A stretch of DNA of 64,000 bases. It comes from Prochlorococcus sp. AG-418-M08 (GTDB taxonomy: Bacteria; Cyanobacteriota; Cyanobacteriia; PCC-6307; Cyanobiaceae). The stretch covers positions 73,769 through 137,768 of the forward strand of contig QCMG01000003.1 of NCBI GenBank assembly GCA_003213955.1. Reading direction: 5' to 3'. This document shows positions 1 to 64,000 of the stretch, in pieces; the first letter of the stretch is position 1, and every line of letters begins with the position of its first letter. A model generated the notes under the pieces. That model saw nothing but the letters and a program-made list of their open reading frames with translations. It had not been told where the DNA came from and searched no databases. The position numbers and the translations under genes are program-made.

Positions 1-147
1 GGGATTTGCAAATCCAACCATTCCTCCGGAACTACTTACTCTTACAACTTCATAATTGGATTTTTCCAACTTTTTTTGAACAGAAATTGCAGTTTGAACA
101 GCTAGTTCTTTACCATCATTGACGATTAGTCCAGCTTTACGTACCAA
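1..147 (-). CDS. nadK: NAD kinase, N-terminal fragment (cut by window edge)
   Basis: Only the first 49 codons are inside the window. Read from 147 downward, the peptide begins [12 protein letters not shown] after a TTG start and runs through [14 protein letters not shown], which matches the N-terminus of the cyanobacterial NAD kinase (ppnK/nadK) that phosphorylates NAD to NADP. The TTG is chosen because an in-frame TAA lies four codons upstream and no ATG or GTG lies between. The catalytic GGDG motif would be outside the window. It lies downstream of pheS on the same strand. Identification rests on a short peptide from memory of the family, so it is likely but not certain. Confidence 0.7.
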
Positions 148-220
148 TCGATAAATTTAAAAACTATAAATATTTTAAACTAAATTGATAAAGAAACCTA
201 ATTAAAAATAATTTATTAAA

Positions 221-1228
221 TTAAAACTGTTTTAAGAATCTTAGATCATTTGTGTAGAACCTTCTTATATCATCAATCTGATGTCTCACCATACAAAATC
301 TCTCCACACCTAATCCAGCTGCAAATCCAGTCCATTTTTCAGAATCAATTCCTAATTTTTCTAAAACTTTTGGGTCTACCATGCCACAACCCATTACTTC
401 TAACCATTTACCTTTCCATTGGACATCAACTTCTGCAGAGGGTTCAGTAAAGGGAAAATAACTGGCTCTAAATCTTACAGGAATATCTCCAAAGAAAGTT
501 TTTAGAAAAGTAAGTACAGTTCCTCTCAAATGACTAAAATTTATATCTTTATCGATACATAAAACCTCAACTTGATTGAAAACAGGAGAGTGAGTAGCAT
601 CCACAGCATCCCTCCTGTAAACTCTCCCTGGTGCGATAATTCTTACAGGAGGCGGATTATTTTCAAGATATCTAATCTGAACAGGTGATGTATGAGTTCT
701 TAGTAGACGATTTTCATCTAAGTAAAAAGTATCCTGCATGTCTCTTGCAGGATGATTTTTGGGTATATTCAGGGATTCAAAATTATAAAAATCACTTTCA
801 ATTTCTGGGCCTTTTTCAACTGAGTAACCTAGTCCGCAAAAAATATCTATTATCTCATCTTGAGTTGAAATTAAAGGGTGTTTATTACCAGGAGGGGTTC
901 CTGTGGAGGAAATAGTTACATCAATTTTTTCATCTTTAATCTTTTGATCTATAGCTTCACTTATAAGTTGATCTTTTCTTTCATTTATTAAGTCTTGCAA
1001 GTTTATCTTTATCAAGTTTGCCTTCTGACCAACAATAGGCCTATCAACAGATGATAGTTTACCCATGGTTTTTAATATTATTGATAATTCTCCTTTCTTT
1101 CCTAATAATGAGATTCTTAATTGGTCCAATTCAATATCACTATTAGCATTTTTGATATTTTCATTTGCCAAAAGAGAAAGATTATTTAATTTATCCTCTA
1201 TTTGTCTTAATGATTCAATTTGACTCAC
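221..1228 (-). CDS. pheS: Phenylalanine-tRNA ligase alpha subunit
   Basis: Catalytic subunit of the heterotetrameric (alpha2 beta2) class II synthetase that charges tRNA-Phe in the cytoplasm. The 335-residue length is normal. A coiled-coil tRNA-binding arm covers about residues 1-90. The aminoacylation core follows, with THTSPVQ at 178-184, class II motif 2 starting at GRVYRRD (201-207) and motif 3 GLGVER at 305-310. The ATG start at 1228 is good. It is divergent from surE across a 67-bp gap, so this gap must hold both promoters. The beta subunit pheT is not in the window. Confidence 0.97.
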
Positions 1229-1295
1229 TGATATAGTAAAAATAAGTATAGTTTCATCTTACTTAAATATCGTCCATAATAGAATGTATTAACTA

Positions 1296-2105
1296 ATGGA
1301 AGCGTTAAATATTTTAATAAGTAATGATGATGGAGTTTTTGCTGAAGGGATAAGGGCATTAGCTAAATCCGCCTTAAAGAAAGGGCATAAAGTAACTGTA
1401 GTATGTCCTGACCAAGAGAGGTCAGCTACTGGACATGGGCTTACATTGCAGTCACCTTTGAGAGTTGAAAGAGCAGATGAATTATTTGAACCAGGTATTA
1501 AAGCTTGGGGTTGTTCAGGTACTCCTGCTGATTGTGTAAAATTAGCTCTATCAGAATTATTAGATAAAAAACCTGACTTGGTTCTTTCTGGTGTTAATCA
1601 TGGTCCAAATTTAGGAACAGATATTTTTTGTTCGGGAACAGTTGCAGCAGCAATGGAAGGCACTTTAGAAAATCTTCCATCTATGGCAATAAGTGTGGCA
1701 AGTTTTAAATGGAAGAACTTTGAATTCGCTAGTGAAATTGCTCTTAATATTGCAGAACAGTCAATAAAAGATAATTGGCCAAAGTCGCTTCTTTTAAACT
1801 TGAATATTCCTCCATGTGAGAAGCAAAAAATAAAAGAATTATCCTGGACAAGATTATCAATAAGAAAATATAAAAACCAATTTTCTAAAAGGGAAGATCC
1901 AAGAGGTGATGATTATTATTGGTTAGCTGGTGAGGCTGTTTTAGATCTCAAATCAAAAGGTTACGGACCCAAGAATTGGCCAAGTGACGTTTCTCAAATA
2001 CAAAAAAATAAAATATCTCTGACACCTGTAGAACCAGACTTGTTTTGGAGAGGTAGTTTAGATGAATTACCAAAAATCAATACTTCATTTATAAATGCTT
2101 CTTAA
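1296..2105 (+). CDS. surE: 5'/3'-nucleotidase SurE
   Basis: Metal-dependent nucleoside monophosphate phosphatase of the SurE family, 269 residues. The N-terminal metal-binding motif ISNDDG (residues 8-13) and the [10 protein letters not shown] segment (around residue 98) followed by the FCSGTVAAA loop are all present, as expected for an active enzyme. Its last 21 bp overlap the 3' end of the convergent DUF3611 gene. SurE is usually linked to stress survival and nucleotide salvage. The divergent arrangement with pheS is seen in related picocyanobacteria to my knowledge. Confidence 0.95.
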
Positions 2106-2618
2106 CAACCATAAAGAAAAGCAAAGTCCAAAGAAATGAGCAGCGATAACTTGTGTATTACTTAGTACTGATAAAATTTCGAGACCAGTAATAGGAATAT
2201 CAGATGACGCTGTAATAAGTTGACCAGTAGTTTGGGAGGATGCCTGAATAAAAAGTGCGCCCATAAGTGCTTGATATCCAATTAGACCAAATAATATTCC
2301 CAATAAATCATTTACTAACCCTCTTTTTATTAATTTGCCTGTTTGCCCTCTGGAAGGTCTAGCATTACTTGCAATTGCTCTTCCAGTTCTGACTATTAAC
2401 CAACCTTGCCAAAGACTAAAAAGTAGTAAAATTAAAGATATTGTTGTTAGTGATAGCCCAGGAGTCAAACTTAGCTGGCCCTCGCTATTGTTTACAACAT
2501 TTGAAAAAAGCAAAACGGCTGTAACTACAACACCTAAAATAGATTGAATCCAAAAGCGTATCCAGCCAATGCGCCTCATTCCAAATGAAAGCAACTGAAA
2601 ATCAATTTTGTCAGACAT
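2085..2618 (-). CDS. DUF3611 (Tic21/PIC1-like) membrane protein
   Basis: A 177-residue integral membrane protein with about four hydrophobic helices (roughly residues 22-42, 57-76, 105-126 and 155-173). The sequence style ([11 protein letters not shown] near the N-terminus, [22 protein letters not shown] in two blocks) fits the DUF3611 family, whose plant members are the chloroplast envelope protein Tic21/PIC1, implicated in protein import or iron permease activity. Function in cyanobacteria is not settled, with iron homeostasis proposed. The gene stands alone on this strand and overlaps the surE stop. Confidence 0.75.
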
Positions 2619-2686
2619 TCATTTGATTGAATAAACTATGATCTATTCAAATTTGCCATCAAAATCATAAAATTGCACGTTATATT

Positions 2687-3610
2687 GTGATCTCTTTAAT
2701 ATCACCTTCAGAAGTTAAGAATCCTACCTCAATAGCTATTGGTAGTTTTGATGGTCTACATGCTGGTCATAGAAAATTAATTGAAAGTGTTGTTAAAGAA
2801 AATGACTTCACACCAACAATTGCGAGCTTCTGGCCTCATCCAAGAGAAATATTATATGGGGAAACCCGTCTTAGGCTTGATCTCCCAGAAGAAAAACTTC
2901 CTATCCTTGAAGATCTTGGGATTGAACAATTAGTACTAATTCCCTTTGATGAGAAACTCTCTAAATTAAGTGCGGAGAATTTTATAAAAGATATTTTGCT
3001 AAACCAATTACAAGCAAAGAGTATTTCTGTAGGTGCTAATTTTAGATTTGGTTTTAAAAGAAGGGGAGATATTAATACAATAAAGCTTGCTACTAAAGAT
3101 ATGGATATAAAACTAAAAATAATTTCAATTCTAAAAGATAATGAAGGAAGGATTAGCAGCAGCAGAGTTAGAGATTTGTTACAAAACAGTGATCTAAAAA
3201 ATGCTTTTAAAATACTTAAGAGGCCATACAATTTTACTGGTAAAGTTGTTGAAGGAAAAGGAATTGGTAAAAGCCTTGGATTCCCTACAGCAAATCTTGA
3301 AATAGATAGAAGAAAAATTTTGCCCGGTACAGGAGTCTATGCTGCATGGACTACCATAAATAATTCTCCGGATAAAATCGCTTCTGTTATGAACATTGGT
3401 CTTCAACCAACTATTGATCCACTCTTGCCATCAGCCGTTGAAGTTCATTTAATTAATAAAGAAGTTGATCTATATGGTTTGGATTTGTCAGTAGAACCTA
3501 TTGAGAAGCTAAGATCGCAAATCAAATTTCAGAATACTGATCAATTATCTAATCAAATTAGAAAAGATAAAGAAATTGCTTTAAAAATTCTTAATAAATT
3601 CTATAAATAA
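2687..3610 (+). CDS. ribF: Bifunctional riboflavin kinase / FAD synthetase
   Basis: Makes FMN from riboflavin and FAD from FMN. The N-terminal FAD synthetase (nucleotidyltransferase) domain shows GSFDGLHAGHRK at 19-30 and the SSSRVR motif around 157-162; the C-terminal flavokinase domain shows GKSLGFPTANLEID at 194-207. The length, 307 residues, is typical. The start is GTG at 2687; there is no earlier ATG in frame close by. It lies 8 bp upstream of thiE, so ribF, thiE and thiS look like a cofactor operon. Confidence 0.95.
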   Translation: MISLISPSEVKNPTSIAIGSFDGLHAGHRKLIESVVKENDFTPTIASFWPHPREILYGETRLRLDLPEEKLPILEDLGIEQLVLIPFDEKLSKLSAENFIKDILLNQLQAKSISVGANFRFGFKRRGDINTIKLATKDMDIKLKIISILKDNEGRISSSRVRDLLQNSDLKNAFKILKRPYNFTGKVVEGKGIGKSLGFPTANLEIDRRKILPGTGVYAAWTTINNSPDKIASVMNIGLQPTIDPLLPSAVEVHLINKEVDLYGLDLSVEPIEKLRSQIKFQNTDQLSNQIRKDKEIALKILNKFYK

Positions 3611-3618
3611 TTTAAAAG

Positions 3619-4674
3619 ATGGAAAACTCAAAAATAATCCAACCGGAAGATTTACGTATATCACAAATAATTGATGCTAATTTAGATAGAGCAAGAGAAG
3701 GTTTAAGAGTCTTAGAAGACTGGGCTAGATTTGGACTGGGTAAAGAAGATATAGTTATAAAAATAAAAAATTTTAGACAAATATTAGGTAGAAATCACTT
3801 AGAAATTTATAAAATTTCAAGAAATCATATTGAAGATAAATGCAAAGGTTTATCTCATGTTGAACAAACTAAAATAAAAAGTTCCTCTAAAATTATTAGT
3901 TCTAATTCTGCAAGGGTTCAAGAAGCTCTTAGAGTTATTGAAGAATTTTCAAGGAATCATAACTATAAGCTTTCCAAAATAGCTTCGGAAATTAGATATG
4001 AAATTTATAGTTTGGAAATTGAATTGATAAATTTTAGTAATCGAGAAAGATCCTTATCAATAATAAGAAAAAATAATTTATATTTGATAACTGATAATCG
4101 AGAAAACTTATTAGAAATAATTGAAAGAACTTTGTTAGGAGGAGTAAAAATTATTCAGCACAGATTTAAGGATGGGAAGGATAAAGATAATCTCAAAAAG
4201 GCAATAGCAATAAACTACCTTTGTAAAAAATATAATTCTTTATTCATTGTTAATGACAGAGTTGATATTGCACTAGCATCAAATGCAGATGGTGTTCATC
4301 TTGGGCAAGACGACATCGATATAAAGACGGCAAGAAAATTACTAGGTAACTCAAAAATCATAGGAGTTTCAGCAAATAATTCAACCGACATTGATAACGC
4401 TAAAAAAAATGGATGTGATTACATTGGAGTTGGGCCGGTTTTTCAAACCTTAACGAAGAAAAATAAAGAACCTCTAGGAGTAGAAATGATTAAGGATTTA
4501 ACAAAAGATATAAACATTCCTTGGTTCGCAATTGGAGGTATTAATAAAGTAAATATTTCCTCTCTTAAAAAGAATGGAATTGATAAAGTTGCGGTTGCTT
4601 CTGGGTTATTAAATTCAAAAGATCCGAAAGAAGACGCTATTATTATTTTAAAAGAATTATCTTATGAAAATTAA
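3619..4674 (+). CDS. thiE: Thiamine-phosphate synthase with N-terminal ThiD2-type domain
   Basis: Couples the thiazole and pyrimidine moieties of thiamine. At 351 residues it is much longer than E. coli ThiE (about 210). Residues 1-145 form a helical domain with ISQIIDANLDRAREGLRVLE, the extra domain typical of cyanobacterial ThiE and related to the ThiD2 family. Residues 150-345 are the TIM-barrel synthase, with QHRFKDG (around 180), VNDRVDIALASNADGVHLGQDD and the glycine-rich phosphate loops near the end (AIGGINK, VAVASGLL). It overlaps thiS by 11 bp, indicating translational coupling. Confidence 0.95.
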   Translation: MENSKIIQPEDLRISQIIDANLDRAREGLRVLEDWARFGLGKEDIVIKIKNFRQILGRNHLEIYKISRNHIEDKCKGLSHVEQTKIKSSSKIISSNSARVQEALRVIEEFSRNHNYKLSKIASEIRYEIYSLEIELINFSNRERSLSIIRKNNLYLITDNRENLLEIIERTLLGGVKIIQHRFKDGKDKDNLKKAIAINYLCKKYNSLFIVNDRVDIALASNADGVHLGQDDIDIKTARKLLGNSKIIGVSANNSTDIDNAKKNGCDYIGVGPVFQTLTKKNKEPLGVEMIKDLTKDINIPWFAIGGINKVNISSLKKNGIDKVAVASGLLNSKDPKEDAIIILKELSYEN

Positions 4675-4873
4675 AGTTAATGGCAAGGAAAAAAATATAG
4701 AACTAGAAAATGAAAAGGTTCTACTTTCAAGCACATTAAAGTTATTAGGATATAGTCAAAATAATGTAGTTGTTGAATTGAATAGCATAATTATTAATTC
4801 AACAAAATGGGAGAATGAAATACTTAAAGAAGGAGATAAATTAGAAATTGTCTCAATTGTTGGAGGGGGATAA
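4664..4873 (+). CDS. thiS: Sulfur carrier protein ThiS
   Basis: A 69-residue ubiquitin-fold protein that ends in VGGG. The terminal Gly-Gly is adenylated and thiocarboxylated to deliver sulfur for thiazole synthesis by ThiG. The N-terminal segment MKIKVNGKEKNIE and the length match the family. Its ATG lies inside the end of thiE, so the two are coupled. The thiazole synthase ThiG is not in the window. Confidence 0.93.
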   Translation: MKIKVNGKEKNIELENEKVLLSSTLKLLGYSQNNVVVELNSIIINSTKWENEILKEGDKLEIVSIVGGG

Positions 4874-4985
4874 TTAATTAAATAGTAGAAATCCAATAAT
4901 CTTCATATTTTTTTAACTTTAACCTTGAAACAATAACCCAATTTTTAGATTTTTCATTTTATATTCTTAATACTTAAACCATAAA

Positions 4986-5153
4986 ATGACAGAAAAATCG
5001 AATCAAAATTCAAGGTCTTTGAAATGGGAGTCAAATGGTGAACTGGCTCAAAAAGATTTATCAGAACTAATAGAAAGGTTAAAAAATGTAGAAAATGAAG
5101 ACACTTCTTCAGAATTGTCTAGATTAGGTACCAAATCGAACATAATAAATTAA
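4986..5153 (+). CDS. Small hypothetical protein, 55 aa
   Basis: An ORF of 55 codons starting at ATG 4986 and ending TAA 5151-5153. The product begins MTEKSNQNSRSLKWESNGEL and is polar, with a likely amphipathic helix over QKDLSELIERLKNVEN. It has no signal peptide or membrane segment. Codon choice (A/T third positions) matches real genes here. Picocyanobacteria often carry such tiny conserved ORFs, but I do not recognise a family. It sits in the otherwise empty stretch between thiS and the larB homologue. Confidence 0.5.
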   Translation: MTEKSNQNSRSLKWESNGELAQKDLSELIERLKNVENEDTSSELSRLGTKSNIIN

Positions 5154-5220
5154 ATTTGTTACTCAGACCTTGATTTTAAAAAATTTTATATCAAATTATA
5201 ATTACTGCTTATAAAAATAA

Positions 5221-5352
5221 ATGCCTAGAAGATACCCTGAATGGGTTAACACTGAAGTTGTTTTAAAAGCTATAAAAATGCGTGAAGAAGGAAGCCTTTC
5301 CAAACAACTCAATTTATGGATAGAAAATCTATTAGAAATCGAAAAAAAATAA
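5221..5352 (+). CDS. Small hypothetical protein, 43 aa
   Basis: ATG at 5221 to TAA at 5350-5352, 43 residues, starting MPRRYPEWVNTEVVLKAIKM and ending in basic residues. It is predicted largely helical with pattern EGSLSKQLNLWIENLLEIEKK split as two short blocks, and could be a small adaptor or nucleic-acid-associated peptide. It is convergent with the larB homologue, 8 bp away. Codon bias is normal for the genome. I believe similar tiny proteins occur in other Prochlorococcus, but the function is unknown. Confidence 0.5.
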   Translation: MPRRYPEWVNTEVVLKAIKMREEGSLSKQLNLWIENLLEIEKK

Positions 5353-5360
5353 TTAACCTT

Positions 5361-6017
5361 CTAGGAGATACTTTTTATAATTCTCATCGCAGCCATTGCT
5401 GCTCCATAACCATTATCTATATTCATAACAGCTATCCCAGGAGCACAACTTGATAACATACTTTTTAAAGCAGCTTCACCATTTTTACTCACCCCATATC
5501 CCACTGATACTGGTACTGCAATAATAGGTTGCGGTAATAATCCTCCAATAACAGTTGCTAGAGCTCCTTCCATTCCTGCACAGACTATAAGAACATCAAA
5601 TTTATTAATTTCTTCTATCTCGCTTAATAATCGATGAAGCCCTGCTACCCCAACGTCTATAAAAGTCTGGCAACTAATCCCGTAGATTTCTAAAGCTAAT
5701 TTTGCTTCAAGAGTCACAGATAAATCACTAGATCCTCCTGCAACTATCGCAACTTTTTTTTTAACTATTAATTTTTTAAGACTTTCTCCAATTATTAGAC
5801 AATTAGCGTCTTCATAGAATCTTGCCTCTGGATATATTTCTAATAAACTGTTAGCTTTATCTTTATTAATACGAGTAATAAAAACAACTTCTTTTTTATC
5901 TAGAACTTTTTGAGAAACTCTCTTTAATTGATCAATACTTTTATCTTCTCCCCAAATGGCCTCAATTAGTCCAATTCTCTCTCTTCTTTCAAAATCAAAT
6001 CGAATGTCTAAATTCAT
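5361..6017 (-). CDS. larB: LarB / CpmA-like AIR-carboxylase-family protein
   Basis: A 218-residue protein of the PurE-like fold. The C-terminal half carries VAGGSSDLSVTLEA (around 93-106), IDVGVAGLHR and VCAGMEGALATVIGGLL, typical of the family that includes LarB, the nicotinic acid adenine dinucleotide carboxylase/hydrolase of nickel-pincer cofactor synthesis. Cyanobacterial members were first described as circadian phase modifier CpmA. LarC and LarE are not visible in the window, so whether the pincer cofactor is made is open. The ATG overlaps the stop of the upstream gene by 4 bp (ATGA). Confidence 0.85.
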   Translation of the reverse strand: MNLDIRFDFERRERIGLIEAIWGEDKSIDQLKRVSQKVLDKKEVVFITRINKDKANSLLEIYPEARFYEDANCLIIGESLKKLIVKKKVAIVAGGSSDLSVTLEAKLALEIYGISCQTFIDVGVAGLHRLLSEIEEINKFDVLIVCAGMEGALATVIGGLLPQPIIAVPVSVGYGVSKNGEAALKSMLSSCAPGIAVMNIDNGYGAAMAAMRIIKSIS

Positions 6018-6460
6018 ACTTGTTCAATTAACTCTCCCTCATAAATAAGTTTAAAAGGATTTTCATTCAAACTTAAAGCAGTTTTGACATTTTCTTCAAA
6101 TTCTTCTTGAATTTCATAAACTTCCTCAATTGATATACTTTTCCACAATCTTTTATTTTTCCAATCAACCAAAATTAAGCCTTCTTCTTTTTCTTTATCC
6201 CAAAATATTTTTCTTCCCAAGTAACCATCTTGAATAGATAACCAAGGCTCCCAAACTTCTTTTTCAGCTTTTAACCATACGTCTTTAAACTTTGAAGGAA
6301 TTTCAAGTCTCAATTGTTCTGTAACAAGTTCAGCTTGATATTTGTCCATAGGAAGAGCGTTAATAATTTGAGAATTACTTTGAAAAAGGAAAACGAATAA
6401 ACATATTAAAAATAAAGAAAAGTTTTGTATCTTGTTTTTAATCTTTAAATTGATTTTCAT
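6014..6460 (-). CDS. Conserved secreted/membrane-anchored protein (TIGR03792-like)
   Basis: 148 residues. The N-terminus has lysines followed by a strong hydrophobic core ([14 protein letters not shown], residues 14-27), a signal peptide or anchor, with an ALP boundary near 35-37. The mature part is acidic and tryptophan-rich ([24 protein letters not shown]). I associate this with a cyanobacterial family of unknown function (TIGR03792), from memory only. It overlaps trmD-ispF and the larB homologue by 4 bp on each side (ATGA junctions), so all three are probably translated from one mRNA. Confidence 0.7.
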
Positions 6461-7680
6461 TCTTTTTTCTCAAGTAATACTACAGATTGACAACTTATCC
6501 CTTCCTCTCTGCCCTCAGGTCCTAATTTTTCGTTTGTGGTCGCCTTGATTCCTATTAAACTATCATCGATTTCTAAAGTATTAGAAATATTATTTTTCAT
6601 TAATTCCACATGAGGTTTGATTTTTGGTCTTTCAGCCACGATAACACTATCAATATTATTGACTTCCCAACCTTTCTTTCTAATTAATTCAATAACTTTA
6701 GTTAACAAAAATAAGCTATCAGCATTTTTCCATTTTTGATCAGTTGGAGGAAAATATTTTCCAATATCGCCAAGAGATAGAGCTCCTAATAATGCATCCA
6801 TTATTGAGTGGCTGAGAACGTCAGCATCACTATGACCATCAAGTCCCAAATTTTCAGGATGATGCAATTTAACTCCACCAATTATTAAGTTTCTACCCTT
6901 TACTAATCTATGGATATCATATCCATTACCTATACGAAATTTCATCATTTCATTTGAGTCTTTATTTATTCTCTTACTTTTTGGTGCTTTTTTATAGTCT
7001 TTATTAGAAATCAAGTCATTTCTTCTATCCAATGTTCTTTCTAACATTTTTTGCTTTCGCCATAATTTAATCTCTTCATGATTACCACTAACCAAAATAT
7101 CTGGTACTTTCATTTCCTTAAAATTTAGAGGTCTTGTGTAATGAGGATATTCCAACAAAGAAGAATTATGACTTTCATCAATTAAAGACCCTGGGTCTCC
7201 AAGGGTTCCTGGCAATAATCTTGTCAAGCCATTTATTATTGAAATAGCTGGAATTTCACCGCCTGAAAGAACATAGTCACCAATAGAGACCTCTTCATCA
7301 GCCAAGTATCTAACCCTTTCATCAAAGCCTTCATATTGTCCGCATATTATTATCAATTGATCCAAAGAAGACCATCTTAAAAGATCCTTCTGCTTCAACA
7401 CTTTTCCTTGTGGAGTCATTAAAAGAGTTCTACTTTTAGGTAATTTATCGATTGATTCATGAGCCTTATAAATTGGCTCTGGTTTTAAAACCATCCCTGA
7501 ACCTCCTCCATATGGCTTATCGTCTACTTGCCTATAGGAGCCTTCTCCGTATTCTCTTAAATCGTATAAATTTAAATTAATCAGATTTTTCTTAAGAGCT
7601 CTTGTGATAATACCTAAATTATTTATTAATTCAAAAGCTTTAGGAAATAAAGTAATCACATCAAAGTTTATATTACTCAT
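6457..7680 (-). CDS. trmD-ispF: TrmD-IspF joined reading frame: tRNA m1G37 methyltransferase / MECDP synthase
   Basis: One uninterrupted frame of 407 codons encodes two unrelated enzymes. Residues 1-224 are TrmD, which methylates G37 of tRNA, with [10 protein letters not shown] at 114-123 and [11 protein letters not shown] at 132-142 forming the knotted SAM site. Residues 225-244 are a Lys/Asn-rich linker. Residues 246-407 are a full-length IspF (2-C-methyl-D-erythritol 2,4-cyclodiphosphate synthase of the MEP isoprenoid pathway), with metal-site motifs GYDIHR at 253-258 and HSDADVLSH at 283-291. Two consecutive ATG codons (6948 and 6945) begin the IspF part, so internal initiation could also yield free IspF. 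The start abuts the era stop directly. Confidence 0.9.
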
Positions 7681-8592
7681 TTAAAAATCCCCCTCATAAC
7701 CAAGCTCTATTAACTTAGATTCTTTTTTTCTCCAATTTGGTATAACTTTGACAAATAATTCAAGATGTACATTACCATTTACCAGTTTCTTCATATTTGA
7801 TCTTGCTGTCTGTCCAATAGTTTTCAACATAGAACCTTTCTTACCAATTAAAATTGCCTTTTGACTTGTTCTCTCAACAATAATAGTTGCTAAAATAGCT
7901 GTAAAAATTTTTCCATTATTTCTTTTTATTTCCTTGATTTTTTCAATTTTAACAGCCACACTATGTGGTACTTCCTCCCTTGTATTTATTAATACCTGCT
8001 CTCTAACTAAGTCCGATAACAAATTATCTAATGGTTGGTCACATATTGTATCTTCCTCATAAAGCATTGGTCCTTTTGGAAGAAAATTTAATATTATATC
8101 AACCAATTTAGAACATCCATCGCCTTCAGTAGCACTAACAGTTTGAAAACTTTTACTAGTTCTAAAAACTTTCTTATATTGATCTAAACGGAGATTCTTG
8201 AATGCTTTATTTACTAAATCCCATTTATTTAATACAACAATAAATTCAGTTTTACTGGCAACTAAAAAATCTTTTAAATATTCATCACCTCTTCCAGGCT
8301 CAACACTTGAATCAATAACTAAAATTACAACATCTACTCCATTTATTGCTGATTTAGCATTTTTTACAAGTATTTCCCCTAGTAGATGATGAGGTTTATG
8401 AACTCCTGGAGTATCAACAAAAATTATTTGTCCAATTTTTGTAGTAAGTATTCCTTTTAATTTATTTCTAGTCGTTTGGGCCACTGGAGAAGTAATCGTT
8501 ATTTTTTCTCCCACTAACTTGTTTATTAAGGTAGATTTCCCAACATTTGGTCTCCCAAGCAAAGTTACAAAACCAGATTTATAATTATCCAA
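7681..8592 (-). CDS. era: GTPase Era
   Basis: Ribosome-assembly GTPase that binds the 3' end of 16S rRNA, 303 residues. G1 is GRPNVGKST (13-21), G3 is DTPG followed by VHKPHH, and G4 is NKWD, a common variant of NKxD. The C-terminal KH domain includes ILIGKKGSMLKTIG. The start is TTG at 8592, since no ATG or GTG precedes the P-loop at the usual distance. The stop abuts the trmD start with no spacer, so era heads the era, trmD-ispF, secreted protein, larB gene string. Confidence 0.96.
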   Translation of the reverse strand: MDNYKSGFVTLLGRPNVGKSTLINKLVGEKITITSPVAQTTRNKLKGILTTKIGQIIFVDTPGVHKPHHLLGEILVKNAKSAINGVDVVILVIDSSVEPGRGDEYLKDFLVASKTEFIVVLNKWDLVNKAFKNLRLDQYKKVFRTSKSFQTVSATEGDGCSKLVDIILNFLPKGPMLYEEDTICDQPLDNLLSDLVREQVLINTREEVPHSVAVKIEKIKEIKRNNGKIFTAILATIIVERTSQKAILIGKKGSMLKTIGQTARSNMKKLVNGNVHLELFVKVIPNWRKKESKLIELGYEGDF

Positions 8593-8631
8593 TAGACTTT
8601 TAAACTATCCATAATAAAATTCTGATTGAAA

Positions 8632-9159
8632 ATGGAAAAAAAAACCATAAATTTAAAAGAAACTTCTTTTACCCAAGCTATAAACATATCAGCTCAATGG
8701 TGTAGAGAGTGGGAAGAGGAACTTTTAAGTGAAGAAGTTTTAGCGGATAGAGTTGCAGAACTAATAAAAACAAAAAATGGATTAAGAGGGTTTTTTGCAT
8801 ATGCATTGTCTGATCGAGATTGTTTTTTATTAGATAAACTCCCTTTTTCACTTGTTTTCAAACTTCAAGAAGTCGGAATAAGTGTAGTCGAATTAGTAGT
8901 TAAAAATCTGATTATGAGTTCTGCACAGATTGTTGTTCACGATAGAGAAAATAATCTTGAATATAAATCAAATTCTGAAAATATATCTGCGCGGTGCAAA
9001 GGTATTTTAAGATTATTAGATACTAAGCTAGTTACAAAAACAATTAATCGAATAATGAATAATTTAGACAATCTTGGTAATAGCTTAGATAATTCAAGAA
9101 AATATGATGATAGGCAAAAGGAATTTATAAAAAGCCAAATCTTCGATATCGCTCAATAA
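8632..9159 (+). CDS. Conserved hypothetical cyanobacterial protein, 175 aa
   Basis: I choose the ATG at 8632 rather than the in-frame TTG at 8626. The product is soluble and mixed alpha/beta, with a WCREWEEELLSEEVLADRVAEL helix (in two halves), a GLRGFFAYALSD segment, and IVVHDRENN before a variable Asn-rich tail. It has no signal peptide or membrane span. It is divergent from era across only about 40 bp. I do not recognise the family, and the compact conserved-looking body suggests a core cyanobacterial gene. Confidence 0.75.
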   Translation: MEKKTINLKETSFTQAINISAQWCREWEEELLSEEVLADRVAELIKTKNGLRGFFAYALSDRDCFLLDKLPFSLVFKLQEVGISVVELVVKNLIMSSAQIVVHDRENNLEYKSNSENISARCKGILRLLDTKLVTKTINRIMNNLDNLGNSLDNSRKYDDRQKEFIKSQIFDIAQ

Positions 9160-9184
9160 AAAAAGCGTAGATTAAATCCACGCT
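9157..9184 (-). terminator. Intrinsic terminator of the BI-1 family gene
   Basis: On the minus strand AGCGT (9184-9180) pairs with ACGCT (9168-9164), with an inner GAT/ATC pair set and a TAA-type loop, followed by a run of seven T. This is a hairpin plus U tract just past the stop of the minus-strand gene at 9217. It may also stop the plus-strand gene ending at 9159, but on that strand no U run follows. Confidence 0.75.
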
Positions 9185-9216
9185 CTTGAAAATAAATAAA
9201 TTAATTTATATATTTA

Positions 9217-9954
9217 TTAATCTCTTCTTCCACCACCTTGAAGTGCGATCATCAATCTTAAGATAAATACAAATAAGTTTATATAAGTTAGATACATACC
9301 TAAAGCTCCAGCGAGATATTGATCATCATTGTATCTTCTGGGCATGGTATAGAAGTCTAAGAAAGACATTGCAACGAATAAAACAGTTCCAAATCCTGCA
9401 ATCATTAATTCAAGTCCTGAACCGCCAAAAATACCTGGAGCAAAGAATCCACCAATTAACTGAACAAACATTGCAATTAAAAGTCCAATCAATCCAAGAC
9501 CAACAACTCCACTGAGAGCTTGCCCAACGCTATCGCTCATCCTTTGACCAGTATAAGAAGCTATTACAAAAGTAATACCTGTTGCCAATGCCGCGGTACC
9601 AACAGATCCAATACCAATTGTTCCAATTGCCAATGCTACTATTCCACTTAACGTAAATCCGGTTAACAAACTGAATCCAGTTAACAAAGGTAAAGCTTTT
9701 GCATTATTAGCATTGTTGGCTGCACTTGTTGCTATGAAAAATAAAACCAATTCAGCTATTAAAGCAACAATAGAAAGAGGTTGAAAAAGTGAAGGATTTG
9801 TTGCAATCAGGGAAACTCCTGCTAACACGCCTAAAGAAGTCAAAACCATTCCTCCACCGACATAAGGAAGAGCTTTCTGGACTACATTTGGTCCGACAAT
9901 TGAACTTGATTGAGCTTCGCGAATAGCTTGATTAAAATTACTACTTGCTGGCAT
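9217..9954 (-). CDS. Bax inhibitor-1 / YccA family membrane protein
   Basis: 245 residues with about seven hydrophobic helices, beginning after a soluble N-terminal stretch that ends VQKALPYVGGG (residue 36). The last third has FLDFYTMPRRYNDDQYLAGALGMYL, split here as the conserved short loop before the final helices, which is characteristic of the BI-1 superfamily. Bacterial members are pH-sensitive calcium leak channels or FtsH-interacting proteins; the substrate here is unknown. It is a single gene with its own terminator at 9157-9184. Confidence 0.88.
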   Translation of the reverse strand: MPASSNFNQAIREAQSSSIVGPNVVQKALPYVGGGMVLTSLGVLAGVSLIATNPSLFQPLSIVALIAELVLFFIATSAANNANNAKALPLLTGFSLLTGFTLSGIVALAIGTIGIGSVGTAALATGITFVIASYTGQRMSDSVGQALSGVVGLGLIGLLIAMFVQLIGGFFAPGIFGGSGLELMIAGFGTVLFVAMSFLDFYTMPRRYNDDQYLAGALGMYLTYINLFVFILRLMIALQGGGRRD

Positions 9955-10028
9955 TTTTATACCTTTTTAGTTAAGACCATTCTATCTAATTTTTTAAATT
10001 TCAGTGTACGGATCACCCAAACAATAAT

Positions 10029-10985
10029 TTATTTATAAGCCTCAATAATTTTTTGAACTAATGGATGGCGGACTACATCTTCAACTTTTAAATAACAGAA
10101 TTTTATTCCTTCTGTATTGGAGAAGATTTTGGATGCTTCTACTAGACCACTTAACTGCCCATTTTTTAAATCAATTTGAGTAATATCTCCATTTACAACC
10201 ATTTTTGATCTTTCCCCTAATCTTGTTAAAAACATTCTCATTTGAGAATTGGTAGTATTTTGAGCTTCATCTAAAATAATCAAAGAATTATCTAATGTTC
10301 TTCCTCTCATAAAGGCTAAAGGTGCAACCTCAATAATACCTTTATCAATTAATGAATTTGTCTTATCAAATCCAAAAATACTATGAAGGGAATCAAATAA
10401 AGGGCGCAAGTATGGATCGACTTTTTGCTGCAAATCTCCAGGCAAAAATCCTAAATTTTCTCCAGCTTCTACTGCTGGTCTTGTTAAAACAATTTTTTCA
10501 ATTTTTTTCTCATTTAGTAATCTAGCCGCGCAAACAGTTGCTAAAAATGTTTTACCTGTACCAGCTGGACCAATAGCGAAAGTTAAATCAAAGTTCTCAA
10601 TAGATTCAACATATTCTTTTTGACGTATAGTTCTCGGTCTTAAATATCTACCCTCTTTTGAACGAGCTAGAATTTTTTTTCCAAGCTCAGCATGGGAAGA
10701 AGATTCCCCTATATTTAAAGAACTTAAAGCAGCCTTTAGATCCACTTCTGGAACTTCTAATCCTTGTTCCCAAATAGGTCTTGTTAGTTCTACTAATGCT
10801 GATGCTCTCTCAAGTTTAGGTATTACCCCATTCATTTCAAGTTGTAGTCCTCTAATAGTTAATGAGACACCAGTAAGAGATTCAAATTTTTTTAAAAAAG
10901 AATTCCCAGGGCCAGATAATGCAGTGGCAGCATCAGAACTAGGCAAATCTATTGTGAAGTGACCAGTTTTGGAAACTTCTTTCAT
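10029..10985 (-). CDS. phoH: PhoH-like ATPase (PhoL/YbeZ type)
   Basis: 318 residues. A small N-terminal KH-like RNA-binding region (about 15-80) precedes the P-loop NTPase core with GPAGTGKTFLA (around 138-148), LTRPAVEAGENLGFLPGD, the Walker B LILDEAQNTT (around 240) and the NGDITQIDL segment. This subtype is usually linked to rRNA and ribosome maturation with YbeY, rather than to phosphate control. It is just downstream of rpsP on the same strand. Confidence 0.92.
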   Translation of the reverse strand: MKEVSKTGHFTIDLPSSDAATALSGPGNSFLKKFESLTGVSLTIRGLQLEMNGVIPKLERASALVELTRPIWEQGLEVPEVDLKAALSSLNIGESSSHAELGKKILARSKEGRYLRPRTIRQKEYVESIENFDLTFAIGPAGTGKTFLATVCAARLLNEKKIEKIVLTRPAVEAGENLGFLPGDLQQKVDPYLRPLFDSLHSIFGFDKTNSLIDKGIIEVAPLAFMRGRTLDNSLIILDEAQNTTNSQMRMFLTRLGERSKMVVNGDITQIDLKNGQLSGLVEASKIFSNTEGIKFCYLKVEDVVRHPLVQKIIEAYK

Positions 10986-11020
10986 CTAATTAATAAATAT
11001 AAAAATAAATTTAACAACTT

Positions 11021-11365
11021 CTAGCTTTCAGCTTCCTTAAGATCACTTTCATCAACTTGACTCTTAGCCTTCGCAATCTTTTCTTTTTCCAACTTAGCTT
11101 TACCTATAGCTATTGATGGCCTCACTTTCTTTTCTAATAGTCCACCCTTTTCTAGTAAAGTTCTTACGACATCAGTAGGTTGTGCTCCCTGAGTAAGTCT
11201 GGTTCTTAATGCTTCTGTATCAAGCCTAGTCTCTTTAGTTCTTGGATTGTAATAACCTAATTCTTGAAGAGGTCTTCCATCTCTTCTAGAGGTACTATTG
11301 CAAGCAACAATCCTGAAACTTGCTTCTTTTTTCTTACCAAAGCGCTTGAGGCGCAATTTAATCAT
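11021..11365 (-). CDS. rpsP: 30S ribosomal protein bS16
   Basis: The product starts [18 protein letters not shown], the canonical S16 N-terminus, so I take the ATG at 11365; a longer frame to 11398 adds 11 residues with no family support. There are 114 residues, including a Lys/Glu-rich C-terminal tail of about 30 that is longer than in E. coli S16 (82 residues) but usual for cyanobacteria. It lies between ffh and the phoH-like gene on the same strand, a typical ribosome/SRP cluster. Confidence 0.96.
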
Positions 11366-11419
11366 CTTAAATAAATTTACTTTATTCAATAATATCATTT
11401 GAGGGTGGCTATTTAAAAA

Positions 11420-12826
11420 CTACAAATCCCCAAAACCTTTTTTCTTTTTATTGGATTTTTGTTTTTTAAATGATTTATTACCATTTCCTCCTCCCATTCC
11501 AGGCATCCCTCCCATTCCAGGCATTCCTCCATTTGACATTTGTTTCATAAAGCCTCTCATCCTCTGAAAATCTGCAAGTACTTTATCCACATCTTTTGCT
11601 CTATATCCACTCCCTTTAGCAATCCTCTGCCTTCTAGATGGTTGAGCAGCAAGAACCTCTGGCTTTTGCTTCTCTTCTAAAGTCATAGAAGAAATCATTG
11701 ATTCGATTTTTTTTAGTTGCTCTTCCCCATTTTTAATCATTCCATCATCAATTTTATTCATACCCGGTATTAATTTTATTAAGCCTCCAAGAGATCCCAT
11801 TCTTTTCATTAATCTCATTTGTTTTACGAAATCATTAAAGTCAAAAGTTGCATCTTGCAGTTTCTTTTGCATTACTTCTGCATCAGCTAGCTCAACTTCT
11901 TTTTGTGCCTTTTCAACGAGTGTTAATACATCTCCCATTCCGAGAATTCTGCTTGCCATTCTTTCTGGATGGAACGGCTGCAATGCTTCTATTTTTTCAC
12001 CAGTTCCTATAAATTTTATTGGTTTTCCACTTATTTTTCTTATTGAAAGTGCTGCTCCACCTCTTGAATCTCCATCTAATTTTGTTAATATCGCTCCTGA
12101 TATGCCTACTTTTTCATGAAATGACTTCGTCAAATCAGCAGCTTCTTGTCCAATCATAGAATCTACAACCAGTAAAACTTCATCAGGTTTCGTAACTTCT
12201 TTTATACGAACCATTTCACTCATCATCGACTCATCTATTTGCAATCTTCCTGCGGTATCAACAATTAATGTATCTATATTATTGGAGTTAGCATAATTCA
12301 ATGCATCTTTTGCTATTTCCTCAGGTTTCCTATTTTTTTCTTCGGCTGAATAAACTTCTAAATCATACTGATTTCCAATTGTCTTAAGTTGTTCAACAGC
12401 TGCAGGCCTATAAATATCGGCTGCAACTAATAAAACCTTTTTTTCTTTTTCCTTCAAATGAAGGCCTAATTTACCTGTCGCAGTTGTTTTACCAGCGCCC
12501 TGCAAACCTGCCATTAAAATAACAGTGGGTTTTGTTTCATTTTCATTTAAAGGGGAATTCTCATTGCCCATAATATTTATAAGTTCTTTATTAACTACTT
12601 CTATAAATTTCTGTCCTGGATTAACACCTCTAACTACTTCTTCACCAATAGCTTTATCTTTTACATCTGAGACAAATTCTTTAACAACAGGTAAACTTAC
12701 ATCTGCATCTAATAATGCTTTCTTAACTTCTTTTAAAGCATCATTGATATTATTTTCACTAATTTTTGCTTCACCTCTTAAACCTTTTACAGCGTCTTCA
12801 AATCGTGAAGAGAGTTCGTCAAACAT
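11420..12826 (-). CDS. ffh: Signal recognition particle protein Ffh (SRP54)
   Basis: 468 residues with the standard order: N-domain four-helix bundle (1-95), G-domain with GLQGAGKTTATGKLG (around 109), DTAGRLQ, TKLDGDSRGG, and the methionine-rich M domain (from about 310) that binds SRP RNA and signal sequences. The tail has a short GGMPGM repeat followed by a lysine cluster. It delivers membrane proteins co-translationally. Its RNA partner is encoded in the same window at 39423-39518. Confidence 0.97.
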   Translation of the reverse strand: MFDELSSRFEDAVKGLRGEAKISENNINDALKEVKKALLDADVSLPVVKEFVSDVKDKAIGEEVVRGVNPGQKFIEVVNKELINIMGNENSPLNENETKPTVILMAGLQGAGKTTATGKLGLHLKEKEKKVLLVAADIYRPAAVEQLKTIGNQYDLEVYSAEEKNRKPEEIAKDALNYANSNNIDTLIVDTAGRLQIDESMMSEMVRIKEVTKPDEVLLVVDSMIGQEAADLTKSFHEKVGISGAILTKLDGDSRGGAALSIRKISGKPIKFIGTGEKIEALQPFHPERMASRILGMGDVLTLVEKAQKEVELADAEVMQKKLQDATFDFNDFVKQMRLMKRMGSLGGLIKLIPGMNKIDDGMIKNGEEQLKKIESMISSMTLEEKQKPEVLAAQPSRRQRIAKGSGYRAKDVDKVLADFQRMRGFMKQMSNGGMPGMGGMPGMGGGNGNKSFKKQKSNKKKKGFGDL

Positions 12827-12873
12827 TTTTACGGTAGTTTTCTCCTATTATAAAACAATACTAAAAGGTAACC

Positions 12874-14988
12874 CTAAACACCGCTTATATAATCAACTAA
12901 TTTCCAAGAGTTATCAGAGAAGCCTAGAATATATTTAACTTTTAAAAAGGGAGTAAAAGTTGTTTCATTTATCAATTCTCCATTTTTTCTTAAAATTTTT
13001 TCTGTATATTTCAAGTCAACTGATACAGCTATTCTGGAAGAAGTTTGAGATATAAGTACAATATTTTCAATATTAGTTTTGATATTTTTGTAAATGTCTT
13101 TTTGAATATCAAGTTGTCTTTCCATATTTAACCTATCTATTAAATCATTTTGAACTATTTTTGATATGTTAATTTCACTTTTCCCTGCTAGAAATGTACT
13201 TTTGTTAAATAGCCATGTATTAATTAAATATTTAATTTGTTCCAAGGAGGGAGAAGCAGTTGTTAATTCTTCTACTAAAAAAGAATTTTTATTTATTTTT
13301 TCTGAGAGAGAAATTTGTGAATTTTCAGGAGCTTTTTTATCATTTTGATTTAAACCTTCGTTAAAAAGCTTCTTCTTATTATCTTTAATTAGTAATGAGT
13401 TATTGGTTATTTCTTTTTCCTGAAGAGGTTTTTTGAAACTATTTCTTAAAAATCCAACCCCTAGGCCAAAAGCAAACAAAATCAAAAAAGCAAATAAATA
13501 TGTAAGGTAAGGAGATTTATTAAATATTTTATTATTCTCTAAAGCTTCTCCAAAAATAAATTTTAATTCAGCAATTTTTTCTATTGCGTATTTATAAAAC
13601 TCTATTGATTTATTTTTAATAATTTCCTGTCTTTGGCTTTTTTCATCAATAACTTCTTTATATTCTTGATCTTGTCTTAATCCACCAGGCAAAGGAAGTT
13701 TTCCTTCTTCAGAAGGAATCGAATCAATCTTAGGTTTAAGAATCAAATCTCTTTGAGATTCTTGAGCTTTGAAATCTGTTTGATTTTGTAATCTAGATTT
13801 TAGAAGTGTTCTATTTGATTTTTTTTCTAATTGTTCAATAAATTCTTGAATTTCTCTATCTTGAAACCAAGAATCTAAATCAACTTCAATAAGATTTATG
13901 TCTCTGTAACCTACCAAAACATCATTTTCTAGCCAATTTTTGCAAAAAATACAGATAGCCTCTAATTTCTCTCCAGAATAATGATTTAACCACTCTCTTA
14001 AATTATCATCGGAACTACTTAAAAACCTTGCTAGGGATTGATCAATATCTGCCAAAAGTAAATCTAAGCAACCAATCAAAGGCATTGAATCAAGCCCTGT
14101 TAAATTTAGTTTTTTTAATATTTTTCTTGCTTCGAACAATTTTTCAGGTTTTCTTTTCGCAAAACCAAAAGCTGTTAAAGATAAAAAAGCTAAAAATCCT
14201 GCTTCATTTGAACCCCTTTTTTGTAATTCTATGAATAAATCTATTTGCTCTTGAACAGTTAAAAATGGTTTTATTTGTTTGAAAAAAGATTCAAATTCTT
14301 GCTGATTAAGGTAATCATTATATTCAGATTTATTTTTTCCTTCCAAGCCGCCTCTTTTAATTATTAAATTTTCCAGCATACTTAAACCTTTCTTATGCGA
14401 CTCATGTTCATTTAAATCTCTACTTAACAAATCAAGAATTCTAAAAGGGAGAAGAGAAATCAAGTCCTCCTCAAGATTTTTCCGTAATTCTCCTAGCTTT
14501 CCCATTCTTTGAAGAAGCTGAATCCCCTCTTTTAAAAAATCCGCTGCATTTGAATATAATCTTTGCTTTTGTTCTTGAATTGCAGCATCTCTAGATGACA
14601 AAGCTGCTAACAACGTAAGGTCTGCTTCTCTACTACTACCTAAAGCTGGGGTTTGAGGTGGCTGTAATGCTTTTCTTGCTATTTTAAAAGCCTCTTTAGG
14701 AGAACCTGATTCCCAAAGCAGGATTAACCCTGCAACCTCTTTATTTGAAGATAAATCTAAGGCTGCAACTCCATTTTGTAATAAATTTTCGTATTCTCTT
14801 CTACTGTCAGGATCTGTAAGCAAATCTGCAGTAAGCCGAAGCAATTCAGATCTTTTAGTTAAAACCTCGTTGGTAAATCCTTCGGAGGGGGTTTTATCCA
14901 AACGTAATTGAAAAGCTCTCAATATCTCCTCAGAGGTCGCTGAGGGGCTAACGCCAATTAAACGGAAGTGATCTAATGGAAGTTCCAA
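12874..14988 (-). CDS. zipN: Cell division protein ZipN/Ftn2 (ARC6 homologue)
   Basis: 704 residues. The N-terminus (LDHFRLIGVSPSATSEEILRAF) is the degenerate J-like domain of Ftn2/ARC6. A long helical cytoplasmic region follows, then one transmembrane helix near residue 500 (YLTYLFAFLILFAFGLGVGF) and a periplasmic IMS-type domain at the C-terminus (about 585-704, ending WKLVDYISGV). ZipN anchors and organises FtsZ in cyanobacteria. The start is TTG at 14988 with AGGA about 8 nt upstream. The codons between residues 390 and 580 are low-complexity Lys/Asn/Glu. Confidence 0.93.
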   Translation of the reverse strand: MELPLDHFRLIGVSPSATSEEILRAFQLRLDKTPSEGFTNEVLTKRSELLRLTADLLTDPDSRREYENLLQNGVAALDLSSNKEVAGLILLWESGSPKEAFKIARKALQPPQTPALGSSREADLTLLAALSSRDAAIQEQKQRLYSNAADFLKEGIQLLQRMGKLGELRKNLEEDLISLLPFRILDLLSRDLNEHESHKKGLSMLENLIIKRGGLEGKNKSEYNDYLNQQEFESFFKQIKPFLTVQEQIDLFIELQKRGSNEAGFLAFLSLTAFGFAKRKPEKLFEARKILKKLNLTGLDSMPLIGCLDLLLADIDQSLARFLSSSDDNLREWLNHYSGEKLEAICIFCKNWLENDVLVGYRDINLIEVDLDSWFQDREIQEFIEQLEKKSNRTLLKSRLQNQTDFKAQESQRDLILKPKIDSIPSEEGKLPLPGGLRQDQEYKEVIDEKSQRQEIIKNKSIEFYKYAIEKIAELKFIFGEALENNKIFNKSPYLTYLFAFLILFAFGLGVGFLRNSFKKPLQEKEITNNSLLIKDNKKKLFNEGLNQNDKKAPENSQISLSEKINKNSFLVEELTTASPSLEQIKYLINTWLFNKSTFLAGKSEINISKIVQNDLIDRLNMERQLDIQKDIYKNIKTNIENIVLISQTSSRIAVSVDLKYTEKILRKNGELINETTFTPFLKVKYILGFSDNSWKLVDYISGV

Positions 14989-15137
14989 ACAAATATCCTA
15001 TTGAAAATCCTTTAGATAGATTTTATCAATTTAAAATTTTTTTTCACAAGGTCTTGGAGAGTTATTAAAAAAAAACATAAAAATAGACCATTGCACATTA
15101 GAATGTTAACAAATCAAAACTTCATTAAGGTATTTTC

Positions 15138-16175
15138 TTGGAAACACACGTAGAGAGAATTTCGAATCTTCAGGACTTAAAAAAAGCCAAGTTAGATCGG
15201 GAAACTGGACTATTTCTCTATGAAGATATGACACTTGGTCGGAGATTTGAAGATAAATGCGCAGAGATGTACTACAGAGGGAAGATGTTTGGATTCGTAC
15301 ATCTTTACAATGGTCAAGAAGCTATCAGTACTGGTGTGATAGGTGCAATGAAAAGAAAGCATGATTGGTTTTGCAGTACCTACCGCGATCATGTTCATGC
15401 GCTAAGTGCGGGTGTACCATCTTTTGAAGTGATGAGCGAATTATTCGGAAAGGCCACGGGATGCAGTAAAGGCAGAGGTGGTTCTATGCACTTGTTCTCA
15501 AAAGAACATCATCTACTAGGAGGATATGCTTTTATTGGGGAAGGAATTCCAGTTGCTTTGGGATCAGCTTTTTCAAGCAGATACAAGAAAGAAGTTGCAG
15601 GTAACGTCCAAAGTGACTCGGTAACAGCTGCATTCTTTGGAGATGGGACTTGTAATAATGGACAGTTTTTTGAATGTTTGAATATGGCTCAACTATGGAA
15701 ATTACCAATAATTTTCGTAGTTGAAAATAATAAATGGGCTATAGGCATGGCTCATGACAGAGCAACAAGCAACCCAGAAATATGGAGAAAAGCGTCAGCT
15801 TTCGGAATGCATGGAGAGGAAGTTGATGGAATGGATGTATTAGCAGTAAGGGGGGCGGCACAAAGAGCTGTTAAAAGAGCCAGAGCGGGGGAGGGGCCTA
15901 CTTTACTAGAGTGTTTAACCTACAGATTTAGAGGTCATTCTTTAGCAGATCCAGATGAATTAAGATCAGAAAAAGAAAAAGAATTCTGGGCAAAAAGAGA
16001 CCCTATTAAAAATCTAGCAAAGCTTATAATAGAGGGAGATTTTGCTAAAGAAGACGAATTAAAAAGTATAGAAAAAAGAATAGATTTAGAAATCTCGGAG
16101 TCTGTTAAAAATGCATTGGATGCACCAGAACCACCATCTAATGAATTAACTAAATATATTTGGGCTGAAGATTAA
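15138..16175 (+). CDS. pdhA: Pyruvate dehydrogenase E1 component, alpha subunit
   Basis: Thiamine-diphosphate-dependent E1 alpha, 345 residues, which decarboxylates pyruvate for acetyl-CoA synthesis. The family's ThDP/Mg motif is visible as [17 protein letters not shown], ending in NNKWAIGM; the phosphorylation-loop region [15 protein letters not shown] is also conserved. The start is TTG at 15138 with AAGG 7 nt upstream. It is divergent from zipN over a 149-bp gap. The E3 subunit gene lpdA lies at 24.7 kb; E1 beta and E2 are not in the window. Confidence 0.95.
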
Positions 16176-16176
16176 A

Positions 16177-17118
16177 TCAAATTCCACTTGGTAATTTTCT
16201 AGTTAAATTTCTTAATTTTCTGAGAGCCTTTAGTTCAACCTGTCTTACTCTTTCTCTAGAGACTTCTAATAATCTACCTATCTCTGCCAAGGTATGTCTC
16301 TCATTACCATCTAAACCAAATCTTAACTTCAGAACATGCTGTTCTTGTTCACTTAGATGAGTTAACCATTTGCCTAACTGCTCTTGATGCATTTTTTGCT
16401 CGACTTGGTCTAAGGGCTCTTCATTATTACTATCTGCAATTAGGTCACCTAAGAAACTTCTCCCATCATCTCCATTTACAGGGGCGTCCAAACTACTAGT
16501 AGATAAAGCTTGTCTCAATACGGAATCAAGTTCCTCGACATCTATTTCCATTGCTTCTGCAATTTCAATTCTACTTGGCATTGCTCCAAGTTTATGAGCC
16601 AATTCCCTACTTACCTTCCTTATAGTTGCAAGTCTCTCGCTTAAATGCACAGGTAAACGAATTGTTCTGGATTGACAGGCAATAGCTCTAGTCATACTTT
16701 GGCGAATCCACCAAAAGGCATATGTGGAAAACTTATATCCCCTAGTAGGATCAAATTTTTCAACAGCTCTCTCTAATCCTAGAGACCCTTCTTGCACTAG
16801 ATCCAAAAGTTCTAATCCTTTACCTTGATATTTTTTTGCAACACTAACAACAAGCCTTAAATTAGCTTTCATCATTCTCTCTTTAGCTCTTCTCCCGATT
16901 TTTATTGTTCGTTTTTGTTGAGGGGTAAACTCTTTTGTTTTTTCGTTTATTTGACCATCTTCTGTAAGAATCATCATTTTTTGAACTTGGTTACCCAATT
17001 CAATTTCCTCAGCAGGAGTTAATAAAGGAACACGGCCGATATTAGAAAGGTACCAACTAATAGGATCATTACCCCTTCTTTTTTGCGGTTCAGTTGATGA
17101 AGATACTGAGGAAGCCAT
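16177..17118 (-). CDS. RNA polymerase sigma factor, group 2 (sigma-70 family)
   Basis: 313 residues: region 1.2 (DPISWYLSNIGRVPLLTPAEE), region 2 with KANLRLVVSVAKKY, LDLVQEGSLGL and YAFWWIRQSMTRAI, region 3, and region 4 with the helix-turn-helix LAEIGRLLEVSRERVRQVE. It lacks the long acidic insert and extension of the primary sigma, so it is a group 2 (non-essential type) factor. Cyanobacterial group 2 factors act in light, nutrient and diel responses; the exact paralogue (SigB/C/D type) cannot be told here. An inverted repeat lies 65-88 bp upstream. Confidence 0.95.
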   Translation of the reverse strand: MASSVSSSTEPQKRRGNDPISWYLSNIGRVPLLTPAEEIELGNQVQKMMILTEDGQINEKTKEFTPQQKRTIKIGRRAKERMMKANLRLVVSVAKKYQGKGLELLDLVQEGSLGLERAVEKFDPTRGYKFSTYAFWWIRQSMTRAIACQSRTIRLPVHLSERLATIRKVSRELAHKLGAMPSRIEIAEAMEIDVEELDSVLRQALSTSSLDAPVNGDDGRSFLGDLIADSNNEEPLDQVEQKMHQEQLGKWLTHLSEQEQHVLKLRFGLDGNERHTLAEIGRLLEVSRERVRQVELKALRKLRNLTRKLPSGI

Positions 17119-17182
17119 TCTTATACCTATTATGGAGGTACTAAAACTCTCCTACACTTCTTAAGAAATACCCAATTACTTA

Positions 17183-17206
17183 ATACCTGCTTCATATTTC
17201 AGGTAT
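17183..17206. promoter_or_regulatory. Inverted repeat upstream of the sigma factor gene
   Basis: ATACCTG (17183-17189) and CAGGTAT (17200-17206) form perfect 7-bp arms around a 10-nt AT-rich spacer, in the gap between the sigma factor start and nnrD. The geometry fits a dimeric regulator site or a leader hairpin. No known motif is recognised, so the role is a guess. Confidence 0.3.
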
Positions 17207-17260
17207 AAATTGTGTAGTTATGTGTTTAAAACTATAAAAAACTGCCAATAATTGTTTCTT

Positions 17261-18829
17261 TCATGACATTTGTCTCGCTTTTATTTTTCTCATTAATTTA
17301 GATAATTGATCTCCTATTAGTAATGCGTTTGATCCTTTTTTACACTTTGAAGCAGCAAAAGAGTGTAACAACACGTATTTTGCTAATGATTCAGTCTTAA
17401 TGTAATCCTCAAAATAAGATAAATCTATTGCTGAACATCCACCAATAAAGCCGGTTAATAGGTCTCCTAAGCCTGCTCTTGCAGTATGAGCATCAGTTCC
17501 GAAAAGTTGCCATGCTTTTTTATTGTCAGCAACTATGCTGTTGGCTCCCTTTAACAAAACACTAATATTAAATTCTTTTGCCGCATTAAGAGCTAGTCCA
17601 ACATTAGTCTCACTTTTTATGTTTGGGAATAATCTTGAAAATTCCTTACTATGAGGTGTAATCCATGTTTTAAATTTTCTCTCTAAAAAGAATTTTGATC
17701 CTAATTTAGATTCCGAGATTCTATTAAGTGCATCTGCATCCAAGATCAATAATCCTTCAAAACCAAGAAGGTAGTCTTTTGATTTTTGCCAATCATCATT
17801 ATCAATTCCTATTCCTGGGCCTACGGCTAATGAATCATATTTACTAAGATCAATATTCTTCAATGCACTTAATAAAGATGCATGACCATTTTGATTAGAT
17901 TGCATAGTTCCTTTTAAAACTATTTCTGGGGAAACTTGCCAAAAAGATTCCGCAACTAACTCAGGCAAGATAGCTGAGATGAAACCTGCTCCACTTGATA
18001 TGGCCCCTTTTAATGCTAGGTGTGCAGCTCCTGGATATTTTTCACTTCCTGCGATTAATAATGTTCTTCCTCTTTTATATTTGTTGGAATTTTTTGGTAA
18101 AGAAGGTAAATTAATATTTTTTAAGTCTTTATAAGTAACCCTAAAAATTTTTTTTTCAACTTTAGATAATTTATTAATAGGTAACCCAATATCGATATGG
18201 TGCAATTCTCCAATAAAAGGTAAAGCAGAATCTTGGGTCAACCCAATCTTATGAAGACCAATGGCCAAGGTATAGTTTGCCTTTACTGAGTTATCTAAAA
18301 AAGGCTTTCCTCTGTCAGGACATAATCCTGTTGGAATATCAATACTTACTACCTTGCCATATTTGTTTTGAAATTTTTGATTAAATAGTTTAATTAATTT
18401 ATTATCAACTTTTCTTATTTGATTATTACCAAAAACTGCATCAATCCAAAGCTCTTTCCCGTTTGCATCAGGGGTCTCCACTAATTTTGTGACACCAATA
18501 GATGTAAGATAATTGAGGTGGTTATTTGTTAATGTTTTTTTTATCGGGAATGGACACCATACCTGGACATGAAAACCTTTCAAAAAAAGCTCTCTAGCTA
18601 TTACGGCACCATCACCACCATTATGCCCAGGGCCTATAAAAACAGTTATTCCATTCTTTAGAAGGGGTTTCTTATTTAAGAGCCATCTACTAATTTGGAT
18701 ACCAGCTTTTTCCATCAATGATTCTTGTGGCATTCCATCAGAAAACATTTCTTTCTCTAATATCAACATTTGCTTTGAATCAACAATTAAATGTTCAGAG
18801 TCAATTGTTGGCCATACAATTTCGTTCAT
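17261..18829 (-). CDS. nnr: Bifunctional NAD(P)H-hydrate epimerase / ADP-dependent dehydratase
   Basis: Repairs hydrated NADH and NADPH. Residues 1-225 are the YjeF_N epimerase domain, with FIGPGHNGGDGAVIARELF near residue 64. Residues 250-515 are the ribokinase-like dehydratase, with AGSEKYPGAAHLA, the glycine-rich VGPGIGID and AHTARAGLGDLLTG motif (GxGD, catalytic Asp) near residue 451. The length of 522 residues is as in E. coli NnrDE. It is divergent from mnmA with 46 bp between starts. Confidence 0.93.
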   Translation of the reverse strand: MNEIVWPTIDSEHLIVDSKQMLILEKEMFSDGMPQESLMEKAGIQISRWLLNKKPLLKNGITVFIGPGHNGGDGAVIARELFLKGFHVQVWCPFPIKKTLTNNHLNYLTSIGVTKLVETPDANGKELWIDAVFGNNQIRKVDNKLIKLFNQKFQNKYGKVVSIDIPTGLCPDRGKPFLDNSVKANYTLAIGLHKIGLTQDSALPFIGELHHIDIGLPINKLSKVEKKIFRVTYKDLKNINLPSLPKNSNKYKRGRTLLIAGSEKYPGAAHLALKGAISSGAGFISAILPELVAESFWQVSPEIVLKGTMQSNQNGHASLLSALKNIDLSKYDSLAVGPGIGIDNDDWQKSKDYLLGFEGLLILDADALNRISESKLGSKFFLERKFKTWITPHSKEFSRLFPNIKSETNVGLALNAAKEFNISVLLKGANSIVADNKKAWQLFGTDAHTARAGLGDLLTGFIGGCSAIDLSYFEDYIKTESLAKYVLLHSFAASKCKKGSNALLIGDQLSKLMRKIKARQMS

Positions 18830-18875
18830 AATGAATACAAAGCAATTGAAGAACTGTTCAAAAATTTAAAATTCT

Positions 18876-20033
18876 ATGTTAAAGACACAAAAGGATAAAA
18901 AATTAGAGAACTTTTTTTCTTCTAATAATAAAACTAAAAAGAAGAAAAATATTATTGTAGGTCTTTCTGGTGGTGTAGATAGTTCCCTTTCAGCTGCTCT
19001 TCTTGTTGAAAGAGGTTGGAATGTTGAAGGACTAACTCTTTGGTTAATGAAAGGACAAGGCTCCTGTTGTTCTGAAGGATTAGTTGATGCTGCTGGCCTT
19101 TGTGAAGATTTAGGAATTAATCATAAAATAATAGACTCAAGAGAAATTTTCGAAAGAGAGGTAATTAAAAAAACTACTGAAAGCTATGAGAAAGGATTAA
19201 CTCCACTTCCTTGTTCGATGTGCAACAAGAATGTGAAGTTTGAAGAGATGCTTAATTACGCAATAAACAAAAAAGATTTTACTCATATTGCAACCGGACA
19301 TTACGCAAGGATAAAAAAATCATCTAATGCTGAAACACTTGATTGCAAGAGCTTTGTATTTAAGGACTTCCTTCTTCTCAGAGGAGCTGACGAAAACAAA
19401 GATCAAAGTTATTTTCTTTATTCTCTTTCACAAGAAGTACTAAGCAGATTAGAATTTCCTCTTGGTGAAATGAAAAAAGAAGAAACAAGAAAGGAAGCCA
19501 TGAGATTAGGCCTGAGAACTGCTCAAAAACCAGAAAGTCAAGATTTATGTTTAGTTGAGCATTATGGATCAATGCAGATATTTATCGACAAACACATTGA
19601 ACCCAAAGAAGGAGAAATTATACATGTAAATGGGAAAGTCCTAGGTACGCACAATGGTATTCAGCACTTTACAGTAGGTCAAAGAAAAGGGTTGGGCATT
19701 GCTTGGCCGGAACCATTATATGTAAAAAGTTTAGACAGGGTAAAAAACATAGTTTATGTAGCAAATAAAAGTGATCTATTTAATAAAGAAGCAATAATTA
19801 GTAAGGTTAACTGGGTTTCAATCGAAGAACCTGAGCAGGAAATAGAAGTAGAAGCACAAATCAGATATAGAAGCCATCCAGTAAAAGGAACTTTAATACC
19901 TTTGAAAAATTTAGATAATCCAACTACAACATTTAAATTAATTTTTGAAGAAAGTCAAAGTTCGGTAACTCCTGGACAAGCTGCAGTTTTTTATAAAGGA
20001 GAAATTTTATTAGGTGGCGGATTAATTAATTAA
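18876..20033 (+). CDS. mnmA: tRNA-specific 2-thiouridylase MnmA
   Basis: Adds sulfur to U34 of tRNA-Lys, -Glu and -Gln. 385 residues: PP-loop [15 protein letters not shown] (29-43), the first catalytic Cys in [12 protein letters not shown], the ATGHYAR block, the second Cys region in [10 protein letters not shown], and a C-terminal beta-barrel ending with [18 protein letters not shown]. An N-terminal lysine-rich extension of about 23 residues precedes the PP-loop. Its last 8 bp overlap lnt on the other strand. Confidence 0.96.
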
Positions 20034-21513
20034 TTTTCCAAAAGAAATTTAATCCCATAAAAAATATAAAGAATAACAAAATAGGTTTATCTCCAAATTT
20101 TGTATAGAAGGTCTTGTCGGATGAAAAATTAGGGAACACTATTTTATTTTGCTCCACATTTAAATCTAAAAGTTGAACTATTTTACCATCATCTTGAACT
20201 AAACCTGAAGGTCCGGTGTTTGATACAAGTAGATTATCTTTTTTATTTTCAATACTTCTCAATCTTGCCAAAGACAGGAATTGATTATAAAGCTTAGTTG
20301 GATAGGGATCTAAATTTGCTGCAGTTATTATTAGTTTTGCTCCGTTATTAATAGCCTTTCTTATTGTCAATCCATCACTAATTTCATAACAGATAGCCAC
20401 TGCTAGAGGTTGTGTAAATTTAGGATCAAAAAATCTTGAATTAGAGCCTGGTTGAATTCCCCCTACTGCAGATAATCCTCTTGAAAAACTATCAAGAAAT
20501 CTAGGCATTTTTTCACCTAATGGGACAAGTCTATTTTTATCTATAAATGAGGTAAAAGATTTATCTCCAATTTGAAATCCGAGTAAAGAACTTCTCAACT
20601 CATTATTAGAATTTCTGAAACCTCCTGCCAAGGTATTAACCTTAAAGCCTTTAGATAAATAAAAATTATTATATAAAGTTCCTTCAGGAGCAACAAGAAG
20701 TTTTGCTTGATTAGCTAAAGCATAATTTTGAGCGATAGATTGTTTTTCTTTAATAAATTCATCTTCTATTTTTAATTTTTCTCTTGTTGGTATATTGGTT
20801 TGCCAAATAGCTACAGGATATTCATAATTTCTTTTAATCGGAGTTGTTAAACCCCCAAATAAATGTAAGAAAAAAATAATAAAAAGTCCGAAAATAAATG
20901 TTTTTTCAAAGTGATTTTTTCTTCTCCATCTGCCGTAACTAAAAAAAATCCAAAATCCAATAAATATTTGTAATACGGCTAAACCACTTGCGCCAATCCA
21001 TCTTGCCAAACCAGCAAGATAAATATCACCTGGAACGAGACTCTCTCCTAAACCTATCCAAAAATAAGGTGTTTGAGAAAGTATCAATTCACCAATACCC
21101 CAACTCAAAGATAAAAAAAACACTTTTACGGTTAAAGGTAAAATTTTCATTTTAAAAATATCTACTTTCCAGAGAATCTTTTCAACTAAAAACCCCCATA
21201 AATAAACTAATAAACCACCCAAAAAAGAACAAACTAATAATATTGAAATAGTAGATACTAAACTTGTAAGCCATGAAAAACCCAGCCACGTTAATGGATG
21301 AAGATCATAAAGCCAAGAATGACTAATCAAAATAAAGAAAAAACCCCACCAAAAACTTGCTATTCTTCTTCCACTCTCATTCCATAGGATAAATAAAGAT
21401 ATCGGCATAAAAATAGGCCAAAAGTGAGTTGCAACAGAAATTCCTCCTAATATGCCACCTAAACACGGGTAAAAATATTTTCTTAAACTTTTGAAGTGAG
21501 TTGGGATTAACAA
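20026..21513 (-). CDS. lnt: Apolipoprotein N-acyltransferase
   Basis: Integral membrane enzyme of 495 residues that adds the third acyl chain to lipoproteins. About six N-terminal helices precede a nitrilase-type catalytic domain. The triad is visible as Glu in [12 protein letters not shown], Lys in PLGEKMPRF and Cys in [10 protein letters not shown]. One more helix ends the protein. The start is TTG at 21513 (LIPTHFKS follows). It overlaps mnmA by 8 bp, convergent, and is divergent from the FKBP gene. Confidence 0.92.
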
Positions 21514-21605
21514 TCTAAATTTTTCAAATTAAAATTAAATTTAAAATCACTCATTTATTGTACCTTTATTCTGTAATATTAGTTTTAGTAACTTTCAAAT
21601 TTTAA

Positions 21606-22178
21606 GTGAGAGAAGTATTTATTAGTTTTGCAGTTTTTGTTTTTTGTATTTCATTAACTCTTTTCAGTCAATTTAATTCGCCTCAAGTTGTTAATGCTGC
21701 TGAATCAGAAAATCTATCATTTCAAAAAGCAGCTGTTGCAAAACCATCAAATGTATCAAATAATAATATATTTGAACTAGACCCATCAGATCCGAATCCT
21801 ATCCTTTTCGCTATGGCAGAAGAAACACAATTTGACAGTAATTCTAGGACTACGGAAAGTGGTCTTGTTATTACAGATATCGTAAATGGTGATGGAGATG
21901 AAGCCATTGCGGGGCAAACAGTTTCTGTCAATTACACAGGAACTCTTGAAGATGGAACACAATTTGACACAAGTATTGGTAGAGCTCCATTTAGCTTCCC
22001 CTTAGGTGCTGGAAGAGTCATTAAAGGGTGGGACGAAGGTGTTGCAGGCATGAAGGTTGGAGGGAAAAGAAAATTAATAATTCCTCCAGAACTTGGTTAT
22101 GGCTCAAGAGGCGCAGGGAATGTGATCCCTGCTAATGCAACTTTGATCTTTGAAGTTGAATTATTAAAAGTCAATTAA
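21606..22178 (+). CDS. FKBP-type peptidyl-prolyl isomerase, exported
   Basis: 190 residues. The GTG start gives a hydrophobic signal peptide ([19 protein letters not shown]) with a VNAAES cleavage-like site near 30, so it is exported to the periplasm or lumen. A linker follows, then one FKBP domain (about 82-190) containing [16 protein letters not shown], the VIKGWDEGV motif and IPPELGYG. It has the full set of aromatic active-site residues. It catalyses prolyl isomerisation during folding of exported proteins. Confidence 0.93.
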
Positions 22179-22256
22179 ATTAAGTAAGAAAAATATCTAA
22201 GACTTTTCAATTTAGTTAATCTCCAAGTAGTATGTATACAACACCAAATATTTGAA

Positions 22257-22730
22257 ATGTTAAGTAAATTCATCAATTCTTTTCTAGATAAAAAATCCCC
22301 AATGACAGTCCATGCTCACTGTGATGGTCCTTGCGGTGTTTACGACCCAGCATCTACGAGAGTTGCTGCGGAAGCAGTTCTATCAATGACAAAAAAACTG
22401 ATCGCATTAGAAGCTCCCTCTAGCACTGATTCAGCAGAGTGGGCTACTTACAGTAATACATTTTCTAGATATGTTGCAGTTAAAGAAGAGCAAGCAAAAG
22501 AAACAAAGAAAGAAATTCTAATTTTGTGGACAGATTACTTTAAACCAGTTCACTTAGAAACTTATCCAGACTTACATGAAACCATTTGGAAGGCAGCCAA
22601 ATTATGCAGTGCATGCAAAGTTAATATTGACTTAGCTCAAGCTGAAGAACTCATGAGTTATGTAGAAAAGATTCATAATATTTTCTGGGCTTCAAAAGGA
22701 AGATCAGACGCTTTTGTAAAAGCTAGTTAA
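22257..22730 (+). CDS. sodN: Nickel superoxide dismutase precursor
   Basis: 157 residues. After a 20-residue propeptide the nickel hook HCDGPCGVYDP begins at His21, with Cys22 and Cys26 as ligands, so removal of the propeptide exposes the His amino group. The rest is the four-helix bundle. The enzyme removes superoxide with Ni rather than Fe, a known trait of open-ocean picocyanobacteria. The maturation protease gene overlaps its stop and a probable Ni transporter is encoded just beyond. Confidence 0.97.
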   Translation: MLSKFINSFLDKKSPMTVHAHCDGPCGVYDPASTRVAAEAVLSMTKKLIALEAPSSTDSAEWATYSNTFSRYVAVKEEQAKETKKEILILWTDYFKPVHLETYPDLHETIWKAAKLCSACKVNIDLAQAEELMSYVEKIHNIFWASKGRSDAFVKAS

Positions 22731-23131
22731 TCAAAATTATTTTCAAAAGTTTTTTTGATTTTATTTTATTTTTTTTAGGTTTAAGAAAAACTGCCATTAT
22801 TAGTGGTGAATCGATGTTACCTTACCTAAAAGAAGGAGATATTGTATTTTTTAAAAACTATAAAAAGAATAAGTCAATACTAAAAAATAGACAAATAGTC
22901 ATTTTTAATCATCCACTTAAAAATAAAAACCTAATAAAAAGGATAAATTCAGTAAATCAAAATAATATTGAGGTTCTTGGCGACAATATTGAATTTAGCG
23001 AAGATAGTAATAAATTTGGATTAATCAATAACGAAAAAATAATTGGTATTGTCACTTCTAAATTAATTATTCCTAAATTAAAAAATTTTTTAATTCAAAA
23101 AAACAGAAGCACTTCTTTGAATCCAAAATAA
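22730..23131 (+). CDS. sodX: Nickel-SOD maturation protease SodX (S26 family), non-standard start
   Basis: A signal-peptidase-like serine protease that cuts the SodN propeptide. The frame has the serine motif SGESMLPYL, the lysine motif LIKRINSV, then VLGDN and SEDSNKFG. The first ATG (22814) is the Met inside the SGESM motif, so it cannot be the real start. Upstream the frame is open back to 22727 and encodes a hydrophobic lead (KIIFKSFFDFILFFLGLRK), but contains no ATG, GTG, TTG or CTG codon. I give the ATC at 22730, which overlaps the sodN stop (TAATC); ATT at 22736, 22739 or 22763 is equally possible. It overlaps the convergent transporter gene by 42 bp. Confidence 0.8.
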   Translation: MKIIFKSFFDFILFFLGLRKTAIISGESMLPYLKEGDIVFFKNYKKNKSILKNRQIVIFNHPLKNKNLIKRINSVNQNNIEVLGDNIEFSEDSNKFGLINNEKIIGIVTSKLIIPKLKNFLIQKNRSTSLNPK

Positions 23132-23761
23132 TCCCAAAGAAAAGGATAACCCACCTGCTACAGCTATTAATCTTTTAATAAATTTTTGACTTGCTTTGAA
23201 GGTAGTAAAAGATATTAAACAAGTAAAAAGATTCATACTTATTAGTGAACCAATCAAATATGAAATCAAATATAAGCAAGCGCTTGTTATAGGTAGTGCT
23301 AAAGCAGGAAGAACTGCAAGAAAATGTGAACCTCCAGCTATACCGTGTAGCAAGCCTAAACCTGTCAAAGCATGGGAGTGCTTATTATTATTTTTTTGTT
23401 CCTTAACATGAAAATGAAAGTGACGATGGGCAATTCCATTTTCATGCTTATGTGAATGCGAGTGGATACTTAATTGAAAAGAATTATTCATAGCAAATAC
23501 TCCAACAATTAGAAGAGAAATTCCAACTAGGAATTCGGCAATATTAGAAAATTTGTTTAATGGTGCAATATCCTTAATAAAAATCGCTAGGAAAGCTAAC
23601 AAAAGGACACCTGAAGAGTGTCCTAAGCCCCATGAGAAACTATTTTTAAGAGCTTTTTGCGGGTTATTAATCGCTGCTGGTGCCATTGCAATTAGATGAT
23701 CAGCGCCACTAACGACATGCACAAATCCTGCAACTATACCTGTTAAAATTACAGCCTGCAT
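23090..23761 (-). CDS. Putative nickel transporter (NicO/HupE-like) of the Ni-SOD cluster
   Basis: 223 residues with about six membrane helices. The first helix has VHVVSGADHLIAMAP, and a second similar motif is LLHGIAGGSHFLAVLP, as in membrane metal transporters of the Ni/Co family. A cytosolic loop at 100-130 is very rich in His (SIHSHSHKHENG, AHRHFHFH), a typical nickel-binding linker. It is convergent with sodX, with a 42-bp overlap. The position next to sodN and sodX strongly suggests nickel supply for the SOD. Direction of transport cannot be read from sequence. Confidence 0.8.
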   Translation of the reverse strand: MQAVILTGIVAGFVHVVSGADHLIAMAPAAINNPQKALKNSFSWGLGHSSGVLLLAFLAIFIKDIAPLNKFSNIAEFLVGISLLIVGVFAMNNSFQLSIHSHSHKHENGIAHRHFHFHVKEQKNNNKHSHALTGLGLLHGIAGGSHFLAVLPALALPITSACLYLISYLIGSLISMNLFTCLISFTTFKASQKFIKRLIAVAGGLSFSLGLFWIQRSASVFLN

Positions 23762-23815
23762 ATATATTCAGTACGACTCTGTATATTCAATTTATAGCAC
23801 GATTTGAAGTCAAAA

Positions 23816-24703
23816 TTAAATTGAGTTAAATAATTTTTTGAAAGATTTTTCAATATTAGTTTCTCTCATAAAAGTTTCACCAATTAATACTCCCTTGATT
23901 CCAATAGATCTAAGCGATTCTAAATCTTCTGCACAATTAATTCCGGATTCACTAATGGGAATAATATTTTGTTTTGCAAATATATCTGCATATATATTCA
24001 TCAATTGTATTGATGTTTTTAAATCCGTTTTAAAAGTCTTTAAGTCCCTATTATTTATTCCAATCAAATTAAAAGATTTTAACTTTAGAATCCTTTCTAA
24101 TTCATTAGAGTTATGGACTTCAACAAGAACGCTCATCTTTAAATTATCAGCAATTTTTTTTAAATAAATTAAATCGTCATCACTTAAAATCGCAGCGATT
24201 AATAATATTGCATCAGCACCAGATACCCTTGCTTTATAAATCTGATAAGCAGAAATAATAAAATCTTTGCAAAGTAGAGGGAGATTAGTTGATTTTCTTA
24301 CAGTTTCGAGTATTTCATAACTCCCTTCAAAAAACCTTTTATCGGTAAGTACTGAGATACAGGATGCTCCTAATCCTTCATAACAAGTAGCTATATCTTC
24401 AGGGTTAAAATCTTGTCTGATAACTCCTTTACTCGGACTAGCTTTTTTAATTTCAGCAATTACTCCTGGTTTTATTTTTGACTTCAAGATATTTTTATAA
24501 AAATCTTTTGGGATAGGAAGTTTATCAATCTTTTTTATTAGATCTTCTAAAGAAACTGTTTTTTTAAAATTCTTAATTTCAATGTCCTTGTGCCATACAA
24601 TTTCTTCTAGGATATTTTTAGCTTGTGCTTCTCTATGAGGTACAGCATATTCTAAATTTTCTACCCTCACTGTTGGATTTGGTGGCCTGCGTCTAATCTC
24701 CAT
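23816..24703 (-). CDS. trpC: Indole-3-glycerol phosphate synthase
   Basis: TIM-barrel enzyme of tryptophan synthesis, 295 residues. Core motifs are [14 protein letters not shown] (Lys of the active site, near 88-101), [37 protein letters not shown] and the phosphate site GVLIGETFM. The N-terminal extension of about 35 residues is usual in cyanobacteria. It is 5 bp downstream of the lpdA stop on the same strand. Confidence 0.97.
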
Positions 24704-24708
24704 TAATT

Positions 24709-26154
24709 TTAGATATTATCTATTTGAGAAGCCGCTTGTTTATATGCGACCTCAACTACTTCACTAAGTGTGGGATGAGTATGAACTTCTTTAGATAATT
24801 GAATTACATCTTGGTTCCTTGAAATAGCATTCGAAATTTCTTGAATCAAATCAGCTGCATGTAACCCAAAAATATGAGCACCTAATACTTTCCCATTATC
24901 TTTATTGAAAATCAACTTTAGCAATCCATCACTCTCCAATTCAGCCAATGCTTTTGAATTAGCCTTAAAGAAACTTTTGACAATACCCAAAGTAAAATTT
25001 TCTTTGGCCGATATCTCTTTAGCTTCAGATTCAGAGAGGCCCACTGAACTTATTTCAGGGTGAGTAAAAGTTGCTGCAGGGATACTTCTATAGTTAATTT
25101 CAACGTTACCACCGCAAATATTATCAACAGCAATAGTACCTTGCGCTGCAGCTGTATGGGCAAGCATTAGTTTACCAGTCACATCTCCAACAGCCCAAAT
25201 ATTAGGTATTATTTCATCACCATTCTTAACCCTCATTTGATCATCTATAGGAATGAAACCTTTTACTGTTTCGATCCCAACCGACTCAAGATTTAAGTTA
25301 TTACTATTAGGACTTCTGCCAGTTGCAACTAGTACAGCGTCAACTTCTAAAGTTTCTACAACTTCTTTAGATTTTGCATCTGTCAGTTCTATTTTTACAG
25401 GACATCCAGGAGTTATTTTTGTCGCAAAGACATTTGATTTTGTATCTATATCTCTTGATTGAATAAGGTTCTTCTTAGCAACTTTTGTAATATCTGGATC
25501 AAATGTTGGCATAATATTTTCCAAAGCCTCGATCATGGTAACTTCACAACCTAGCGCGGTATATACATCAGCAAATTCTAATCCTATATATCCGCTTCCA
25601 ATAATAGCTATCCATCTTGGAAGCCACTCAAGTTTAACCGCGTCATCGCTAGTAAATACAGTCCTATTATCCAAAGTTATTCCACGGGGCACAAAAGGAG
25701 ATGAACCTGTTGCTATAACAATATTCTTACATGTGAAGATTTTATCAATTCCGTTTTTATCTCTTACACCTACTTTGTGATTTCCTTCAAGTCTTCCAAA
25801 TCCTAAAATAATTTCAACGCCACTTCTTTTGAGTGTTTTTGTTAAATTTTCCCTAACATTTGAAACTAAATTATTAGCATGGTCAGCAATTTTTGCTCTT
25901 TCGAATCTAACAGGGGAAACATGAATTCCGAACTTTGCTAAATGTTCATAATCAGCTATTTCTCTAACTTTCCCACTCGCTGCCAAAAGAGCTTTAGAGG
26001 GTACACATCCTTTGTTTACACAAGTTCCTCCCATATCTCCAGATTCTACAATAGCAACTTTAAGGCCTTGGCCTGCAGCATGTTTGGCGGCATCAAATCC
26101 TCCATATCCTGCACCAATTACAATTAAATCAAAGTCAAAATTTGGATCAGTCAC
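24709..26154 (-). CDS. lpdA: Dihydrolipoamide dehydrogenase (E3)
   Basis: FAD flavoprotein of 481 residues that reoxidises dihydrolipoamide in the pyruvate dehydrogenase and glycine cleavage complexes. FAD site [15 protein letters not shown] (13-27), redox disulfide [16 protein letters not shown] site [13 protein letters not shown] and the C-terminal catalytic His region [13 protein letters not shown] are intact. The start is GTG at 26154 in a GTGA overlap with the upstream methyltransferase stop. Confidence 0.96.
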
Positions 26155-26999
26155 TTTTCTATGCTTGAAGTGGAAATATATGCGACTCTTTTTCGTTCAA
26201 GTAATAATGGAACTGCAACACAAGCCACATTCAATGATTCTACAAGCTCATTATGCGGAATTGTAATTGTTTCATTAAAAGCTTCTTGAATTCTTTTGTG
26301 AATACCTTTCCCTTCATTCCCCAATATCAAAATAGTGCGTTTAGTCCAATCAATTTCCCAGTATGGTTTTTTCGATTTATTAAGACCTTTATTATGACTA
26401 CTTGTAGAAATTATTTGAAAGCCATTCTTTGAAAATTTATTTAATGCAGTCAATAAAGAATTAATTATTTCTTCTTCACTTCCATCAAATCTTTTAAATG
26501 GGAGATGAAAAACAGATCCACAAGAAGCTCTTAATACCTTTTGCCCTATTGGGTGAGCGCCTCCAGCTAAAAATATTCTGTTAACACCAGCTGCTAAAGC
26601 TGTTCTAAAAAGGTTTCCCACATTACCAGGGTCTTGAATTCTATCAAGAACAAGAATAAAGTCATCTTCAATATTAAAGTTGCAATTAAGTAGTGATGAA
26701 ATCTCTGCCAAAGCCGCCACTCCATCTGGATTTTTTGTGGATAATGAAGAAGCTAAAACATCTTCTGATACTACAGTTATTGATAATTTATTAATTTGTC
26801 CACATAATTCCTCATGTTTTGTAAGCCATTTTTCAGTTGCTAGTATTTTTGAAGGATGATTACCTGACTTCAGAAATTCTTCTATCAAATGCGTACCTTC
26901 AATGCAAAAATAATCTTTATCTTTTGAGTTAGATCCTTTTTTATGCGACCTAAATCTTTTAATTAGACTATTACTTTTACTAGTTATTTTTGGAAAGAT
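26151..26999 (-). CDS. SpoU/TrmH-family RNA 2'-O-methyltransferase, start codon unclear
   Basis: The C-terminal SPOUT domain shows VLDRIQDPGNVGNLFRTA, IGQKVLRASCGS, LILGNEGKG and the IPHNELVESLNVACVAVPLL knot, so it methylates 2'-OH of rRNA or tRNA. A TTG at 26888 gives 245 residues but removes the substrate-binding N-terminus. The frame stays open upstream and encodes KITSKSNSLIKRF then DYFCIEGTHLIEEFL, matching the family's usual start. No ATG, GTG, TTG or CTG occurs between the upstream TAA and 26888, so I give the ATC at 26999 as the best-placed start (then FPKITSK), with ATA or ATT as alternatives. Confidence 0.75.
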   Translation of the reverse strand: MFPKITSKSNSLIKRFRSHKKGSNSKDKDYFCIEGTHLIEEFLKSGNHPSKILATEKWLTKHEELCGQINKLSITVVSEDVLASSLSTKNPDGVAALAEISSLLNCNFNIEDDFILVLDRIQDPGNVGNLFRTALAAGVNRIFLAGGAHPIGQKVLRASCGSVFHLPFKRFDGSEEEIINSLLTALNKFSKNGFQIISTSSHNKGLNKSKKPYWEIDWTKRTILILGNEGKGIHKRIQEAFNETITIPHNELVESLNVACVAVPLLLERKRVAYISTSSIEK

Positions 27000-27098
27000 A
27001 TTTTCTATAGTAATTTTAAAAAATTTATTACTAACTACATTTTAGTTACTTAAATATATTTGATCAATTTTTTTAGTCTTAAATCTTAGCAATTTAAA

Positions 27099-27197
27099 AT
27101 GAACAACCCTTTACTAATAATTAATATTCATCACGTTACACAGGGTGGACTTACTAGAGTTAATTTGTCATTATTAAACCAACAAATTAATTCTTAA
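27099..27197 (+). CDS. Possible 32-codon leader ORF coupled to murA
   Basis: ATG at 27099, 32 codons, TAA at 27195-27197 overlapping the murA ATG by one base (TAATG). The peptide starts MNNPLLIINIHHVTQGG. The stop/start overlap would let ribosomes reinitiate at murA, so it could be a leader peptide. It has no recognised family, and it may be a chance ORF. Confidence 0.3.
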   Translation: MNNPLLIINIHHVTQGGLTRVNLSLLNQQINS

Positions 27198-28570
27198 TGG
27201 TTTGCGAAGGCAACAAGAAGTCATATCTTAAATCCCAAAATTTAAAGATAATTGGCCGAAGTTCCTTAAGAGGGGAAGTAAAAATAAGTGGTGCAAAGAA
27301 TTCAGCTTTAGTATTGCTTGCCGCATCATTACTAACTGACGAAAAAATAAAATTAGATAACGTTCCTCTGCTAACAGATATTGAGAAAATGTGTAATATC
27401 CTAAAGAATTTAGGGGTTAAGTTACAAACTAAAGATCATCAATTAATCATTGATTCAACGAATATATCAATAAAAGAACTTCCATATGAACTTGTAAATG
27501 GATTAAGAGCTAGTTTTTTTTGTATTGGAGCATTATTAACAAGATTTGGAGAGGCTTCAATACCTTTACCAGGTGGTTGCAATATTGGTAAAAGACCAAT
27601 TAACGAGCATATAAGTGGGCTAAAGGCACTTGGTGCCGAAATTATTATTGAAAAAGAGATCGTCAAGGCAAAACTAGCAGAAAATAAAAATAGACTACAC
27701 GGCTCAAATATTAGATTAAATTGTCCAAGTGTTGGAGCTACTGAAACCTTAATAATGGCAGCATCCTTAGCACAAGGTCGAACTGTCATAGAAAATGCTG
27801 CAAGGGAACCTGAAATTCAAGATTTATGTCAGATGTTAAATAAAATGGGAGCTAAAATTTATGACTCTGGCAAAGAAAAAATAATTATTGATGGAGTGCA
27901 AGACCTTCATGGTTGTTCTCATAAAGTAATTCCTGACAGAATAGAAGCTGGAACTTTTTTAATAGCTGCAGCTGCAACTTCCTCTTCAATTACAGTTTCC
28001 CCAGTAATCCCAAATCACTTGGAAGCAGTATTAAATAAGCTAGAGGAAAGTGGTAGTAAAATAACCACAAAAGGAAATTCGATTTCAATAAGAGGTAATA
28101 ATATCAAAGCTGTAAATATAGAAACTGCTCCATTCCCAGGTTTTCCTACAGACTTACAGGCTCCATTCATGGCTCTAATGACTATTGCTAAAGGTAGGTC
28201 TACAATCTCTGAAACAATTTTTGAAAACAGAATGAATCATGTTGAGCTTCTTAATCAAATGGGGAGTTCCATAACCGTTGAAAATAATGTAGCTCGTATA
28301 AATGGAGTTAAGAAATTAAAAGGAATGACATTGGCTGGAGCAGATTTAAGATCATCTGCTGCTCTTATAATTGCAGCACTAATATCTAGAAGAGTTAGTC
28401 ACATTTATGGGCTTGAACATTTAGATAGAGGTTATGAAAATTTTGAATTAAAGCTCTCACAATTAGGTGCTCAAATTAAAAGAGAAACAAATAGAAAAAT
28501 TAATTCACATTCATATTATGAGGGTAATAAATTAGCAAAAGATAGTTTGGCGAAAATTAAAGTAGCTTAG
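27197..28570 (+). CDS. murA: UDP-N-acetylglucosamine 1-carboxyvinyltransferase
   Basis: First committed step of peptidoglycan synthesis; transfers enolpyruvate from PEP to UDP-GlcNAc. 457 residues, two-domain EPSP-synthase fold. The active-site Lys is in SGAKNSALVLL and the fosfomycin-sensitive Cys is present in PLPGGCNIGKRPINEH. The C-terminal tail after LSQLGAQIKR is about 30 residues longer than in E. coli and poor in pattern. The ATG start is supported by an N-terminus (SLRGEVKISGAKNS) at the expected distance. Confidence 0.96.
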   Translation: MVCEGNKKSYLKSQNLKIIGRSSLRGEVKISGAKNSALVLLAASLLTDEKIKLDNVPLLTDIEKMCNILKNLGVKLQTKDHQLIIDSTNISIKELPYELVNGLRASFFCIGALLTRFGEASIPLPGGCNIGKRPINEHISGLKALGAEIIIEKEIVKAKLAENKNRLHGSNIRLNCPSVGATETLIMAASLAQGRTVIENAAREPEIQDLCQMLNKMGAKIYDSGKEKIIIDGVQDLHGCSHKVIPDRIEAGTFLIAAAATSSSITVSPVIPNHLEAVLNKLEESGSKITTKGNSISIRGNNIKAVNIETAPFPGFPTDLQAPFMALMTIAKGRSTISETIFENRMNHVELLNQMGSSITVENNVARINGVKKLKGMTLAGADLRSSAALIIAALISRRVSHIYGLEHLDRGYENFELKLSQLGAQIKRETNRKINSHSYYEGNKLAKDSLAKIKVA

Positions 28571-28580
28571 TTCTTTTCTA

Positions 28581-28691
28581 TTAAACATAAGCTACATTAA
28601 TCAGTGAAATACAACCAATGAATAAAAGAGATAAAATTAAAAAACGAATAGACCAATATTTATTTAACCCGTTAATATCTGAATAATTCAT
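28581..28691 (-). CDS. Tiny membrane protein, 36 aa, coupled to the upstream ORF
   Basis: ATG at 28691, TAA at 28581-28583. The peptide MNYSDINGLNKYWSIRF is followed by one transmembrane helix (LILSLLFIGCISLINVAYV). The start overlaps the stop of the neighbouring tiny ORF by 4 bases (ATGA), a layout that argues for real, coupled genes. Size and topology resemble small photosystem or cytochrome subunits, but I cannot match a known one. Confidence 0.45.
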   Translation of the reverse strand: MNYSDINGLNKYWSIRFLILSLLFIGCISLINVAYV

Positions 28692-28807
28692 ACCCATGTC
28701 CCATTATTAGAACCAAAAGCAGTGAAAATAGCTACCGCAATGAAGAGATAAGGAGCTAATTTGAAAGATAATTTTTGTGCTTTATTATCAATTTTCGTAT
28801 TTGCCAT
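28688..28807 (-). CDS. Tiny membrane protein, 39 aa
   Basis: ATG at 28807 to TGA at 28688-28690. A polar N-terminus (MANTKIDNKAQKLSFK) precedes a single hydrophobic helix (LAPYLFIAVAIFTAFG) and a short SNNGTWV tail. Codon use is normal. It and the following 36-aa ORF form a pair convergent with murA. Not recognised; a possible thylakoid or inner-membrane accessory peptide. Confidence 0.5.
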   Translation of the reverse strand: MANTKIDNKAQKLSFKLAPYLFIAVAIFTAFGSNNGTWV

Positions 28808-29085
28808 AATATTTTGTTAATTACTAAGAAATATAACACAATATGACTATCTGTAAAGCTTAATTCTTAAATTTCTCTTAAAAAGCCTTTTAAAGATACA
28901 TAATTGTATCAGTACTGTTAAATATAATGAGATTTTTGTAAAATTGTCTATTGAATGTCTTTAATTTAAGATCTTTTTTATGTACTATTTGTATTCTCTC
29001 AGACTACTTTCCATAAAGTAAGGAAAGTAGTCAATGCATGAATTATGATTATAATGAAAAAAGTTCTTTATTCGTGAAAAGCCTT
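28808..29085. other. Noncoding stretch before tRNA-Leu
   Basis: No credible ORF. It is AT-rich and contains the strong inverted repeat at 29002-29032. It should hold the promoter of the tiny membrane-protein pair on one side and that of tRNA-Leu/argD on the other, but no convincing -10/-35 set can be assigned by eye. Confidence 0.6.
29002..29032. repeat. Perfect 11-bp inverted repeat upstream of tRNA-Leu
   Basis: GACTACTTTCC (29002-29012) and GGAAAGTAGTC (29022-29032) are exact complements around a 9-nt loop. No T run follows on either strand, so it is not a classic terminator. It ends 53 bp before the tRNA. Confidence 0.7.
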
Positions 29086-29167
29086 GGGAGCGTGGTGGAA
29101 TTGGTAGACGCACCGCACTCAAAATGCGGCACCTTCGGGTATGTCGGTTCAAGTCCGACCGCTCCCA
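29086..29167 (+). tRNA. trnL-CAA: tRNA-Leu (anticodon CAA)
   Basis: Acceptor GGGAGCG (29086-29092) pairs with CGCTCCC (29160-29166), discriminator A at 29167. The anticodon loop CTCAAAA sits between CGCA and TGCG arms, giving CAA. A variable arm (GGCACCTTCGGGTATGT area) and T-loop TTCAAGT are present, as in class II tRNAs. CCA is not encoded. argD starts 5 nt after its 3' end. Confidence 0.95.
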
Positions 29168-29172
29168 CTTTA

Positions 29173-30348
29173 ATGAATACTTATACTCGATTTGATATAT
29201 CTTTCAAAAAAGGTAAAGGTTGTTGGCTCTGGGATCAGAAAGGGAAAAAATATCTTGACGCAGTTTCTGGTATAGCAACATGCAGTCTTGGGCATAGCGA
29301 TAGAATTTTGAGAAAAAAATTATCTGCTCAGTTGAAAAAAGTTCAACACATATCTAATCTTTATAAAATTGAAGAGCAGGAAATATTAAGCAAATATCTG
29401 ACCAAACAAAGTTGCGCTGAAAGTGTTTTTTTCTGTAATAGTGGTGCCGAGGCAAATGAGTCAGCAATTAAATTAATAAAAAAGCATGGTAATACAGCTC
29501 ATGCAGGTAAAGAGTGTTTTATTCTTGCTGCCGAATCTAGCTTTCACGGCAGAACACTTGCAACTTTAAGTGCTACCGGCCAGCCCAAATACCAAAAAGG
29601 TTTTGAGCCAATGGTTAAAGGCTTTAAATTTTTCAAGTATAACGATATTGCTTCAGTAAAAAAATTATTTAAGGAATTTAAAAATAATGACCAAAAAGTT
29701 TCTGGAATTTTAATTGAGCCTATTCAAGGAGAAGGGGGTGTAATACCTGGAGAAAAAATATTTTTCAAAGAATTAAGAGAAATTTGTAATCAAAATAATT
29801 CTCTTTTAATTCTTGATGAAGTTCAGAGTGGAGTAGGAAGAACGGGCAAAATGTGGGGTTACGAGAATCTAGAAATCGAGCCTGATGGATTCACTTTAGC
29901 TAAAGGATTAGGCGGAGGACATGCAATTGGTGCTTTATTAGTTCAAAAAAAAGCCAACATTTTTTCCCCAGGAGATCACGCAAGTACTTTTGGCGGAAAC
30001 CCCTTTGCTTGTAGAGCTGCGTTAACTGTTTTAGAAGAAATTTCAAGACGAAAGATTCTTAATAACGTTTTTGAAAGAGGTAATCAATTAAAATGTGGTT
30101 TTACAAAAATTTCAGCAAAATTTCCTAATATTATTAATGGCACAAGAGGATTAGGATTAATACAAGGTCTTGTTATAAATGACACCTACACTGATGCAAA
30201 AACAATTACATTAAAAGCTTTTGATAAAGGTTTACTTCTAGTCCCTGCCGGAGGAAATGTGGTTAGGTTTGTTCCACCATTGATAATTTCGAGAAATGAA
30301 ATAAATATCCTTTTAAAGAAGTTAAATTTAATTTTTGAAGAGCTTTAA
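29173..30348 (+). CDS. argD: Acetylornithine aminotransferase
   Basis: PLP enzyme of arginine synthesis, 391 residues. The frame is open through the tRNA-Leu gene, so the true start is the ATG at 29173 just after it. Motifs include NSGAEANESAIKL, ESSFHGRTLATLSATG, ILDEVQSGVGRTG and the PLP lysine in FTLAKGLGGG. The C-terminal domain ends GGNVVRFVPPLIISRNEI. folC follows after 12 bp. Confidence 0.94.
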   Translation: MNTYTRFDISFKKGKGCWLWDQKGKKYLDAVSGIATCSLGHSDRILRKKLSAQLKKVQHISNLYKIEEQEILSKYLTKQSCAESVFFCNSGAEANESAIKLIKKHGNTAHAGKECFILAAESSFHGRTLATLSATGQPKYQKGFEPMVKGFKFFKYNDIASVKKLFKEFKNNDQKVSGILIEPIQGEGGVIPGEKIFFKELREICNQNNSLLILDEVQSGVGRTGKMWGYENLEIEPDGFTLAKGLGGGHAIGALLVQKKANIFSPGDHASTFGGNPFACRAALTVLEEISRRKILNNVFERGNQLKCGFTKISAKFPNIINGTRGLGLIQGLVINDTYTDAKTITLKAFDKGLLLVPAGGNVVRFVPPLIISRNEINILLKKLNLIFEEL

Positions 30349-30360
30349 ATTCGACAAATT

Positions 30361-31593
30361 TTGAAAAAAATAAATATTGAGAATTTTGATTTACTCTCCC
30401 CTAAATTCGAAAGGGAAAATATTCAATTAGGAATATCTAGAATAAAAAAAGCCCTTAAAAAACTAAATGATCCCTGCAAAAATATACCTGCGGTTCAAAT
30501 TGTTGGAACAAATGGTAAAGGTTCGATTACAGCTTTCATAGAAAACATTCTTTTTGAAGAGAAAATGAATATTGGTGTAACGACTTCACCTCACCTTTTG
30601 GATGTAAGTGAAAGGATAAGAGTGAATAAAGAAAATATTAATAATGAGGAATTTAAAAGGCTATTTAAAAAAATAGAAAATAATCTTTCAAACCATAAAT
30701 TATCTCCTTTTGAAAAAATTATTTGCTGTGCGCTAGAATTTTTTGATTCAAAAAAAGTAGATTTATTAATTCTTGAAGCTGGATTAGGAGGACGTCTAGA
30801 TGCAACTACGGCTCATGGTTTAAGACCAATTGTTGCTCTTGGTAATATCGGTTTAGATCATAAGGAATATCTTGGAGATTCAATTGAAAAAATTGCAAGA
30901 GAGAAAGTAGCTGTAATAGAAAAAAATGCTTTTGTTGTTACTAGTAATCAAAATATTAAAGTTGAAGAAATAATTAAAAAAAGAGCCAAAGAAGTAGGTG
31001 CGAAAATCATATGGAAAGAATCGTTATCTTGCAATTATAAACTTGGATTAAAAGGAAATTTTCAGAAACAAAATGCCGCTGTAGCTCTAGGAGTAATTGA
31101 AGCACTAAATAACTTAGGATTCACTGTTAAAGAATGTTCTATAAAAAAAGGACTGAAGAATACAAAATGGAAAGGTAGGCTTGAAATAATTAACTTTGCA
31201 AATAAAAAAATACTTGTAGATTCTGCTCATAATTACTCAGCGGCAAAGGCCCTAGCAGAGGAAAGGAAAACTTGGAAAAATAATCAGGAAGGGATTTATT
31301 GGATTTTAGGAGTCCAAAAACAAAAAGATATTGCATCAATGATAAAAGTTCTTATTAAAGAAAATGATCACATACTATTAGTTCCAGTTAATAATCAAGA
31401 AAGTTGGAGATTAAAAGACCTCTCTAGTATTAATAGCCTAAAAAATTTGAATATAACTGAGTTTGAAAAAGTTGATCTTGCTTTTAATTATCTATTGGAG
31501 CTTGAAAAATGGCCAAAATGTAATCCCGTCATAACTGGCTCAATATTTTTAGTGGCGGAGTTTATTAAATTTGCAAATAGTCGAGAATTTTAA
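30361..31593 (+). CDS. folC: Folylpolyglutamate synthase / dihydrofolate synthase
   Basis: Mur-ligase-family enzyme adding glutamate to dihydropteroate and folates, 410 residues. The ATP site is IVGTNGKGSITAF; also present are TSPHLLDVSERIRVN, ILEAGLGGRLDATTA, and GNIGLDHKEYLG. The start is TTG at 30361. It is likely cotranscribed with argD and overlaps the convergent FAD oxidoreductase stop by 4 bp. Confidence 0.94.
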   Translation: MKKINIENFDLLSPKFERENIQLGISRIKKALKKLNDPCKNIPAVQIVGTNGKGSITAFIENILFEEKMNIGVTTSPHLLDVSERIRVNKENINNEEFKRLFKKIENNLSNHKLSPFEKIICCALEFFDSKKVDLLILEAGLGGRLDATTAHGLRPIVALGNIGLDHKEYLGDSIEKIAREKVAVIEKNAFVVTSNQNIKVEEIIKKRAKEVGAKIIWKESLSCNYKLGLKGNFQKQNAAVALGVIEALNNLGFTVKECSIKKGLKNTKWKGRLEIINFANKKILVDSAHNYSAAKALAEERKTWKNNQEGIYWILGVQKQKDIASMIKVLIKENDHILLVPVNNQESWRLKDLSSINSLKNLNITEFEKVDLAFNYLLELEKWPKCNPVITGSIFLVAEFIKFANSREF

Positions 31594-32945
31594 ATGTTAA
31601 ACTCATCCTTTATTTCCCACCCTTCCAATTTACCAGGATTTAATAGCCCTTTAGGATCAAATTTTAATTTTGCTTTCACTTGATCAGAGTCAATAACTCC
31701 CAAGCCACCTCCTTCAACAGTTAATACATGTGGATTAAAAATAATTGCTCCAAGTTTTTTACAATTTTCAATTATTTGGTTTAACTGATCTGAACCATGC
31801 CATTTTATGACCGGCAAAGCAGCTAATCTAGGAACTCCTTGTTGAGCTACTGCTTCAATATGCCATAAAATATTCTTACCCCATTTTTCTCTCAAAAGAT
31901 TAATTAATTCGAATTCCTTATTTAAAGGTAAAAGCATCTGTAAATATGTCCAATTTTTATCTTTAGCTCTCATATGAAGGGTTGTATGATTCCAAACAAC
32001 TTCAGAAATTCCATTTTTTAATTTATCTTCTTCTCCAAGTAGAAAAGAATCAACTTCATATTTTTTACAAATTAATTCAATAGTTTTTATCCCCCCTAGC
32101 GTTGATTGAAACAAAATTTTGTGACTTTTTGATTTACTTTTGAACCAGATAGGCATTTGATCTACAATTTCCTTCTCAAGAATTGCACCAAGTTTTAAAT
32201 CAATTGCTGCATTAGTACATATTTTTAATATTTCGATTGTCTTATTTAATTCTTCACAATCAATTACTATTGAGTACCATTTACGTTTGATATCAGTCGA
32301 AATTAATAATGAAGTAATAATTCCATTAGTTCCATAGGCATGATTTAAAGGTTCTGCTTCTCGAGCATCAAATCTTAGTAATTTAGGCTCTTCATTCATC
32401 GTTATAGCTTCTAGACCTATTAGATTCCCTGGATCTCTTAAAAATCCCCATCTAATTGATCCAATACCTCCAGATCCTCCTGCAATAAAACCTCCTATAG
32501 TTGCAGTTTTCCATGTACTTGGTAGTAACCTTAATTCTCTTCCATATTTTTCTAGTTCTTTATTTAAATCTCCCATTAAGCACCCAGATTGTACCTTGAC
32601 GAAACCTGTCTCTGGATAAAATTCTTCTATCTTATTTAAACAATTCATTTGCATAACAACTCCTTTACACAAAGGTACAGCTTGTCCATAATTACCTGTA
32701 CCTGAACCTCTCAAAGTAAGTGGAGTATTAAATTTCCAGCAAATTTCTGCTACTTTCTTTACCGCTTTTTGATCAATAGGTCGTACTACATAATCAGCGA
32801 TACATCCATCTAGTCTCTCTTCAAGAATTGGAGAATAATTATAAAAATCTTTTGAAAGCCTTTTTACATCAGACGTCCTTTCAACAATTTCTAAATTATC
32901 AACTTTCTTTAATTTTCCTATTAATTCTGAATTTCTTAATGACAT
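31590..32945 (-). CDS. FAD-binding oxidoreductase (GlcD/D-lactate dehydrogenase-like)
   Basis: 451 residues. The FAD-binding PCMH/VAO domain shows PLTLRGSGTGNYGQAVPL and TIGGFIAGGSGGIGSIRWG, with FVKVQSGCLMGDLNKELEK before it. The C-terminal part is the cap region ending GLLNPGKLEGW, typical of GlcD-type 2-hydroxyacid dehydrogenases. The substrate is not evident. It is 42 bp downstream of the amidohydrolase on the same strand, so the two may be one operon. Confidence 0.85.
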   Translation of the reverse strand: MSLRNSELIGKLKKVDNLEIVERTSDVKRLSKDFYNYSPILEERLDGCIADYVVRPIDQKAVKKVAEICWKFNTPLTLRGSGTGNYGQAVPLCKGVVMQMNCLNKIEEFYPETGFVKVQSGCLMGDLNKELEKYGRELRLLPSTWKTATIGGFIAGGSGGIGSIRWGFLRDPGNLIGLEAITMNEEPKLLRFDAREAEPLNHAYGTNGIITSLLISTDIKRKWYSIVIDCEELNKTIEILKICTNAAIDLKLGAILEKEIVDQMPIWFKSKSKSHKILFQSTLGGIKTIELICKKYEVDSFLLGEEDKLKNGISEVVWNHTTLHMRAKDKNWTYLQMLLPLNKEFELINLLREKWGKNILWHIEAVAQQGVPRLAALPVIKWHGSDQLNQIIENCKKLGAIIFNPHVLTVEGGGLGVIDSDQVKAKLKFDPKGLLNPGKLEGWEIKDEFNI

Positions 32946-32987
32946 TAATAAAAAATTTTTTTCTGTATTTAAATATAAAATAGTTGA

Positions 32988-34223
32988 TTAACTATACAAT
33001 TCGCCGTTTATAAGTACTTCTCTTTTTAGATTACTTGAAAAAATATCAGCCCACTTTTCAGCATCAACAAGCACAAAATCTGCAGGACATCCTCTTTTAA
33101 TTAGCCCGTCCCAATTTAAATTTAATAATCTACTTGGGGCTAATAAGAAAGAAGATAAAGTCAATCTATCTCTTGGGCTTAATTGAAGCATAGGAATAGC
33201 AAGGGTCATCAAGTAAAAAGGATCATAATTACCAAATGGGTACCAAGGATCTTGAACATTATCACTCCCTATAGAAACATCAACTAATGAGTTTTGTAGT
33301 TGCTTGATTGGTGCTACAGGTCTATTTAAAGATAATCTTTCATCTTTACGATTGAGCAACCAGAAATTTGTAAGAGGCAATGCAACTACTTTTATATTTT
33401 TCTCAGCAATTTTCTTTCCGAGTTTAAGTATCTCATAATCATTTAAAGATAAAATGCTACTTAAATGGCTACATGTTATTGGAACTTTGATGTTTAATCT
33501 ATCAATAGTTTCTAATAAGACTTTAATACCAGCTCCTGGCTCAATAGATGATTCATCTATGTGTAGATCAATCTCTAATTTATATTTTTCTGCAAGTAAA
33601 AGGGTTTTAGATAGCAAGTGTTTTACTCTGGATTTATTAATAAATGGGGGAACAAGAACTCCTCCTAAAATAACGTTTTCCTTAGAAAACCTTTTTGCAA
33701 ATTCCTCTCCATTGGGAGTACTCCAAAATTCTAATTGAGCTAAAGCTACAAATTGCAATTTCAAATTAGAGGAATATTTTTTTTGAAGCTTAAAAAGCTC
33801 ACTCCAAATATTATTATCCTGAGTTTCGTATGTATCAATATGACTTCTAATGGCTCTATATCCATTTTTAAGAGCAAGGATTAGTGATTTTTCAGCTCTA
33901 TTTAAAACTTTATTCGTAGTTCTAGTTTTATGTTCTTTTAAATTTACTGATAATGCTTCTTGATAGTTTGATTTAAAATTAGGGAACTCTTCAAAAGTAA
34001 AAGACTTATCAAAATGTGAATGAGTTTCAACAAATCTTGGAAAAAGAATTTTTTTTGGTTTTTTATTATCAATATTAGTTGGCTTTAGTTCAGAGACTAT
34101 TCCTTTTTCCCATGCAATATAAATTGAAGCTAGATTCTCGTCATCTACCTTTAGGCTATAAAAATTTTCTACTTCACAAAGGCTTCTCGGAATAAGAACC
34201 TCAAGCTTTCCAGAATTGCTCAA
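32988..34223 (-). CDS. Amidohydrolase, cytosine-deaminase-like
   Basis: 411 residues of the metal-dependent amidohydrolase superfamily. Metal ligands fit ETHSHFDKSF, LHIDESSIEP, TCSHLSS and GSDNVQDPWYPFG, the last close to the cytosine deaminase signature. The substrate could be cytosine, a related pyrimidine or an N-acyl compound. TTG start at 34223 (SNSGKLEV follows). It lies upstream of the FAD oxidoreductase; a joint pathway is conceivable but unproven. Confidence 0.82.
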   Translation of the reverse strand: MSNSGKLEVLIPRSLCEVENFYSLKVDDENLASIYIAWEKGIVSELKPTNIDNKKPKKILFPRFVETHSHFDKSFTFEEFPNFKSNYQEALSVNLKEHKTRTTNKVLNRAEKSLILALKNGYRAIRSHIDTYETQDNNIWSELFKLQKKYSSNLKLQFVALAQLEFWSTPNGEEFAKRFSKENVILGGVLVPPFINKSRVKHLLSKTLLLAEKYKLEIDLHIDESSIEPGAGIKVLLETIDRLNIKVPITCSHLSSILSLNDYEILKLGKKIAEKNIKVVALPLTNFWLLNRKDERLSLNRPVAPIKQLQNSLVDVSIGSDNVQDPWYPFGNYDPFYLMTLAIPMLQLSPRDRLTLSSFLLAPSRLLNLNWDGLIKRGCPADFVLVDAEKWADIFSSNLKREVLINGELYS

Positions 34224-34355
34224 TTTTTTTTTGCTTATATTTTATTTTAAAACATGAATATAATTTTAATTAATAAGAAAATAATTCAAAATCTTCTTAA
34301 AAATACAAATTAGCATGAATTCTTCACTTGAGTTGTTAAATTTATGTATGTAAGG

Positions 34356-34427
34356 CGGGCGTCGCCAAGTGGTTAAGGCAGCGGCTTGTGGCGCCGCTAT
34401 TCGGGGGTTCGAATCCCCTCGCTCGCC
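34356..34427 (+). tRNA. trnH-GTG: tRNA-His (anticodon GTG)
   Basis: Acceptor GCGGGCG (34356-34362) pairs with CGCTCGC (34420-34426) with one G-T wobble. A G at 34355 faces C34427, fitting the extra G-1 of tRNA-His. The anticodon loop TTGTGGC between GCGGC and GCCGC gives GTG, and the T-loop is TTCGAAT. CCA is not encoded. Confidence 0.95.
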
Positions 34428-34500
34428 CTCAAAAAATTTGGCCCCAAAATTATTTAAATTGTAATTTTGAATTAACTTATCCCTTGAAACTTTTAACCAA

Positions 34501-35898
34501 GTGCTAGCAAGATCAATACTAGAAGAAAAAAGCTCAAATAGAAAATCCTCTATTGGTAGTTATTGGATAACAACTTTTGGTTGTCAAATGAATAAGGCTG
34601 ATTCCGAAAGAATGGCTGGCACTCTTGAGAAAATGGGATATTCAAGAGCTTTAGATGAATTTAAAGCAGATTTAGTCTTGTACAATACTTGTACAATAAG
34701 AGATAGCGCACAGCAAAAGGTTTACAGTTTTTTAGGTAAGCAAGTCAAAAGAAAGCATGAATTTCCAAAATTAAAACTTGTTGTAGCAGGTTGTCTAGCT
34801 CAACAAGAGGGTGAATCTCTTTTAAGAAGAGTTCCAGAGATTGATTTAATAATGGGTCCTCAACATGTTAATAATCTTGAAAATCTTTTAGGGAGGGTTG
34901 ATTCAGGCAATCAAGTTGTCGCTACTGAAGAAACTTTTATATCTGAAGATATAACTAATGCGCGAAGAGATAGTTCTATTTGTGGTTGGGTTAATATTAT
35001 TTATGGATGCAATGAAAGATGCTCTTATTGTGTAGTCCCATCTGTCAGAGGGAAAGAACAATCAAGATATCCTGATGCAATTAAAAATGAAATAATAAAT
35101 TTAGCTCGTGATAATTTTAAAGAAGTAACTCTTCTTGGTCAGAATATTGATGCCTACGGTAGAGACCTACCTGGGACGAAGAAAGATGGGAGTAATGCAT
35201 ATACCTTAACTGATCTTCTTTATTTTATTCATGATGTTGAGGGGATTAGAAGAATAAGATTTGCTACTAGCCATCCAAGATATTTTTCTAAAAGGCTTAT
35301 TCAAGCATGTTACGAATTAGATAAGGTCTGCGAACATTTTCATATCCCATTTCAAAGTGGAAATGATGAGATCCTGAGATTAATGGCGAGAGGTTATACA
35401 GTTGATAAATATAAAAAAATAATTGAAAACATAAGATTATTAATGCCAAATGCTTCAATAACCGCAGATGCAATAGTTGCTTTTCCTGGAGAAACAGAAA
35501 AACAATATCAAGATACCTTAAAACTAATAAATGAAATTGGTTTTGATCAAGTAATGACCGCAGCTTATTCTCCAAGGCCTAATACACCTGCAGCAAAATG
35601 GGATAATCAAATTCCTGAAGAAGTTAAAAAAGTTAGATTAAAAGAAATCAACGAACTTATTGATAAAATCTCTAGACAAAGAAATCAAAGATACTTGAAT
35701 AATATTGAAAGTATTTTAATAGAAGGTTTTAATCCAAAAAACACCTCACAAATTATGGGTAGGACAAGAACAAATAGACTTACTTTTTTAGAGATCCCAA
35801 AAAATAATAAATTTAATTATTCATTAGGTGATGAACTAAATGTCAAAATAACAGAAGCTAGATCTTTTTCTTTAAGCGGCCAAATAATTAATGAGTAA
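34501..35898 (+). CDS. miaB: tRNA-2-methylthio-N6-dimethylallyladenosine synthase MiaB
   Basis: Radical SAM methylthiotransferase acting on i6A37 of tRNA, 465 residues with a GTG start. The N-terminal MTTase domain has [14 protein letters not shown] and the cluster Cys in [10 protein letters not shown] and VVAGCLAQQ; the radical SAM motif is [16 protein letters not shown]; a TRAM domain is at the C-terminus ([17 protein letters not shown]). It follows tRNA-His by 73 bp; ddl follows after 9 bp. Confidence 0.96.
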
Positions 35899-35907
35899 TT
35901 TTTCTAA

Positions 35908-36975
35908 ATGGTAGAAAAAGAAAAAAAATGTATTGGAATAATTTTTGGGGGTAATTCAAATGAACATTATGTATCAATATCTTCAGCAAAAACAGTTTAT
36001 AAAGCCCTAATTTCTAAAGCAAACAATGAAAGATTCAGAGTCCAGGCTTTTTACATTAATAAGCATGGAGTGTGGTTTGATAATGATCAATCTCTTGAAA
36101 TATTAGAAGAAAATAATGGAAATGATTTAACTAATAATTATCAAATATTACAAAAAGGGAGAATAAACTTTCTAAACAATATTGAATTCCAAAGTATTGA
36201 TATATGGTTCCCCTTATTGCATGGTTTAAACGGAGAAGATGGTGCTATTCATGGATTATTGAAATTTACACAGAAACCTTTGGTTGGGGGTGGGATTTTA
36301 GGGTCTGCTCTTGGAATGGATAAAATATTGATGAAAAAAATCTTCTCACATCTAGCAATTCCACAAGTAAATTACTTAGCTATACAAAATTATGATCTAA
36401 GTAATAACAATATTAAAAATAGTTTATCTATTGAAATTATTGAAAAATTAAATTTACCAGTTTTTGTAAAACCTGCTAATTCAGGTTCTTCACTGGGAAT
36501 TTCTAAAGCCAAAAATAAATCAGAAATAATTAAAGCTTTACAAAAGGCTTGGGCAGTAGACTCAAGAATTGTTATCGAGGAAGGTTTAGATGTAAGAGAA
36601 CTTGAATGCGGAATAATCGGTAATTTAAAACTTTCAACATCTGAAATTGGAGAAGTCTCCTATGAGACAGATTGGTACGATTATGATACAAAATATTTAA
36701 TGGATAACAATATAAAAATTCCGGCTGATATTGATTCTAAAATATCTGAACAAATTAAAGATATCGCTATTAGAAGTTGTAGAGCATTAAATATTTATGG
36801 TTTTGCAAGGGTAGATTTCTTTTTAGAAAAGATTTCAAATAAAATCTTTTTGAATGAAATAAATACAATCCCTGGTTTTACAAGTAAAAGCATGTTTCCC
36901 ATGCTTTGGAAAGCTTCAGGTTTAAATATTGATCAACTTGTGGCTAAACTAGTTGATATATCCCTAGATTCATAG
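35908..36975 (+). CDS. ddl: D-alanine-D-alanine ligase
   Basis: ATP-grasp enzyme of 355 residues supplying the peptidoglycan dipeptide. It has GIIFGGNSNEHYVSISSA at the N-terminus, the LPVFVKPANSGSSLGISK ATP lysine loop, the YDTKYL omega loop and FLNEINTIPGFTSKSMFP metal/substrate site. It begins a ddl, unknown, ftsQ, ftsZ order that mirrors a reduced division and cell wall cluster. Confidence 0.96.
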   Translation: MVEKEKKCIGIIFGGNSNEHYVSISSAKTVYKALISKANNERFRVQAFYINKHGVWFDNDQSLEILEENNGNDLTNNYQILQKGRINFLNNIEFQSIDIWFPLLHGLNGEDGAIHGLLKFTQKPLVGGGILGSALGMDKILMKKIFSHLAIPQVNYLAIQNYDLSNNNIKNSLSIEIIEKLNLPVFVKPANSGSSLGISKAKNKSEIIKALQKAWAVDSRIVIEEGLDVRELECGIIGNLKLSTSEIGEVSYETDWYDYDTKYLMDNNIKIPADIDSKISEQIKDIAIRSCRALNIYGFARVDFFLEKISNKIFLNEINTIPGFTSKSMFPMLWKASGLNIDQLVAKLVDISLDS

Positions 36976-36986
36976 ATTAAAGTCAA

Positions 36987-37397
36987 ATGCTGCATGGACT
37001 ACTTTGGTTACCATTACTTTTAATCTTCATTCTATTAACTGCTCTAGGTTGGCTAGAAAGAAGAAGGCAGAATCTATTTAGAAATTGGGCTAATGGTTCT
37101 GAGATTTGTAAGTTAGATAGTTCTGGTGGGGCCTTTTTAAAAGATGGTGAATTAAAATGGAGTGCATTTGAAGCTGGAATATTTGAAGAGAAAGATAGCT
37201 TCACAATAAAAAAACTTGAATTAGTAGAATTATTGGCTCTTACTTCAGGAGAAGCTCCTTTAACAGATGAATCTCAAGGCAAGTGCAGGCTAAGACTTGT
37301 TGGGGATGGTAAAGAGATGGATGTCCCATTTTCTGATGCAGAAAAAGCTAGGGAATGGATGGATCAATTGATGGAAAAAGCTAGATGTGATTTATAA
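36987..37397 (+). CDS. Conserved membrane-anchored protein, 136 aa, between ddl and ftsQ
   Basis: An N-terminal hydrophobic helix (LLWLPLLLIFILLTALGWL, residues 5-23) is followed by a Arg-rich turn (ERRRQNLFRNW) and a soluble domain with a run of acidic residues ending in a KAREWMDQLMEKAR helix. Its gene overlaps ftsQ by 11 bp, so translation is coupled. The family is cyanobacterial, to my knowledge; a role in division or envelope is inferred only from position. Confidence 0.75.
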   Translation: MLHGLLWLPLLLIFILLTALGWLERRRQNLFRNWANGSEICKLDSSGGAFLKDGELKWSAFEAGIFEEKDSFTIKKLELVELLALTSGEAPLTDESQGKCRLRLVGDGKEMDVPFSDAEKAREWMDQLMEKARCDL

Positions 37398-38115
37398 AGG
37401 ATCAACAAAAAATACAACAAGAAGTTATTTACTAATAATATGTTTATTTTTAACAACTTTTTTAACCTCTAAAACTTTTAAAAAAGTTAATTTGCAGGAC
37501 ATTTCAATTAATGGCAGCGAATTATTTTCTATTGACGAAATAGTAGAAAACTCATCTCTCAATCTGCCTACCCCTTTAATATTGGTCAAAACCAAATTCA
37601 TAGAAAAAGAATTAAAAAAAAATTTTTCTCTTGAGAATGTCTCAGTTTATAGACAAATATTTCCTTTTGGTTTGAAAATCTTAATTAACACTAGAACACC
37701 AATTGCATACGGGGAAAGGATTATCAAAGGAGAAAAAATAAATGGTTTTATCGATGAAGATGGTTTTTTTATAAATCCGAAATATACAGAAAAAGAAAAT
37801 TTAAAAAATTTATCAAGTACAGTTTTTGGATGGGAAGAGAATTTTAAAGGGTTATTATCAAAAATTTTGAAATCCCAAAAAAATAATGATGTTGAATTCG
37901 TTACCATAAAATTCTCACCTAATGGTTTTTTAACAGTAGAAGAAAAAGGTTTAAATACAATATTTTTAGGATTTAATTCAACAATTATCGAAACTCAATT
38001 ACAAATAATTAGTGATTTAAAAAATCAATTAACAGGGGAACCCATATTAGAGAAAATAGATAATATCGACTTAACTGATCCAAGCAATCCAAAAATTAAA
38101 GTGTTCAAACCCTAA
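37387..38115 (+). CDS. ftsQ: Cell division protein FtsQ/DivIB
   Basis: 242 residues: one N-terminal transmembrane helix (LLIICLFLTTFLTSKTF), then a POTRA domain (about 32-100) and the FtsQ beta domain with PFGLKILINTRTPIAYGE and NGFIDEDGFF. Bitopic division protein that recruits septal synthases. Start GTG at 37387, inside the previous gene. 177 bp separate it from ftsZ. Confidence 0.88.
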   Translation: MIYKGSTKNTTRSYLLIICLFLTTFLTSKTFKKVNLQDISINGSELFSIDEIVENSSLNLPTPLILVKTKFIEKELKKNFSLENVSVYRQIFPFGLKILINTRTPIAYGERIIKGEKINGFIDEDGFFINPKYTEKENLKNLSSTVFGWEENFKGLLSKILKSQKNNDVEFVTIKFSPNGFLTVEEKGLNTIFLGFNSTIIETQLQIISDLKNQLTGEPILEKIDNIDLTDPSNPKIKVFKP

Positions 38116-38210
38116 TAATTGGAAACAAATTTCATAAAAGTTTTTTTGATTATTACAGTATTCGTAGGTGTTTTGCCTGTTAAGTTAACTTTTTAACAAG
38201 TTAAAATTTA

Positions 38211-38233
38211 AGGATTTTCATCAAGAAAATCCT
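38211..38233 (+). promoter_or_regulatory. 9-bp hairpin in the ftsQ-ftsZ gap
   Basis: AGGATTTTC (38211-38219) and GAAAATCCT (38225-38233) are perfect complements around ATCAA. It lies 60-82 bp before the ftsZ ATG and no T run follows, so a leader structure or regulator site is more likely than a strong terminator. Confidence 0.4.
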
Positions 38234-38292
38234 ACATATTAGCTTAGTCAGTTCATAATGCACCCATTACTAGTATTTGATTTTATTTAGAG

Positions 38293-39408
38293 ATGAGCTT
38301 CGGAAACAATCCAAACTTTGATCAACAAAAAGACATCCTTCCAAGTCAGAATGCCAAAATTGAAGTTATTGGTGTAGGTGGTGGTGGAAGTAATGCTGTA
38401 AACAGGATGATTGATAGTGATCTTGAAGGCGTTTCATTCAGAGTTCTAAATACTGATGCGCAAGCATTATTGCAATCCTCTGCAGAACGAAGAGTTCAAT
38501 TAGGTCAAAACTTAACTAGAGGTCTTGGAGCTGGAGGGAACCCCAGTATTGGACAAAAGGCCGCAGAAGAATCTAGAGAAGAGCTTCAACAAGCATTAGA
38601 AGGATCCGACTTGGTTTTTATAGCAGCAGGAATGGGTGGAGGCACCGGAACAGGAGCAGCTCCAGTTGTAGCTGAAGTTGCAAAGCAAAGCGGCGCATTA
38701 ACTGTGGGCATAGTAACTAAACCATTTTCTTTCGAAGGCAAAAGGAGAATGCGCCAAGCAGAAGAAGGAATTGCAAGATTGGCTGAAAATGTTGATACTC
38801 TAATTGTTATACCAAATGATCGGTTAAAAGAAGTTTCTTCTGGAGCATCTATTCAAGAAGCGTTCAGAAATGCCGATGATGTTTTAAGAATGGGAGTTAA
38901 AGGTATAAGTGAAGTAATTACTCGACCTGGCGAGGTTAATCTTGACTTTGCTGATGTAAGGTCGGTTATGACTGAAGCTGGTACAGCGCTTCTTGGTATG
39001 GGGTTTGGATCTGGAAGATCTAGAGCCATAGAGGCTGCTCAAGCTGCGATTAATAGTCCATTATTAGAGGCTGGAAGAATTGATGGAGCAAAAGGTTGTC
39101 TTGTTAATATCACTGGAGGGATTGATTTGACTCTCGACGATGTAAACGCTGTTGGAGAAGTTATAAGTGATGTCGTAGATCAGGATGCAAATATAATTGT
39201 AGGTCAAGCTGTTAACGAATCAATGGAAGGTGAAATACAAGTTACTGTCATTGCAACAGGTTTCGAAACAAATCAACCTCTTAAACAACAAAGAATGAAA
39301 AACAGATTATCCAGTCAAGGGCTATACAATAACGCTGACAGTAAAGATAATGGAGCTAGTATTCCAGAGTTTTTAAGATTAAGGCAGAATAAAAAGGATA
39401 TAGTATAA
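38293..39408 (+). CDS. ftsZ: Cell division GTPase FtsZ
   Basis: Tubulin homologue forming the division ring, 371 residues. An N-terminal [17 protein letters not shown] precedes the GTP signature GGGTGTG at 115-121, and the T7 loop [12 protein letters not shown] is intact. After a linker, the C-terminal conserved peptide is [12 protein letters not shown]. The ZipN regulator is encoded at 12.9 kb. The promoter must be in the 177-bp gap upstream. Confidence 0.98.
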
Positions 39409-39422
39409 ACGTTGGAATTAAG

Positions 39423-39518
39423 TGACTCGGATATCTCGCCTGCCTCAAGCATCCCTTGTGGCTGCTACCTTCCGGTCCTGACCAGGTTTAGGCGTTAAAA
39501 CCGCGAAAGGCCGAGTCA
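39423..39518 (-). ncRNA. ffs: Signal recognition particle RNA (4.5S, small bacterial type)
   Basis: On the minus strand the conserved SRP apical loop GGTCAGGACCGGAAGGTAGC, close to the E. coli sequence, is seen; outer ends TGACTCGG and CCGAGTCA pair (39423-39430 and 39511-39518). Ends are set by the outer stem, so they may shift by a few bases. Partner of Ffh encoded at 11420-12826. Confidence 0.93.
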
Positions 39519-39562
39519 AATAAATACTAGCAATTTTTGATTAAAAAAGATACATACTTATT

Positions 39563-40336
39563 ATGTTGCCTTCAGAACTAGTTAACTATAAAAAAAATTC
39601 TATCAAAATTATTGCATTAACAGCTTGGGACTCTATATCTGGTTCTCTAGCCGAGCAATCAGGAGCAGATATTGTTCTAGTAGGAGACTCTTTAGCAATG
39701 GTGTGTTTAGGGTATAAATCCACTTTGCCAGTTACCTTGGACAATATGATTTATCATACAAATGCCGTTTCAAGGGGCTTCAACAAAGCACTAGAAGAAC
39801 AGTCTTTATTAGTTTGTGATATGCCTTTTCTTACTTATCAATGCGGAGAAGATAAAGCAGTTGAATATGCCGGAAAAATAATTAAGAACACTTATGCTAA
39901 GGCAGTTAAAGTTGAGGGTGCTGAACCAGAGGTGCAAAATGTCATTTCAAGGTTAATAAGAATGGGAATCCCAGTTATGGGGCATTTAGGACTTACCCCA
40001 CAAAGCTATTTAAATCTGGGATTAAAAAAACAAGGAAATAATTCTGAAAGTCACGAAAAAATCAAAAGGGATGCTTTAGCGCTAGAAAAATTAGGATGTT
40101 TCTCTGTAGTTTTAGAACATATTCCAGAATTACTTGCTAAGGAAATTCAAACCGATTTAGAAATCCCAACCATAGGAATAGGTGCAGGCAATTTTTGTGA
40201 TGGTCAAGTAAGAGTTACGGCTGATTTATTAGGACTTAATGATAAGCAACCTCCATTTTGTAGACCAATTTTTGATGGGAAAAAATATTTTGGGGATAAA
40301 CTAAAAGAATGGGTAGCTAGTGAAAGGCTTAGTTGA
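39563..40336 (+). CDS. panB: 3-methyl-2-oxobutanoate hydroxymethyltransferase
   Basis: Catalyses the first step of pantothenate (CoA) synthesis, 257 residues. Visible are [31 protein letters not shown], the Mg-site motif [19 protein letters not shown] and [14 protein letters not shown]. The end overlaps the convergent hemW gene by 8 bp. Confidence 0.96.
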
Positions 40337-41552
40337 CTTTTTCCCACCATCTAAACATTGAAATAAGAATTTGATTGCTTAATTCCATCCCTTGTGGATC
40401 ACTCAAAAAAAATCTATTTCCTCTATTGACCAAAAGTCCGCTTTCTAAGTATCTTTCCCATTCTTTTAATAATTTTGTTAAGGCTATATCAGATTTTTTT
40501 TTATCCCAATTTTGCTCATTAATTAATTTATGAATATCAATACCCTCTTTAAGTCTCATTCCTAACATTATTTTCTCATCTAATTCTTTATAGATTTTTT
40601 TTTGGTTAACTAGTGAAGGATCTAATTTAATTTCGCATTGCTTGATAACCCATTTTTTATAATCTTTACTAATTCTTGGTCTTGTAAACTTTTCCCCCCA
40701 AGGAGAGCTGGTAGAACCTTGACCAAAACTCCACCATCCTAGACCAGTCCAATAAACTCTATTGTGTCTTGATTGATGACCAGGTAAAGAATAATTTGAA
40801 ATTTCATATCTTGAATAACCTGATTTTTTTAAAAATAAATTTGTAAATTCACTATTTTTAAAAGATTCATCCTCTTTTGGTAATGATAGTTTGCCTAAAT
40901 CAACTAATTTTTTAAAAACAGTACCAGTTTCAATGCTTAAATCATAAATTGATATGTGAGGAGGGCAGAACTTTAACGATTTTCTTAAGTCTTCTTGCCA
41001 TTTTTTACAATCACAACTTGGTAAATTTTGAATCAAATCTAAACTCCAACTTTTTATTAATCCATATTCATATGCTCTTTTTAACCAAAAACAAGATTTC
41101 TCAACATCTTTACTACAATGTCTCCTTCCTGCCTTTTCAAGTATCTGATTATTAAAACTTTGGGCACCAAGACTAAATCTATTAATTCCGGCCTTTATAA
41201 AGCCATGAAGATCATCTTCATCAAAACTAGCAGGGTCAACCTCCATTGTAATTTCAGCACCATAATCTATTTTATAATTATCCTTAAAAAGATTTATTAA
41301 ATCTTTGATTTGCAAAGGATTTAAAATTGAAGGAGTTCCTCCACCGATATAAATTGTTGAAAGCGGAGATTTATGTTTAATTGATAATATTTCTTTACTT
41401 AAATAGTTCAAATATTCTTTTACAGATTTACTTCCATAGCCATTTAAGCTTTCAATATTATTGCCAAGAGGTATCACTGCAAAATCACAATAGAAGCATC
41501 TTCTATGGCAAAAAGGTATATGCACGTAAGCACTTCTTGGAAACTTTTTCAT
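40329..41552 (-). CDS. hemW: Radical SAM heme chaperone HemW
   Basis: 407 residues. Cluster motif is [10 protein letters not shown] (15-24), CX3CX2CXF, which lacks the extra Cys of true HemN and so points to Hem[23 protein letters not shown] and [12 protein letters not shown] blocks follow, with a C-terminal HemN domain. HemW inserts heme into respiratory and photosynthetic cytochromes. Convergent with panB. Confidence 0.92.
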
Positions 41553-41648
41553 AATTTAAATAAAGTTTTAAGCTTAAAAAAATCTAGTAAGGGGTTTAAA
41601 AAAAAAATCTTTATTTACTCAATTAATAAATCCTAGTAGATTATATAT

Positions 41649-42758
41649 ATGACAGATATTTTAGTACTAATTTTATTTGTATTGTCCGGAGCAGCGTCAG
41701 GCTGGCTTGGTGTTGACCTTTTACCAGTAGACGTTCTTAAAGAAGTCTCAAATATTGAGGGATTTAGAATTGTACTAGCAATTATTGGGTTTTTTATTGG
41801 ATTAGCGGCAGGCTTCGTATTCCTGCAGCTCAGAAAGACATTCCTAGATCAAATACGTACGATGCCCACTGATTTACTCATAAGTAGATCAGTAGGCTTA
41901 ATTTTAGGATTACTTGTTGCTAATTTACTCCTTGCACCAATATTATTAATTCCATTTCCAAGAGAAGTTTTTTTTGCAAAACCCTTAGCAGCTATTCTTA
42001 GTAATTTTTTCTTTGGGGCACTTGGATATAAATTAGCTGATACTCACGGCAGAACCTTATTAAGATTATTTAACCCAAATAATACTGATGCATATTTAGT
42101 TAATGAAGGAATACTTCCAGCCGCAAGCCCAAAAATTCTTGATACAAGTGTAATTATAGATGGCAGAATAAATGGTTTATTAAGCTGCGGCTTATTAGAA
42201 GGTCAATTAATCGTCGCTCAAAGTGTAATTGATGAGCTACAAACTTTGGCTGACTCAAGTAGTAATGAAAAAAGAGCTAAAGGAAGAAGAGGACTTAAAT
42301 TATTAAAAGAACTTAGAGAACTATACGGAAGGCGACTTGTTATAAACCCAACCAAGTATGAGGGAAATGGAGTAGATGAAAAACTTCTAAGAATTGCTGA
42401 GGATATGACAGGTACTTTAATTACTGCAGACTATAATCTCTCTCAGATCGCTGAAGTAAAAGAATTAAAAGTTATGAATTTGAGCGATTTAGTGATTGCT
42501 TTAAGGCCAGAAGTACAACCAGGAGAATCACTAAATATAAAAATTGTTAGAGAAGGGAAAGAAAAAATGCAAGGAATTGGATATTTAGATGATGGGACAA
42601 TGGTCGTTATTGATGATGCGAAGAAATTTGTTGGCGATAGATTAGACATAGTTATTACTGGTGCATTGCAAACACCAACTGGAAGAATGGTATTTGGAAA
42701 ACTCATAAATAATCCTGAGTCAAACAAATCTTTTAAATCTCCAGCGACACAGGGCTAA
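41649..42758 (+). CDS. PIN/TRAM domain membrane protein (YacL-like)
   Basis: 369 residues. Four hydrophobic helices (about 1-145) lead to a PIN nuclease domain with ILDTSVIIDGRING, DELQTLAD and LITADYNLSQIAE, then a C-terminal TRAM domain starting PGESLNIKIVREGKE. The order is that of B. subtilis YacL, a probable membrane-bound ribonuclease. All acidic PIN residues appear present. It is followed by clpR after 31 bp. Confidence 0.9.
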   Translation: MTDILVLILFVLSGAASGWLGVDLLPVDVLKEVSNIEGFRIVLAIIGFFIGLAAGFVFLQLRKTFLDQIRTMPTDLLISRSVGLILGLLVANLLLAPILLIPFPREVFFAKPLAAILSNFFFGALGYKLADTHGRTLLRLFNPNNTDAYLVNEGILPAASPKILDTSVIIDGRINGLLSCGLLEGQLIVAQSVIDELQTLADSSSNEKRAKGRRGLKLLKELRELYGRRLVINPTKYEGNGVDEKLLRIAEDMTGTLITADYNLSQIAEVKELKVMNLSDLVIALRPEVQPGESLNIKIVREGKEKMQGIGYLDDGTMVVIDDAKKFVGDRLDIVITGALQTPTGRMVFGKLINNPESNKSFKSPATQG

Positions 42759-42789
42759 ATCTAGCTAGAATCAATTCAGTGTTTATTCT

Positions 42790-43461
42790 GTGGAACATAT
42801 GACTGTATCTGCTCCTTATTACGGCGAGAATACCGCTATGAGGACTCCACCACCAGATTTACCTTCTCTTCTTTTGAAGGAAAGAATTGTGTATCTAGGT
42901 CTTCCCTTATTTTCTGATGATGACGCAAAAAGGCAATTAGGAATGGATGTTACAGAGCTCATAATTGCTCAACTACTTTATTTGGAATTTGATGATCCAG
43001 ATAAACCTATTTACTTTTATATCAATTCAACAGGTACTAGTTGGTATACAGGTGATGCGGTTGGTTTTGAAACGGAGGCTTTCGCTATTTGCGATACTAT
43101 CAACTACATCAAACCACCTATACATACAATTTGTATTGGCCAAGCAATGGGAACTGCGGCAGTAATTCTATCTTCCGGAACAAAAGGTCATAGAGCAGCT
43201 CTTCCACATGCTTCTATTGTTCTTCACCAACCCATCAGTGGTGCAAGAGGTCAAGCAACTGATATCCAGATAAGAGCAGAAGAGGTATTAAAAAATAAAA
43301 AATCAATGCTTGAGATTTTATCTCAAAACACTGGTAAAAGTGTTGAAGAGCTTTCAAAAGATTCTGACAGGATGAGTTATCTTAATCCTCAAGAAGCTTT
43401 AGATTATGGAGTTATTGATAGAATACTCACAAGCCAAAAGGATTTACCCAATTCAATTTAA
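42790..43461 (+). CDS. clpR: ClpR: inactive ClpP-like subunit
   Basis: 223 residues, GTG start (an ATG lies three codons later). The nucleophile position has Gly121 in GQAMGTAAV, where ClpP has Ser in GLAASMGA, while His146 (SIVLHQP) is kept. An insert (TGTSWYTGDAVGFETEAFA) at 81-99 is characteristic of ClpR. It is expected to form the mixed ClpR-ClpP3 ring of cyanobacteria with the next gene. Confidence 0.95.
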   Translation: MEHMTVSAPYYGENTAMRTPPPDLPSLLLKERIVYLGLPLFSDDDAKRQLGMDVTELIIAQLLYLEFDDPDKPIYFYINSTGTSWYTGDAVGFETEAFAICDTINYIKPPIHTICIGQAMGTAAVILSSGTKGHRAALPHASIVLHQPISGARGQATDIQIRAEEVLKNKKSMLEILSQNTGKSVEELSKDSDRMSYLNPQEALDYGVIDRILTSQKDLPNSI

Positions 43462-43494
43462 CATTTACTTTTAACTAATTTCTCTTTTAAAATT

Positions 43495-44100
43495 ATGCCA
43501 ATAGGAACTCCAAGCGTGCCTTATAGACTTCCAGGAAGTCAATATGAAAGGTGGGTAGATATTTATACAAGATTAGGTGTCGAGAGGATTTTATTTCTAG
43601 GTCAAGAAGTAAATGATGGCATTGCAAATAGCCTAGTTGCTCAAATGCTCTACCTCGACTCAGATGATAATTCAAAACCTATTTACCTTTACATAAATAG
43701 TCCTGGGGGATCAGTCACTGCTGGTTTGGCAATTTATGACACTATTAAATATGTAAAAAGTGATGTGGTCACTATATGCGTAGGTCTCGCAGCGTCAATG
43801 GGAGCATTTTTATTAGGCGCTGGCACTAAAGGTAAAAGAGTTGCTCTCCCTCATAGCCGAATTATGATTCATCAACCACTTGGTGGAACATCACAACGTC
43901 AGGCGAGTGATATTGAGATAGAAGCTAGAGAAATACTAAGAATTAAAGATATGTTGAACAAATCAATGGCTGATATGACTGGGCAATCATTTGAAAAAAT
44001 CGAAAAAGATACTGATAGAGATTATTTTCTTAGTGCAGAGGAAGCTAAAAATTATGGACTAATTGATAGAGTAATTTCACATCCAAGTGAGGCTAACTAG
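43495..44100 (+). CDS. clpP: ATP-dependent Clp protease proteolytic subunit (ClpP3 type)
   Basis: 201 residues with catalytic Ser101 (GLAASMGAF) and His126 ([10 protein letters not shown]). The motif [18 protein letters not shown] is standard. Downstream of clpR by 33 bp, so both are probably cotranscribed and make the housekeeping ClpR/P3 proteolytic core used with ClpC. Confidence 0.96.
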
Positions 44101-44213
44101 CTCTAAGGCTTAAATCATATATAAAAATTGATTCTTAAATGAGCAATTATATGGTTTATTTACACGTTTAATGTCTAAAATATTAATTATCGAAAGTTAA
44201 GAAACCACATCTA

Positions 44214-45203
44214 ATGACACAACTCTTTTATGACACAGATGCAGACCTAAGCCTTTTAAGTAATAAAACTATCGCAATAATCGGATATGGTTCACAAGGT
44301 CATGCACATGCTTTAAATCTTAAAGACAGTGGAATGGATGTGATTGTAGGGTTATATAAAGGTAGTAAATCAGAAAGCAAAGCTATTAATGATGGTTTAG
44401 AAGTGCTTAATGTTTCTGAGGCTTGTGAAAAAGCAGATTGGATTATGATTCTGCTTCCAGATGAGTTCCAAAAAGATGTTTACCTTAAAGAAATAGAACC
44501 AAATTTAAAAGAGGGTAAGATATTAAGTTTTGCTCATGGATTTAATATAAGATTCGGCCTTATAAAACCACCTAATTTTGTCGACGTTGTGATGATTGCG
44601 CCAAAAGGTCCTGGTCACACTGTTCGATGGGAATATCAAAACGGACAAGGAGTTCCTGCTCTATTTGCAGTAGAACAGGATTATTCTGGTAATGCAAGAG
44701 CATTAGCGATGGCCTATGCAAAGGGCATTGGAGGAACAAGGGCAGGGATTCTTGAAACAAATTTTAAAGAAGAAACAGAAACAGATCTATTTGGGGAACA
44801 AGCTGTTTTATGTGGAGGTTTATCAGAACTTGTTAAGTCAGGATTTGAAACTCTCGTTGAGGCAGGATATCAGCCCGAACTGGCATATTTTGAGTGTTTA
44901 CATGAAGTAAAGCTAATTGTGGATCTAATGGTTAAGGGAGGGTTATCTCAAATGAGAGATTCAATTTCAAATACCGCAGAATATGGTGATTATGTTAGCG
45001 GCAAAAGACTTATAAATAGTGATACAAAAAAAGAAATGCAGAAAATTCTAAAAGATATTCAAGATGGTACTTTTGCTAATAATTTTGTTGCTGAATGTGA
45101 CAAGAACAAACCATTAATGACTAAGCTAAGAGCAGAAAATTCTCAACATGAAATAGAAAAAGTTGGTAAAGGTCTGCGTGCTATGTTCAGTTGGCTGAAG
45201 TAA
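44214..45203 (+). CDS. ilvC: Ketol-acid reductoisomerase (NADP+)
   Basis: Branched-chain amino acid synthesis, 329 residues (class I, short form). NADPH motif [18 protein letters not shown] (22-39), then [18 protein letters not shown] and the metal-binding helices [17 protein letters not shown] and [10 protein letters not shown]. Its stop overlaps cobD by 13 bp. Confidence 0.97.
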
Positions 45204-46204
45204 ATTTATTTTTAATATTTATTGGCTCGATTGGTTTTGATCTTTTAATTGGTGATCCAAGGTTTATAATCCATCCTGTCCAATTCATTGGAAAATATAT
45301 TAATTTAACGAGTAATTTTTTTATACATAATTTCAAGGAGCATAAGAACATATTATTTTGGGGAGGATTATTTATTGCATTTTCCACTATAGGAATTAGC
45401 TTTTTGATTGGTAAATTTATTGAATTAATTTTTCTTCAATCAAAAAGTAATTTTGTTTTTGGAATATTAATCTTCTTAGGTTTATCAAGTTGTATAGCAT
45501 CAAAAAGTCTTACTTCAAGCGTAAAAGAAATTTCTAACCTCATAAGCAACACAATAATTGATAAAAAAACTGAAAAATTAGTAAGAGAAAAAGTTCAAAG
45601 AATTGTAAGTAGAGATGTGAGTTTATCTTCTTTAGACCATCTTTTGAGATCAAGTAGTGAAAGTCTTACCGAAAATTCAGTTGATGGGATTTTTGGCCCA
45701 CTTTTTTGGATATTTGTTGGAATAGTTTTTATGAAATTTTCAATTTTTCTTCCAGGCCCTTTATCCCTTGGCTTTTCATATAAAGCTATAAGTACTTTGG
45801 ATTCAATGATCGGATATAAGTATGATGAATATAAATATCTAGGATTTATAAGTGCAAAAATTGAAGATTATTCAACCTTCTTTCCAGCTAGATTAGTTTT
45901 ATTTACCTTACCTTTGGTTAGTTCTAAGATTAAAAAATATTTTTCAATAATTAAAAAAAGTTATTTTGATGGAAGGAAATATGATTCTCCCAATTCTGGT
46001 ATTTCAGAGGCAATTTTTGCATATACGTCCAACATAAAATTAGGAGGCAAAAGTAAATATAAGGATAAAATAGTTGAAAAGCCAATTATTAATTGTAATG
46101 GTGATATTTGCACAAAAGAAAAAATTAATCTTATTTGTCAATTAATTTTAAGGCTTCAATTATTATGGATAATATTTTTTACCTTAATTTTCTTCAATAT
46201 TTAA
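45191..46204 (+). CDS. cobD: Adenosylcobinamide-phosphate synthase (CbiB/CobD)
   Basis: 337-residue integral membrane enzyme of cobalamin synthesis that attaches the aminopropanol arm. N-terminal [20 protein letters not shown] (13-32) and central [21 protein letters not shown] and [17 protein letters not shown] are signature blocks. The start is TTG at 45191, in the last codons of ilvC. Prochlorococcus makes pseudocobalamin, so the lower-ligand chemistry may differ. Confidence 0.9.
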
Positions 46205-46261
46205 ATTCAAATTCAATGAAATTTGTTTAAAATCATTATTATTAACAAAAAGACACTTTAC

Positions 46262-46504
46262 ATGACAGAAGAAAATTCTCCTGAAAAAAATCCAAATGAA
46301 GATTTAGATAATAAATCTACTTACAGTCAATATTCCAAGTGGGTTGATAATCAAGGAGATGATGTAAAGAATGTTTTTGGATTTAATAGTAGTGCAGAAC
46401 TTGTTAACGGCAGAGCAGCCATGATCGGATTTCTTATGCTTATATTGACAGAATTAGTTTTTAGAGGGAGACCTGTGACTTCCTCAATATTTGGTATAAA
46501 TTAA
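46262..46504 (+). CDS. hli: High-light-inducible protein (Hli/Scp)
   Basis: The ATG at 46262 gives 80 residues; a TTG at 46223 adds 13 unsupported ones. A polar, acidic N-terminus precedes the one-helix chlorophyll-binding motif SSAELVNGRAAMIGFLMLIL, with the conserved E, N, R. Such proteins bind chlorophyll and carotenoid in photoprotection. 2 bp from the following 70-aa gene. Confidence 0.93.
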   Translation: MTEENSPEKNPNEDLDNKSTYSQYSKWVDNQGDDVKNVFGFNSSAELVNGRAAMIGFLMLILTELVFRGRPVTSSIFGIN

Positions 46505-46506
46505 AA

Positions 46507-46719
46507 ATGGAAGAAAAAAAATCTAATCCATTAAAAATATTTCTCTATATATCTGCTTGGGTAATAATTTGGGGAACATTAGGTTCCTTCGTAGATTATC
46601 CTCTATATAAAAATAAAATCTACCTAGAAGGTAGCATATACCAATATCTTACTTTTATAATCACAGGAATAATATCAATTTTGAGCGCCAGATTCTTTTA
46701 TAAAAAAATTAAGCTATAA
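46507..46719 (+). CDS. Small two-helix membrane protein downstream of hli
   Basis: 70 residues with two hydrophobic helices (LKIFLYISAWVIIWGTLGSF and YLTFIITGIISILSARFF) joined by a polar loop. It starts 2 bp after the hli stop and so is probably cotranscribed. No family recognised. A role near Hli or thylakoid membranes is only inference from location. Confidence 0.7.
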   Translation: MEEKKSNPLKIFLYISAWVIIWGTLGSFVDYPLYKNKIYLEGSIYQYLTFIITGIISILSARFFYKKIKL

Positions 46720-46971
46720 AAACTTATACCTAAATTTTTTAATAATTTTTGCTGGTTCTGAGTTATCTCGAGTTTCATAAAGAATCCACTGATGAGTTTC
46801 AGTATCATGATCACAACCTAAACTTCCTGATTGTTCAGAAAAATTAAAAAGATATGAATGACATGACTGATCTGCCTCAAATGCAGAGTCATAGCCAGTT
46901 AAAAAGTATATTAAAAATCCAATAATTACTAGCGATAAAACTACCTGAAAAAATAAACTAACTATTTTCAT
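46714..46971 (-). CDS. Hypothetical protein with N-terminal transmembrane helix, 85 aa
   Basis: N-terminal helix (LFFQVVLSLVIIGFLIYFLTG, shown in pieces SLFFQVVLSL and VIIGFLIYFL) then a soluble part with two cysteines (QSCHSYLF and GCDHDTET) that could form a disulfide, and a basic end. Convergent with the 70-aa gene (6-bp overlap). Not recognised. Confidence 0.6.
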   Translation of the reverse strand: MKIVSLFFQVVLSLVIIGFLIYFLTGYDSAFEADQSCHSYLFNFSEQSGSLGCDHDTETHQWILYETRDNSEPAKIIKKFRYKFL

Positions 46972-47030
46972 AAATTTCTTATCAAAATTTTAATATATCA
47001 TTTCTAAAAATCCTTCGGTCAAAAATAAAG

Positions 47031-47276
47031 TTATCTGCCAACATTAAAAATAAAATCATGGAAATCTTGATTATTAAGATACAAAATAACCAAAAGAACT
47101 AAAACTATATTTAAACCCAACACAATTGAACCAAATATATTTATCTGCTTTTTACCTGGTAAGGTATAAGTCAATTTTTTTCCTTTAAGAAAAGAAGCTA
47201 AGCCTTTTTTCTCTTTTTTTAAGTCTTTAAAAGGTTCATTATTCTTAACCTTGCTTTCTGAAAACCCTTTTACCAT
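47031..47276 (-). CDS. Hypothetical single-helix membrane protein, 81 aa
   Basis: Starts ATG 47276. A lysine-rich cytoplasmic segment (KDLKKEKKGLASFLKGKK) is followed by a C-terminal helix (IFGSIVLGLNIVLVLLVILYL) and a short tail. It is one of three minus-strand small genes downstream of HU. The family is unknown to me; the topology is N-in with one span. Confidence 0.6.
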   Translation of the reverse strand: MVKGFSESKVKNNEPFKDLKKEKKGLASFLKGKKLTYTLPGKKQINIFGSIVLGLNIVLVLLVILYLNNQDFHDFIFNVGR

Positions 47277-47330
47277 TTCACCCTAAAAAACAAATCAATA
47301 ATATTCTAAATTTAAACTTTTTCTCAAGAA

Positions 47331-47660
47331 TTAACAATTTTTAATCACATATGGAATCATTATTACTTTTTTATTTTTTTTTAATTTTTTAAAATGATAG
47401 GATTCAATTAATTCTGTCTGCAAACCCAAAATACTTGCCTGACATTTATATCTGTTTTGTTCAGATTTAATTAATTGTATTTTCTCCATTTCAAAAAATA
47501 ATTTATTACAAGCTTTATATTGAGAATCTTTAAAGCATTCATTTGATTTTCTTAAAATCTCCGATTTAGTTAGCAGTTTTTCAGCAAAAATAGGATTTGA
47601 TAATAAAACAAAAAAAAGGGGAAGGAAACTTATCAATTTTTTGTAATTAAAAATTATCAA
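47331..47660 (-). CDS. Hypothetical exported protein, 109 aa
   Basis: Starts TTG at 47660. Signal peptide LISFLPLFFVLLSNPIFAEK with an FAEK-like cleavage point near residue 27, then a mature part of about 82 residues with four cysteines (SNECFKD, YKACNKLF, YKCQAS and a C-terminal Cys), likely disulfides. No recognised family. Codon use is normal. Confidence 0.6.
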   Translation of the reverse strand: MIIFNYKKLISFLPLFFVLLSNPIFAEKLLTKSEILRKSNECFKDSQYKACNKLFFEMEKIQLIKSEQNRYKCQASILGLQTELIESYHFKKLKKNKKVIMIPYVIKNC

Positions 47661-47733
47661 AATATTTATAAACTAGCTCGTTATGACATGTTAATAATGG
47701 TTTTAAAAAATAGTCAATCCATTGTTTCAATAT

Positions 47734-47760
47734 AAAAAAAAAGGTGCTCGAAAGAGCACC
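47734..47760 (-). terminator. Intrinsic terminator of HU
   Basis: On the minus strand GGTGCTC and GAGCACC (47743-47760) form a 7-bp stem with a 4-nt TTTC loop, followed by a run of nine T. It lies about 32 bp past the HU stop. Confidence 0.85.
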
Positions 47761-47792
47761 CAAAATCAGGACAAATTAAGCTAGAAAAAATA

Positions 47793-48068
47793 TTAGCCTT
47801 GAACCCTATCCTTAAAAAGTTTTCCAGCTGAAAATGTAGGAACTCTTTTAGCGGGTATCGCAATTTTTTCACCTGTTTTAGGGTTTAAGCCCTGTCTAGC
47901 AGAACGGTCCCTTGGCTCAAAAGAACCAAATCCTAGTATGGAGACTTTTTTGCCTTCCACTACTGAATCAACAATCGTTTCAATAGCTGCATCAACAACT
48001 AAAGATACATCTGTTTTTGTGAGCTCAGTACGAGCAGCAACAAGATTTACTAAATCAGCTTTGTTCAT
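47793..48068 (-). CDS. hupB: DNA-binding protein HU
   Basis: 91-residue histone-like nucleoid protein. MNKADLVNLVAARTELTKTD opening, GFGSFEPRDRSARQGLNPKTG DNA-binding beta arm (in two parts, with the Pro in the arm tip region), and FSAGKLFKDRV end. Own terminator downstream. A 570-bp noncoding interval precedes it. Confidence 0.97.
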   Translation of the reverse strand: MNKADLVNLVAARTELTKTDVSLVVDAAIETIVDSVVEGKKVSILGFGSFEPRDRSARQGLNPKTGEKIAIPAKRVPTFSAGKLFKDRVQG

Positions 48069-48638
48069 TGAATTGTTTGTATAGCAGAGATTTGAAAGAC
48101 AAGAGTTTTGAATTCAAGTCTAATTACCTCGAACTTGCATATCATATGGAGCAAATACGAATACGGCAACCGAAAATGCCGGCGGCGCAAAGCTTTATAC
48201 AAAATTTAATGTCATTTTTAGCTATTTATCAATATTCTTAAATATTAAAATTTTAAAAACTTAAAAGAGAATAACATCGGAGAAAAGAGTGAGAAGTATT
48301 GCTACAACTAGTTTTTTAATAAAATATTTAATTTTCTAATCAAACAAAAGATTATATTCAAAAGTAATAAATTTAAGAATTTCAACTATTTATTATTTTT
48401 TATTAACTTTCACATATATTTCCTTCTCAGCACATGAGTAACATTATTTCAATATTGAAATAAACAAAATTAAGTAAAGATCCTGAAATAAATAATATAA
48501 AATCCTTAAATTAAAAAATTATTGATGAGTGAAACATCAAATTTGAATTTTTTTTTTAACTTTGCACTTATGATTCAAATGTTTGGATAATTTCTTCAAA
48601 TTAATTCATTCGTTTAAAAATCAAAGAAATAAAGAAAA
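48069..48638. other. 570-bp noncoding interval between HU and glgX
   Basis: The longest gene-free stretch. It must hold the divergent promoters of hupB and glgX. Most is AT-rich, but a GC-rich patch at about 48160-48200 includes a CGGCA/TGCCG hairpin (48164-48168 and 48177-48181). A 31-codon ORF (48146-48241) crosses this patch; its codons are unlike genes here, so I do not call it. No tRNA or known ncRNA is recognised. Confidence 0.7.
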
Positions 48639-50672
48639 GTGAATGATATAAAATTGGGGAACCCATTGCCTCTTGGAAGTTCAATAACTTCAGAAGGTGT
48701 CAATTTCTCATTAATAGCTTCAAATGCAGAATACATAGAAATTTTATTATTTGATACTGAAGACGCAGTTGCTCCAAAAAAAATTTTTAAATTAGATAAT
48801 AATCATAAGACTGGGCCTTACTGGCATGCAGAAATAAACGACCTCAAAGAAGGCTCAATATATGCCTTTAGAGTTAAACAAAAGGATAATGAACTTAATA
48901 AGAATCATTCTAAAAGAGTATTAATTGATCCTTGTTCAAGAGGTATTACTGGATGGAATAATTACAAAAGAAAAAATGCGATAAATAATTTTGATAATAT
49001 TGATTCTTGTCTAAAAAGTGTTGTTTGTGATAGAAAATTTTTTAATTTTCAAGATTATCCTAGACCTAAACATTCTTGGGAAGAAACAATAATTTATGAG
49101 CTCCATATCAAAGCATTTACTCAATCTTCTAATGAAGAAGAAAGTTGCTTTAAAAATTTTTTAAAAAAAATTCAATATCTAAAAGAACTTGGTATAACAA
49201 GTATTGAATTGCTTCCTGTATTTTGTTTTGACCCAAGTGATGCTCCAGATGGATTAGAAAATTTCTGGGGTTATAGTCCTATCAACTGGTTCACCCCACA
49301 TTTTCAATATCTATCTAATAAATCTGCCAAACAAAATAGAGAAGAATTTAGAGAGTTTGTGGAAGAATGCCATAAAGCAGGTATTGAAGTTATTCTTGAT
49401 GTGGTTTACAACCATACAACTGAAGGTAATTCTGAAGGACCAGCAATATCTTGGAAAGGAATAGATGAAAACCTTTATTACTTCATAGACGAAAATAAAA
49501 ATTATCAAGATGTCTCTGGATGTGGAAATACAATTGCAGCAAATAGAGGTTTAGTTAGGAAATTAATTATAGAGTCATTAAAATGTTGGGCAAATGAATT
49601 AGGGGTTGATGGTTTTAGATTTGATTTGGGTATTGCTCTATCTAGGGGAGAAAATCTTGTCCCTCTTGATAATCCACCAATTTTTGATGATATTGACTGT
49701 GAGCCTGAACTCGCAGATATCAAATTAATCAGTGAGCCTTGGGATTGTGGTGGATTATATAAGTTAAACGATTTTCCCTCTAAGAAAACTTTTACATGGA
49801 ATGGTCATTTCAGAGACGACGTAAGGAGATTTTGGAAAGGAGATAAAGATACTGCTTGGAATATGAGTGACAAAATCAAAGGTAGCCCATCTCATTACAA
49901 AGAGAATAATTTTTTTCCAAAGTCTATAAATTTCATTACTTCCCATGATGGTTTTACACTAAAAGACTTAGTCACCTTTAACAACAAATATAACTTTGCG
50001 AATAAAGAGCAAAATAGGGATGGAGATAACCATAACAATTCTTGGAATCATGGAGTGGAAGGACCTACATCAAACTTATTAATTAAAAAATTAAGAAAAC
50101 GGCAACAAAAAAATTTACTTTTAAGTTTATTTATCTCAAAAGGTGTCCCAATGTTGCTTATGGGTGATGAGCTTGGGAGATCTCAAGGCGGTAATAATAA
50201 CTCTTGGTGTCAAAATAATATATTGGGTTATATGAATTGGGATAAAGATCAACAAGATTTAGAAGTATTTGATTATCTTAAATATCTAATTAGATTAAGA
50301 AAAAAATTTATTAAGTTATTTAATCCTATTTTGTCACCAAATGAGCGAGAAAATGATACTTTGGTAAATTATTATTGGCACGGTTCAAAGTTAGAAAATC
50401 CGGATTGGAGTAGTTGGTCACATACAATTGCATTTAGTATTAATAAGGGTAAAAATAATCCACTAATTTGGGCAGGCTTAAATGCATATTCAAAAAATAT
50501 TGATTTTCAATTACCAAAATCTAAAAGCAAATGGCTCAAAGTTATTGATACTAGTGAGTCAGAAATTCATAAGCCAATTCCCATTAACGAAAAATCTGTC
50601 AAATTAGAGAATAGAAGCTCTGTATTAATTATTTCAGAAGAAGTATTTGGAACAAAAAATAATATATTCTAA
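48639..50672 (+). CDS. glgX: Glycogen debranching enzyme / isoamylase-type
   Basis: 677 residues of GH13. N-terminal CBM48 domain (about 1-110), then catalytic barrel with VILDVVYNHT, VDGFRFDLG (nucleophile Asp), LISEPWDCGG (acid Glu) and FITSHDGFTLKDLV. GTG start at 48639. It removes alpha-1,6 branches in glycogen degradation, which powers night metabolism in cyanobacteria. The symporter after tRNA-Gly may be functionally linked. Confidence 0.93.
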   Translation: MNDIKLGNPLPLGSSITSEGVNFSLIASNAEYIEILLFDTEDAVAPKKIFKLDNNHKTGPYWHAEINDLKEGSIYAFRVKQKDNELNKNHSKRVLIDPCSRGITGWNNYKRKNAINNFDNIDSCLKSVVCDRKFFNFQDYPRPKHSWEETIIYELHIKAFTQSSNEEESCFKNFLKKIQYLKELGITSIELLPVFCFDPSDAPDGLENFWGYSPINWFTPHFQYLSNKSAKQNREEFREFVEECHKAGIEVILDVVYNHTTEGNSEGPAISWKGIDENLYYFIDENKNYQDVSGCGNTIAANRGLVRKLIIESLKCWANELGVDGFRFDLGIALSRGENLVPLDNPPIFDDIDCEPELADIKLISEPWDCGGLYKLNDFPSKKTFTWNGHFRDDVRRFWKGDKDTAWNMSDKIKGSPSHYKENNFFPKSINFITSHDGFTLKDLVTFNNKYNFANKEQNRDGDNHNNSWNHGVEGPTSNLLIKKLRKRQQKNLLLSLFISKGVPMLLMGDELGRSQGGNNNSWCQNNILGYMNWDKDQQDLEVFDYLKYLIRLRKKFIKLFNPILSPNERENDTLVNYYWHGSKLENPDWSSWSHTIAFSINKGKNNPLIWAGLNAYSKNIDFQLPKSKSKWLKVIDTSESEIHKPIPINEKSVKLENRSSVLIISEEVFGTKNNIF

Positions 50673-50673
50673 A

Positions 50674-50744
50674 AGCGGGCGGCGGGAATCGAACCCGCAT
50701 CTTCAGCTTGGAAGGCTGAGGTTTTACCACTAAACCACGCCCGC
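50674..50744 (-). tRNA. trnG-TCC: tRNA-Gly (anticodon TCC)
   Basis: On the minus strand acceptor GCGGGCG (50744-50738) pairs with CGCCCGC (50681-50675), discriminator T. Anticodon loop CTTCCAA gives TCC. T-loop is TTCGATT. It begins 2 bp after the glgX stop. Confidence 0.95.
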
Positions 50745-50805
50745 AATAAGTAATAGAATTACCTTTGCAATAATACATTATCAAACATTCAACAAAGTTA
50801 AAAGA

Positions 50806-52197
50806 TTGGAAAATTCACACTCAAACAATATAAGCGGATCAAGAACAAGATTAATGCTCTCTTACGGACTTGGAGATGCAGGAACAGGCTTAGCAGCTAC
50901 TCAATTTGGCTTCTTCCTCTTTAGATTCTTTATTTGTTCTGCAGGTTTACCAGTTTTAATTGCAGGTTCATTACTAATGTTGATAAAGATTTGGGACGCA
51001 GTAAACGACCCATTGATAGGATGGTTAAGTGATAGGACAAAGTCCAGATGGGGTCCTAGGATACCTTGGATGCTAGTTGCAGCTGTACCTCTTGGGCTTT
51101 CTTTGGCAGCAATATGGTGGATCCCTTCAGGTCATGTAATAAACAAAACAATATATTACGCTTTAATTTCAATAATAGTTATGACTGCTTATACAAGTAT
51201 CAATCTTCCTTTTGCAGCTCTATCTACAGAAATCTCAGAAAAAACTTCAATAAGAACCAGATTAAATGCTGCGAGATTTACAGGCTCAATAATAGCTGGT
51301 TTAACTGGATTAATAATAGCTGGAGTGGTTTTAAATTCAGAGGGAATAGTTAACGAATATTTCTTTATGGGCAAAATTAGTGGCTTGATAGCAGTAATAA
51401 CAACTTTAATATCATGCTGGGGACTAGCTCCCTATGCAAAAAAGGCTAGGAGACCTACTGGGAAGGCAGAGCCAATTAAATTTCAATTTAAAAGAATATT
51501 TAATAACAAAAAATTTCTCAAAGTAATTTCTCTTTATATATTACTTTGGTGTGCACTGCAATTAATGCAAACTGTAGCGTTAATTTATGTAGAGGATGTT
51601 CTTAATGTCCCCTCAAAAATTGCTAACTGGGTTCCAATACCCTTCCAAATAAGTGCACTAATAGGATTACAAATATGGGCAAGAGTATCAAATAAATTGA
51701 ACAGAATTTCAGCCTTGAACTATGGTGCAATTATTTGGATTTTCGCATGTACAGCAGCGTTATTTTTACCTTCTTTATCTCAAGTCTCATCCCTAGAAGG
51801 CTTATTCTTAAATATTTACAATCTTATTTTATTTGTAATTTTGATTATCATAATATGTCTAATTGGGATTGGGGCTTCAACCGCTTACTTGATACCTTGG
51901 TCACTACTTCCTGATGCAATAGACGAAGACTCAGAAAAACCAGCAGGACTATATACTGCTTGGATGGTTCTTATTCAGAAAATTGGGATTGGACTAAGTG
52001 TTCAAGTTTTAGGCTTATTACTATATGTATCTGGTTATCAATCATGCTTTGTGGACAATACCAGTTTAAATATTATTGAACAATCATCCTTAGCACAATT
52101 AACCATTAGATTATGTATTGGATTTATACCTTCTTTATTGGTAATAATTGGACTATTTATAATGAGAAAGTGGGATCAAAAATTATTAACCAACTAA
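50806..52197 (+). CDS. glcH: GPH-family sugar:cation symporter, GlcH-like
   Basis: 463 residues with about 12 transmembrane helices. LMLSYGLGDAGTGLAATQF at the start and the loop DPLIGWLSDRTKSRWGPRIP (66-85) are features of the glycoside-pentoside-hexuronide family. Prochlorococcus carries a MelB-annotated member shown to be a glucose transporter (GlcH), and this gene is a plausible orthologue. TTG start at 50806. Proximity to glgX fits sugar metabolism. The substrate is inferred. Confidence 0.72.
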   Translation: MENSHSNNISGSRTRLMLSYGLGDAGTGLAATQFGFFLFRFFICSAGLPVLIAGSLLMLIKIWDAVNDPLIGWLSDRTKSRWGPRIPWMLVAAVPLGLSLAAIWWIPSGHVINKTIYYALISIIVMTAYTSINLPFAALSTEISEKTSIRTRLNAARFTGSIIAGLTGLIIAGVVLNSEGIVNEYFFMGKISGLIAVITTLISCWGLAPYAKKARRPTGKAEPIKFQFKRIFNNKKFLKVISLYILLWCALQLMQTVALIYVEDVLNVPSKIANWVPIPFQISALIGLQIWARVSNKLNRISALNYGAIIWIFACTAALFLPSLSQVSSLEGLFLNIYNLILFVILIIIICLIGIGASTAYLIPWSLLPDAIDEDSEKPAGLYTAWMVLIQKIGIGLSVQVLGLLLYVSGYQSCFVDNTSLNIIEQSSLAQLTIRLCIGFIPSLLVIIGLFIMRKWDQKLLTN

Positions 52198-52206
52198 TAT
52201 AAGAAT

Positions 52207-52962
52207 ATGTATTATCCAAAGTTTTTTAAAAGACTTATAAAAAGCCTTATCATCGGGGGGCAAGCAATTAACTATATCTTTAAAGGCAAAATTTCAAAAA
52301 ATGATCTTTTTGAACAGCTTATGGAATCAGGTCCTGGCAGTTTATTAATTGTTTTAATAACAGGTGTAGCTGCTGGTACTGTTTTTAATATTCAAGTAGC
52401 GTCCCAGCTAACAAGCATGGGTGTTTCAAGCGAAATTGGGGGCTTATTAGCTGTTGGGATGGCAAGAGAAATGGCCCCTCTTCTGACTGCTACTTTAATG
52501 ACAGGCAAAGTTGCGACTGCATATGCGGCTCAACTTGGAACTATGAAAGTTACAGAACAAATAGAAGCTATAACAATGTTAAGGACTGAACCTATTCAAT
52601 ACTTAGTAGTTCCAAGATTATTGTCCATGATAATCATGTCACCAATACAATGTCTTTTATTTTTATCGGTTGCTTTATGGAGTGGGCAAATCTGGAGCAC
52701 AATTTTTTATAACGTTCCTCCTATAGTTTTTTGGACCTCAGTACGTTCTGGTAATGTAAGCTTAACCAGTTCAGACTTATCATCTATGATAATTAAATCC
52801 GTAGTATTCGGATTAATAATATCAATTATCGCTTGTGGATATGGACTTACTACAAAAGGTGGTCCAAAGGAAGTAGGAACAAGTACAACAGGCGCTGTAG
52901 TAATGACTCTTGTTGCGGTATCTTTAATGGATGTATTTCTTACACAAATATTATTTGGATAA
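52207..52962 (+). CDS. MlaE/TGD1-type lipid ABC transporter permease
   Basis: 251 residues with about five membrane helices; residues 57-100 read TGVAAGTVFNIQVASQL then GLLAVGMAREMAPLLTATLM, the MlaE signature. This family moves phospholipids between membranes, in chloroplasts as TGD1. The ATPase and MCE-domain partners are not in the window. The DUF3119 gene follows after 4 bp. Confidence 0.88.
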   Translation: MYYPKFFKRLIKSLIIGGQAINYIFKGKISKNDLFEQLMESGPGSLLIVLITGVAAGTVFNIQVASQLTSMGVSSEIGGLLAVGMAREMAPLLTATLMTGKVATAYAAQLGTMKVTEQIEAITMLRTEPIQYLVVPRLLSMIIMSPIQCLLFLSVALWSGQIWSTIFYNVPPIVFWTSVRSGNVSLTSSDLSSMIIKSVVFGLIISIIACGYGLTTKGGPKEVGTSTTGAVVMTLVAVSLMDVFLTQILFG

Positions 52963-52966
52963 ATCA

Positions 52967-53377
52967 ATGTTTAAGACCAAATCAAAGACCCAAGAACCAG
53001 TAACAATTTCTCCATCATTTCAATTACCAATAATCTTAATAATTTTAAGTTTTATGCTCCTATTTTTAAATATTGGTTATTGGCCCACAATAGTATTTGC
53101 TTCTTTTAGCTTTTTTTTACTGTTTCAATCATTCACCTTAAGAATAAAAGTTACGAGCGAAGATTTTGTAGTTTTGCAACTAGGTAAAGAAATTAGGACC
53201 TTTCCCTTTAAAAATTGGATCTCTTGGAAATTCTTTTTTCCAATAATTCCTGGTATTTTTTATTTTAGAGAGAAGTCTAGTCCCCATTTATTACCTATAC
53301 TATTTAATCCAGAGCAATTAAAAAAAGAACTTATCAAAAAGGTTGAGTCTCTGGAAATTAAAAATCCTGCAAACTAA
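52967..53377 (+). CDS. DUF3119 family membrane protein
   Basis: I choose the ATG at 52967 (136 residues) over an upstream in-frame start that would overlap the permease. Two hydrophobic helices (LIILSFMLLFLNIGYW, ASFSFFLLFQSF) lead to a soluble part with VLQLGKEIRTFPFKNWISWKF, typical of the cyanobacterial family DUF3119. Function unknown. It is in the row mlaE-like, DUF3119, DUF3086, plsY, probably an operon. Confidence 0.8.
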   Translation: MFKTKSKTQEPVTISPSFQLPIILIILSFMLLFLNIGYWPTIVFASFSFFLLFQSFTLRIKVTSEDFVVLQLGKEIRTFPFKNWISWKFFFPIIPGIFYFREKSSPHLLPILFNPEQLKKELIKKVESLEIKNPAN

Positions 53378-53404
53378 TTTTTTGAATTACTACCAATTTT
53401 TTAA

Positions 53405-54415
53405 ATGACAAGTACTAAAGTTTCTAAAAATAATCCTGATAAGGAATCAATAACGAATGAAACAAATAAAGAAACAAAAGATAATGAAATCATAAGAAAC
53501 AAAACAACTCAAAATAAAAAGGGAACTTCGTTAAGCAAAAAAACTAATAAATCTGTAGATGACCTCTCTAATGAAATCTTTAGCGAGCTTATTGCAAAAA
53601 AAGTTTCTTTAGTTAAAGAAATAAAAGATTTAGAAACAAAAAAAAATGAATTAGAAAAAGATATCGAATCAAATTTCAAGGGTCAATCAGAAAATGTAGC
53701 CAAAAGAGTAAAAGGATTCCAAGAATATTTAATGGGCTCTTTACAAAACCTCTCACAAAATGTAGAAAAACTAGAATTAGTTTCACAACCTATAGTTGTA
53801 AAGCCATCTCCTCTTGATGATAAAAAAGAGAATTTAAACAAAAATGAATTAGTTACTGTTCCTGCATTATCTGAAACATTTAAGCCAGATGAAACACTTA
53901 TTAGAAATTGTTTTTCAACGTTTACAGAACAGCCTGATTTTTATTCAGAACCTTGGAAATTAAGACGCAGCCTTGATTTATCAGATATAGAAGTGATGGA
54001 TGATTGGTTTTTTAACATGGGGGGAAGAGGTTCATTAGAAAGTAGGGGCTCGAGGCAAAAAAATGCTTTATTATCTGCTGGATTAATAGCTATTCTTGGG
54101 GAATTGTATGGAGATCAGTTTCAAACTCTAATATTAGCTTCGCAACCTGAAAGATTAGGAGAGTGGAGAAGAATTTTACAAGATTCCTTAGGTCTTACAA
54201 GAGATGATTTTGGACCTAATAGTGGAATTGTACTTTTTGAAAGACCAGAAGGGGTTATTGAAAGAGCAGATAGATTAGAGGCCAATGAAGAATTACCGTT
54301 CATTATCGTGGACGCAGCGGAAACATCTGTAGAAATTCCAATTCTTCAATTTCCATTATGGCTTGCTTTTGCTGGCTCAAACAATGAAATTTATGATGAC
54401 CTAGAACTAAACTAA
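53405..54415 (+). CDS. DUF3086 family protein
   Basis: 336 residues. A polar, low-complexity N-terminus (about 1-50) precedes a coiled coil ([18 protein letters not shown]) and then the conserved globular domain with [28 protein letters not shown]-like region, and [21 protein letters not shown]. Cyanobacteria-specific, of unknown function. Its stop overlaps the plsY start by one base (TAATG). Confidence 0.82.
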
Positions 54416-55017
54416 TGCAAATTAATTTTTTAATTATTGTTATAAGTTATTTTTTGGGATCGCTGCCAACAGGCTTCTTATTTGGTAAATTCCTGAAAAA
54501 TATAGATTTAAGACTTATAGGGTCAGGATCAACTGGGGCAACTAACGTTTTAAGAAACGTAGGTAAATGGCCTGCTTTTTTTGTTTTTATAATTGATGTT
54601 GGCAAAGGCCTTATTGCCGTGAAGATTGCTCAGCTTTACACAAATCAAAGTCTATTTGTAGTTATAGCAGGCATTGCTTCTATTTTGGGACATATATGGC
54701 CAATATGGCTGAAAGGAAAAGGTGGGAAGGCTGTAGCCACAGGTTTAGGAATGTTTATTGCTCTTTCTTGGAAAGTAGGATTTGCATCACTGGGAATCTT
54801 TTTAATAATTCTTGCAAAATCTAAAATTGTATCTTTATCGAGTATTTCCTCTGCAATTTTTTTACCACTTCTAATGTTTTTGGATATCGGTGCTACCAAT
54901 CATTCCTACTTCTTGATAAGTTTATTTGTATCAATATTAGTTATTTGGAAGCATAGAACAAATATTAGACGATTACTTAAAGGAGAAGAATCAAAGCTTA
55001 ATGATATTAATAAATAG
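54415..55017 (+). CDS. plsY: Glycerol-3-phosphate acyltransferase PlsY
   Basis: 200-residue membrane enzyme using acyl-phosphate to make lysophosphatidate. Active-site loops [15 protein letters not shown] (36-50) and [13 protein letters not shown] are intact. Translationally coupled to DUF3086 and convergent with pyrF, overlapping by 11 bp. An ORF of five to six transmembrane helices is consistent. Confidence 0.95.
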
Positions 55018-55726
55018 AATCACAGATATCTAAAAAAGCCTTATTAGGATCTTTAGCTTTGGAAATTGATCGTCCAATAACCAACTTAGAAGCTCCATTA
55101 TTAATAGCTTCATAAGGAGTCATTATTCTATTTTGATCATCTTTATTTTGTGTATTTGTCCTTATACCAGGTGTAATTAATTCGAAATTATTTTTATAAA
55201 TTGATCTCAATATTTTTGCCTCCCATGGGGAACAAACGCATCCATCAAGTCCAGCATCGAAAGATAATTTTGCTAGCCTCACTACATTTTCTTCAATAGA
55301 GTTTTCCCTATCAAGATCAGTTTGAAATTCCTCTCTCGATAAGCTAGTTAAAACAGTTATTCCTACAATAGAGGGAGGATTCACATTAGCTATTTTTGAT
55401 CCTTCTAAAGATGCATTCTTTGATATGCTGAGTGCTTTAGAACCTGCTGAAGCGTGAACAGAAATAATATTCACTCCTAATTTGGAAACCTCATAACAGG
55501 CAGCCCTCATGGTATTTGGAATATCGTGAAATTTAAGATCTAAAAAAATTTTTTTATTCATTTTTTTCAAAATATCAATTACATCTGGACCCTCTTTCGT
55601 GAAAAGCTCTAAACCCACTTTTACCCACTTGATATTAGGGCATTTTTCTAGCAATAGTTTTGCTTCATTTATGTCTAATCCATCAATTGCCAATATAATT
55701 TTATCTGCTGAAAAAACTCTTTCCAT
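55007..55726 (-). CDS. pyrF: Orotidine 5'-phosphate decarboxylase
   Basis: TIM-barrel enzyme finishing UMP synthesis, 239 residues. Catalytic charged network in [13 protein letters not shown] (60-72), [18 protein letters not shown] and the phosphate-gripper [11 protein letters not shown]. 6 bp downstream of tyrS on the same strand. Confidence 0.97.
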
Positions 55727-55732
55727 TAAACT

Positions 55733-56971
55733 TTAATTCTTAAACCTCTTAATTATTTTTTTCCCAATTTGTAAAATTTTTCCGTCTAAATCATTTACCG
55801 AATCAAATATAAGATCTGGGTTTATTACCTTTTCACTATTAATTCTTACACCTCCACCTTTAATAGATCTTTTTGCTTCACTACTAGATTTAAATAAGTT
55901 CAATACACTTAATAAATAAAAAAACTTAACAGGAAAAACTATTTCTTTTAATAAAATTTCAGGGATATCCCCAACTTTTTCTTTAAGTCCAAGAAATAAT
56001 TTTTCACAATTTGATTGTGCTTTAAGGGCTTCTGTAGATCCATGAAATAAAGTAGTAACTTCTAATGCCATACGTCTCTGCAGATCACGAGGATTATTTT
56101 CCTTAAGAATACTTAAATCTAATTCTGTAAGAAGTTCAAAATAAGAAGGTATAACATTATCAGGCACTTTTTCTAATTTTGAATACATCGAGAGAGAATC
56201 CTCGCTCAAACCTACAGTATTGAATTCAGATTTACTCATTTTCTTTATTCCATCTAAACCTGTAAGAATTGGAAGCAATATTCCATATTGAGGTTCTTGT
56301 TTGAAATACCTTTGAAGATCCCTTCCGATTGCAATATTAAATTTCTGATCTGTACCTCCTAGTTCAATATCTGAATTTACTGCTACAGAATCATAACCTT
56401 GAAGAAGTGGATATAAAAATTCGTGCAAAGCAATTGGGACTTGGGAATTATATCTTTTATTAAATTCCTCTTTAGCCATCATTTGTCCAACAGTTGTATT
56501 TGCCATTAATTCAATAATTGAATTAAGGTCTAAATTTTTTAACCATTCGCTGTTGTATCTAATTTCTATCTTATCCTTTGAATCAAAATCTAAAATTGAC
56601 TCACTAGAGGGTCTTCCCATACCTAACTGAGTTAAGTAAGTTTTTGCATTTTCTTTAACCTCTTTTTCTGATAACTGAACCCTTGTTTTATTTTTACCAG
56701 TTGGATCGCCTATTTGTGCAGTAAAATCTCCAATAATTAAGATCGCGATATGTCCATTATCTTGAAAAGCTCTTAGTTTCTTAAATAGAATACTGTGCCC
56801 AAGATGTATATCTGTTCCAGTCGGGTCTATCCCAAGTTTAACCCTTAGTTGTTTATTATTTTTTTTTGCGTTTTTAATTCTATCTGCAAAAGTTTGCTTC
56901 AAATTCTGAGTAGGGAAGTATTCTTCAATACCTCTTGAAAGCCATCTTGGCAGTTCTGATTCATCAACCAT
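55733..56971 (-). CDS. tyrS: Tyrosine-tRNA ligase
   Basis: Class I synthetase of 412 residues. The HIGH-type motif is [12 protein letters not shown] (54-65) and the KMSKS motif is intact ([10 protein letters not shown]). A C-terminal S4 RNA-binding domain is visible near 350-405 ([16 protein letters not shown]). The TyrZ-like HLGH pattern separates it from the E. coli TyrRS branch. Confidence 0.96.
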
Positions 56972-56990
56972 AGAAATTTACATTTAACAT

Positions 56991-57314
56991 TTAAGAGTTT
57001 TTATCAAGTTCAGCCTTCATTCTTATTAAAGTTTTATTCATCTGATCGAACATTTGGTCTGGGGTTATTCCAAATTGACTTAACTGAGTTTTTAATTGCT
57101 CTACAGTCATTTTCGCTTGGAAATCTTCAGACAATTCAAATCTTTTCATAAAAATTTTATAACGATCCATAAGAGATTCCATTCTTTTTATAAACATTTT
57201 TTTCCCTTCTCTATCAAATTTTCCATACTCAGAGCCAAGCTTCATTAGTTCTTGATAATCTGTAAAAAGCTTTTTAGCTTCTTCTTGTATAATATCAGAT
57301 TCAAAGAATGACAT
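56991..57314 (-). CDS. DUF1825 family protein
   Basis: 107-residue, mostly helical protein (ESDIIQEEAKKLFTDYQELM opening; FGITPDQMFDQMNKTLIRMK near the end). A cyanobacterial family, DUF1825, of unknown role. It lies 19 bp upstream of tyrS on the same strand. No membrane segment. Confidence 0.85.
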   Translation of the reverse strand: MSFFESDIIQEEAKKLFTDYQELMKLGSEYGKFDREGKKMFIKRMESLMDRYKIFMKRFELSEDFQAKMTVEQLKTQLSQFGITPDQMFDQMNKTLIRMKAELDKNS

Positions 57315-57650
57315 TTTAATCCCCCATATTCCTTTGATTAATTTTGTCCGTAATAATTTGGTGAAAGTATGACATTTTAAATGAAGTTCTTACCTATAAA
57401 AAAAATGATGTTTTAAAACGATTTTGATAGGAATTTTTCTTGGTGTTTCATATAAGATAACAGAATTATTATAAATTAAAAAAAGGTTTCATCAAAATTA
57501 TAGTTGAAGATTGATGATAAAAATTTGATTTGAGTTTGTTGGGTTGAACTTTGTATTGGGAGAAAAGTAAAAACCTTACAAGCAAAAAATAAATATATAT
57601 TATATTTTACAAAATTTGATGATAAAATTATAAAATTTCAGAAAACTAAT
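57315..57650. other. 336-bp AT-rich noncoding stretch
   Basis: No credible ORF or RNA gene seen. Base composition becomes extremely AT-rich toward 57651. It must contain the DUF1825 promoter and that of the following gene, but no convincing signal can be named. The contrast with the tight spacing elsewhere suggests a boundary of an accessory insertion. Confidence 0.6.
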
Positions 57651-58772
57651 ATGCCTAAAGTACTTGTTTTAAGAGAAGGAAGGCATTGCGATTTTTTAGC
57701 TGATATGGTTTGGATAAACCTTGCAATAGAAAAAAAAATAAATTTATTTTGTAATTCATACCCATCTTTTTTATTTGATACCAAAGGAGTTTATTCTAGC
57801 AATATTAAATATGCTCATGGAAGCGGATTCACACTTTATGGAAAATTAAAGAAATCAGAATTTATTGATTGTTGTGTTTCTGATTATGAAGTTGTTTTCG
57901 ATGCATATGATTATGTTATTTATCCTTCAATAAGAAAATTTGATAAATACTTCTGGAGATGTTTAGAGAGATTTGGAGGAGAGAAAGTTATCGCGATAGA
58001 TGGAGACGATGATGAATGTATTAGTTGGCATTCAAAATATTGTCTCTATTTTAAAAGAGAAACTTCCTCTATTGCTTACTCCTCAGGGATTAATCCAATA
58101 CAATGTTTTCTTCCTAAAATCATACTAGAAAATATTAAAAATCAAACTAAAGAATTTACTTCTAAAAAATATTTATTAGCTCCTTGTGATCCAAGGGATA
58201 GAAGTACTTTTATATACAAAAAGGAAAAAGATTATTTTCAGCAATATAAAGAATCTTTTTTTGCGTATACAGAAATGAGAGGAGGTGCAGAAGCTCTTCG
58301 TCATTACGAAATCATAGCTTCGGGAGCCGTTCCTTACTTTGGAGACATAAAACTTGTCCCAAAGTATTGTTTACATAATTATCCTAAAAACTTACAACTT
58401 GAAGCAAACAATTTGTATGAACAAGTCAAAAATAAACTTATTAATGAGGAGGACTTCAAATCAAAATATTACAAGATACAAAGTAGTTTTTATAATTGGA
58501 TTATCGAACATGGTGAGATTTATGGGTCAAAATTATTTTATGAAAAATTAATAAATAAAGTTTCCAATAAAAAAAAGAAATTTCTTGATGATCAAAAACT
58601 TTTTTGGATAAATTATCACGCCTATAAAAAAATTCACAATCGGTATAAGCCTTCGCGATTTAATAGTATAAAATTTATTTTCAATCTAAAGGTTTTTTTA
58701 TTTACATTTTATTGCCTTATCAATTCTAGAATCAAAGAACAATGGTATAAAAAAATGAGAAAATTGAATTAA
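57651..58772 (+). CDS. Glycosyltransferase-like protein of unknown specificity
   Basis: 373 residues. The N-terminus is MPKVLVLREGRHCDFLADMV and a segment at 207-233 (TEMRGGAEALRHYEIIASGAVPYFG, shown in two blocks: TEMRGGAEALRHYE and IIASGAVPYFGDI) resembles the nucleotide-sugar part of exostosin/GT family enzymes. It has an acidic IDGDDDEC motif at 116-123, and the C-terminus is very basic. No strong family assignment. Codons are ordinary, but flanks are AT-only and no operon partner is near, as in surface-polysaccharide genes of variable regions. Confidence 0.5.
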   Translation: MPKVLVLREGRHCDFLADMVWINLAIEKKINLFCNSYPSFLFDTKGVYSSNIKYAHGSGFTLYGKLKKSEFIDCCVSDYEVVFDAYDYVIYPSIRKFDKYFWRCLERFGGEKVIAIDGDDDECISWHSKYCLYFKRETSSIAYSSGINPIQCFLPKIILENIKNQTKEFTSKKYLLAPCDPRDRSTFIYKKEKDYFQQYKESFFAYTEMRGGAEALRHYEIIASGAVPYFGDIKLVPKYCLHNYPKNLQLEANNLYEQVKNKLINEEDFKSKYYKIQSSFYNWIIEHGEIYGSKLFYEKLINKVSNKKKKFLDDQKLFWINYHAYKKIHNRYKPSRFNSIKFIFNLKVFLFTFYCLINSRIKEQWYKKMRKLN

Positions 58773-58937
58773 GTCCACCTTTTATTTTTTTAACTCAAAA
58801 AGTATTTTTTTTTGAAAAAAAGATTAATCCATCAAATTTAATATTTATATATATATTTTTTTTTAAATTTTTATTTATAAATAATTCTCTGATTTATATA
58901 TATTCAGAATAAAATTTAGTAGAAATAATTTCTAATT
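58773..58937. other. Extremely AT-rich 165-bp gap
   Basis: About 100 bp is almost only A and T (tatatatata and poly-T tracts). No gene or hairpin terminator can be assigned; low-complexity spacer. Confidence 0.7.
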
Positions 58938-59549
58938 TTGGAAAACTTCAATATAAATAATATTTCGAATAAAAATAGGCAATTTGAATTATTTGGTTCA
59001 AAAACAGATACATCAATTAATTTTCAACATATAAATAATCTAAAAATCAAAGGTGAAAGCTTAACTGAATGGCGAAATAGAATACATAATCACCAATTCA
59101 AAATTTCGCAAGATAGTCAGAATAAAAATTTGCAACAAACTATTCTTCCTGTTCAAAATATTTTCAATGAAAAAAAAATTGATCCGTTTTCCTTACAACC
59201 TTTATCGCTAAACTTCTGGAGAACTAATCAACATATACACAATGGTCCAGCTATGTATTTTGTAATCGATACTTTGGTAAGTTCTAAAATAATCCTTTAC
59301 ATAGGAGAAACAAATGCAGCTAATAAAAGATGGAAGGGAGTGCATGACTGTAAAGATTACCTCATGAACTATAAAGAAGCCTTAGCTTATAACAACCTTT
59401 CAAGTCACCAAGATATACGTTTCTTCTTAGATGTCCCTAAAGAATTAAAATTAAGACGTAAATTAGAACAGCAACTGATATATTTATGGTTACCACCTTT
59501 TAATAAAGAAACTCGAGATAGGTGGAAAACTACTTTCACAAACAACTAA
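58938..59549 (+). CDS. GIY-YIG-nuclease-like protein
   Basis: 203 residues, TTG start. After a variable Asn-rich N-terminus (1-95) residues 106-190 show the GIY-YIG pattern: MYFVID (106-111), LYIGET (120-125), Arg131, a helix with Glu177, and WLPPFN (184-189), the end typical of many such domains. The classical catalytic Tyr, Arg, Glu seem to be present, but the first Tyr motif is MYF rather than GIY. No partner gene reveals the target. Confidence 0.6.
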   Translation: MENFNINNISNKNRQFELFGSKTDTSINFQHINNLKIKGESLTEWRNRIHNHQFKISQDSQNKNLQQTILPVQNIFNEKKIDPFSLQPLSLNFWRTNQHIHNGPAMYFVIDTLVSSKIILYIGETNAANKRWKGVHDCKDYLMNYKEALAYNNLSSHQDIRFFLDVPKELKLRRKLEQQLIYLWLPPFNKETRDRWKTTFTNN

Positions 59550-59572
59550 AAGTTAATTAAATCTATTTTAAA

Positions 59573-61042
59573 ATGCAATTTTCCACTTTCCAAAAAAATC
59601 TAGATGAATGGCAAGGAGTTTCATTGATATTTGGAGTTTTAGAAGAAGAAATCGAAAGTCAATTAGAAACAATAAAATTTGTTGTTGACCCAAAATTATT
59701 ACTAAAAAAAATTACCACAAAAAAATTCAAGGGAGAGAAAGGGGGGATCTTAAATTTTGAATTTTTAGATCAGAAATTAGAAAATTTAATAATAATTGGT
59801 CTTGGCAAAACAAAAAACCTTAACAAAGGCGACATTAAAAACACCTTAGGAAATCTAATTAGGAAGATCGTTGATAAAAATGAAAAAATTAGCATCTTGT
59901 TGCCTTGGGAATTAAATTCACAACTAGAAATAAATCACTTAGCAGAGTCAATGAGATTATCAGCTTATAAGGACAATCGATTCAATAAGAAAAAAGATGA
60001 AAAGAGGGTTCTTAGAGAAATAGAGTTTTTGAATTCAAATAAATTTGAGAATATTAGCTTTGAAGAAACAGAAAAAATATGTGAAGGTGTAGAACTTGCT
60101 AGAAGACTTGTGGCTGCTCCTCCAAATAGTCTTACGCCACAAGCAATGTCTATAAAAGCTTCTCAAATAGCTAAAGATCATGATTTAGAAATAAAAATTT
60201 TAGATGCGAAAGAATGTGAAAATTTAGGAATGGGAGCATATTTAGCTGTAGCAAAAGGTTCTGATTTAGAACCTAAATTTATACACCTTACATTAAAATC
60301 AGAGGGACCTATCAAAGAAAAGATTGCGCTTGTTGGAAAAGGTTTAACCTTTGATTCTGGAGGATACAACCTGAAAGTAGGAGCATCTCAAATTGAAATG
60401 ATGAAATACGATATGGGTGGCAGCGCTGCAGTTTTAGGAGCCGCAAAAGCACTTGGAGCTATAAAACCAAAGGGATTAGAAATACATTTTATTGTGGCAG
60501 CTTGTGAAAATATGATAAATGGATCTGCAGTACATCCAGGAGATGTGGTTAAAGCATCCAACGGTAAGACGATTGAAATAAATAATACTGATGCAGAAGG
60601 AAGACTTACATTAGCTGATGCTTTAACTTACGCATCAAATTTAAAACCAGATTCAATCATTGATCTCGCTACATTAACTGGAGCGATTGTTATTGCATTA
60701 GGCAATGATGTAGCTGGATTCTGGAGTAATAATAATGATCTAGCAAATGATTTAAAAACTGCATCAGCCGAGGTTGGAGAAGAATTATGGCAAATGCCTT
60801 TACAAAAATCCTATAAAGATGGTTTAAAGTCACATATAGCAGATATGAAAAATACAGGTCCTAGAGCAGGAGGTTCAATTACTGCTGCTTTGTTCTTAGA
60901 GGAATTTTTTGATGAAAATATTAAATGGGCTCATATTGACATTGCCGGAACATGTTGGACTGACAAAAATAATGGTATTAATCCATCAGGCGCAACTGGT
61001 TTTGGAGTTAAAACTCTTGTTCAGTGGATAAAAAATAAATAA
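59573..61042 (+). CDS. pepA: Cytosol (leucyl) aminopeptidase
   Basis: M17 dizinc peptidase of 489 residues. Signature [16 protein letters not shown] (around 338-353) plus [14 protein letters not shown] and [14 protein letters not shown] metal-binding segments. The N-terminal domain is typical. Starts 23 bp after the GIY-YIG-like gene and is convergent with msrA. It trims peptides and may bind DNA as in E. coli, but that is not visible here. Confidence 0.96.
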
Positions 61043-61050
61043 ATTTTGAA

Positions 61051-61653
61051 TCATTCAGACCAACGTTTTGCTGATCTGGCATTATCTTTCCATAATTTAT
61101 CCAATTTCTGATCCCTCCCGCAAGAGAATCTATAAAACTTATATTTTAGTTCATTTCTCTCAGCAAAATTTTGATGATATTCTTCAGCAACCCAAAATTG
61201 GCCTTTTGATTTAAGTTCTACAGATATTTTTTCTAATGGTACCCCTAACTCTTTAGAGGCCGAAATAAGTGCACTTTTTGCATAACTTTCTTCATTTGAA
61301 TCTTTAAAAAATATCACTGGTCTGTAAGAATCTCCCCTATCGCAAAATTGACCCATACCATCAAGAGGATCAATATTTCTGAAATACAATCTAAGTATTT
61401 CAGGTAAATTTACCAATTTAGAATCATAATTAACTAAAACTACTTCCTGATGCCCATTATGATTTTCGTAAGTAGGATTTTGCAAATCCCCTCCTGAATA
61501 TCCACTCTCTACAAAATTAATCCCTTTAAAAGACTCTAGGTCATGTTCTAAGCACCAAAAACAACCTCCTGCAAGAATCAATTCTTCTGCGAAAGTGTTT
61601 ATAGGGTTTATTAATATTGAAAAAAAAATTATTAGAGGTAAAAAATATTTCAT
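61051..61653 (-). CDS. msrA: Peptide methionine sulfoxide reductase MsrA, exported
   Basis: 200 residues. N-terminal signal peptide (FLPLIIFFSILINPINTFAE) places it in periplasm or lumen. Active-site motif is GGCFWCLEHDLESFKG, Cys at 32-ish and GYSGG follows. It reduces Met-S-sulfoxide in oxidised proteins. 16 bp downstream of lpxB. Confidence 0.93.
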   Translation of the reverse strand: MKYFLPLIIFFSILINPINTFAEELILAGGCFWCLEHDLESFKGINFVESGYSGGDLQNPTYENHNGHQEVVLVNYDSKLVNLPEILRLYFRNIDPLDGMGQFCDRGDSYRPVIFFKDSNEESYAKSALISASKELGVPLEKISVELKSKGQFWVAEEYHQNFAERNELKYKFYRFSCGRDQKLDKLWKDNARSAKRWSE

Positions 61654-61669
61654 TTCCTTATTATAAAGA

Positions 61670-62848
61670 TCAAATTATGGAATTAATAATTGCTTTTGCT
61701 GCTCTCTCAACTACTCTTTCCTCTCCTAATTCTTTTTTTAACATAACATAACCTTTTTTGATTTTTGCTTTTTCTGATGTCATATCAAGAATCCTGCATG
61801 CTTTATAAAAAATTTTCTTTTCATTAAAATTTTTCTGTACAAACTCAGGAATTATTAATTTCTTTAATAAGAGGTTCACAGGAGAAATAAATCTTACCTT
61901 AAAATTGAGAATTTTTTTTGCAATAAAAGCAGTAACTCTGCTTACTCTATATCCAACAATCTGTGGTATACCATATAAAGCCAATTCCATATTAACTGTG
62001 CCTGATTTGCATAAAGCTAGTTTTGTTAATGAATAAACATGAGTCATAAATACAGAGTCATGTTGTTGAGAAATAACCCTACCTTTAATTTGATATTTTT
62101 CTAGACCCTTTCTAAATTTTTCATCAAAAGCTCTTCTGCAAGATGGAATATAAACAACAAGAGTTGGATATCTTAATTGTAATTTTTTTGCAGTTTTCAA
62201 AAAGGTAGGTAATAAATATTTCAATTCTTGGGGTCTTGATGCAGGCATTAAAAGTAAGATATTCTGATTTGCGCGAAGTTTTAAAATAGTTCTAGATTCT
62301 TTCTTGGAAGGTAGTTTTTTTGTTAAATCAATCATTGGATGTCCAACCCAAAAAACATTTCCACCCCTTCTTTTATAAAAGTTTGCTTCCTGCTTAAAAA
62401 TCGCGAAAATTTTATCTGAAAAATTAATTAAATTAGTAGTACTATTATTTCCAACTCTCCATGCCCATTCTTGAGGAGCAATATAATAGTAAATTGGAAT
62501 ATTACTTCTCGATCTTTTTAATTTAGTCCCAATTTTTATATTAGGCCCCATATAGTCTATTAATATTAAGCAATTTGGCCGATGCTTTTTTATAGACTGG
62601 TAAAATTTTCTCTGAACTTTCATCATAGGAATAATCAGCGGTAAAGCTTCCCATATACCTATCGCACTTATAGATGTTGTATCCTTAAAAATTTTTACTC
62701 CTTGATGCTTCATTTTCTCACCTCCTAATCCAAATATCTCTAGATTAATTGAATGCTTTCTGGCTTCATCAAATAATGCATTAGCTAATAAACTACCATG
62801 TAAATCTCCTGAAACCTCACCAGTGCTTATGAATATCTTTTTATTCAT
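61670..62848 (-). CDS. lpxB: Lipid-A-disaccharide synthase
   Basis: Family GT19 enzyme joining UDP-diacylglucosamine and lipid X, 392 residues. TGEVSGDLHGSLLANAL (8-24), PQEWAWRVG, FWVGHPMID and KSGTVNMELALYGIPQIVGYR are characteristic. It overlaps lpxA by 4 bp (ATGA), so lpxA and lpxB are coupled. Confidence 0.95.
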   Translation of the reverse strand: MNKKIFISTGEVSGDLHGSLLANALFDEARKHSINLEIFGLGGEKMKHQGVKIFKDTTSISAIGIWEALPLIIPMMKVQRKFYQSIKKHRPNCLILIDYMGPNIKIGTKLKRSRSNIPIYYYIAPQEWAWRVGNNSTTNLINFSDKIFAIFKQEANFYKRRGGNVFWVGHPMIDLTKKLPSKKESRTILKLRANQNILLLMPASRPQELKYLLPTFLKTAKKLQLRYPTLVVYIPSCRRAFDEKFRKGLEKYQIKGRVISQQHDSVFMTHVYSLTKLALCKSGTVNMELALYGIPQIVGYRVSRVTAFIAKKILNFKVRFISPVNLLLKKLIIPEFVQKNFNEKKIFYKACRILDMTSEKAKIKKGYVMLKKELGEERVVERAAKAIINSII

Positions 62849-63687
62849 ATATTAGTTGAAGGCATTGGTCCTCTTCTTTTATTAGTTATTGAATCTTGTA
62901 AAAAATTACATAATTTGGTTGATGAAAGATCTAATTTTCCTTTCATCGCTTGCTCCAATGAAATAGAGATCACATCATTAGACTTAAATAATAAATTCCA
63001 TGTATTTTGCAATATTCTTAAATCAAACTCTTTATTTTGCATCAATCCACTTCTTTTAATTCCTACCCTATTTAAACCTCTCAATCTACCAGGGTGCCCT
63101 TCTGCTAGGCAAAAGGGAGGTACATCTCTATCTACTCTGGTCATTCCTCCTATCATTGCCAAATAGCCCACATGTACAAATTGATGAATACCTAAACAAC
63201 CGCCAATAATTGCATTATCTTCAACTTTTACATGGCCAGCCACTTGGACACTATTTGACAAAACAATTCCATTACCAAGTTCACAATTGTGACCAATATG
63301 TGTATATGCCATCAATAAATTATTGTTCCCAATAATTGTTTTTTCTCCTTCATAAGTTGCCTTATTAATAGTTACGCACTCTCTAAATGTATTGTTATCC
63401 CCAATAATTACTTCTGTAGAAGCGCCTTGATATTTTAGATCTTGTGGCTCAAGACCTATAAAAACGTTTGGGAAAACTATATTATTTTTACCTATTTTAG
63501 TATTCCCTTCAATTACTGCATTAGATCCTATTTTGGTACCTGATTCTATTATTACGTTTGGTCCAACTATAGCTCCACTAGCAATAGAAACTCCATCGTG
63601 TAATTCTGCACGTGAATCAACAAATGCATTGGTATGGACTCTAGCTCCTTTAAAATCTAAATTTCGTTTGTTTTTTTTAATCTCCAT
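62845..63687 (-). CDS. lpxA: UDP-N-acetylglucosamine acyltransferase
   Basis: First step of lipid A synthesis. 280 residues from ATG 63687 (a TTG at 63699 is possible and would overlap fabZ). Hexapeptide-repeat left-handed beta helix: VHTNAFVDSRAELHDGV, IGSNAVIEGNTKIG and the active-site His in AYTHIGHNCELGN. A C-terminal helical domain follows. Between fabZ and lpxB on one strand, the usual order. Confidence 0.95.
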   Translation of the reverse strand: MEIKKNKRNLDFKGARVHTNAFVDSRAELHDGVSIASGAIVGPNVIIESGTKIGSNAVIEGNTKIGKNNIVFPNVFIGLEPQDLKYQGASTEVIIGDNNTFRECVTINKATYEGEKTIIGNNNLLMAYTHIGHNCELGNGIVLSNSVQVAGHVKVEDNAIIGGCLGIHQFVHVGYLAMIGGMTRVDRDVPPFCLAEGHPGRLRGLNRVGIKRSGLMQNKEFDLRILQNTWNLLFKSNDVISISLEQAMKGKLDLSSTKLCNFLQDSITNKRRGPMPSTNI

Positions 63688-63691
63688 TTTA

Positions 63692-64000
63692 TTAATCAAC
63701 TAATGAAAACATTAATTCGCCTGAGCAAACCAATTTCCCATCAACATGTGCTTCACCTTTTACCTTCCCAAATCTTTGTCTTTTTATACTTAATAACTCA
63801 CAAGTAATTACTAATTGATCCCCTGGTACGACTGGCCTTCTAAATTTGACATTATTAATACCCGCAAAAACAAAAAGCCCTTTAGGGAGGTCGGGCATTT
63901 GAGTGACAATAATTCCACCTACTTGAGCCATTGATTCAACAATAAGAACTCCTGGCATTAAGGGTCTTTCTGGGAAATGACCCTGAAATTGAGGCTCATT
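63692..64000 (-). CDS. fabZ: 3-hydroxyacyl-ACP dehydratase FabZ (cut by window edge)
   Basis: The window edge cuts its start; the visible 102 codons open at [19 protein letters not shown] with the active-site His in GHFPERP and the Glu in VESMAQVGG. It makes unsaturated fatty acyl-ACP for lipid and lipid A synthesis. The stop is 4-8 bp before or within the lpxA start, depending on the start used. Confidence 0.96.

Follow-up and report, generated by a model that had tools for sequence, protein, structure and literature searches.

An overlapping pair of microprotein genes opposite murA in Prochlorococcus carries an hli-type promoter

Hlip/SCP proteins, which are encoded by the hli genes and belong to the PF00504 family, are tiny proteins with a single membrane helix and an E..NGR.AM core. 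Psb34 and the small photosystem or cytochrome subunits also resemble the gene pair described here in their size and single helix. In Synechocystis, the hli and scp promoters controlled by HLR1 and RpaB are induced by high light. Passages of one study place the HLR1 of scp genes over the -10 element and describe RpaB as holding HLR1 in the core promoter at low light (PMC6331805). A further precedent comes from Prochlorococcus MED4, where a 2008 study describes PMED4_14671 as a small ORF in the opposite 3' UTR of PMED4_14661 (PMM1300) that rises 14-fold upon an increase in light while PMM1300 stays at its basal level (PMC2518516).

The window that was analyzed is a stretch of 64,000 nt from Prochlorococcus sp. 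AG-418-M08 (contig QCMG01000003.1, positions 73,769-137,768, forward strand). Two small ORFs occur on its minus strand. ORF1 (28688-28807) encodes 39 amino acids with a basic N-terminus, one predicted membrane helix and a conserved C-terminal G-T-W, and it has one copy in the home genome. ORF2 (28581-28691) encodes 36 amino acids when counted from the ATG within the ATGA, with a conserved GLN..WS.RF at its N-terminus and one predicted membrane helix that reaches the C-terminus. An in-frame ATG at 28697, two codons further up, is an alternative start that would lengthen ORF2 to 38 amino acids. The two frames meet in an ATGA overlap (28688-28691, minus strand), where TGA ends ORF1 and ATG opens ORF2. 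This arrangement is flanked by a convergent murA (27197-28570, plus strand; TIGR01072, 534.6 bits with a cut-off of 392.7) and, on the other side, by a divergent tRNA-Leu(caa) (29086-29168, plus strand) and argD (29173-30348, plus strand; TIGR00707, 454.4 bits with a cut-off of 410.05). The best 19-residue Kyte-Doolittle means are 1.83 for ORF1 and 2.41 for ORF2. AlphaFold predicts one helix for each protein (residues 8-36 of ORF1 with a mean pLDDT of 72.7, and residues 4-35 of ORF2 with 83.6), at low pTM values of 0.37 and 0.42, respectively. A single membrane helix is thus predicted for both proteins, as is typical of the Hlip/SCP family. Nowhere else in the window do two small hydrophobic ORFs share an ATGA, and none of 20 Markov-1 simulated windows contained such a pair.

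Both ORFs are real genes under purifying selection equal to that on murA. A DNA search gave matches in 33 of 60 genomes, and the more distant ones conserve positions 319-520 of the query, which are window positions 28782-28581 and cover both ORFs. Among 98 distinct loci, in a survey that left out L061-L070 and identical copies, the overlap is ATGA in 97 and ATAA in one. ORF2 has 36 amino acids in 96 of these loci, 34 in one and 38 in one; its exceptions are a frameshift (L018) and the absence of the last two residues at two loci of one genome (L003 and L042). The length of ORF1 is 35 amino acids in 73 loci, 39 in 22, and 34 and 32 in one each, and one locus (L052) is without a suitable ATG. 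A murA gene was identified at 96 loci and is convergent at every one of them, with 1-46 nt between the stops. Five ORF1 residues are invariant among 24 sequences (F22, T29, G36, T37 and W38), as are 13 columns in an ORF2 alignment of 23 sequences. The dN/dS ratio is 0.158 for ORF1 and 0.173 for ORF2 (90 distinct full-length sequences), and murA at these loci has 0.158; close pairs give 0.143, 0.117 and 0.140. Third codon positions hold 0.62 of the differences in ORF1 and 0.57 of those in ORF2.

These results bear out the sequence-only reading, which had proposed a pair of tiny coupled membrane proteins and had named frame and overlap conservation in relatives and a bias of substitutions toward synonymous sites as the ways to check it. 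The conserved stop/start overlap suggests that the two ORFs are translationally coupled. They could conceivably be chance frames within a conserved non-coding RNA, since Prochlorococcus ncRNAs with small ORFs are described in passages of PMC2518516. The codon-position bias and the dN/dS ratios make this explanation practically negligible, and at the gathering score Rfam finds only the tRNA here; its two below-threshold matches are in argD and on the tRNA.

The region upstream of ORF1 contains a strongly conserved block, gCTTCAC..AGTAATATTGTGTTATATT, and a two-block module consisting of ACA-N4-TG and then an extended -10, TGTTAYATT. In the window, the extended -10 is TGTTATATT (28830-28838, minus strand), which is conserved and has the same form in hli leaders. 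A -35-like TTTACA (28852-28857, minus strand) lies in the conserved region and was located by a consensus scan in which chance sites of this kind are not uncommon. The upstream element TGATACA-N4-TGTATC (28895-28911, minus strand) has its center 67 nt upstream of where the -10 hexamer begins and also occurs in hli leaders. The whole module common to hli genes (28830-28918, minus strand) is the sole exact match in the window, where 0.04 would be expected. Generic promoter-like sites are only slightly enriched in the region (8 versus 4.7 in shuffled sequences, sd 1.9).

Of 96 pair loci, 82 have the center of TGATACA-N4-TGT at a distance of 66-68 nt upstream of the -10 hexamer. At several of the remaining loci the scan picked a second copy of the element 11 nt further up, and the upstream element may therefore be an 11-bp repeat. 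The strict two-block pattern is present in 86 of the 96 loci and is missed by the pair of genome G069. By itself the upstream element is unspecific, with 100-125 matches per genome at two mismatches compared with 47-72 for a reversed control, and the -10/spacer block by itself gives few extra matches. The second-best match to the upstream element in the window (36672-36691, plus strand; score 14.1) is not accompanied by the two-block module.

Three element sites from two other genomes, selected by visual inspection, each lie next to an hli gene; a fourth stretch that was opened, from the wrong genome (L240), has neither a listed element site nor an hli gene. Sites with at most one mismatch adjoin hli genes in 2 of 6 cases in G069 and 2 of 7 in G078. 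A matrix trained on the pair sites only was tested on 23 leaders of clear hli genes from G015, G069 and the home genome, which were hand-chosen from the stronger of 55 hli matches with operon members merged. Sixteen of these leaders have a match at p < 0.05 relative to 257 background windows. A score above 10 within 400 nt occurs in 15 of the 23 versus 1 of 79 control promoters (Fisher p = 2e-11), and the single control promoter that reaches this score does so through the pair's own element. Mononucleotide-shuffled hli leaders score above 10 in 24 of 460 cases. Eight hli leaders do not reach this score, and one match from the 257-window test (L293), about 600 nt away, is not among the 15. The element is carried by none of the 11 genes tested from 15 weak hli-like matches. 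One weak hli-like match lies in the window itself at 46238-46450 on the plus strand (G000:C3:120006-120218, E = 1.4e-6).

Exact searches of five whole genomes for the complete module, in two spellings, returned 12 and 9 rows, or 21 rows at 20 distinct places, compared with 4 and 0 rows for a reversed-pattern control in the same genomes. Sixteen of the 20 places are hli leaders and four are leaders of this pair, with no other kind of gene represented, and at 18 of the 21 loci the first ORF begins 17-27 nt downstream of the -10. G015 contributes two nearly identical leaders to these hli leaders, and it carries two nearly identical copies of a four-gene hli operon together with the promoter (G015:C1:773068-773913 and 1344942-1345787). 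All four hli proteins that were tested match PF00504, one above the cut-off and three below it. The promoter of the pair is therefore an hli-type two-block promoter, and this sharing offers indirect support for a role of the pair in the thylakoid. Five hli leaders (L311, L314, L316, L320 and L322) begin with a 35-amino-acid Hlip ORF and have a second Hlip ORF 107 nt after its start, a spacing at which stop and start overlap by 1 nt, which closely resembles the way the two ORFs of the pair are joined. The open-licence literature yielded no title that deals with this pair or, in Prochlorococcus, with this promoter.

One component of the promoter may differ between the two kinds of gene. An HLR1-like repeat, in a pattern worded after viewing the hli leaders and the scpB site, lies over the -10 of all 16 hli leaders with 0-2 mismatches, as reported for the scp genes, and shows 2-5 mismatches at 95 pair loci. 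The clear feature of the pair is instead its upstream element with 11-bp spacing. Since the HLR1-like site seems degraded in the pair, its control may differ from that of the hli genes: it shares with them the -35, the spacer, the -10 and the upstream element, while its RpaB lock may be incomplete.

Despite this regulatory kinship, the pair is not an Hlip by sequence. The E..NGR.AM core is absent from the ORF1 and ORF2 alignments, and neither protein has a Pfam match. More broadly, there is no credible match for the pair in Pfam, NCBIfam, PHROGs, PADLOC or PDB sequences; one search gave two chance matches (E = 0.46 and 2.1) and another gave none. Known small subunits of the photosystems, cytochrome b6f or NDH likewise give no credible match in Pfam, NCBIfam or PDB sequences, and no sequence match to Psb34 was found. 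The resemblance to small photosystem or cytochrome subunits that had been suggested from the sequence thus holds for size and does not extend to a sequence match.

The pair might still be a decayed hli pair that kept the promoter and the two-ORF layout and lost the chlorophyll-binding motif. The shared promoter is consistent with such an origin, as is the occurrence of two tiny ORFs with a 1-nt overlap at the opening of several hli leaders. Profile comparisons of ORF1 and ORF2 with Hlips by hhalign return probabilities of just 0.4% and 0.7%, although profiles this short have little power, and with the core motif in neither alignment we consider decay from hli genes quite unlikely.

Searches for relatives outside the genus were similarly unproductive. 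ORF2 matches in 399 genomes of the order all have E values of 0.02 or worse outside the genus, and profiles run against a selection of 70 genomes, 61 of them from other genera, covered part of the order and found no convincing relatives. A 15-residue ORF1-like match recurs in seven genomes of genus g26 (E = 2e-4 to 1e-3), but the loci that were opened have other neighbors, no GTW end and no promoter module, and it was rejected; at one of them (L152:1462-1581) the stretch KLVPYIFIAVAIFSE is held within a 39-amino-acid frame. ORF2-profile matches in G149, within a 130-amino-acid frame, and in G478 (E = 3e-4 and 9e-4) were taken as chance. Neither pattern-based scans of IMG/VR nor a search of 50,697 phage records found the pair in viruses. 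These results bear on whether the two peptides, with their small size and one helix each, could be a membrane toxin pair of a type I-like kind. This is extremely improbable for a locus that is fixed in position, near-universal in good genomes, single-copy for ORF1 and low in dN/dS; it has no phage or PADLOC match, Rfam adds no RNA beyond the tRNA, and none of the marks of type I toxin-antitoxin systems (a described antitoxin RNA, a known family, or a patchy or phage-borne distribution) was found.

The pair is found widely in its genus. Among the 266 genomes examined from this Prochlorococcus genus, 206 carry ORF1, as do 78 of the 87 good ones. Named genomes were scanned as well, which confirmed 165 places; the 80 that were kept have Prochlorococcus titles, MIT 9314 among them, or, in three cases, titles of uncultured Synechococcaceae. 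With neighborhoods judged from ORF starts, the pair is absent between murA and the tRNA or argD in four of four genomes of the same genus that were chosen for lacking ORF1 (G162, G149, G079 and G081). Among 21 genomes of other genera, 19 have an argD-type gene after murA and lack the pair in between; of the other two, one contig ends at this point and one genome has different neighbors. A search for murA found it in 25 of 30 genomes. Five further genomes without the pair (G023, G207, G271, G026 and G020) also miss a murA match, and both absences there probably reflect an assembly gap. Three genomes of other genera (G289, G314 and G293) have two murA-like genes, of which only one is beside argD (L201/L216, L203/L217 and L199/L218, respectively).

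A quick murA tree, which includes one misread row (L205), places G149, G079 and G081 outside the pair-bearing genomes and G162 inside. In a careful tree without this row, G162 is still inside and the other three are unplaced. The pattern is likely to reflect one gain of the pair and a later loss in G162.

The corresponding locus in genome G015, which we take to be MED4, has the order murA, ORF2, ORF1 and argD (L004). PMM1301 of MED4 is named as an ornithine transaminase candidate in a passage of PMC2242806. Given this gene order and an ornithine-transaminase-type PMM1301, PMM1300 should be murA and PMED4_14671 should be one or both of the ORFs, in which case it would map to G015:1252488-1252708 on the minus strand. 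PMED4_14671 is thus very probably part of the pair, by gene order, and if so then the pair is light-induced like the HLR1/RpaB-controlled genes. The claim that such genes are unannotated consequently stands only in part, since a light-induced member very probably entered the literature in 2008. The locus names could be traced in the open-licence literature to PMC2518516 and PMC2242806 only, and the relevant passages of PMC2518516 describe no coupled second ORF, no conservation and no such promoter; the hli-type promoter of the pair is new here.

The convergent arrangement also raises the question of whether the transcript itself is the functional product. As an antisense device, it would enter murA from the 3' end and curb cell-wall synthesis in strong light, with the proteins being secondary. 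The 1-46 nt between the stops would permit this, and an overlap of the transcripts in MED4 is reported in PMC2518516. The same passages have PMM1300 at its basal level as PMED4_14671 rose, and selection acts on the protein frames, which together make an antisense function highly improbable.

The explanation that we favor, with a probability of roughly 0.6, is that ORF1 and ORF2 form a coupled, high-light-induced operon of single-helix microproteins that is part of the hli regulon and probably acts beside Hlips in the photosynthetic membrane. Because it shares its promoter with the hli genes, the pair is probably an overlooked part of how these cells cope with strong light. In strong light, a response regulator acting at the upstream element with its 11-bp repeat would switch the promoter on, and in the hli genes the HLR1-like site over the -10 would also take part. 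One transcript would carry both ORFs, and ribosomes that end ORF1 could restart on ORF2 at the ATGA to give matched amounts of the two proteins. Both would insert with the basic N-terminus inside and could partner on a photosynthetic membrane complex or on repair intermediates beside Hlips, presumably acting without the chlorophyll-binding motif of the latter. Several observations weigh against this explanation: the apparent degradation of the HLR1-like site, the eight hli leaders that do not score above 10, the tested weak hli-like genes that lack the element, and the absence of the pair from four or more genomes of the genus. Nor did the searches connect either protein with a photosynthetic one, by structure or by sequence.

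Tuning transporters is a role of many tiny membrane proteins. The pair could be induced by high light yet work away from photosynthesis, on a transporter or the cytoplasmic membrane for instance, having taken over its promoter from an hli gene. The missing homology to photosynthetic proteins agrees with this alternative, which is nonetheless unlikely because the exact module otherwise occurs at hli genes only.

A bolder form of the photosynthetic explanation may be offered tentatively, as somewhat less probable than its opposite. The pair could be a new, non-Hlip two-subunit module for high-light protection that was gained when the lineage moved into bright surface water. The two proteins would form an obligate heteromer and associate with Hlips or with repair intermediates of photosystem II, and besides the hli genes the pair alone would make strict use of the hli promoter. 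Although Prochlorococcus has streamlined genomes, the high-light genus retains both microproteins under a constraint like that on murA, and in the five genomes searched the pair is wired with the hli genes alone. Given this constraint and this wiring, the pair is a concrete candidate for a clade-specific adaptation to high light in a phototroph that is dominant in the ocean. Proteins as small as ORF1 and ORF2 can be missed by routine proteomics as well as by annotation, and the promoter module provides a compact signature for listing members of the hli regulon in other high-light genomes.
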